Of a stretch of DNA of 35,922 bases, positions 1-35,922 are shown piece after piece. This DNA comes from Parcubacteria group bacterium GW2011_GWC2_48_17 (GTDB lineage Bacteria > Patescibacteriota > Minisyncoccia > Phycocordibacterales > UBA10002), in the NCBI GenBank assembly GCA_001003605.1, contig LCPL01000008.1, forward strand, positions 1-35,922. Direction: 5' to 3'. Positions within the stretch are counted from its first letter, which is position 1. Each line of letters begins with the position of its first letter. Both the position numbers and the translations under genes were made by a program. The notes below the pieces were generated by a model, which saw only the letters and a program-made list of their open reading frames with translations, was not told the origin of the DNA and searched no databases.

Positions 1-71
1 TAAAGTGGCAACAGGAGCGAGAACCAAAAGGCTAACCATTATCATTCATGCCTTCTAGGCTGGTGTTCATG

Positions 72-90
72 CCACCGCCTTTGGCGGTGG
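72..90. repeat. Perfect short hairpin ccaccgcc-ttt-ggcggtgg upstream of the pseI-like gene
   Basis: 8-bp perfect stem (72-79/83-90) with 3-nt loop, read directly. Confidence 0.7.
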
Positions 91-101
91 TCGTTGACTG
101 T

Positions 102-1199
102 ATGCATATCGGCAACAAGAAAATCGGTCCAGGATATCCCTGCTTTATCGTTGCGGAACTTTCAGGCAACCACCGAGGGAGTTTTGAAGAGGCGGTACGC
201 TTGGTAAAGGCGGCCAAAGAAGCAGGCGCGGACGCGGTCAAACTTCAGACCTATACGGAAGATACCATGACACTCAATTCGGATAGGGAGTGGTTTATCG
301 TTGAGGGAAAGGATAATCCGGAAATCTGGAAGCACCGCACGCTCTACGACCTCTATACGAAAGGGAAGACCCCGTGGGAGTGGCAGCCCAAACTAAAAGC
401 ATTGGCGGATGAACTCGGTATCATTTTGTTTTCCTCTCCCTTCGATGAAACGGCGGTAGATTTTTTGGAGAAGATGCGGGTACCATGCTATAAAATTTCG
501 GCGTACGAAGCCACCGATTTTGTACTGCTCCGCAAAATCGCGCAAACAAGGAAGCCGGTCATCATCTCGTTCGGGTATTCTTCGGAAGAAGAAATACAGT
601 TCGCCCTCCATACTCTTAAGGGGTTCGGCGCAAAGGACATTGTCGCGCTCCACTGCGTCACCGGCTATTCGGATTCGCCTCGCCTCGCGGATATGCATCT
701 CTCAAATATTGAGGATTTGCGAAAACGATTCGGGGTGGTTGCCGGTTTTTCGGACAACAATGCCGGCATAGAGATTCCGCTAATGGCGGTTGCCTCCGGA
801 GCGAGTGTCATTGAAAAGCATTTTATTTTGAACAGGAGTAAAGGGGGCCAAGACGCAAAATTTTCTTTGGAGCCGCGGGAACTAAAAGAACTCATTTCCC
901 GAATCCGCGCGCTAGAGACCGGCACTGAAATCGTTTCCGTTCCGAAGGATGCTCTTGGCACTCCGCACTATGGACCGACAAACGAGCTTGAAGCGTACAA
1001 CAAACGCTGGCGTCGTTCGCTGTTTTCAGGCGCGGACATCAAAAAAGGGGAAGTGTTCACCGAAAGAAATGTGCGTGATGTGCGGCCAGCCTTTGGACTC
1101 GAAACCAAATACTATGACGAGGTAATCGGGAAGCGAGCGACCTGCGATATTTCTTTCGCCACCCCGCTTTCGTGGGAAATGATAGAATTAACAGAATAA
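102..1199 (+). CDS. pseI: Pseudaminic acid synthase / NeuB-family sialic acid synthase
   Basis: NeuB-like motifs: FIVAELSGNHRG, KLQTYTEDTMT, SSPFDETAVDFLE, YKISAYE, HCVTGY, EKHFILNRSKGGQDAKFSLEP, plus a SAF-like C-terminus. ATG at 102 preferred over the 48 start, which reads through the hairpin. Confidence 0.85.
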   Translation: MHIGNKKIGPGYPCFIVAELSGNHRGSFEEAVRLVKAAKEAGADAVKLQTYTEDTMTLNSDREWFIVEGKDNPEIWKHRTLYDLYTKGKTPWEWQPKLKALADELGIILFSSPFDETAVDFLEKMRVPCYKISAYEATDFVLLRKIAQTRKPVIISFGYSSEEEIQFALHTLKGFGAKDIVALHCVTGYSDSPRLADMHLSNIEDLRKRFGVVAGFSDNNAGIEIPLMAVASGASVIEKHFILNRSKGGQDAKFSLEPRELKELISRIRALETGTEIVSVPKDALGTPHYGPTNELEAYNKRWRRSLFSGADIKKGEVFTERNVRDVRPAFGLETKYYDEVIGKRATCDISFATPLSWEMIELTE

Positions 1200-1295
1200 C
1201 CGAAGACTGATGACTAAATGACTGAATGACGAAAGAATAAAAGACGAGAGTTTCTCTTGTGATTCAGTTATTCAGTGATATGTTATGAGTCATTC
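1200..1295. repeat. Word-array interrupted palindrome (gactgat/gactaaa/tgactga... versus ...cattcagt)
   Basis: tgatgactaaatgactgaatgac on the left; gattcagttattcagtg...gagtcattcagttgtc on the right; 7-8 nt spacing. Confidence 0.6.
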
Positions 1296-1297
1296 AG

Positions 1298-2881
1298 TTG
1301 TCCCACGGTATGCTTACTAAACTTTCCTGGTTGCTTATCACCATTGCCGTCGTATACGCGGCAGTTATTCAAGTTATCTTTCCGAGGTATATAGTTGATG
1401 ACGCGTACATCAGTTTTCGTTATGCCGAGAATCTGGCACTGCGCGGAGAGTTAAACTGGAATGTCGGGGAAGACCCGGTTGAAGGATACACGGGGGTCGC
1501 GTACCATGTGCTCCTCGCGGGTTTTATCAAAGCTGGGATTTCTCCGATTTCGGCGAGCCGCTTTATCGGTATCTTTTCTTTTTGGCTAGGGTTTCTAATG
1601 TTGTATTTAATCGCGCGGCGCCTCGAACTTGCGCCACTCTTCACGGGCAGTCTCGTGCTTTTGTACGCCACGACGCCGGTTCTTTTCACGCACGTTTTTA
1701 GCGGAATGGAGACAATGCTGTTTGTCGCGTTTGTGCTCGCTTCGCTCCTTGTCGCCTTGAGTAAAAGAGACGGCGTACTCTCCCTCCTGCTTCTTCTCAC
1801 CAGTTTGGTACGACCTGAGGGCGTAGCGCTTTCCGCCTTCCTATTCATCGCGGTAGGAATAGCGAGATATCGCGAAAACAGAGAAGCCTTCAATCGCTTT
1901 TTCAAGAACTTTCTCCTTATATACTTCCTGCCCGCGGCGGCTTATTTCGCCTGGAGGTTTTTCTATTACGGACAGCTTCTCCCCAATACCTTTTACGCGA
2001 AATCGGGGCTCGGATTTCACGCCCCTACTCTTGTAGACATCGCGCGTTTTATTCGCCGATATTTCGCCGTGCCTCTTCTTGGCCTGCTCCTTCTCTTTGG
2101 AGTAGAAACCGACACGCTCTTTAAGACGCTTCGAGAGTGGATTCGGGAGCGGACGGCTGTTTTTTATGTCGCGGCCGGAGCGCTTTTCTGCACCGCGCTT
2201 GCTTTCGTTCTCGCCAATTCCCATTTAATCGCCAATTTCGGACATCGTTTGTATACCCCATTTCTCCCGTTCGTCTGGCTCCTCCTCGCGTTTGGGTGGA
2301 AACTTGGATTTTCCTCTCTTCAAGAAACCAAAGAAGCAAAGCCGGTTCGTTATACATTCGCCGTTTCCGTTTTTCTTATTCTTGTTCTTTACCAATCTCT
2401 TTTTCAGATGGTGAAGATTCGGGAGGAAATGGAGTTCGCGCGAAAGCAGGTCATTTTGCATGAGGATGAGCATAACGCGATAGGGCGTGAACTCGGCCAA
2501 TTGCTCCCGCCGGAGGAAACGATAATCGTGTACATGGACGCCGGAGCCATTCCGTATTTTTCCAAACTGCGTACGATTGATTTTGGCGATTTGAATGACG
2601 AGCTTTTGGCAAGTCATACGCTCTCTCCCGAGGAGAGGATTGATTACTTCTTCTCTCATAAAGCCGCCGCGGCTGTGATGACTAGCATTGACAAAGAGCG
2701 GATGCAGAATGAAGAGGAAGAAACGCGCATCATAACAGACCCGCGCTTTAAGGACTATGTCCTCTATAAACGTTTCGTGCCGAGCGATGAGAGCATCATC
2801 TATTATGAATTCGTGTATCTGCGGAAAGATGTTTACGCGAAGCTCCTCCGAGAAGGGAAAATACTCGAAAGACTAAATTAG
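1298..2881 (+). CDS. Multi-pass membrane glycosyltransferase (GT39/ArnT/AftB-like)
   Basis: Many TM segments; N-terminal YIVDDAYISFRYAENLALRGELNWNVGEDPVEGYTGVAYHVLLAG typical of polyprenyl-phosphate-sugar transferases; start may be 1310. Confidence 0.7.
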   Translation: MSHGMLTKLSWLLITIAVVYAAVIQVIFPRYIVDDAYISFRYAENLALRGELNWNVGEDPVEGYTGVAYHVLLAGFIKAGISPISASRFIGIFSFWLGFLMLYLIARRLELAPLFTGSLVLLYATTPVLFTHVFSGMETMLFVAFVLASLLVALSKRDGVLSLLLLLTSLVRPEGVALSAFLFIAVGIARYRENREAFNRFFKNFLLIYFLPAAAYFAWRFFYYGQLLPNTFYAKSGLGFHAPTLVDIARFIRRYFAVPLLGLLLLFGVETDTLFKTLREWIRERTAVFYVAAGALFCTALAFVLANSHLIANFGHRLYTPFLPFVWLLLAFGWKLGFSSLQETKEAKPVRYTFAVSVFLILVLYQSLFQMVKIREEMEFARKQVILHEDEHNAIGRELGQLLPPEETIIVYMDAGAIPYFSKLRTIDFGDLNDELLASHTLSPEERIDYFFSHKAAAAVMTSIDKERMQNEEEETRIITDPRFKDYVLYKRFVPSDESIIYYEFVYLRKDVYAKLLREGKILERLN

Positions 2882-4023
2882 AGCGGCCTTCGCACCGCGA
2901 TTTTACAGGCATTCTCCCAACACGCAATCGTCTTGCCGGTATATGTGAAGAAGTCTTTTAATTCCTTCGGGCACCACGGCGGTAGGTCTTTCGCGCTTTC
3001 GGTAAGAAAACACGCGAGTTCTTCGACTCGCCCCAAAATATCGTTTTTTTTCGGCTTGAACTTTTTGCGAAGCAAAGTAACAAGCCAGTCGGTAAGGAGA
3101 AGTCCCCAAAACTCGTGGCGAAGGTCGTCAATATAGCTATGAGGATTTCGGCGGTGTTCAACAATCGGTTTGCCAAAAGCAACATGATACTTTGTTCCCC
3201 GTATGAGCGCCTGCAGAAAATAGCCGCCCCAGATGTCTCCATAGCGTTCCAGTTTCCCTCCTGGAACCTGAAAGCCCATCGGCACGCAGAGGTACGCAGG
3301 AATAAGCTCGCGCACCACGCTCGTATTTTGCGTATTTATCGGCGTCCACGTTGTCTGGTCAAGCACCACGCTGTCTTTTCCTTTGAACTTGACCGCTTCC
3401 ACTTTTCCACTTAGCCATGTCGTCGCGTCTATATCCGGCTCTTTGAGCCAGAGTCCTGCGGTAACGCCGATTCGCGCCCCTTTGCGGGCAGGAATCTTTG
3501 AAGGAGCATTTTTCTTGCCACGCAAATTGAATGGATATCCTCGCGGAAAGATATCGCGCGGCGGCAGAAACGAAAGATATTCGCAGATGTTATGAAAACC
3601 GGACGGTTCTTTAATGAGGCGCTTGTTCCACGCGCTTCCGGTACGCGCGTGTCCTCCTATAAAATCATCGTCGGTCGGGAAGTTATCGTCGTCTATCGAA
3701 ATAAGCACTTCGCACCCGTCTTCAAGCGCGGCAAGGAAGCCCAAGTTGCGCCGTGTTTCATTGTCGTATGGAATTCTTGAATAGAACTCGGCATACTTCT
3801 TTCCCCATTCTTCTTGAAAGGGAATATCCATGTACACCGTTTCAAGGCCATGCTCACACATCTTTTCTGCAAGAGAGCGCGCCGATTCAGGAGTCCTTCG
3901 GTCGCCGACAACCCAAACCTTGGTATTCGAAAGATGCCCGTGTCGCTTTATATTCGCGTGGAGCGCTTCCAGGACTTTGGGGTGAAATATGGTTGTGAAG
4001 ACGATATGGTAGGGCTTGCTCAT
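2878..4023 (-). CDS. GT-A-like glycosyltransferase, resembling reversibly glycosylated polypeptide/STELLO-type proteins
   Basis: VFTTIFHPKVLEALHANIKRHG, ISIDDDNFPTDDDFIG, YPFNLRGKK, RYGDIWGGYFLQALI; 4-nt tail-to-tail overlap with the previous gene. Confidence 0.55.
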   Translation of the reverse strand: MSKPYHIVFTTIFHPKVLEALHANIKRHGHLSNTKVWVVGDRRTPESARSLAEKMCEHGLETVYMDIPFQEEWGKKYAEFYSRIPYDNETRRNLGFLAALEDGCEVLISIDDDNFPTDDDFIGGHARTGSAWNKRLIKEPSGFHNICEYLSFLPPRDIFPRGYPFNLRGKKNAPSKIPARKGARIGVTAGLWLKEPDIDATTWLSGKVEAVKFKGKDSVVLDQTTWTPINTQNTSVVRELIPAYLCVPMGFQVPGGKLERYGDIWGGYFLQALIRGTKYHVAFGKPIVEHRRNPHSYIDDLRHEFWGLLLTDWLVTLLRKKFKPKKNDILGRVEELACFLTESAKDLPPWCPKELKDFFTYTGKTIACWENACKIAVRRPL

Positions 4024-4051
4024 ACGGAGGGTTCTAGTGCCGCATTAACTT

Positions 4052-4205
4052 AATTTTGAACCATTGTTAAAGAATAATTTTCAATTTTGCAATTTTCACT
4101 GAATTTCCAATGATACAATTTTAAAGCAACATGCCTTATATTCATTGGAACATTGATTCATTGAGGTTTGATTGTAAATTGAAAATTGCTATTCTCTCCA
4201 ACTCG
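4052..4205. repeat. Heptamer-phased interrupted palindrome (aattttc/caatttt words)
   Basis: Left aattttcaattttgcaattttcactgaatttccaatgatacaatttt; right arm reverse complement caattttcaatttacaatcaaacctcaatgaatcaatgttccaatgaa. Confidence 0.65.
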
Positions 4206-4238
4206 TCAAAACTAAGTAACGCGGTACGAGAAATATCT

Positions 4239-5180
4239 TTAAATACGGTTAAGCCAGTCGGCATATACTTCCCGTAATGTCTCCTCGAGTGAATACTCCT
4301 GTTTCCAGCCAAGTTTTTTTATAATGGTATTATCGCCGAGAAGAAGCATTTCGTCCGATGGGCGAAGCAGTTCTTTGTCCTCCATGATTTTGGCGCGGAC
4401 GCCGGAAATCTTCATGAGCATATTGAGCACCTGCTTTCCCGAATAAGCGCTGCCGGTGCAAACGTTTACCGGCTCTCCTGCTTTTCCTTTCTCAAGGAGG
4501 AGGTGCATCGCGCAAACCCCGTCTCGCACGTCTATAAAGTCGCGCGCTGTATCTAGTCTTCCCACGCGGATAACCGGCTTCTGTCTGTCCTTCTTTATGA
4601 GCGCGAGCTCACGGGCGAAGTTTTGTATCATGGTCACGGGCGGGTGTCCCGTGCCGACATGGATGAAAAGGCGAGGCAGGAAGATGGGAAGTTTGTAATT
4701 AATAAAATACTGGTAGCCGAGCGCTTCTACTCCGACCTTGCTGACGCCATAGGGCGTAAGCGGACGAAGCAGACGGAGCTCTTTAATCGGCTGTTCATCC
4801 TTCGGCACAATTCCATACTCGGCGCTGCTACACGCGAGGAGGAGCTTTGCCCTCGGCGCGCGCGCGCGGTAGGCCCGAAGCACATTGAGCGTTCCTAGAT
4901 AATTGGTTTCGTGCGTGAGCGTTTCCATCTTCCAGGATATTCCGTTGAACGCTTGCGCCGCGAAGTGGGCGATTATGTCGGGCTTCACCTTCGTTATCGT
5001 TTCCGCGATGGCGTCAGGGTCAAGAATATCGCAAAAGATAAGATTCTCGTCGCGGATTGCGGCGCGTCTTGCCGCCGCGCTCTCGCGCGCGAGACCGAAA
5101 ACTTCAAATCCGCGCGCACGAGACTCCGCCGCAAACGCGGTTCCAATCATCCCCGTGCTTCCAATCACCAGAATCTTCAT
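4239..5180 (-). CDS. NAD-dependent epimerase/dehydratase, GDP-6-deoxy-D-mannose reductase / GMD-like
   Basis: ILVIGSTGMIGTAF Rossmann motif, AAQAFNGISW, SSAEYG, PYGVSKVGVE, DTARDFIDVRD, NVCTGSAYSGKQVLNML. Confidence 0.75.
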   Translation of the reverse strand: MKILVIGSTGMIGTAFAAESRARGFEVFGLARESAAARRAAIRDENLIFCDILDPDAIAETITKVKPDIIAHFAAQAFNGISWKMETLTHETNYLGTLNVLRAYRARAPRAKLLLACSSAEYGIVPKDEQPIKELRLLRPLTPYGVSKVGVEALGYQYFINYKLPIFLPRLFIHVGTGHPPVTMIQNFARELALIKKDRQKPVIRVGRLDTARDFIDVRDGVCAMHLLLEKGKAGEPVNVCTGSAYSGKQVLNMLMKISGVRAKIMEDKELLRPSDEMLLLGDNTIIKKLGWKQEYSLEETLREVYADWLNRI

Positions 5181-5905
5181 ATATGTGGTGGTGGTTTGAT
5201 TAATGTTTCGATTGCCAAGCGTATATAGCGAAAGTTTCTCATAAAGGTGTTTTTGCTCACTCCTTCTTTCCGGCTAATCCAGACCGACGGGACTTCCTCA
5301 AATGTAAATCCCGCCCGCAGGGGCTTTACTGTTGTTTCAATAAATATCTCGTGCAAAGTTCCTTCCCACTGTATTTTCTCCGCCACTTTCTTTTTCAAAA
5401 TCTTAAAGCCGTAAGTAAGGTCTGTGAGTTTTGTCCAATATAGGATACGGAAAACCTTCTGAAATATCCAGTTGAGTACCAGTTTTGTCTTGTCGTAGCC
5501 GATAAAACCTCCTCCACCGCGCCACCTGCTCGCGACGACGCAATCGGCGCCAGTTTCCTCTATCTTCCTAACCATTCGGTCAACCGCTTCCGGCTCTGTT
5601 TCAAGGTCGCCAGACATGAGGGCTATATGCGTTCCACGAGCAAGCGCCATTCCCTCGCGATATGCCCAGCCGACGCCCTTTGGATGTTCCTGTATGTGCA
5701 CACGGCAAAGAGGATATTCTTTCTCAAGGTCTTCGCAGACAGAAAATGATTCTGGAGATGAATGTGGAGAGATGACAAAAAGAATCTCATAAATATATCC
5801 TCGGTTATGACGAAGCAGTCTTTCCACGGTTTCTTTCACGGAGAATGTTTCGGAATACACCGTCACAATAACGCTTAATCGTATATCGGCGAGAGGAATG
5901 TTCAT
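5177..5905 (-). CDS. Glycosyltransferase family 2
   Basis: LSVIVTVYSETFSVKETVERLLRHN...GVGWAYREGMALARGTHIALMSGDLETEPE; ATG at 5905 fits next to the upstream gene ending at 5916. Confidence 0.8.
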   Translation of the reverse strand: MNIPLADIRLSVIVTVYSETFSVKETVERLLRHNRGYIYEILFVISPHSSPESFSVCEDLEKEYPLCRVHIQEHPKGVGWAYREGMALARGTHIALMSGDLETEPEAVDRMVRKIEETGADCVVASRWRGGGGFIGYDKTKLVLNWIFQKVFRILYWTKLTDLTYGFKILKKKVAEKIQWEGTLHEIFIETTVKPLRAGFTFEEVPSVWISRKEGVSKNTFMRNFRYIRLAIETLIKPPPHI

Positions 5906-5915
5906 AGAGAAATGC

Positions 5916-6845
5916 TCATAAATGGGTTTTAATATACCATTCGTACGTTCGCTTGATTCCTTCAGTAAGCGAAATACTATGTCGCCACCCGAGCGAATGG
6001 AGTTTCGTAACGTCAAGGAGCTTTCGAGGCATACCGTCTGGTTTTGACGCGTCCCAGGCGACTCCGCCATTGAAGCCGGTGATTTTCTTTATCAAATCGG
6101 CAAGCGCTCTGATTGAAATATCTTCGCCGGTTCCGACGTTGATAATTTCGCTGTCGTCGTATTTCCGCATAAGAAAGACGCAAGCATCCGCGAGGTCGTC
6201 AACATGCAGAAATTCCCGAAGCGGCGCGCCGGTGCCCCAAAGCGCAACTTCTTTTTTCCGTCCGCGCTTCGCTTCATGAAATTTTCTGATAAGCGCCGGA
6301 AGTACGTGCGAATTTTTAAGGTCGAAATTATCATTCTGTCCGTATAGGTTGGTTGGCATAGCGGAAATAAAATTCGCGCCGTATTCTTTCGCGTACGCCT
6401 GACAGGTCACGATGCCGGCGATTTTTGCCGTCGCGTACGCCCGATTCGTCGGCTCAAGCTCGCCGGAAAGCAGATACTCTTCTTTCATTGGCTGTACCGC
6501 CATGCGCGGATAAATACATGAACTCCCCAGAAACAAAAGTTTTTTAACTCCGTTTCGATACGCCGCCTCAATCACGTTCGTCTGCACGGTGAGATTTTCA
6601 TAAATAAACTCCGCGGGGTACGTCTGATTGGCAAGGATGCCGCCGACCTTGGCGGCCGCGAGGAACACATACTCCGGTTTTTCTTTTTTGAAAAACGCGT
6701 GTACCTTTTGCTGCTCGAGTAGGTCAAGCTCCTTCCGGCTCCTTTCCAGGATGCGAGAAAAACCTTGCGCGCGAAGAGCGCGGGCGATGGCGGAACCCAC
6801 AAGCCCCTTGTGGCCGGCGACATAGATTTTTGCGTCTGTATTCAT
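5916..6845 (-). CDS. fcl: GDP-L-fucose synthase
   Basis: [104 protein letters not shown]. Confidence 0.93.
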
Positions 6846-6867
6846 TAGATAAACATACCAATATACT

Positions 6868-6912
6868 AATTATGCGAATGATACGAATTGCTACAAATGC
6901 ATTCGCTACTCA
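6868..6912. repeat. 9-nt-phased word array with flanking GCGAATG/CATTCGC inversion
   Basis: aattatgcg/aatgatacg/aattgctac/aaatgcattcg. Confidence 0.45.
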
Positions 6913-7094
6913 CACGTCAAACATTCGCTTGGTGTGGGGGCTTGCCGAGGCTTAATTTGACTCGCCAACGGAAAAATACTCTGCGTCACGGCGTTGGATT
7001 TACTTTCACAATATATACCAGATATTTGGAAAATACCATCTTGTAAAAACACATTACGCGCGAAAGAACATTTTTTGTGACAATAAGTTATACT

Positions 7095-9419
7095 ATGCGC
7101 ATGCGGCGCCTCAAAAAGTGGAAAATCCCGATATATGGCCTTTTTGCGCTGGCTTTTCTTGCTTTTGTCTTTGCGATTTCGCGCGACCCGCTTAACGCTG
7201 GAGGGACTAGGTTGCAGACGCTCCTCCTCCAAAACAAGCTCGTGCAGAATCTTATTCCCACCTACCATTCGCTCCGCAAACTACCCGATATCTTATTTTT
7301 TCCGTACGAGTTCAGGAAATCAAACCTGCCGACCTATCATATAATCGTGCAGCCAGTTGAGATGCTTACGCTAAGCCAAAACCTTCCGGATGACCACTTC
7401 GGAGGCCAACTCACCAACGACGAGAGAATCTATGTCAAAGCCCTGTTTCAATCGGGCGACTATTCCGGAGAAGTGAAATTACGATATCGCGGACTTAGCG
7501 CCCACCATTGGAACAGCTTTCAGCGTTCGTTCAAAGTAAAGTTTCCATCCGACCATGTTTTCGGAAACGGCGACGAACTCAATCTAGTCATTCCATATGA
7601 CCGAGGATATTTCGTGGAACCGCTCAATTTTTATCGCGCGAAGAAACTAGGCATCAGCGTGCTTCCAATGGAATTCGTGCGGGTCAATTGGAACGGAGAA
7701 GATATGGGCGTCTATCTCGCGTCACTCAACTGGAGCGATAAGATGCTTGATAGGGAGACGAGTCCTCTTATTGTTTACGGCGCGGATGACGCGCGCGGAG
7801 CCAAGAACGCCGGCAAAACCAATTCCACAAGGTCGTTTGCTCTGGAAACTCCCATTGGCCCTATCTATTTTTCCAACTACACCAGCAGAGAAGCTACCGG
7901 AAATCTCGAGGCTCTTATGACGCTTATCTATACGGCGGACGACGAGGCGTTCAAGAGAGTAATCGGCACGCTCGTTGACCTTCCAAAGTTTTACGCGTGG
8001 AGCGTCGTAACCATCCTCGCTGGAAGCGTACACTTTGACGACACGTTCGGGAATTTGTTCATCATATTCAATCCGACTACTGGGAAATTTGAATTTAGCA
8101 TTTGGGACCCCGGGCTCCGCGCGCTCAAAACCGCCGATGGGCAGTATGAGGACGACCGTATGCGCATCGCGCGCAGAATTTTCAATATCCCAGAGTTTAG
8201 AGCCGAGCGCGACCGCCTTTTGAAATCGTATATCGAAAATGAAGAAAATCTTAAAGACGACCTCGCGTTTTTTGATGGACTCTATGCGAACACAAAAAGC
8301 GACTTCTTTTCGGATAACGCCAAGCTGTATAACAACTTCCAGTTCTTGAGGCAGGTCCGAGCTTTTCGAAAGATTATCGTAAAGAACATGAGCGACGCGG
8401 CTTTGGTATTCTCCTACAGGAAGGAGTATTACGATAAAGCGGAAGACAAGGGAACGGTTAATCTCGAGAAACTCTCGTTTAAGGACTCATTCGCGAAGCT
8501 TGCCGAAGCGGGAAGAGAGATTGATGAATTCGTCGCGCTGCATCCTTCGTTTCAAAAGAGGGGTACCGATGAAATCGCGCTTTCAGCTGGAGCGCACAGT
8601 TTTTCGGAAGACGTCATTATTCCTCCAAACCTTCGGCTCACCATCGAACCGGGTGCGACGCTCTATCTTGACGCTGGTGTGTCGATTATTTCTTACAGCA
8701 AGGTGGTGGCGCGCGGCACCGCTCCAAACCCCATACGGATACAGAGAGCGAATCCGCAAAAACCATGGGGCATTTTCGGCGTGGTGAGCGCCCCCGGAGA
8801 AAGCGTTTGGGAGTATGTCGAGACCGCGGGAGGTTCTGGGAAGATACAAAATGGCATGACTTTTACCGGCATGGTATCTTTCTTCCACTCCAACGTTACA
8901 GTAGGGAACTCAAGTTTTATGGGGGCGGAAGATGATGATTCACTTAATGTTAAATACGGCAAAGCGGTTATCAGAAATTCATTATGGAAAGATAACGCGC
9001 ATGATGGAATCGACCTCGACTCACCGAAACCCGGCTCAGAGGTGGTAGGCAATCGCTTTTTGAACAACGGTATCGGCGGCGGAGAAGGAGGCGACTGCCT
9101 CGACCTTAGCCGGACCAACTCGCTTATCAAACAAAATACAATCGATGGATGCACTGACAAAGGGATAAGCGTTGGAGAACAATCGGCTCCAGTCATAATC
9201 AACAACACTATTGCCAATGTATCCATTGGCATCGCGGTAAAAGACCTTTCCGACGCGCTCATCGCGAACACGACCATCACCAATGCGGATGTTGGAATCT
9301 ACGTCTATCAGAAACATCCAATCTACGGGGGAGCCACCGCCCGCGTTTCAAATACCAGCATGAATGGCGTCAAAGAGGAATATCGCAAGGATTCTCTCTC
9401 AACTATCGAAATCAAATGA
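7095..9419 (+). CDS. N-terminal-TM CotH-like domain fused to a C-terminal right-handed beta-helix
   Basis: KLRYRGLSAHHWNSFQRSFKVKF, NWNGEDMGVYLASLNW, GNLFIIFNPTTGKFEFSIWDPG; C-terminal NosD-like repeats (GTAPNPIRIQR, HDGIDLDSPKPGSEVVGNRF, NTIDGCTDKGISVGE). ATG 7095 or 7101. Confidence 0.75.
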   Translation: MRMRRLKKWKIPIYGLFALAFLAFVFAISRDPLNAGGTRLQTLLLQNKLVQNLIPTYHSLRKLPDILFFPYEFRKSNLPTYHIIVQPVEMLTLSQNLPDDHFGGQLTNDERIYVKALFQSGDYSGEVKLRYRGLSAHHWNSFQRSFKVKFPSDHVFGNGDELNLVIPYDRGYFVEPLNFYRAKKLGISVLPMEFVRVNWNGEDMGVYLASLNWSDKMLDRETSPLIVYGADDARGAKNAGKTNSTRSFALETPIGPIYFSNYTSREATGNLEALMTLIYTADDEAFKRVIGTLVDLPKFYAWSVVTILAGSVHFDDTFGNLFIIFNPTTGKFEFSIWDPGLRALKTADGQYEDDRMRIARRIFNIPEFRAERDRLLKSYIENEENLKDDLAFFDGLYANTKSDFFSDNAKLYNNFQFLRQVRAFRKIIVKNMSDAALVFSYRKEYYDKAEDKGTVNLEKLSFKDSFAKLAEAGREIDEFVALHPSFQKRGTDEIALSAGAHSFSEDVIIPPNLRLTIEPGATLYLDAGVSIISYSKVVARGTAPNPIRIQRANPQKPWGIFGVVSAPGESVWEYVETAGGSGKIQNGMTFTGMVSFFHSNVTVGNSSFMGAEDDDSLNVKYGKAVIRNSLWKDNAHDGIDLDSPKPGSEVVGNRFLNNGIGGGEGGDCLDLSRTNSLIKQNTIDGCTDKGISVGEQSAPVIINNTIANVSIGIAVKDLSDALIANTTITNADVGIYVYQKHPIYGGATARVSNTSMNGVKEEYRKDSLSTIEIK

Positions 9420-9446
9420 AGTAGTTAAGCCCACGGCGTGTATCGT

Positions 9447-10256
9447 ATGCCTATCCATCTCTTCAACACTGATTCAGCGCGTAAACTATTTGCTGGTGTT
9501 AGCCGTGAAAAGTTATTGCCGGGCAAGAAAGTCCGTCATGAATTCAAATATATTCTTACGCCGCATCAGGCAAGGCTCATCGAGGAGTACATTGACCGGC
9601 GGCACCTTTCCACAGATGAGTACGCAAAAGACGGGGAGTACGCCATCACCAGTCTGTATTTCGACACGCCGTGCCTGCGCGATTATTATGAAAAACTCGC
9701 TGGTCTCGAGCGTCGGCAAAAACTTCGCGCGCGCGTCTACGGCAGTGATTTTTTGGACCAAAATCAAAATCATGTGTGGCTCGAGCAAAAGTGCAAGAAG
9801 AATATGACCACATTCAAATATCGCACGCATATTTCTGCGGCGGACTGGAACGCCTTTTGCGGGCCAAACAAAGTCTCCTTTGATATATGCTCGATTTACG
9901 GCGCCCACAAAGACAAAGAGGGCTTTCGCCGGTTCGCTTTCCCGTTCGCGCGGGACTGTTACAAACCGCACGTCGTCGTGCGCTATAAGCGCCGCGCGTT
10001 CGAAGGGGAATTCTTCGCCAATTTTCGCCTTACGCTCGACAGCAAAATAGAAACGGGACGCTGGAATGACTTTGCGCGCGGCACGGAGCTTTTGCCGGTT
10101 GCTCGCGGAAAGGTGGTTATGGAAGTCAAATTCACCGAAGCGATGCCGTGGTGGTTCAGACATTTGCTTGAAAAGTTCAATTTGTCGCGGAAGGTGTTTT
10201 CAAAGTACGTGAACGCGGTTGATACTATTCATCGTGCCAAACCTCTTCCACGATAA
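9447..10256 (+). CDS. VTC-domain (polyphosphate polymerase-like) protein
   Basis: VRHEFKYILTPHQARLIEEYI, YAITSLYFDTPCLRDYYEKLAGLERRQKLRARVYG, VWLEQKCKKN, VVVRYKRRAFEG, VVMEVKFT; GTG start at 9438 also possible. Confidence 0.85.
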   Translation: MPIHLFNTDSARKLFAGVSREKLLPGKKVRHEFKYILTPHQARLIEEYIDRRHLSTDEYAKDGEYAITSLYFDTPCLRDYYEKLAGLERRQKLRARVYGSDFLDQNQNHVWLEQKCKKNMTTFKYRTHISAADWNAFCGPNKVSFDICSIYGAHKDKEGFRRFAFPFARDCYKPHVVVRYKRRAFEGEFFANFRLTLDSKIETGRWNDFARGTELLPVARGKVVMEVKFTEAMPWWFRHLLEKFNLSRKVFSKYVNAVDTIHRAKPLPR

Positions 10257-10286
10257 AACATTATCAGGTATACTATTTCGACGCTT

Positions 10287-10958
10287 ATGGATAACTTTTA
10301 TAATCTCGCTCCAACGGAGTTCAGCGCGGCCGTTATAGCCCAGAATCTAATTTTGGTCTTCTTTCTCGAGCTTGTGATTGTTTATGTTTACAAGAAAACG
10401 CATCAAGGACTCTCATATTCGTCGTCATTCGTTTTCACGTTCGTGCTTGTCGGTGTCGTCGGAGCAGTCGTGATGATGGTTGTTCAGCATAATCTCGCCC
10501 GCGCTTTCGGGCTCCTCGGAGCGTTTTCGCTCATACGTTTTCGGACCATTCTCAAGGAAACGCGCGACATCGCCTTTCTCTTTTTCGCGCTTGCAATAGG
10601 CATCGCGGTCGGCACGAACAACTATGCCATCGCGCTCATTTCAACCGCGCTCATCACGCCGGCCATCTGGCTCTTTTATCATTACGATATCGGACAAATA
10701 CGAAACCGCCTTGGCCACATCCTTACATTCAGCGTGACTGGCACATATAATATAGACGAGGTACGCGCACTACTTAAAGAGCATACGGAGAGCATGGAAC
10801 TTCTGCAGGCGAGGGCGCATGGCGAGCATACGCGGTATGTGTTCGCGATACAACCGAAAGAAACGGCTGAACCGGCAGATATTATCCGAATGCTTCAGGG
10901 GAACAAACATCTCACCGACCTTGAGCTATTAAGCGAAGAGGGTGGAGTTGAATATTAA
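10287..10958 (+). CDS. DUF4956-family membrane protein
   Basis: TM segments; AFGLLGAFSLIRFRTILKETRDIAFLFFALAIGIAVGTNNY. Confidence 0.8.
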   Translation: MDNFYNLAPTEFSAAVIAQNLILVFFLELVIVYVYKKTHQGLSYSSSFVFTFVLVGVVGAVVMMVVQHNLARAFGLLGAFSLIRFRTILKETRDIAFLFFALAIGIAVGTNNYAIALISTALITPAIWLFYHYDIGQIRNRLGHILTFSVTGTYNIDEVRALLKEHTESMELLQARAHGEHTRYVFAIQPKETAEPADIIRMLQGNKHLTDLELLSEEGGVEY

Positions 10959-10962
10959 GAAA

Positions 10963-11145
10963 AATCACAAAGCACAGTACACAAAAATCCAAACAATGAA
11001 GACAAACTACCCAAAACACAGTTCACAAAAACCCAAAAAGGAAGTCGATAGGGTCAATGTCGACACCTGTGGACGGGATGAGTTTGTGTTTTGTATAGTT
11101 TGTGCTTTGTTTGGATTTTTGTGCAGTTTGTGCTTTGTGAAGTCT
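10963..11145. repeat. Large heptamer-phased interrupted palindrome (xxxxACA words / TGTGCTT words)
   Basis: Left aatcaca/aagcaca/gtacaca/aaaatcc/aaacaat/gaagaca/...; right tgtgctt/tgtttgg/atttttg/tgcagtt/tgtgctt. Confidence 0.75.
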
Positions 11146-11215
11146 GAGCTTAGGCGGTAGTTTGTATTCTGGGTTTTGTAGTCTGTCTGTTGTGTTCAAA
11201 GTAGCGTGTGATACT

Positions 11216-13417
11216 ATGTCGTCTATGCAAACCATCGATAAAATATTCCTCGGAGTAACGCGCGTTGGTGTTTTTCTCGTGCCGTTCGTGCCTCTTATTG
11301 TTGCATCGCCGCTGTTCTTTCCTTTTATTACTGGAAAGAATTTCGCGTTCCGCATTATCGTTGAGGTGATTTTCGCGTGCTGGCTCATGCTTGCTCTCCG
11401 GGAGCCGTCGTTTCGGCCGAAGCGCTCGCTCTTTCTTTGGAGCGTCGGGGCGTTTCTAGCAGTCGTGTTTCTTGCCGATATCTTTGGGGAGGGTCCATTC
11501 AAGGCATTTTGGAGCAATTTCGAACGCATGGAAGGATTCATCACCCTTCTCCATCTTGGCGCCTACTTTTTGGTCACTGCTTCGGTGCTAAACACAGAGA
11601 AATTGTGGCACCGTTTTTTCGCGACTTCAGTCGGCGTTTCAGCGTTTTTAGGCATTTACGGTATTTTGCAACTCGCTGGGAAAATCGTCATCAATCAGGG
11701 CGGCGCGCGCCTCGACGGCACATTCGGTAACGCGGCATACTTCGCCGGGTACATGTTGTTCCATATCTTTATCACGGTATTCCTTATTTTTCGCCACCGC
11801 ATTTCTCCACCGTTCAAATGGCTTTATGGAGGCGCCATTCTTTTGCAAGTAACCACGCTCTACTATACCGCGACTCGCGGAGCAGGCCTCGGACTCGTCG
11901 GCGGACTTCTACTGGCTCTTTTTCTTGTCGCGATTTTTGAAAAGCAAAATCGGAGGCTCCGCATTTATGTTGGCACGTCGCTCATTGTCCTATTTCTTTT
12001 GGTAGGAGGTCTCTACGCGGCGCGAGAAAGTGCTTTCGTAAAGGGTAATTCAACACTCAATCGTTTCGCTTCTATCTCTTTGGAAAAGGCGGGTCCGCGC
12101 TTCATGGTGTGGGGAATGGCATGGGAGGGTTTCAAAGATAGACCTATTTTAGGCTGGGGGCAAGAAGGATTTAATTACGTATTCAACAAATACTACAACC
12201 CGAATATGTGGAGTCAAGAACAGTGGTTTGATAGGACGCACAACATCTTCTTCGATTGGCTGATTGCGGCGGGATTCTTGGGACTTATCTCGTATCTAGC
12301 TCTCTTTTTCTTTCTGCTCTGGTATTTGTGGAAGGGTAAGATAGACGACGGGACGGCGCCGTTCTCGCTCATGGAAAAGAGCGTGCTCACCGGCCTTTTG
12401 TTCGCCTATTTCATACACAACTTCTTCGTATTCGATAACCTCATAAGTTACATTCTGTTCTTCTCGCTTATCGCGTACATCCACGCGCGATTCGGAAAAG
12501 CAATCCCAGCGCTTCAAGAGTTCAAAGAGCTAAAAAGCGAACAGGTCCAGTATATTTCCGCGTCAATTCTTATCCTGGCGCTTTTGGGAGGCGTGTATTT
12601 TTTGAACATACGCCCGATAGGAGTGGCGCAGGCTCTTATCAAAGGGCTTAAACCTCCGCAAAAGGACATCCACGAAAATCTCGAATTCTATAAACAAGCG
12701 TTCGCGCAGGAAACCATCGGCACTCAAGAGGTGGCCGAACAGGCGATGCAGACCGCCATAACAATAGCTGGCGCCCCACAGATTCCGATGGAAGTGAAAA
12801 CAGAATTTATTGCGTTCGCGACCTCGGCTATGAATCGGGAAATTGAGCGCGCGCCCGAAGACGCGCGACTTAGAATGTTCATGGGAGGATTTTTCAACCG
12901 CTTGGGGAGATTCGATGAAGCACTACCTCATCTTCTAAAAGCTCATGAGCTTTCACCAAATAAACAGACTATCGCGTTCGAACTCGGCAATACTTATCTA
13001 AGTACCGGAAAGATTTCCGAAGCGAAAACGATTCTGAAGGAATCCTTTGAAAAGGCTCCGGAATATGGGGGAGCGCGCCTCGCTTACGCTGTTTCCGCAA
13101 TCTATTCCGGAGAGTTTGACGTTCCCGAAAAGCTCTTTGCTCCGACAACAACAGTAAATATACTCACCGACGAAAGGCTGATAAAGGCGTATTACGATAC
13201 AAAACAATACAAAGTAGTAATCGCGCTCCTCAAGCTTCGCAGTGAAGCCGACCCGAATAACGCCCAAACTCATGTTTCTCTTGCCGCGGCATATCTCGCG
13301 AACAGCAATAGAAATGACGCTATCAGCTCGCTCAAAAAGGCGATTGAACTCAACCCGGAATTCAAAGCGCAGGGCGAATTTTATATCAGCGAGATACGGG
13401 CGGGGAGGAACCCGTAG
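11216..13417 (+). CDS. O-antigen ligase family protein with C-terminal TPR repeats
   Basis: Many TMs, GKNFAFRI, LDGTFGNAAYFAGYML, GWGQEGFNYVFNKYYNP, DRTHNIFFDWLIAAG; TPR-like DEALPHLLKAHELSPNKQT and NDAISSLKKAIELNPEFK. Confidence 0.85.
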   Translation: MSSMQTIDKIFLGVTRVGVFLVPFVPLIVASPLFFPFITGKNFAFRIIVEVIFACWLMLALREPSFRPKRSLFLWSVGAFLAVVFLADIFGEGPFKAFWSNFERMEGFITLLHLGAYFLVTASVLNTEKLWHRFFATSVGVSAFLGIYGILQLAGKIVINQGGARLDGTFGNAAYFAGYMLFHIFITVFLIFRHRISPPFKWLYGGAILLQVTTLYYTATRGAGLGLVGGLLLALFLVAIFEKQNRRLRIYVGTSLIVLFLLVGGLYAARESAFVKGNSTLNRFASISLEKAGPRFMVWGMAWEGFKDRPILGWGQEGFNYVFNKYYNPNMWSQEQWFDRTHNIFFDWLIAAGFLGLISYLALFFFLLWYLWKGKIDDGTAPFSLMEKSVLTGLLFAYFIHNFFVFDNLISYILFFSLIAYIHARFGKAIPALQEFKELKSEQVQYISASILILALLGGVYFLNIRPIGVAQALIKGLKPPQKDIHENLEFYKQAFAQETIGTQEVAEQAMQTAITIAGAPQIPMEVKTEFIAFATSAMNREIERAPEDARLRMFMGGFFNRLGRFDEALPHLLKAHELSPNKQTIAFELGNTYLSTGKISEAKTILKESFEKAPEYGGARLAYAVSAIYSGEFDVPEKLFAPTTTVNILTDERLIKAYYDTKQYKVVIALLKLRSEADPNNAQTHVSLAAAYLANSNRNDAISSLKKAIELNPEFKAQGEFYISEIRAGRNP

Positions 13418-13423
13418 GGGAGA

Positions 13424-13507
13424 GAAGGTAGCTAGTAGCAAGTAGATAGTAGAAAGAATCAAAACCACCATCTTCTACCTTCTACCTTCTACCTTCTACC
13501 TTCTACC
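13424..13507. repeat. Heptamer-phased interrupted palindrome: GAAGGTA-GCTAGTA-GCAAGTA-GATAGTA-GAAAGAA ... (TTCTACC)x5
   Basis: Right arm is five exact TTCTACC copies (13473-13507); left arm is its degenerate reverse complement in the same 7-nt phase. Confidence 0.9.
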
Positions 13508-13519
13508 TGCTAATTCCTG

Positions 13520-13525
13520 TATACT
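13520..13525 (+). promoter_or_regulatory. -10-like TATACT, 6 nt upstream of ATG 13532
   Basis: tgTATACTttcttcATG. Confidence 0.55.
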
Positions 13526-13531
13526 TTCTTC

Positions 13532-14383
13532 ATGTTCGGCATTTTTCTGCTCGCCTCCAGTTCGTTTTTTAGCGAAATCGGGGTCTCACTCGGAAAAGAA
13601 GAGGTCGCGCGCAGGAAAGAAAATATCTACACCTACGGATTTTTAAGCCTCTGTTTGAGTACCATTGTCTTTTTTCTTATCGCGCTTCTGCGCGGTCAGT
13701 TTCTTTTTTCGTTGGATTCGCTTCCAACACTTGTTCCACGAATTATTTTGGAGATTCTCCAGGCGTATGTCATTGTAAAAGCGGTTACGACAGCCGACCG
13801 GAGCACTTTTGGATTTCTTCGGGTACTCACCATTCCTCTCCTTCTTCTAGTTGACCTCACTCTCGGGTATTCGCTTTCAATCAATCAAATCATTGGTTCC
13901 GGCATTTTAACGCTAAGTATTTTATTTCTCTTCCTCAATCATGGTCTGCGTTCCAATGGAATCGGACTCGTGCTATTTTCCGCGCTGAATGCCGTTATCA
14001 CCATCTCGCTCTTTAAATACGACATTACCCACTTCAACTCTGTGGAGGTTGAGCAGGGAATCATTCAAATAATCCTCCTTATCTTTTTTGCTCTTATGGC
14101 ATGGAGAGTGAATCGGCAAAATCCGCTTCGCCTACTCGGGAAACCTCTCTTTTTCTTTCAGTCATTATCTCAAGCCATTGCCGGAGTTTTGGTAAGTTTC
14201 GGATATTCTTTCATTCCCGCATCCGTCGCGGCCAGCGTCGAGCGTTCCACAGCCGTTTTCTTTTCGCTCCTTTCGGGTAACCGCTATTTTCACGAAAAGA
14301 AATTCGCCCAAAAACTCTTGGCGTTTCTTCTCTTGGCCATCGGTTTCATGTTCCTCTCTGGATTTCCCTTTCTTCCTAGTTAG
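13532..14383 (+). CDS. EamA/DMT-like multi-pass transporter
   Basis: About 10 hydrophobic segments in two halves; ends SGFPFLPS. Confidence 0.65.
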   Translation: MFGIFLLASSSFFSEIGVSLGKEEVARRKENIYTYGFLSLCLSTIVFFLIALLRGQFLFSLDSLPTLVPRIILEILQAYVIVKAVTTADRSTFGFLRVLTIPLLLLVDLTLGYSLSINQIIGSGILTLSILFLFLNHGLRSNGIGLVLFSALNAVITISLFKYDITHFNSVEVEQGIIQIILLIFFALMAWRVNRQNPLRLLGKPLFFFQSLSQAIAGVLVSFGYSFIPASVAASVERSTAVFFSLLSGNRYFHEKKFAQKLLAFLLLAIGFMFLSGFPFLPS

Positions 14384-14434
14384 GGCTGTATACATAAACT
14401 TGAATATTTTATTTCTTGCTGATACACTGAACAT

Positions 14435-14641
14435 ATGAACAGTCTTACATTCACACTAAAACCCAAACGAAATACCGCGAAGAAAATCGTTGTTGAAATG
14501 GATGCGGATAGATTAGAGCGGCTTGCCGCCAATTTGGGCATGTTTAACCCTGATTTTCTTGCAAGCGTGAAGCGTGCTGAACGCGATTATGAGGTCGGGA
14601 GAGTCCGGAAAATTCACTCCCTGCGTGAACTCATTCGATAG
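14435..14641 (+). CDS. Putative antitoxin of a TA module
   Basis: 68-aa charged protein directly upstream of a RelE/ParE-like toxin ORF. Confidence 0.55.
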   Translation: MNSLTFTLKPKRNTAKKIVVEMDADRLERLAANLGMFNPDFLASVKRAERDYEVGRVRKIHSLRELIR

Positions 14642-14647
14642 CCGCAT

Positions 14648-14926
14648 TTGTCTGTGCGCACTCTTCTCGTTTCGGAGGAATTTGAACTTCGGTTCGCAAA
14701 ATTATCGATGTTGATACAGAAGAAGGCGGCAAAACAGCAAACAATCTTTTCTCATAATCCGTTTCATCCATCTCTCAATTCAGAAAAAATCGCACCGAAA
14801 GAAAGGGCGATTTGGACGTTTCGCATTGACCGGAAATATCGTGTGGCGTTCCGCTTCATTGACGGCACGACGGTACTCCTTCTCACCGTCGGCCCGCATG
14901 ATTGGATTTACAAACTCTTTCGGTAA
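14648..14926 (+). CDS. RelE/ParE/YafQ-type toxin-like protein
   Basis: EEFELRFAKLSMLIQKKAAKQ...FRIDRKYRVAFRFIDGTTVLLLTVGPHDWIYKLFR; TTG start at 14648 or GTG at 14654. Confidence 0.7.
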   Translation: MSVRTLLVSEEFELRFAKLSMLIQKKAAKQQTIFSHNPFHPSLNSEKIAPKERAIWTFRIDRKYRVAFRFIDGTTVLLLTVGPHDWIYKLFR

Positions 14927-14969
14927 AGGTTGAAAACCATGCGATTGCGCGTCGCTACTTTAGCCGGTA

Positions 14970-14998
14970 TTGACATATCTCTATAAATGCGGTAACCT
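14970..14998 (+). promoter_or_regulatory. Candidate sigma-70-like promoter TTGACA-17-TAACCT
   Basis: Exact TTGACA at 14970-14975; the -10 is weak. Confidence 0.35.
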
Positions 14999-15080
14999 AC
15001 CGATAGGTTCTTTGACGGTGCGTTTTGGCCGCAGAGAAGTAAACAACTTCCAGAACATCAGATACACGGAGAAAGACAAT

Positions 15081-15965
15081 ATGAACAGCAAAGCAGAGCA
15101 AGATTACTGGACCGCATCGGCCCAGAGCTTCAAGTGGCAGGTCAAAAGCCGGACGGTACAGGTGAGCGACCAAGATATTACAGAGATACCGCTGGGCTTC
15201 CAGCCATTTGGTATTTCGTCACTTGGCGACAGGGTCCTTATCACCGACTACTTCGCGCCGGCGGTGTGCATGAACCGCGTAACAGTAGACGGCAACACGC
15301 TCCGGTTTGAGGTCGCATGGATCCACGGCGCGCAAAACGGTATCACACGATGCCGCGGAGGGTTTCCTGACATGGCCTATCCATCGGGGGCAAACCGCTG
15401 TTGCACTGCGTTTTTCGGGCCCGACTGCAAATCCGTTTGCATCGGACGCTTGGACCGCGAGTTCTTTTTGCTCGTCCCGGAGGACAGCGCGCAGTGGCAC
15501 CTTGCGGCGCGAATTTCCTTGCCGGAGTGCCGCGACTTTCCGTTCATTCACTCCGCCGCTCTTAATCAGCGCCTCAACCTGCTCCTCACGGTAGAATCAG
15601 ACGCCGCAATGAACAAATGGCGCCTTGCACCGTATATGTGGCACGAGGGGTGGGTGACTCATTCGCCCAAGTTTGAGCTTTTGGAACAACATGGTATCCC
15701 GCGATTTCACTACGGCATTGCCTACCTGCGTGGTGAGCCAGTGACGGTCGCGAGCTCTCACTCGGTCCGCGGCCCAAACCGGACGGACCCCGGGATTTAT
15801 ATTGACTGCAAGCTCGTGGTCCCTGGGATCGTCGGTAGCGGCATTTGCATCCTCCCCAACGGCGGTGCGCTCGTCGCGGCCTATGGACAGGAAGAAGAGG
15901 GGGCTCACAAGGGGAACCCGGGCAAACTCATCTACGTCCCTCCTGCACTCCTGCAGTACGAGTGA
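15081..15965 (+). CDS. Hypothetical protein, no family recognised
   Basis: Long ORF; ATG 15081 preceded by ggagaaagacaat (SD-like); followed by a strong terminator; composition looks GC-richer than neighbours by eye. Confidence 0.7.
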   Translation: MNSKAEQDYWTASAQSFKWQVKSRTVQVSDQDITEIPLGFQPFGISSLGDRVLITDYFAPAVCMNRVTVDGNTLRFEVAWIHGAQNGITRCRGGFPDMAYPSGANRCCTAFFGPDCKSVCIGRLDREFFLLVPEDSAQWHLAARISLPECRDFPFIHSAALNQRLNLLLTVESDAAMNKWRLAPYMWHEGWVTHSPKFELLEQHGIPRFHYGIAYLRGEPVTVASSHSVRGPNRTDPGIYIDCKLVVPGIVGSGICILPNGGALVAAYGQEEEGAHKGNPGKLIYVPPALLQYE

Positions 15966-15979
15966 CGGTGTAGTTTAGG

Positions 15980-16029
15980 CGCTTGTGCGATTGTCTGTTA
16001 CGACAGCCGATTTGCACAAGCGTTTTTTT
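15980..16029 (+). terminator. Rho-independent terminator
   Basis: cgcttgtgc ... gcacaagcg followed by ttttttt. Confidence 0.85.
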
Positions 16030-16048
16030 GTACTAGTATGAGGCCTCA

Positions 16049-17080
16049 ATGCGAATACGCGAATTTGTTTCTCTCAAAAAAATGACGACACTTAAGATTG
16101 GCGGTGTTGCTCGCTATTTTTGTGCCGTGGAAAGGGCGGAGGAACTCTCGGAGGCGCTCGCCTTCGCTCGCGAAAAGAGAATTAACCTTGTCGTGTTTGG
16201 CGGTGGCTCCAATGTGCTCATCGCAGATGAAGATATTGACGCGCTCATTATCAAAATAGATATTAAGGGAATTGGCTGGAAAGAGGATAGTGAAGATGTT
16301 TTAGTAGTTGCCGGCGCCGGAGAGAGTTGGGATGGATTGGTTGCGAAAGCGGTCCGGCGCGAACTCTGGGGTGTTGAAAATCTTTCGGGCATTCCCGGTA
16401 CGGTGGGCGCCGCTCCCATCCAAAACATAGGAGCGTATGGCACGGAGATAAAAGAAACGCTTGCATGGGTGGAAGTCTTTGACACAAGGAGTGGAAAGTT
16501 CCGAACACTGTCAAACAAAGAGTGCAAGTTCGGCTACCGCGACAGCATTTTCAAGCGCCCGAAGGGAAAATCGCTTATCATAACGCGCGTGGCGCTGTGG
16601 CTCAAAAAGAGCGGAACACCCAATCTTGAATATAAAGATTTGAAAGAGAGATTTAGGATTTATGATTTACGATTTAAGAAAAAGAGACTGACTCCGTTGG
16701 ATATACGGAAAACAGTGCTTGAGATTAGAAGCAGAAAATTTCCGGATTTGAGAACACACGGCACTGCCGGCTCGTTTTTCAAAAACCCCATCATTTCACA
16801 GGGGAAATTCAACAAACTCAAGAAGAAATTCCCGGACCTCCCCGGCTTCCCAATCTTTACAAGGTTCAAGATTCCCCTTGCCTGGATTCTTGATAACGTG
16901 TGCGGTCTCAAAGGATTTTGCAAAGGCAACGTAACTTTGTTTGAACGCCAGCCAATCGTCATCGTACAAAATGGTAAGGCGTCCGCGGAAGAAATTAAAT
17001 CGTTTGCTAAAGAGATTTCTGATAAAGTGAAAGCGAAAACCGACATCGACATCGAGTGGGAAATACAGCAGATATGGTAG
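16049..17080 (+). CDS. murB: UDP-N-acetylmuramate dehydrogenase
   Basis: TTLKIGGVARYF, VVFGGGSNVLIADEDIDALII, GAGESWDGLVAKAV, NLSGIPGTVGAAPIQNIGAYGTEI, GYRDSIFK, HGTAGSFFKNP. Confidence 0.95.
   Translation: MRIREFVSLKKMTTLKIGGVARYFCAVERAEELSEALAFAREKRINLVVFGGGSNVLIADEDIDALIIKIDIKGIGWKEDSEDVLVVAGAGESWDGLVAKAVRRELWGVENLSGIPGTVGAAPIQNIGAYGTEIKETLAWVEVFDTRSGKFRTLSNKECKFGYRDSIFKRPKGKSLIITRVALWLKKSGTPNLEYKDLKERFRIYDLRFKKKRLTPLDIRKTVLEIRSRKFPDLRTHGTAGSFFKNPIISQGKFNKLKKKFPDLPGFPIFTRFKIPLAWILDNVCGLKGFCKGNVTLFERQPIVIVQNGKASAEEIKSFAKEISDKVKAKTDIDIEWEIQQIW
16648..16682 (+). repeat. GATTTA-word array inside murB (gatttag gatttat gatttac gatttaa)
   Basis: Four gattta words at 7-nt spacing encode the anomalous RFRIYDLRFKKKR segment. 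Confidence 0.8.
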
Positions 17081-17102
17081 AAATTGTAGGATGCGATGTA
17101 TG

Positions 17103-17140
17103 AGTCGTACTATCATACTTTGTAGTATGATAGTACGACT
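17103..17140. repeat. Perfect 16-bp hairpin downstream of murB
   Basis: agtcgtactatcatac-tttgta-gtatgatagtacgact. Confidence 0.85.
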
Positions 17141-17373
17141 TAACTTCTGGTTGGAGCGTGAAGTAAAAACTTTCTGTGAGTCTCCAAGCGATATCTTTAA
17201 CCCTCGACCGTTCCGTTGTCCACAGGTTAGCTGAAAAAACGGTTGTATGCTCGCGTGTGCGTGCGATAATGAATAAGGTCGAACATTTCTATTGCACGCT
17301 AATAAGAGAAAAGAAAGACGGCAGATACGATATTCTCGATTCCGATTGCACGGATTCTTTTCCTAAAAAGATA

Positions 17374-17460
17374 ATGGCAAAGAAAAAGCGAAAGGCAGCG
17401 AAGAAGCGCAAAACGGCAAAGAAGGGGAAAAAGCGCAAAGGCGCTCGCCGCCGCCGATAA
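17374..17460 (+). CDS. Very small Lys/Arg-rich protein (MAKKKRKAAKKRKTAKKGKKRKGARRRR)
   Basis: 28 codons of almost pure K/R/A/G/T; possible 94-aa form from 17176; TTGTAT-16-GATAAT candidate promoter at 17243-17270. Confidence 0.4.
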   Translation: MAKKKRKAAKKRKTAKKGKKRKGARRRR

Positions 17461-17501
17461 CACAAAACTCCTCTGGCAAAATGTCAGAGGAGTTTTGTGT
17501 T
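17459..17501. terminator. Perfect 17-bp stem-loop overlapping the stop codon
   Basis: aacacaaaactcctctg-gcaaaatgt-cagaggagttttgtgtt. Confidence 0.7.
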
Positions 17502-17508
17502 GGTCTTT

Positions 17509-17543
17509 CTACTAACTACATACTACTAACTACTCACTATTTT
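17509..17543. repeat. Heptamer array CTACTAA CTACATA CTACTAA CTACTCA CTATTTT upstream of secA
   Basis: Five consecutive 7-nt units sharing CTA. Confidence 0.85.
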
Positions 17544-17559
17544 GTGTTAGTATTGCCGC

Positions 17560-20205
17560 ATGTTCGACCGTATCAAGAAACTTTTCGGCGACGATTCGGA
17601 GGCCAAACTAAAGCCGTTATACGCGAATGTCCAAAAGATAAATAGTCTGGAGGCGGGCCTTTTGGGGCTTTCGGGGAACGCGCTTAAGGAGAAAACCACA
17701 GAATTAAAGGCCCGTGTGCAAAAAGGCGAGTCGCTTGACGACATTCTTCCCGAAGCGTTCGCGCTCGTACGTGAAGCAGCCCGCCGTACTTTAGGCGAAA
17801 GGCATTTTGACGTCCAACTTCTCGGCGGTCATGTACTCCATAACCACGGCATCGCCGAGATGCGCACCGGTGAAGGAAAGACGCTCGTCGCAACGCTTCC
17901 TTCATATTTGAACGCACTCGCGGGAAAAGGCGTGCATATCGTTACCGTCAACGATTACCTCTCAAGAAGAGATGCGGTGTGGATGGGGCAGATACACCAC
18001 CTGCTCGGACTCTCGGTGGGGGTTATCAATCACGATTCGTCATTCATATACGACCCTGCTCACAGTTCTGGAAAGGGAGCAGGTGGAATTTCCAATTTCC
18101 AATTTCCAATTTCCAAACAAGGCGAAAATCTCAAATCAGAAAATCCAAACAAAGATAAAGATGACCAATTGGATAAAACAAGAGATGAACTTGGGAGTTT
18201 CCGGGTAGTGCATGAATTCTTGAAACCATGCACACGGCGCGAGGCTTACGCCGCGGACATCACTTATGGCACCAACAATGAATTCGGCTTTGATTATCTT
18301 CGCGACAACCTTGAATATTCTCCGGAGCGCCTGCGCCAGCGCGATTTCAACTACGCCATCGTGGACGAAGTTGATTCTATTCTCATAGACGAGGCGCGAA
18401 CGCCACTCATTATTTCCGCGCCGACGGGGGATTCCGGAGACCTCTACGCCAGGTTCGCGCAAATTGTTCGAGGGTTAGAAAGAGACACGGATTTTACCGT
18501 GGATGAAAAACAGAAAGCTATTCAACTCACTCCAGCGGGTATCGAGAAGGCGGAAAAAGCGCTTGGCGTGGATAATCTTTATACGGAGAAGGGCATTAAA
18601 TACGTACATCACCTTGAGACCGCCGTTCGCGCCAAAGCGCTCTTTCATCTTGATAAGGAATATGTCGTACGAAACGGTGAAATAGTGATTGTAGACGAAT
18701 TCACCGGCCGCATGATGCCAGGACGCCGTTGGAGCGAGGGGTTGCACCAGGCGATTGAAGCGAAGGAAGGTGTGAAAGTCCAGAAAGAATCCCGCACCTT
18801 CGCGTCCATCACATTCCAAAATTATTTCCGAATGTATAAGAAACTCGCAGGGATGACTGGCACGGCCAAGACAAGCTCAGAAGAGTTTTACAAAGTGTAT
18901 GGCTTGGATGTGGTTTCTATTCCGACAAATAAGCCCATCGCGAGAGCCGACAGAAACGACCAGATATTCCAAACGGAGAAAGGGAAGTTCAAGGCTATCG
19001 CGAAAAAGGTCGCGGAACTCAATCAAAGAGAACAACCGGTGCTTATCGGCACGGTTTCAATTGAAAAGAACGAAGTGCTTTCAGAGTATCTCCGCTCGGT
19101 GGGCGTGCCGCATGAGGTTCTAAACGCCAAAAACCACGAGCGCGAAGGGGAAATAATTGCCCAAGCGGGACGGAAAGGAGCAGTGACGGTTGCGACCAAC
19201 ATGGCAGGTCGCGGCGTGGACATCAAACTCGGAGGCAATCCGCAAGTAAAGGAGGATGCGGAAGCGGTAAAATCGGTGGGAGGGCTCTTTGTTCTCGGCA
19301 CTGAGCGGCACGAAGCGCGGCGCATTGATAATCAGCTCCGCGGGCGCTCGGGCAGGCAAGGAGACCCTGGAGAAACGCAGTTTTTCGTATCAATGGAGGA
19401 CACGCTCATGCGCGTGTTTGCCGCCGACACTATCAAGAACATGATGGGGCGTTTTGGCATACCAGAAGATGAGCCGATAGAAAACCGCATCATCACTCGT
19501 TCGCTCGAAACCGCGCAGACAAAGATTGAGGGGTTCAATTTTGACGCAAGGAAACACGTGCTTGAATATGACAATGTGCTAAACCATCAGCGAAGCGTCG
19601 TGTACGAACGCCGAAGAAATATACTCGTTGGTGGCGGGGTGGCGGCTGAGGACTACCTCACACTTATCGGGGCGGGGAATGAGGCATTCCAAAAATCGGT
19701 GGAAGAAAAGAAGAAACAGCTCGGTGACGACTTCTATCCCGCCATTCAACGTCTCATTCTCCAAACAATTGACTTATTTTGGGTTGAGCATCTGGAGGTA
19801 ATGGATTACCTTCGCGGCTCGGTGAACCTTCGCGCCTATGGCCAGCGCGACCCGCTTGTCGAATATAAAAAGGAGGGACTTCAGATGTTCAAAGAAATGG
19901 AGGAAAATATCGTCGCGCAAGTGATGAATATTCTCCCGCGTGTCGGGGGACCAACTCCAGCGCCAGAGCAAATTAAATTACAGGAAGTGCATGAACAAGC
20001 CCAGCTCATCGGCTCGGGCGATGAAGAATCGGACGCGAAGCATCGGGGAAATGTCTCACGGTCCAATGTCCCCACCAACCCCGATGGGTCAAAACTCGGC
20101 AGAAACGACCCCTGTTACTGCGGAGTGGTGAACACAAATACAGGAAAAGTTTATAAGTATAAACAGTGCGGACTGATAAACGCCCCATATCATCGCAGAG
20201 CGTAG
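17560..20205 (+). CDS. secA: Preprotein translocase ATPase SecA
   Basis: MRTGEGKTLVATLPSYLNAL, VTVNDYLSRRDA, ITYGTNNEFGFDYLRDN, VDEVDSILIDEARTPLIIS, ATNMAGRGVDIKLGG, DNQLRGRSGRQGDPG, C-terminal GRNDPCYCG. Confidence 0.97.
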   Translation: MFDRIKKLFGDDSEAKLKPLYANVQKINSLEAGLLGLSGNALKEKTTELKARVQKGESLDDILPEAFALVREAARRTLGERHFDVQLLGGHVLHNHGIAEMRTGEGKTLVATLPSYLNALAGKGVHIVTVNDYLSRRDAVWMGQIHHLLGLSVGVINHDSSFIYDPAHSSGKGAGGISNFQFPISKQGENLKSENPNKDKDDQLDKTRDELGSFRVVHEFLKPCTRREAYAADITYGTNNEFGFDYLRDNLEYSPERLRQRDFNYAIVDEVDSILIDEARTPLIISAPTGDSGDLYARFAQIVRGLERDTDFTVDEKQKAIQLTPAGIEKAEKALGVDNLYTEKGIKYVHHLETAVRAKALFHLDKEYVVRNGEIVIVDEFTGRMMPGRRWSEGLHQAIEAKEGVKVQKESRTFASITFQNYFRMYKKLAGMTGTAKTSSEEFYKVYGLDVVSIPTNKPIARADRNDQIFQTEKGKFKAIAKKVAELNQREQPVLIGTVSIEKNEVLSEYLRSVGVPHEVLNAKNHEREGEIIAQAGRKGAVTVATNMAGRGVDIKLGGNPQVKEDAEAVKSVGGLFVLGTERHEARRIDNQLRGRSGRQGDPGETQFFVSMEDTLMRVFAADTIKNMMGRFGIPEDEPIENRIITRSLETAQTKIEGFNFDARKHVLEYDNVLNHQRSVVYERRRNILVGGGVAAEDYLTLIGAGNEAFQKSVEEKKKQLGDDFYPAIQRLILQTIDLFWVEHLEVMDYLRGSVNLRAYGQRDPLVEYKKEGLQMFKEMEENIVAQVMNILPRVGGPTPAPEQIKLQEVHEQAQLIGSGDEESDAKHRGNVSRSNVPTNPDGSKLGRNDPCYCGVVNTNTGKVYKYKQCGLINAPYHRRA
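18087..18180 (+). repeat. Heptamer array inside secA (TTTCCAA x4, then AAATCTC AAATCAG AAAATCC AAACAAA ...)
   Basis: aatttccaatttccaatttccaatttccaaacaa in frame, encoding ISNFQFPISKQGENLKSENPNKDKDDQLDKT. Confidence 0.88.
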
Positions 20206-20303
20206 CGGAGTCCTGTAGTGAACCGCAGTCTTAGAGGTTCTACTACTGGGATAGTTCCGGCAAAAAGTTCAAGAAGTGTCATGGGCAATGAGGATAAAAA
20301 AAT

Positions 20304-20600
20304 ATGGAAAACATAGAGCAGAAAATACAAAAGATTGAAGAACGAAATCAGAAAGTTGAAGTTGACAAGGCATGGGAAACAAGCTGGACGAGACGGATAG
20401 TACTGACGATATTTACGTATTTAGCAATCGGAGCGTATATGAGGGCGATTGATATTCCAAATCCATGGTTAAATGCAGTAGTTCCTGCCGTGGCGTTTAT
20501 GCTGTCAACACTGACAATGCCATTTTTCAAAAAAGTATGGTTGAAAAATAATGAAGAATCTTTGCGGAACGGGGAACAAAAATCAGAATCGTCCGTGTGA
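20304..20600 (+). CDS. Small membrane protein, N-terminal coiled coil plus two TM segments
   Basis: MENIEQKIQKIEERNQKVEVDKAWETSWTRRIVLTIFTYLAIGAYMRAI... Confidence 0.6.
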   Translation: MENIEQKIQKIEERNQKVEVDKAWETSWTRRIVLTIFTYLAIGAYMRAIDIPNPWLNAVVPAVAFMLSTLTMPFFKKVWLKNNEESLRNGEQKSESSV

Positions 20601-20643
20601 ATAGAAAACAAATTTTAGGTTTTAGGTTGGGCCTACGTCTAAG

Positions 20644-20675
20644 TCGCTTCACTTTACCCAAGTAAAGTGAAGCGA
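20644..20675. repeat. Perfect 14-bp hairpin between the small membrane protein and maf
   Basis: tcgcttcactttac-ccaa-gtaaagtgaagcga. Confidence 0.85.
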
Positions 20676-20705
20676 ATAAGATAAGGGTGTGAGGAATGCG
20701 CTTGT

Positions 20706-21296
20706 ATGAAAATTATTTTAGGTTCACAATCTGAAAATCGGAAACAGGTGCTAAAAGATGCCGGGTACGCATTTGATGTAATGGTCTCAAACATAGATGA
20801 GAAGGCAATTCGGCATGAAGATTTTTATGAACTTCCGCTTCGTCTTTCTCGCGCGAAGGCCGCCGCGCTCCTCACCAAAATAAAAGAACCAGCGATTCTC
20901 ATCACGGCGGACCAAGTTATAGTATGGAATGGCGAACTTCGGGAAAAACCGCGAACTCTCGCTGAAGCTAGACGATATCTTGAAACATTTAGCAGAAGCG
21001 AATATCCAGCGGAGTGTGTTAACGGTATTACAGTTACGAATACGGGAAGCGGCAAGTCTATTACAGAGCGTGAAGTTTCAAAGGTATTTTTCTCAAAGAT
21101 TCCGCAGGAGAACATTGAGGCATTCCTCGCGAGCGGCGGAGCGTTCAAATACGCCGGGGGGTTCACGCCACAGTCTCCGCTCATCAGGCCGTACCTTCGA
21201 ATTGACGGAACCTTTGAAAGCGTGCTTGGCCTTCCTTTGTCCGTAGTGGAGAAATGTATTAAAGAGTTGTCCGAACAGAGTTTATCTCAACGCTAA
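20706..21296 (+). CDS. maf: Maf-family nucleotide pyrophosphatase
   Basis: IILGSQSENRKQVLKDAGYAFDV, AILITADQVIVWNGELREKP, GFTPQSPLIRPYLRIDGTFESVLGLPL. Confidence 0.85.
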   Translation: MKIILGSQSENRKQVLKDAGYAFDVMVSNIDEKAIRHEDFYELPLRLSRAKAAALLTKIKEPAILITADQVIVWNGELREKPRTLAEARRYLETFSRSEYPAECVNGITVTNTGSGKSITEREVSKVFFSKIPQENIEAFLASGGAFKYAGGFTPQSPLIRPYLRIDGTFESVLGLPLSVVEKCIKELSEQSLSQR

Positions 21297-21328
21297 AAGC
21301 TAGAAGCTAACAGCTATAAGCTATCCCC
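21292..21328 (+). repeat. Heptamer array GCTAAAA GCTAGAA GCTAACA GCTATAA GCTATCC filling the maf-NUDIX gap
   Basis: Five in-phase 7-mers; the first contains the maf stop codon and the last ends 2 nt before the NUDIX ATG. Confidence 0.92.
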
Positions 21329-21796
21329 ATGCCCCACATCCACGAAAAAATAGATTTTACCGTTGAAGTCTTCATTGTGCATAAAGACAAGGTACTTCTT
21401 CGCATGCATGACAAGTACAAAAAATGGATGAGCGTCGGAGGGCATATTGAACTTCACGAAGACCCGGTAGAGGCGGCGCATCGGGAGGTGAAAGAGGAGG
21501 TTGGGCTCGACATTGAGCTTGTGGGGAATCCAAGGATTTTTGAATCCGTTGACCACGGAAGGGAACTCATACCGCCAGTCGCCCTCAATCGCCACGCTAC
21601 AAATCAACCCGGCCATGAACACATTACATTCGTCTATTTCGCCCGAGCGCAAAGCGATAAAACCGCGGTAACCTATGCGGATGACGCGAGCGAGGAATGC
21701 CGCTGGTGTGCCAAAGAGGAAGTAGAGCAGATGAACCTGTGGCTGAACGTGCGGCACTATGCACTCGCTGCGCTCAATCAACTAAAAGAAGCATGA
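21329..21796 (+). CDS. NUDIX hydrolase
   Basis: GGHIELHEDPVEAAHREVKEEVGLDIEL (Nudix box). Confidence 0.93.
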   Translation: MPHIHEKIDFTVEVFIVHKDKVLLRMHDKYKKWMSVGGHIELHEDPVEAAHREVKEEVGLDIELVGNPRIFESVDHGRELIPPVALNRHATNQPGHEHITFVYFARAQSDKTAVTYADDASEECRWCAKEEVEQMNLWLNVRHYALAALNQLKEA

Positions 21797-21866
21797 TGAA
21801 TCTATTCTGATGTTCCCTGCCTCGCCGGCAGGCGGGTTGAGAATATCAGAATAGATGCGGCATGCT
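21790..21866. repeat. Nested long hairpin capped by a GCCTGCC-type palindrome
   Basis: agcatg..atctattctgatgtt / cctgcctcgccggcagg / aatatcagaatagat..catgct. Confidence 0.8.
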
Positions 21867-21901
21867 GTAATATTTCGGCGTGGAAAACAGTTTAATAATG
21901 G

Positions 21902-22414
21902 ATGACTGTGAAAAACAAAACGGCGAAGAGAGGAAAAAGAAAAATCGTGGCAGTTTCAGGAGGCTGGGACCCGATTCATATCGGCCATGTCCGCCTCATT
22001 AATGCGGCGAAAAGACTTGGTGACACACTTGTTGTAATTCTCAACAACGACAACTGGCTTATGCAGAAAAAAGGTTTTGTGTTCATGTCCGAGACTGATC
22101 GAAAGGAGATCTTAGAATCACTCGCGGCCGTTGATACAGTTGTGATTACGTCACACAAAAAGAATGACCCCGATAGGAGCGTGTGCCGCGAACTTTTGAA
22201 ACTGCGCCCGCACATTTTTGCGAATGGGGGGGATAGGAATCTCGTGGATTCAAAAAAGAAGTCCTCCTCGCTCAATTCGGAGGCGGTACTGTGCGAAAGA
22301 CTTGGCATCAAGGTGGTGTTCAACGTTGGCAAGGGAGGAAAACTTCGTTCAAGCACAGAGCTTGTGTCTCGCTTCAAAAAAGAATCCAAACACGGTACAA
22401 TCCCTTTCTCATGA
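21902..22414 (+). CDS. Cytidylyltransferase-like (RfaE/TagD-type) nucleotidyltransferase
   Basis: VSGGWDPIHIGHVRLINAAKRLGD, NNDNWL, ETDRKEILESLAAVD, NGGDR, RSSTEL. Confidence 0.85.
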   Translation: MTVKNKTAKRGKRKIVAVSGGWDPIHIGHVRLINAAKRLGDTLVVILNNDNWLMQKKGFVFMSETDRKEILESLAAVDTVVITSHKKNDPDRSVCRELLKLRPHIFANGGDRNLVDSKKKSSSLNSEAVLCERLGIKVVFNVGKGGKLRSSTELVSRFKKESKHGTIPFS

Positions 22415-23139
22415 ATCCCATCATTGAAGTTCAAGATTTGGTAAAGGAGTTCGGGACCGTAAGGGCAGTAGACGGACTTTCATTTTGCGTGGAAGAGGGA
22501 ACAATCACGGGACTTCTCGGTCCAAATGGCGCTGGAAAGACGACGACAATTCAAATGCTTCTTGACCTCATTACTCCTACGGGCGGGACTATCCGCATTA
22601 TGGGAAAGGAATACGCGTTGTCACGCGAAGAGATTTTAAGCCAACTTAACTTTTCTTCGCCGTACGTCTCACTTCCTGGGAATCTCAAGGTCATTGAAAA
22701 CCTTCTTACCTTCGGGCGGCTCTACGGCGTAAAGAACCTCTCGGACAAGATTGAGGAACTTGTCGATTTCTTTGAGATACGCGAGTTTTTGAAGAAGCTC
22801 ACCTACAATCTCTCCACCGGTCAGCTCACGCGCCTCAATCTTACCAAAGCGCTTTTGAATGACCCCAAACTCCTCCTTCTTGACGAACCGACGGCCTCGC
22901 TCGACCCCGACATCGCCGACCGCACACGTATTTTGCTCAAACGTATTCAGAAGGAAAAAGGAGTGACAATCCTATACACATCGCATAACATGGAAGAAGT
23001 GGAAGAAATTTGCGACAGAGTTATCTTCATCCAGCACGGACGTCTCAAAGATGAGGGGACGCCAGCTGAACTTGTGAAGAAATATGGCCGCGAAGACCTG
23101 AACGATGTATTTCTTCACATCGCCAGAGCGGAGAAATAA
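22411..23139 (+). CDS. ABC transporter ATP-binding protein
   Basis: LLGPNGAGKTTTIQMLLDLI (Walker A), LSTGQLTRLNLTKALLNDPKLLLLDEPTASLDP (signature and Walker B); ATGA overlap with the previous stop. Confidence 0.93.
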   Translation: MNPIIEVQDLVKEFGTVRAVDGLSFCVEEGTITGLLGPNGAGKTTTIQMLLDLITPTGGTIRIMGKEYALSREEILSQLNFSSPYVSLPGNLKVIENLLTFGRLYGVKNLSDKIEELVDFFEIREFLKKLTYNLSTGQLTRLNLTKALLNDPKLLLLDEPTASLDPDIADRTRILLKRIQKEKGVTILYTSHNMEEVEEICDRVIFIQHGRLKDEGTPAELVKKYGREDLNDVFLHIARAEK

Positions 23140-23141
23140 AA

Positions 23142-23262
23142 TATGCACAAAACACAGTACACAAAAACCAAACAAAGCACAAAACAACAAACAAGCCAAA
23201 TGTTTGTGCTTTTCTTTAGTTTGTGATTTTGTTTGGTTTTTTGTGAAGTTTGTGTTTTGTTA
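23142..23262. repeat. Heptamer-like interrupted palindrome between ABC ATPase and permease
   Basis: gcacaaaacacagtacacaaaaaccaaacaaagcacaaaac ... gtttgtgattttgtttggttttttgtgaagtttgtgttttg. Confidence 0.75.
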
Positions 23263-23267
23263 AGTTT

Positions 23268-24065
23268 ATGTTTATGCGCTGGCATCGAATACAAGCACTA
23301 CTGATTCGTCATCTGTATCTCTACCAGAGAAGTTTTCCGCGCATTATGGACATCGTCTATTGGCCGGTGATGGAACTTTTGGTATGGGGATTTTTGAGCA
23401 TGTATATTGAAAAAATGAATGTCGGCGGATTCAATGCCGTAACGGTTCTACTCGGCGCGGTCATCTTTTGGGATTTTCTCAATCAATCGCAAAAATCGGT
23501 TTCAATATCGTTTCTTGAGGAAATTTGGGAAAAGAACCTTCTCAATATCTTTGTAACCCCGCTCCGCATCTCTGAATTCTTTATTTCAACACTACTCGTT
23601 GGGGCGGTGCGGCTCATTCTTGTCGGCATTATTCTCGCGGTGCTCGCGTACTTCATGTATAGCTTCAATCTCTTCGCGCTCGGCTTCGCGCTCATTCCAT
23701 TCGTCCTCAATCTCTTCCTGTTCGGGTGGGCGCTCGGGCTGTTCGCGAATGCCATCATCTTGCGTTTCGGTACCTCGGCGCAAATTCTTGCGTGGGGCTT
23801 TCTCATTCTGATTCAACCATTTTCGGCCGTGTTTTATCCGGTGTCGGCGTTGCCTTCGTTTCTTCAGCCGATTGCATACCTGCTTCCGTCAACCTATGTA
23901 TTTGAAGGAATGCGTTCGGTGATTGCGACTGGCACGGTTTCGACTGCGCACCTATGGGGCGCGGTCATCGCCAATGTGGCATATCTCCTCTTTATGGTTT
24001 GGTTCTTCTTTAAAATGTTCGCGTATGTGAAGCGGGAAGGGAAGTTGCTTAAACTAGAGGGTTAA
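23268..24065 (+). CDS. ABC-2 type transporter permease
   Basis: Six hydrophobic segments; follows the ABC ATPase; VFYPVSALPSFLQPIAYLLPSTYVFEGMR motif. Confidence 0.85.
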   Translation: MFMRWHRIQALLIRHLYLYQRSFPRIMDIVYWPVMELLVWGFLSMYIEKMNVGGFNAVTVLLGAVIFWDFLNQSQKSVSISFLEEIWEKNLLNIFVTPLRISEFFISTLLVGAVRLILVGIILAVLAYFMYSFNLFALGFALIPFVLNLFLFGWALGLFANAIILRFGTSAQILAWGFLILIQPFSAVFYPVSALPSFLQPIAYLLPSTYVFEGMRSVIATGTVSTAHLWGAVIANVAYLLFMVWFFFKMFAYVKREGKLLKLEG

Positions 24066-24147
24066 CTGGAACTAGTAACAGGTAACTTGTGACTGTAACT
24101 CTGAACATTGTTCCAGTCACCTGTTACAAGTACCAGTTACCGTTAAA
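24065..24147. repeat. Heptamer-phased interrupted palindrome (AACTGGT/AGTTACC words)
   Basis: taactgg/aactagt/aacaggt/aacttgt/gactgta ... ccagtca/cctgtta/caagtac/cagttac. Confidence 0.8.
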
Positions 24148-24150
24148 TGC

Positions 24151-24156
24151 TATACT
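24151..24156 (+). promoter_or_regulatory. -10-like TATACT, 6 nt upstream of ATG 24163
   Basis: TATACTgcccctATG. Confidence 0.55.
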
Positions 24157-24162
24157 GCCCCT

Positions 24163-25278
24163 ATGCTCAAGAAATCTCTTATCACCACGATAATCGCATT
24201 CACGCCTCTGTTCGCCTTTGCCGCTTCAATCAATTTCGGCGATTACTTTCTTAAAGGCGCGCAGGACGCCCCTGATGATGTTTATGCGGCTGGAGGGACG
24301 ATTGTATTAGCCGGTAAGGTATTCGGTGACGCCTTTGCGCTTGGGAGGACAATCTTCAGCCAAAGTGAGATTTCAGACGATATCTTTTTTATCGGAGAGG
24401 ATGTGCGGGTGGAAGGGAGGATTGGAGATGACGCCCGCGTCTTGGGAGGCATAGTTACAATAGACGGCACGATTGCCGATGACGTTATAGCGGTTGCTTC
24501 AAAAGTTGTGATAAAACCGACGGCTCTTATCGAAGGGTCTTTGTATGTAGTAGCTGGAGAGGCGGAAATTCACGGCAAGGTCTTAGGTAACGCAAAAGTG
24601 CTATCAAACAAACTTCTTCTTTCTGGGGCGGTAGAAGGCGACCTTGAGCTCTGGGGTGAAGCGGTATTTAAAGAACCGGCGCGCATCACGGGAGACTTTA
24701 TCCACCACACTCGCGGTAAAGCAAAACCCCCCATCAATGTAGTTATTACAGGCGAGGTAATCTTTGGCGAGTGGAAGAGTGACGGCGTTTCTTTTCAAAG
24801 AGCGTTTCTCGGCGGGTTCTTTTCGCTCAAGGCGCTTATGATGCTCGCCCTTGGCTTTTTGCTGTTCTTTCTTGCGCGAGAGCGTACCGAAGAAGTACTC
24901 CTCGAGACTCTTCCGAATTTCTGGATGCGCGTTCTTAGAGGATTTCTGATACTCATCCTTCTCCCGATAGCGATTTCTATCTTTGCGCTATCCGTCATTG
25001 GTATCCCAATCGCGCTTATACTCGGCGCGCTCCTTCTTCTCCTCCTTCTGTTGTCTTGGGTATACGCTGGGTTGCTTCTTGGCGCGTGGAGCGAACAAAT
25101 TTTCTTTAAGCGCTCTGCCTTTCCGCTTTCATATCGTCCTGTGCTTTTGGGAATCGTGTTTCTTTCAATTTTATCCGCGATACCTTTTGTGGGACTTATC
25201 ATCCATGGTATGCTTCTATTAGCCGCGGCAGGCTCGCTCGGGACGGTTTTTTGGAACAAATTGCGCGTGGCTCTATAA
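24163..25278 (+). CDS. Bactofilin-like (polymer-forming) protein with signal peptide and C-terminal TM segments
   Basis: Signal-like MLKKSLITTIIAFTPLFAFAA; beta-helical repeats (DDVYAAGGTIVLAGKVFGDAFALG, IGDDARVLGGIVTIDGTIADDVIAVASKVVI). Confidence 0.7.
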   Translation: MLKKSLITTIIAFTPLFAFAASINFGDYFLKGAQDAPDDVYAAGGTIVLAGKVFGDAFALGRTIFSQSEISDDIFFIGEDVRVEGRIGDDARVLGGIVTIDGTIADDVIAVASKVVIKPTALIEGSLYVVAGEAEIHGKVLGNAKVLSNKLLLSGAVEGDLELWGEAVFKEPARITGDFIHHTRGKAKPPINVVITGEVIFGEWKSDGVSFQRAFLGGFFSLKALMMLALGFLLFFLARERTEEVLLETLPNFWMRVLRGFLILILLPIAISIFALSVIGIPIALILGALLLLLLLLSWVYAGLLLGAWSEQIFFKRSAFPLSYRPVLLGIVFLSILSAIPFVGLIIHGMLLLAAAGSLGTVFWNKLRVAL

Positions 25279-25294
25279 AAGAGAACTCATCTCT

Positions 25295-25702
25295 TTGCGT
25301 ATGAGATTTATTAAATTTTTCGACAAATTAGAAGATGAAGTCAGGGGAAAGCTCTCAAGAGCTCCCATTATCTACGGCATTATAGGCGGTACGGCCATCG
25401 TCATGTTTTGGCGAGGTGTTTGGCACACGGCAGATATGCTTGAGCAAAGCGGCGGCATCTTAGGGGTTGTATTTGGCGCTCCGATATCAACGATAATAAG
25501 CGCCATAATCCTTCTCCTCACTGGACTCTTCGTTTCTTTCTTTATAGGAGACCGCATCATTCTTTCCGGCCTTACGCACGAGAAGAAGGTAGAAGAAAAG
25601 ACCGAAAGCGAAGTTCGGGCCGAAGGGGCGCTTCTTTTGAATATGTCCGATAAGCTGAGGCATATTGAAAGAGAAATAGAAGCGATAAAGAGCAAAAAGT
25701 AG
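25295..25702 (+). CDS. Small membrane protein with C-terminal coiled coil
   Basis: Two TM segments plus a charged C-terminus. Confidence 0.6.
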   Translation: MRMRFIKFFDKLEDEVRGKLSRAPIIYGIIGGTAIVMFWRGVWHTADMLEQSGGILGVVFGAPISTIISAIILLLTGLFVSFFIGDRIILSGLTHEKKVEEKTESEVRAEGALLLNMSDKLRHIEREIEAIKSKK

Positions 25703-25755
25703 CCAAACACCAATAACCAAGAAACAAGCTCCAAACAATGCTCAATATTCAAGAT
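25692..25755 (+). repeat. Left heptamer arm of the S23 element (CCAAACA CCAATAA CCAAGAA ACAAGCT CCAAACA ATGCTCA ATATTCA AGATTCC)
   Basis: 7-nt phase; continues into the first codons of the S23 ORF. Confidence 0.8.
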
Positions 25756-26115
25756 TCCAAACAGGAGGGCGGACACTCTTTTGACTTGGAAAAACGGACT
25801 ACAGATTTTGCGAAAGCAGTTATCAAGTTGTGCATGAATCTTCCTCGCAATCCGATGAATGATCGCTTAGTCGGGCAGGTAGTGGGCTCTTCCGGTTCTA
25901 TTGGTGCGAATTACAGAGAAGCGAACGACGCGCTGGGTACTAAGGATTTTGTACACAAACTGAAGATTTCTCGAAGGGAAACAAAAGAAACAATTCATTG
26001 GTTAGAACTGATTGCCGTTGCAAATTCAGATGTAGAGAAAGAGATTTCGTTTCTTATTAAAGAATCTGTAGAATTGCGCAACATATTATCCTCAATTATC
26101 AATAAGTGTAAATAA
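25738..26115 (+). CDS. Four-helix-bundle / S23 rRNA-intervening-sequence-type protein
   Basis: FDLEKRTTDFAKAVIKLCMNLPRNPMNDRLVGQVVGSSGSIGANYREANDALGTKDFVHKLKISRRETKETIHWLELI. Confidence 0.9.
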   Translation: MLNIQDSKQEGGHSFDLEKRTTDFAKAVIKLCMNLPRNPMNDRLVGQVVGSSGSIGANYREANDALGTKDFVHKLKISRRETKETIHWLELIAVANSDVEKEISFLIKESVELRNILSSIINKCK

Positions 26116-26117
26116 TT

Positions 26118-26172
26118 TCTTTTGACTCTTGAGATTTGTTTGGTTATTGTATCTTGGTTATTGGTTATTCTC
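26118..26172 (-). repeat. Right heptamer arm of the S23 element
   Basis: Reverse complement ACCAATA ACCAAGA TACAATA ACCAAAC AAATCTC AAGAGTC, complementary to the left arm. Confidence 0.8.
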
Positions 26173-26183
26173 TATATTTTCCC

Positions 26184-27218
26184 ATGCCCGCATCTCGCAA
26201 AGTTGAACTAAGCTTTTTCTTTCTTCTCGTGGCGGCGGCCACCGCGGTGTCTTTTTTCATATTCAAGCCGTATTTCGGCGCGCTGTTTGTCGCTGTGGTG
26301 TTCGCGATTGTTTTTCGGCCCCTTTTTGAGACAGTCCACAAAAGAGTCAAAAGGGAAGGATTGGCCTCGTTCTTGACACTGGCTTTTTTATTTTTCGTGG
26401 TTCTTATTCCGGCTACGCTCTTTGGATTCTTCATTTTTGATGACGCGCGGAATTTATACGAGTCCGCCGGAAACGGCGCTTCAATCCTCTCTCGCTTGGA
26501 TGAGGCCATCCTCCCGTTCAAAGAGTACATACAAAAGATAATTCCCGGCTTTGAAATTAATATCTCCGAGTACGTGGATGCCGCCCTGTCGTTTTTCTTA
26601 AGCAATTTTGGCGGAGTCTTTACGCGGGCTATCGGCATTGTGTTCCAAACCTTTATCATGCTTTTAGCTTTGTTTTATCTTTTTCGCGACGGAGCGAAAT
26701 TCAGGTCTTATATCGTCACGCTTTCACCTCTTACCAATGAGTATGACGAGCGAATTCTAAAACGCATTGAATCCGCCATTTCTTCGGTCGTGAAAGGGAA
26801 ACTATTAATCATACTCTTACAAGGCATTCTCGCTTCTGTCGGTTTTTTCATCTTCGGCGTGCCGAGTCCAGTGCTCTGGGGCGCGATTACGGCCATAGCC
26901 GCGCTCATTCCCGCGGTTGGAGTCGCCATCGTATTTATACCTGCTGTCATATTTCTTTTCATAACGGGCGGTATGTTCTCGGCACTTGGTCTTTTGATAT
27001 TCGGCATGATTATAGGGTCCATAGACAATCTCCTTGGTCCAGTGCTCTTTGAGAAAGGCCTCCTGATGCATCCGCTCTTCATTCTCCTCTCGGTGCTTGG
27101 CGGTATCGTGTTTTTCGGCCCCGTCGGTTTCCTTGCCGGTCCGGTCGCCCTCTCGCTCCTTTTGGCGCTTTTGGATATCTATCCGCTGCTGTTTCAAAAC
27201 AACGATAATAACCAATAA
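26184..27218 (+). CDS. AI-2E family transporter
   Basis: LFYLFRDGAKFRSYI, KGKLLIILLQGILASVGFFIFGVPSPVLWGAITAIAALIPAVG, LGPVLFEKGLLMHPLFILLSVLGGIVFFGPVGFLAGP. Confidence 0.88.
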   Translation: MPASRKVELSFFFLLVAAATAVSFFIFKPYFGALFVAVVFAIVFRPLFETVHKRVKREGLASFLTLAFLFFVVLIPATLFGFFIFDDARNLYESAGNGASILSRLDEAILPFKEYIQKIIPGFEINISEYVDAALSFFLSNFGGVFTRAIGIVFQTFIMLLALFYLFRDGAKFRSYIVTLSPLTNEYDERILKRIESAISSVVKGKLLIILLQGILASVGFFIFGVPSPVLWGAITAIAALIPAVGVAIVFIPAVIFLFITGGMFSALGLLIFGMIIGSIDNLLGPVLFEKGLLMHPLFILLSVLGGIVFFGPVGFLAGPVALSLLLALLDIYPLLFQNNDNNQ

Positions 27219-27300
27219 CCAAGATACAATAACCAAAGGACGAGAATTTTCTTGCTCTGCGCTTTGTTTGGTTATTGTTTCTTGTATCTTGGTTATTGAA
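27205..27300. repeat. Gene-less interrupted palindrome with the same ATAACCA word as the S23 element arms
   Basis: aataaccaataaccaagatacaataaccaaa ... tttggttattgtttcttgtatcttggttatt. Confidence 0.88.
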
Positions 27301-27328
27301 TTTCTACTTTTGTGCTATAGTCTTTTGC

Positions 27329-28237
27329 ATGCCTCAAACAATCATCACCCACGACGGCAAGTTCCACGCGGATGATGTTTTCGCCGTAGCGGCTCTTCTT
27401 ATTCTTAATAAGGACGCGAAAGTAGTCCGCACGCGCGATTCGCGTGTGATTCTTGGGGGCGATATAGTCGTTGACGTTGGAGGGGTCTATGACGAACAAA
27501 AGAACCGATTTGACCATCATCAGATAGAGGGTGTTGGAACTAGAAAAAATGGCCTGCCTGTCGCGGCAGGCGTGGCACATGCAGGCATTCCGTATGCCGC
27601 GTTTGGGTTAGTTTGGAAGAAATTCGGCGAGAAACTTTGTGGTGACACATCGGCTCAAAGTCGCGTGGAAGAGATTCTGGTGGTTCCAATTGACGCGAAC
27701 GACAACGGCATTGACCTTTCACTGCCCAAATTTCCGGGGAATTTTTCGTACGAAATTTCCGATGTTGTGCGCTCGTTTACTCCAACGTGGCAGGAAGGGG
27801 AATCTTACCTCGAGAGCAATTTTAATGAGGCGGTGTCTTTTGCGCGGCGGATTATTGAACGTGAGATACAGCGCGCGAAAGCATTTGTGGCTGGAGAGCA
27901 AAAAGTACAAGCCGTGTATAACGAGGCGGCGGACAAGCGGCTTATTATTTTGGACGGAGATTATTCTTGGAAGGATGTTCTCTCGCGATTTCCCGAACCT
28001 CTGTATGTCGTGCATCCGCAAAACGGAACGTGGCGGCTCTACTCTGTCCGCGACAATCCGCATCTTTTCGTAAATCGCAGGGATTTGCCGCAAAGCTGGG
28101 CGGGACTTCGGGACGCGAAACTCGCGAAGATAACTGGCGTTCCAGATTCTGTTTTCTGCCATCGGAATAGGTTTATGGCAGTCGCAAAAAGCAAGAATGG
28201 CGCAATCGCACTTGCGAAACTCGCGCTTGATTTTTAA
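27329..28237 (+). CDS. MYG1/UPF0160 family metal-dependent hydrolase
   Basis: ITHDGKFHADDVFAVAALLIL, RFDHHQ, IPYAAFGLVWKKFG, PIDANDNG, WAGLRDAKLAKITGVPDSVFCHRNRFMA. Confidence 0.88.
   Translation: MPQTIITHDGKFHADDVFAVAALLILNKDAKVVRTRDSRVILGGDIVVDVGGVYDEQKNRFDHHQIEGVGTRKNGLPVAAGVAHAGIPYAAFGLVWKKFGEKLCGDTSAQSRVEEILVVPIDANDNGIDLSLPKFPGNFSYEISDVVRSFTPTWQEGESYLESNFNEAVSFARRIIEREIQRAKAFVAGEQKVQAVYNEAADKRLIILDGDYSWKDVLSRFPEPLYVVHPQNGTWRLYSVRDNPHLFVNRRDLPQSWAGLRDAKLAKITGVPDSVFCHRNRFMAVAKSKNGAIALAKLALDF
27554..27586 (+). repeat. 33-nt in-frame insertion-like segment with GCCTGCC palindrome in MYG1
   Basis: gcctgcc-tgtcgc-ggcaggc hairpin (27552-27571); encodes LPVAAGVAHAG between KNG and IPYAAFG. Confidence 0.75.
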
Positions 28238-28271
28238 GCGAAAACTTGTTTAAATGAAGTTTGAGGTGAAC

Positions 28272-28448
28272 ATGAAAAGCACAAGACCAATACCACATGA
28301 TTGTATGTTGCGGGGTCCCTCAATCAGTGGTTTCAGTCCTAAGAGGCTCCCGGCTTGGGCGTGCAAGATCGCTCGGCGCGCGGAGAGACGCGAAAAGGTG
28401 CGAAAATCTTTAAGCACTATCACGCGTTTCTTCAATCCCTTCTCGTAA
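28272..28448 (+). CDS. 58-aa basic protein, unrecognised
   Basis: GAGGTGA SD-like site 6 nt before ATG; TTGATT-17-TTAAAT upstream; terminator directly downstream. Confidence 0.5.
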   Translation: MKSTRPIPHDCMLRGPSISGFSPKRLPAWACKIARRAERREKVRKSLSTITRFFNPFS

Positions 28449-28459
28449 GAAGGATCATG

Positions 28460-28500
28460 CAGTGGCCGCTCCTCGTGACGCGGCCACTGTTTTCTTTTTC
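28460..28500 (+). terminator. Rho-independent terminator
   Basis: cagtggccgc-tcctcgtgac-gcggccactg followed by ttttcttttt. Confidence 0.88.
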
Positions 28501-28504
28501 TGAA

Positions 28505-28537
28505 TCATAAATCATAAATCTTATTTCATAAATCTCG
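28505..28537. repeat. AAATCAT-word array upstream of obgE
   Basis: aatcataaatcataaatcttatttcataaatc; reverse complement of the gatttat word found inside murB. Confidence 0.75.
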
Positions 28538-28542
28538 TTACT

Positions 28543-29514
28543 ATGGCTTTTGTTGACGAAATAACACTACATCTCAAAGCCGGCGCCGGCGGAAACGGCA
28601 TCGTTTCCTGGCTTCATGAAAAAGGCAAAGAATTCATGGGTCCAGCCGGTGGTGACGGCGGGAAAGGAGGAGACGTGTACCTTCGGGCCGTGCGCGATAT
28701 CGGTCGGCTTGCGTCGTATCGATATGGGAATCTTTTTGTGGCTGGCCGCGCCGATAGTGGACAGCGGAAAAGCAGACACGGAAAAAACGGTAAGGACCTA
28801 GAGCTAGAGGTTCCTGTAGGGTCGGTTGTGACGAATAAAGTTACTGGAAGAGTCTATGAATTTCTAAATGAAGGAGAACGCTACATGGTACTGCGCGGCG
28901 GCAGGGGTGGCTTAGGTAACGAGCATTTCAAGAGTTCCCGCAATGTTCGCCCAATGGAATTTACACTGGGGAAGGCGGGGGAAGAGGCGGAGTTTTATGT
29001 GGAGCTTCGGCTTATCGCTGACGCTGGGCTTATTGGGTTTCCAAACGCTGGAAAGTCCTCGCTCCTAAACGAGCTTACCGCGGCGCGAGCAAAAGTTGGA
29101 AGCTACGCGTTCACTACGCTTGAACCGAATCTTGGAGCATTCAGGGGTTTTATTCTAGCTGACATTCCAGGACTTATCGAAGGCGCGGGAGAAGGGAAGG
29201 GGCTCGGGACCAAGTTTTTGCGGCATATTGCGCGTACAAAGCTTCTCCTGCACTGCATCTCACTCGAGGAAAAGAGTTTACTCAGGGCATATAAGACGGT
29301 ACGCGATGAGCTTACGGCTCACGCGCCGGAGCTTGCCAAGAAACAGGAAGTCATCGTACTCACTAAGGCCGATATGAGAGAAGCAAAAGATATCAAAAAA
29401 GCCATAACGGTCATGAAGAAAAAAAGTAAACATGTACGTGTCGTATCGGTCATTGACGATGTACTGCTCAAGAAGTTCAGAGACGCGCTTGTAACTATTC
29501 TCAAAGAATTCTAA
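28543..29514 (+). CDS. obgE: GTPase Obg
   Basis: FVDEITLHLKAGAGGNGIVSW, GPAGGDGGKGGDVYL, GFPNAGKSSLLNEL, DIPGLIEGAGEGKGLGTKFLRHIAR. Confidence 0.97.
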   Translation: MAFVDEITLHLKAGAGGNGIVSWLHEKGKEFMGPAGGDGGKGGDVYLRAVRDIGRLASYRYGNLFVAGRADSGQRKSRHGKNGKDLELEVPVGSVVTNKVTGRVYEFLNEGERYMVLRGGRGGLGNEHFKSSRNVRPMEFTLGKAGEEAEFYVELRLIADAGLIGFPNAGKSSLLNELTAARAKVGSYAFTTLEPNLGAFRGFILADIPGLIEGAGEGKGLGTKFLRHIARTKLLLHCISLEEKSLLRAYKTVRDELTAHAPELAKKQEVIVLTKADMREAKDIKKAITVMKKKSKHVRVVSVIDDVLLKKFRDALVTILKEF

Positions 29515-29532
29515 ATCCCCACACGTCAACCC

Positions 29533-29553
29533 GTTCGACATCGGATGTCGGAC
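29533..29553. repeat. REP-like palindrome, left of the RAYT gene
   Basis: gttcgacatcggatgtcggac. Confidence 0.85.
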
Positions 29554-29576
29554 AAAGATGTGGTATGATGTTTCGT

Positions 29577-30305
29577 ATGGCGTACCGACGTACCGCATTC
29601 ACCCCAGGTGAGCATTATCATCTCTACAACAGGGGTAACAACAAACAAGAAGTATTTCACAACGAAGGTGACTATATTCGCTTCTTGTTTTACCTGCTGT
29701 ACTATCAATCACCACTTACATTTTCCAGACTGTCCGAGAAAGTCTCCAATTTTAAGCGAAGTGAGGAGTTTGGCACCCCCGTACACGTACACAACAAAAT
29801 TATTTCTAAACGGACAGTTGCGCTAGTAGGGTTTTGTCTCATGCCGAATCACTTTCACCTTGTCGTGCAGGAAACTGAAGGCGGAGGCATTTCTAAATAT
29901 ATGCAGCGCGTGTTAAATGGATATTCAAAGTACGCTAATAAGAAATATCCCGAAAGACACATCGGTCACGTTTTTCAGGGTCCTTTCAAAGCCGTTCACC
30001 AAAAGACGAATGAACAGCTTTTGTACCTTTCCGCGTATGTACACAGGAATCCAAGAGAACTTACCGCGTGGACAGACAAGGAAAGGCAATATCCGTGGTC
30101 AAGTTTCCGAGACCTTTCAGGTCAGAACCGATGGGATACACTACTCTTACACGCCGTCATTTCGAAGCAGTTTAAGGGAGGCAAGGACTATGAAAAATTT
30201 GTTAACACCAGTAGTGCAAAAAGTGAATACAGAAGACTTTTGCTTGATAACGAGATTTTTCTTGAAGCGGGACTGGAGCAGGAGGAAGGCGAGGTTATTG
30301 TGTAA
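29577..30305 (+). mobile_element. REP-associated tyrosine transposase (RAYT, Y1/IS200-like)
   Basis: HYHLYNRGNNKQEVF, GFCLMPNHFHLVVQ (HxH), KYMQRVLNGYSKYANKKY, GHVFQGPFKAV, YVHRNPRE, YPWSSFRD. Confidence 0.92.
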
Positions 30306-30320
30306 ATTTAACGCACTTTC

Positions 30321-30355
30321 TGTCCGACATCCGATGTCGGACACGATGTCGGACA
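30321..30355. repeat. REP-like palindrome, right of the RAYT gene, plus a half copy
   Basis: tgtccgacatccgatgtcggaca followed by cgatgtcggaca. Confidence 0.9.
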
Positions 30356-30396
30356 TGGGGGCAAAAGGGTATTTATATACGGCAAAAAAAAGAGGG

Positions 30397-31920
30397 TTAC
30401 TTAAGGAGGGAGGTGAACACTTCACGGAGAACTTCTGGATTTGCCGAACCTTTGGTCGCTTTCATGCCTTGACCAACGAGGAACTGCAAAGCGGGCATTT
30501 TGCCGCTTTTATAATCCAGCGCCACTTTCTGATTGGCCGCAATTACCTCTTCTACGACAGCTTTGAGCTCCCTACGGTCACTTTTTTGCAAAAGACCAAG
30601 CTCCGCGGCAAGCTCTTCCGGCTCCCCTCCTTTTTCAAAGAGCATCTGCAGTATGTCCTTGGCTCCGCGTGAAGAAAGCTTTTTATCCGCCACCATGCCA
30701 ATAAGCTTGGCAAACGCAGTCGGAGAAAATGGAAGAGATATACTATCTCCGTCAAAGCCAGCCTTTCTGATAAGTCCAAGTAGGTCGGAAATAATGTAGT
30801 TTGAAGCAAGAAAAAGCTCCGATTTACCCTTTACTGTATTTTCCACGGCCTCAAGAAGCGCGCCAATCGCTCGATTCGCTAGCAGTATCTCGGCATCACC
30901 GGCCTTTATACCAATGTCAATGTAGTGACGTCGCTTCTCCCATGGGAACCTTGGCATTTCTTTTTTTAGTATTTCACTTGCGAATTCAGGCACATCGCGA
31001 ACAACAAGTTTTGAAAGGTCTGGGTCAGGAAAGTAACGATAATCATGGCTCTCCTCCTTTTTACGCTGGACAAATGTCTTTCCAGTATTCTCATCCCATC
31101 CTCTTGTTTCCTGCTCGACTTTTTTCCCAGATTCAATGAGCTCTATGTGACGGCCCATTTCGTAGGCAATCGCTCGTTCAACCGCGCGAAATGAGTTGAG
31201 ATTCTTTACTTCAACCTTTGTGCCAAGTGGCACCGCAGAACTACGCTGACCTGACGCTGAATTACGCAGAATCTTGTTTCCGCGACCGTCTGCGTTAAGT
31301 CTGCGTTTGTCCGCGATCTCCGTTGCTTTCGAAACAGAGATGTTGGCCTCTACGCGCATCTCGCCCTTTTCCATATTAGCGTCCGAGGCTCCAATGTATC
31401 GAAGAAGGAGCTGCAACTCGCGCGCGAAATTAGCGGCTTCCGCCGCACTCTTGATCACCGGCTCGGTGACAAGTTCCATAAGCGGAATTCCCGCGCGGTT
31501 GAAATCCACCAAACTATAATCTCCTTCCTCGTGCAGGGAAGTGGCGGTGTCCTCCTCAAGATGGACGCGGGTAATGGCAACTCCTTGGAGTGATCCGCCA
31601 GAGACAAGCGGAAATTCGTACTGGCTGAGCTGATACCCTTTTGGAATATCGGGGTAGAAATAATTCTTTCGGTCGAACTCGGTGAAGTCGGCAAGTCTAC
31701 CACCAAGCGCAAGACCGACCTTAAGCACATGTCGCACCGCCTCCTTATTCATGACTGGAAGCGTTCCAGGATGTCCCACGCAGATAGGGCAGACGTTAAC
31801 GTTTGGGCGAACCTCGTCCGGGTCATTTTTGGAATCGCAGAACATCTTCGTCCGAGTCCTGAGCTCGGCGTGGATCTCCAAGCCCACTGTCAATATATAT
31901 TCGCTTTGTATTGTGTTCAT
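30397..31920 (-). CDS. gatB: Asp-tRNA(Asn)/Glu-tRNA(Gln) amidotransferase subunit B
   Basis: VGLEIHAELRTRTKMFC, NVCPICVGHPGTLPVMN, DFNRAGIPLMELVTEP, KVEVKNLNSFRAVERAI, SHDYRYFPDPDL. Confidence 0.97.
   Translation of the reverse strand: MNTIQSEYILTVGLEIHAELRTRTKMFCDSKNDPDEVRPNVNVCPICVGHPGTLPVMNKEAVRHVLKVGLALGGRLADFTEFDRKNYFYPDIPKGYQLSQYEFPLVSGGSLQGVAITRVHLEEDTATSLHEEGDYSLVDFNRAGIPLMELVTEPVIKSAAEAANFARELQLLLRYIGASDANMEKGEMRVEANISVSKATEIADKRRLNADGRGNKILRNSASGQRSSAVPLGTKVEVKNLNSFRAVERAIAYEMGRHIELIESGKKVEQETRGWDENTGKTFVQRKKEESHDYRYFPDPDLSKLVVRDVPEFASEILKKEMPRFPWEKRRHYIDIGIKAGDAEILLANRAIGALLEAVENTVKGKSELFLASNYIISDLLGLIRKAGFDGDSISLPFSPTAFAKLIGMVADKKLSSRGAKDILQMLFEKGGEPEELAAELGLLQKSDRRELKAVVEEVIAANQKVALDYKSGKMPALQFLVGQGMKATKGSANPEVLREVFTSLLK
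31228..31326 (-). repeat. In-frame word array inside gatB (gcggac/gcagac/gcagac ... ctgcgt/cagcgt/cagcgt/ctgcgg; 10-11 nt spacing)
   Basis: Coding strand cgcggacaaacgcagacttaacgcagacggtcgcgga...attctgcgtaattcagcgtcaggtcagcgtagttctgcgg. Confidence 0.82.
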
Positions 31921-32141
31921 GTTAACTAAGCACTCGCCACGTTAGAGCGAAGCGATTTTACGGGGTGAATTTCCAGGTCAACGGTCAATATGTATTCGCT
32001 CATGATGAAAATAGTTTACCTAAATGGGCGAGGTTTACAAGGTGGGGTAGAGTGCGACGAGTATGCAATGTAGTAAACAAAAAAAGAGGGCGTGTTTTAT
32101 CTCGCCACTCCTTTCTTCGTAAACCTAAAAAGCGGCATTGA

Positions 32142-32375
32142 CTAGTCAGATTCATGTGTCACAGCGAGTTTTCTCGGTTCAGCCGGCCTCGGCTTTTTCG
32201 GGATTTGTATTTGCGCGAGAAGATTTTTGAGGTCGTCAACAGAATAAACTCGATAGTTGCTGATTGGGTGCCGCCGCGCCAAAAGTTTCCCAGACTTATC
32301 CCAGTTGCGAAGCGTCAATCGAGACACTCCCAGCATCCTAGCGGCGTCCTTGATAGTGACTAACTCCTCATTCAT
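32142..32375 (-). CDS. MerR-type helix-turn-helix DNA-binding protein
   Basis: VTIKDAARMLGVSRLTLRNWDKSGKLLARRHPISNYRVYSVDDLKNLL. Confidence 0.85.
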   Translation of the reverse strand: MNEELVTIKDAARMLGVSRLTLRNWDKSGKLLARRHPISNYRVYSVDDLKNLLAQIQIPKKPRPAEPRKLAVTHESD

Positions 32376-32382
32376 AAACCCT

Positions 32383-32388
32383 AGTATA
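32383..32388 (-). promoter_or_regulatory. -10-like TATACT within ACTAGG direct repeats, 7 nt upstream of the HTH start codon
   Basis: Minus strand ttactaggaTATACTagggtttATG. Confidence 0.5.
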
Positions 32389-32740
32389 TCCTAGTAAACC
32401 ATGGGAGCAAGTGGGCATTGTTGATAACTGTTTAGCAAGGTTTATAGGTGGCTCGCAAAACTAGAAAATTTCATCTTTTTCCGCACATTTCAATGCGGCC
32501 TGTCAAAAAAATTGGCATAGAAAAAATGTGAAACAAAGCGACGTTGATGGCAATGAGATTCTAAAAGCTCTAAATGAAACGTTGCACGATGCTTTGCAAA
32601 ATGTCAGAAAGGATTCGTAGAATCTCATAAATTTTTCCATTTGTGGCGTTCTCTTGCGGCACTCGCAATAGCATTGTGTAATCAGAAAACCGAAATGAAG
32701 TTCTCCACAAAATTTTGTCGGATATTTTTGCAATAAATCC

Positions 32741-32746
32741 TATAAT
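32741..32746 (+). promoter_or_regulatory. Consensus -10 TATAAT, 7 nt before ATG 32754
   Basis: TATAATttactccATG. Confidence 0.5.
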
Positions 32747-32753
32747 TTACTCC

Positions 32754-32855
32754 ATGATACTTCGACATTCCCAAGGACAGAAAAGTACTTCTCGCCTGTC
32801 CGAGATGCGGTTATTTTTTACTCACTTCTCGGCATTTTTAGAGTCCTGCGTCTGA
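32754..32855 (+). CDS. Possible 33-aa leader ORF upstream of the giant fibre gene
   Basis: MILRHSQGQKSTSRLSEMRLFFTHFSAFLESCV; positioned after a consensus -10. Confidence 0.3.
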   Translation: MILRHSQGQKSTSRLSEMRLFFTHFSAFLESCV

Positions 32856-32864
32856 TTTAGCAAT

Positions 32865-35800
32865 ATGGCCTCCGAACTCATTTTCGACAACAAAAAGTTT
32901 CTCCCCTCGAGCGCGGCCTCCAAGGCCTCTGGTTACAGCTCCGACTACATCGGACAGCTATGCCGGAGTGGAAAGCTTGTCTGCCGCAGGGTTGGTAGGG
33001 GATGGTTCGTGGAGGAAGAGTCGCTTTTGTCATACAAGACCCTCGATTTAAATCATAGTCCATCCAAGGCGCGCCGCCTTAATTCTTCCCCTAAAGGCGT
33101 GGAAGAAGGGCGAAGTGAAACGCGGGTAGAAGTGGTTACGAAAGCGGTAGCGGAGCCGATTGTCACTATTCCCACAATTTCTTCGACGAGTGACTCTGAG
33201 ATTCACCCTCTGCCTGCGTTCGGGACTTCTGTGCAGGCGGTGAGTGCTAGTACGCAAAGGGAGGTAGAAGAATCTACAGTCGCCAAAGGAACTGAAGAAT
33301 CAGTCCATGCCACGGAAGATGCTTCTGCTGGTCCTGCGGCAATTCCATTTGAGAGCATTGCTAGCAGGATTCGAGAGAATTTCATTGGCGGAGGCGGAAG
33401 ACTTTTCCGCCACCTGTTTTCTTTGGAATTTACGCAAAGGGCAGTTGCTCTCACGATATCAGTCGCGCTTGTTTTCGGGCCTTACTTTGCTAAGGACACG
33501 CCCACGCTCCGAAAAATTGAAAAATTAGCGGCGGAACATTCCGCTGAGATTGCAGCTCTGGTCGCGGAAGAAATTCGTGGACTCGGCGACATCACTTTCG
33601 CTGACATCAAAAACGCACGGCAGGCTTTGCCCTCAAAAATAACTTCACTCGCTTTAAGAGGTCAGACATTAAGCGAGGTTGCATTTAGAGCAAGTGGACT
33701 CGCGGTGATGGACATTCGATATGTCGCCGAAGAAGACGCGAACCTTTTCGCAGGCGCGGTTCTGCGTGGAGCGAAGGATACGGCAAGAAGCACACACGGC
33801 TTTCTCGCTTCTATTTCAAAAAGCGCGATGGATAGGATGTCCGCCTTCACGGCGCAGCTCGCCAGTCGCTCGGAGAACATTTCGCTCGGAGCGGCGACAC
33901 TCTTTTTGAATACCAAAGACGCGCTCGCTTCGCTTAATCCAATTGACTCGCTCGCGCGCGGCGTGTACAGGAGCGTCAACCGCGGAGTCTTCGCTTTGCG
34001 CGACCCAATTCGGCGCTTTCTCGGAATTGAGGATGAAAACGGCGGTGCGGCGAACACAATTGTAAATCTCTCCACAAGCACTGCGAAGTTTGTGTACACT
34101 CCTCCTTCGTCCAAAGCGGAGCCGTCTTATAAATACATCTATCCCGCTCCTGCCACGACCGAACGTGTAATCGAGAGACAGATTGGCATTTCTCAAGCCG
34201 AAATTGAGCAAAAACTTTCCTCGCTCCGGGCACGCCTCGCCGCGGACATAGCTTCACTTCGCTCCACTACCGCTGGAGTACAAAAGGGTGTCGAATCAAA
34301 CGCCACGTACATAAACAACGTGTACAACACGGTAGCCGGCACCAACAACCTTGACCGCGTAGAGGACCTCACCCTCCTCAACCCCAAGATTTCCTTTGGC
34401 ACTATGACGAGTACCGCCGTTTCTCTTATCAGTGGCACCTTCACTGCGCTTTCGGGCGATTCACTCACGGCAAAATCTATTAACGGAACTACCGGTGCCT
34501 TTACCGGTAATCTTACTGTCGGCGGCAACACCACTATTTCGGGCGACCTTGTGGTGTCCGGTACTTTCTCGCCTGCGACGATCAGCGCTTCTACTTCCAT
34601 TGCCGCTCCGTATTTCACCGCGACTTCAACAACCGCAACTTCCACTTTCGCCGGCGGTTTGGCGGTTCAAACGGATAAGTTCGTTGTTGAGTCGGGTTCG
34701 GGGAATGTTGGACTTGGAACAACCTCTCCACAAGCGCGCCTCGCGCTTTCCGGCTATGCAAGCTCCGCGAACCCGCTCCTCCTCATCTCCACCTCCACTC
34801 CCTCCGCTACCTCCACCGCGCTTATCGTTACGGCGTCAGGAAATCTCGGTCTCTCCACATCCTCTCCGACCTCGCGTCTTGCGATTGAGGCATCCACTCC
34901 CACCGCGGCGTTTCTTCTGAATCAAACGGGAACCGGAAACCTCGTGACGCTTGAAGACAATGGTACGGCAGTCTTTACCGTTATTGACGGCGGGAATGTC
35001 GGCATAGGAACCTCGTCGCCTTTCACAAAACTTTCCGTCGCGGGCGATGCCTACTTTGACGGCACACTTACCGTTTCAAACATTACCGCGACCGGCACCG
35101 CCACTTTTGCCAATCTCGCGCTCACCGGCTCCACCACTCTTCAACACTTTACTTTTGTAAACGCCACCGGCACGAGCGCGACTACCACAAATCTGTTCTC
35201 CACAAATGCCGTCTTTACAGGTGCCACCACTACCTCTTTCTTCACTTCTGTCTTCAACGCGATTTCTTCAATCTTCTCTTCCATTACTGGTGGTTCGGCC
35301 ACTCTTGGTTCACTCACCGCCACCTCTTCCGCCACTCTTTCCTACGCAGGTACCAACATGCTCATTACCACCGATGCCGCGGGGAAACTTATCTCATCAT
35401 CAACGCCTGTGGCTGCCTATTATCTCGCTACATCTTCTGTCGCATCAATCTTGCCATACGCTTCCTCAACGGCTCTCACAGTTTCGGGTACCGGCTACTT
35501 TGGCACCGCAAGCACCACCAACCTTACCGTATCTTCGCTTACGGCAAACCGCATCCCATTTCTCACCACAGCAGGGGTATTTACTGACGATGGCGACCTT
35601 ACCTTTACATCAGGCAATCTCCTTACCGCAACCTATGCGTCCTCCACCTCGCTCACCACCACAGGTTACGCGGCGTTTGCAACGGGAGGAGGCAACGTCG
35701 GGATTGGCACCACCTCTCCCGCAAAGACCTTGAGTGTGCAGGGGGACGCCATTATCTCGGGAACTCTCTCTGTTGGTAACCTCATCGCCACTTCAACGAC

Positions 35801-35922
35801 CATCACTCTTTCAGGCCTCGGCGCCGACATGCTGACCGCGCTCAATAGTTCGGGCAATCTTGTGGCGACTTCAACTCCAACAGCCGCCGCCTACACCGCA
35901 ACCTCTACGACAGCAACCTCCA
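32865..35922 (+). CDS. Giant surface/fibre protein (partial): N-terminal HTH-like domain, TM segment, Ser/Thr-rich NVGIGTTSP-type repeats; open at the right edge
   Basis: No stop from 32865 to the window end in this frame. SAASKASGYSSDYIGQLCRSGKLVCRRVGRGWFVEEESLLSYK; TM AVALTISVALVFGPYFA; repeats GNVGLGTTSP, GNLGLSTSSP, GNVGIGTSSP, GNVGIGTTSP. Absent from the supplied ORF track, probably because it has no stop in the window. Confidence 0.85.
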   Translation, partial: MASELIFDNKKFLPSSAASKASGYSSDYIGQLCRSGKLVCRRVGRGWFVEEESLLSYKTLDLNHSPSKARRLNSSPKGVEEGRSETRVEVVTKAVAEPIVTIPTISSTSDSEIHPLPAFGTSVQAVSASTQREVEESTVAKGTEESVHATEDASAGPAAIPFESIASRIRENFIGGGGRLFRHLFSLEFTQRAVALTISVALVFGPYFAKDTPTLRKIEKLAAEHSAEIAALVAEEIRGLGDITFADIKNARQALPSKITSLALRGQTLSEVAFRASGLAVMDIRYVAEEDANLFAGAVLRGAKDTARSTHGFLASISKSAMDRMSAFTAQLASRSENISLGAATLFLNTKDALASLNPIDSLARGVYRSVNRGVFALRDPIRRFLGIEDENGGAANTIVNLSTSTAKFVYTPPSSKAEPSYKYIYPAPATTERVIERQIGISQAEIEQKLSSLRARLAADIASLRSTTAGVQKGVESNATYINNVYNTVAGTNNLDRVEDLTLLNPKISFGTMTSTAVSLISGTFTALSGDSLTAKSINGTTGAFTGNLTVGGNTTISGDLVVSGTFSPATISASTSIAAPYFTATSTTATSTFAGGLAVQTDKFVVESGSGNVGLGTTSPQARLALSGYASSANPLLLISTSTPSATSTALIVTASGNLGLSTSSPTSRLAIEASTPTAAFLLNQTGTGNLVTLEDNGTAVFTVIDGGNVGIGTSSPFTKLSVAGDAYFDGTLTVSNITATGTATFANLALTGSTTLQHFTFVNATGTSATTTNLFSTNAVFTGATTTSFFTSVFNAISSIFSSITGGSATLGSLTATSSATLSYAGTNMLITTDAAGKLISSSTPVAAYYLATSSVASILPYASSTALTVSGTGYFGTASTTNLTVSSLTANRIPFLTTAGVFTDDGDLTFTSGNLLTATYASSTSLTTTGYAAFATGGGNVGIGTTSPAKTLSVQGDAIISGTLSVGNLIATSTTITLSGLGADMLTALNSSGNLVATSTPTAAAYTATSTTATS

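Follow-up and report, generated by a model that had tools for sequence, protein, structure and literature searches.

The closest known systems to the palindromes described here are the Rickettsia palindromic elements RPE-1 to RPE-7 (Ogata et al.) and the Wolbachia palindromic elements. Rickettsia palindromic elements lie in frame in conserved, essential genes, the peptide that they encode is solvent-exposed, and relatives can carry different elements at one and the same position (PMC2229807, PMC3767692). They measure about 100–150 bp and occur only in Rickettsiales, and RPE-4 and RPE-6 bear a CGTC terminal tag (PMC3733652). REP and BIME sequences are GTAG- and CGTC-tagged hairpins of 20–40 bp that are present in many copies per genome, sometimes within genes (PMC3733652). 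Bacterial MITEs with open frames (ERIC, Correia and RU-1/2/3) are small non-autonomous elements that are fused in frame to genes (PMC2229807).

We analysed a stretch of DNA of 35,922 nucleotides (the window). It is contig 8 of a genome of 1.03 Mb, for which the closest relatives with a name are Candidatus Taylorbacteria. The features at issue are as follows:

27329–28237, + strand: MYG1-family gene (DHH-type, PF03690; Pfam E 1.6e-70; AlphaFold2 mean pLDDT 94.2), host of the insert
27553–27585, + strand: 33-nt in-frame insert CCTGCCTGTCGCGGCAGGCGTGGCACATGCAGG between GG and C, missing from every homologue compared
27553–27570, + strand: 18-nt palindromic core CCTGCCTGTCGCGGCAGG of the insert, with arms CCTGCC/GGCAGG, located by pattern search
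21816–21832, + strand: intergenic palindrome CCTGCCTCGCCGGCAGG of the same CCTGCC/GGCAGG family, located by pattern search
21790–21866, + strand: 77-nt hairpin (inverted repeat; DNA fold −24 kcal/mol, z = −6.3) with the 21816–21832 palindrome as its tip

Like Rickettsia palindromic elements, the Patescibacteria palindromes lie in frame in genes for conserved proteins, and the MYG1 insert is apparently surface-exposed, as inferred from the disorder of a segment with pLDDT below 50. Unlike those much longer elements, the inserts are 18, 24, 33 and 39 nt in length, lack the CGTC tag of RPE-4 and RPE-6, and are characterized by CCTGCC arms and one dominant six-residue peptide. The family was also traced in a different group, Patescibacteria (Rickettsiales were outside our search for CCTGCC arms). 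These comparisons support a parallel with Rickettsia palindromic elements, of different sequence, that the first-pass annotation had drawn; the MYG1 insert is not a Rickettsia element itself, and the Patescibacteria palindromes appear to form a separate, undescribed family. With REP and BIME sequences they share size class, hairpin formation, high copy number per genome and an occasional intragenic position. Unlike REP sequences, they have no GTAG or CGTC tag and do not flank the 30 Y1_Tnp loci that we examined, and the 18-mer is predominantly found in genes. They resemble the MITEs in being small, non-autonomous and in frame, but neither the size of MITEs (100–200 bp) nor their typical TA target duplication was seen here, although a duplication of 1 nt remains possible. 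Mitochondrial GC-rich hairpin elements (yeast GC clusters and double-hairpin elements) are likewise very short palindromes spreading in small genomes, although they belong to another lineage and have another sequence, and the similarity is one of resemblance only. A literature search for palindromic in-frame inserts in Patescibacteria, for LPAQAG and for LPAGRQAG, which did not cover preprints or most subscription papers, found no description.

The insert in the MYG1 gene

The first-pass annotation had proposed that this gene carries an in-frame insert of 33 nt with a palindrome inside it, and both points were confirmed. The insert adds eleven codons, which encode LPVAAGVAHAG between N74–G75 and I87 of the protein, giving the reading TRKNG-LPVAAGVAHAG-IPYAAFG. 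At the DNA level, the site reads AATGG-CCTGCCTGTCGCGGCAGGCGTGGCACATGCAGG-CATT, and relatives have AACGGCATT or AATGGCATT instead. Because GGC is present on both flanks, the edges of the insert are ambiguous by 3 nt, with the best fit at 27553–27585. The 33-mer starts with CCTGC and ends with GCAGG, and its first 18 bases form the palindrome, which has a six-base centre. Ten MYG1 loci from the same genus read RKDN-IPYAAFG or similar across the site, with no additional residues; the closest relative (75–78% identity) is among them. It was missing, too, from 33 loci of the genome collection, which came from Patescibacteria, Actinobacteria, Clostridia, a Nanoarchaeon and Gammaproteobacteria; these overlap partly with the genomes of the ten same-genus loci and contribute about two dozen additional homologues. 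LPVAAGVAHAG-like residues in all distant MYG1 orthologues had been named as the result that would refute an insertion, and none of the compared loci contained them.

In an AlphaFold2 model based on a 32-sequence alignment (mean pLDDT 94.2), pLDDT fell below 50 only at residues 77–83, within the insert. According to this model, the insert is a disordered loop a few residues past the DHH motif, and from the predicted disorder we infer that it is exposed on the protein surface. The most likely effect of the insert on its host protein, again by inference, is near-neutral. A structure search with the model returned only weak, low-TM-score matches to RecJ-type DHH proteins and was set aside.

The MYG1 palindrome occupies a GG|C site and is read in the phase of the family's coding copies described below. 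Its exact 18-nt core had no second occurrence in 387 genomes of the class, a 23-nt stretch of the insert had no match in viral contigs, and only a modest hairpin is predicted for it (z = −1.06). As the core is unique, membership of the family rests on its arms, phase, target site and empty site, not on an identical copy. The intergenic palindrome does cap a hairpin, as had been annotated, and this 77-nt structure separates a NUDIX gene from a cytidylyltransferase-like gene. The description of the two palindromes as near-identical was slightly strong: the CCTGCC/GGCAGG arms are common to both, but the loop differs.

Distribution, in-frame copies and target sites

A search of the window's genome, one of the checks that the first-pass annotation had suggested, revealed enrichment of the pattern CCTGCCN{3,8}GGCAGG (10 matches versus 0 for the reversed control); the same arms with N{0,30} gave 18 matches versus 3. 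The shorter pattern was present in 88 of 147 genomes of the order, often with 5 to 35 matches (controls, 0 to 2). Phylum-wide searches showed that the palindrome is spread across the phylum with the same patchiness and abundance, reaching 66 copies in a single genome; a few genomes in these searches gave 4 to 9 control matches. One perfect 18-mer of the family was found in 40 of 387 genomes of the class, with no matches for the control. These genome-wide statistics rest on pattern searches and sampled stretches, and the genomes analysed appear, with few or no exceptions, to be metagenome assemblies. The favoured centre of the palindrome, as judged by pattern search, differed by genome within the genus. 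Genome G004 contained about 14 copies of CCTGCCTAGGAAGGCAGG, G006 contained about 10 copies of CCTGCCTGCGCAGGCAGG, which is a perfect 18-bp member, and CCTGCCCGCCGATTGGCAGG was the favoured centre in G001 and G005. Such genome-specific centres are a mark of recent lineage-specific amplification.

The copies in G004 lie in a longer nested-hairpin repeat, GAAACTACAGTTTCCCCGACCCC...CCTGCCTAGGAAGGCAGG...GAGTCATTAAA, with about 14 near-identical copies (L111–L123, ~1440–1550) and the CCTGCC palindrome at its tip. This repeat is mostly intergenic, and its architecture is related to that of the 77-nt hairpin element of the window.

In G006, G003 and G009, the perfect 18-bp palindrome CCTGCCTGCGCAGGCAGG was located in genes for an EPSP/MurA-type enzyme, SecA, RecJ, a class I (Cys-type) tRNA synthetase, RNase H, a HAD/P-type ATPase and others (families were assigned by Pfam, and RNase J and finer names by reading). 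Every copy in those genes read xLPAQAGx. Orthologues of MurA, CysRS, RNase H, RNase J, L068 and others had gaps of exactly six residues (18 nt) at these positions, as did one relative in the case of SecA. For example, YKISD-LPAQAG-GIYFDT is matched by YKTAD-GIYFDT, and FAPR-LPAQAG-RADIFSA by FAPR-RTDIFSA, in sister-genome orthologues. RNase R and alanine racemase of G006 contain 8-residue inserts from a related palindrome, with 8-residue gaps in their orthologues. The comparison of empty sites in sister genomes, which had also been suggested, thus yielded clean 18-nt and 24-nt gaps and shows insertion of exact length; in clean pairs, the net insert equals the length of the element, and a 1-nt target duplication remains possible. 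The SecA insertion was common to G006 and G003 and missing in G010.

Comparison with solved structures gave a clean six-residue gap for ThrRS and an eleven-residue gap spanning the insert for IF-2. In ATP synthase beta (AtpD), the palindrome site is a variable loop, and the copy in GyrB lies directly before a conserved ISIQRYKGLGEMN segment. Gaps were inexact for AtpD and, in distant relatives, for RecJ and SecA, because the site is a naturally length-variable loop. A second in-frame case in the window's genome is a 39-nt net palindromic insert (ACLPPAGRRGGAGRRRGG region) in MurC, amounting to 13 residues relative to G004 and situated in a more variable region (L368, G000:C17 ~16430–16480).

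At one point in RecJ (L130, L170 and L179), G006 has LPAQAG, G010 has a different palindrome (PPANRRAG) and G003 has neither. This site may be a hotspot, or one element may have been replaced by another.

To quantify frame and length, we used 86 distinct 18-mer copies sampled from the class and counted a copy as coding if it lay in a clear open reading frame of at least 200 amino acids, with the next frame below 60% of its length. Sixty of the 86 copies were in clear genes, and 52 of these 60 (87%) were in the LPAQAG phase (p = 1.6e-17 versus 1/3; p = 4e-9 versus the 0.51 that GRY targets by themselves would give). Neither of the remaining phases, PACAGR and CLRRQ, contains a stop, so avoidance of stop codons does not explain the bias. 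Copies of 19–20 bp, which are not multiples of three, were largely intergenic (5 of 41 coding versus 60 of 86 for 18-mers, p = 8e-10), and 5 of 7 copies of 21 bp were coding. Whether coding copies keep to one reading frame and to lengths that are multiples of three was another check that had been suggested, and the counts favour both. As the 18-mer and 19/20-mer samples came from different genomes and the reading-frame criterion is crude, the p-values are only indicative. As a control, 18-mer copies from viral contigs were examined, and they showed no phase bias (4, 4 and 1 in the three phases). Insertion points favoured GR|Y, with GR at −2 and −1 and Y preferred at +1. Among 67 phase-2 copies, a purine was present at −1 in 66 and G at −2 in 48; a purine at −1 was also found in 24 of 26 non-coding or unclear copies.

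Origin of the palindromes

We consider it likely that the MYG1 insert is a copy of a phylum-wide family of tiny hairpin-forming repeats, with CCTGCC/GGCAGG arms and a variable centre, that has spread as non-autonomous insertions. In the mechanism that we propose, the element would enter at GR|Y without detectable target duplication. Within genes, surviving copies would be those with a length divisible by three that read in the phase NNC-CTG-CCT-...-GCA-GGN, yielding a small-residue peptide, LP..AG, and that land in a surface loop, where the host enzyme could tolerate them. Of this, the data show directly that whole units of exact length were inserted, that frame, phase and target are biased, that the MYG1 copy lies in a loop and that the family is spread over the phylum. 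We infer that the elements move through a hairpin (single-stranded) intermediate and that the phase is fixed by selection, not by the insertion machinery. A more far-reaching proposal, which we put forward only tentatively and regard as doubtful, is that Patescibacteria host the smallest known family of mobile elements: a self-complementary 18-bp unit whose length and sequence are tuned to pass essential genes as the benign hexapeptide LPAQAG, inserted by an undescribed enzyme that places a DNA hairpin at GR|Y.

It is unlikely, though not to be dismissed, that RAYT (Y1, IS200/605-like) transposases encoded in the genome itself mobilise the palindromes, which would then be REP-type elements. 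IS200/605 chemistry inserts without target duplication, which fits such an origin; RAYTs act on hairpin repeats (PMC3733652), and Y1_Tnp genes were present in 17 of 18 genomes tested. Against this, none of 30 Y1_Tnp loci was bracketed by CCTGCC palindromes, most being flanked by other palindromes of their own that are gene-specific (TGTCCGACATCCGATGTCGGACA in the window and CCCACAGGTCSGACCTGTGGG in G425), G154 had 27 pattern matches and no Y1_Tnp match, and no GTAG or CGTC tag was conserved in the flanks. Y1 transposases such as the one at 29565–30305 are therefore unsupported by their flanking palindromes as movers of the CCTGCC family, and no transposase or other mobilising gene could be linked to it from the 30 Y1_Tnp loci examined. 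As Y1/RAYT genes were never bracketed by CCTGCC palindromes and a genome rich in them has no Y1_Tnp match, the mobilising enzyme remains unknown. One could also suppose that the palindromes are a signal, for example for DNA uptake or chromosome organization, that arose, wherever the sequence permits it, through point mutation and biased conversion. The arms are conserved phylum-wide while the centres vary, uptake sequences of other bacteria also form inverted pairs and have frame preferences, and the two different palindromes at one RecJ site in sister genomes suggest conversion. We nevertheless find a signal of this kind highly improbable, since the gaps in orthologues match the element length exactly and point mutation does not yield such gaps.

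For the MYG1 copy alone, an origin outside the family could be invoked, as a local quasi-palindrome or a template-switch duplication (two GCAGGC copies lie 15 nt apart): its centre and 15-nt extension are unique in 387 genomes, and its single-strand hairpin is not significant. Such a local origin is quite unlikely, given that the copy has the family's arms, phase and GR|Y target, a length divisible by three and a clean empty site. An assembly or sequencing artefact is scarcely conceivable even with genomes that are all or nearly all apparent metagenome assemblies, in view of the 52 of 60 copies in one phase, the identical SecA insertion in the independently assembled G003 and G006, and the occurrence of palindromes in many unrelated assemblies across the phylum.

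The spread of a non-autonomous repeat family, which is the reading that we prefer, would bear on several matters. Streamlined, probably host-dependent bacteria are expected to purge extra DNA from essential genes, yet the 18-bp repeat recurs in gyrase B, SecA, IF-2, tRNA synthetases and cell-wall enzymes across the phylum. A phenomenon known mainly from Rickettsia now extends to one of the largest bacterial radiations, and the copies amount to dozens of natural experiments on how well proteins tolerate insertions. For annotation, short LP..AG stretches in these proteins should not be taken as domains. The question posed is which enzyme inserts an 18-bp palindrome at GR|Y.

Other repeats in the window

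The Y1/IS200-like (RAYT-type) transposase gene at 29565–30305 is accompanied by inverted TGTCCGACATCCGATGTCGGACA-like palindromes at 29524–29554 and 30321–30351, and comparable gene-specific pairs flank many other Y1 genes (L317, L324, L329, L340 and L342). The SecA gene of the window (17560–20205) contains a long additional segment, SSGKGAGGISNFQFPISKQGENLKSENPNKDKDDQ, at ~18075–18163, in the same loop as LPAQAG in G006 and G003. Part of it (18115–18154) is related, as a direct repeat, to AT-rich repeats that lie between genes at 20297 and 23138 and is possibly a second class of in-frame repeat. A gene for a 23S-rRNA-intervening-sequence-type protein (PF05635, 25738–26115), away from any rRNA gene noted, lies within 25694–26180, enclosed by 59-nt inverted AT-rich repeats, and this 59-nt repeat recurs at 27196–27297.
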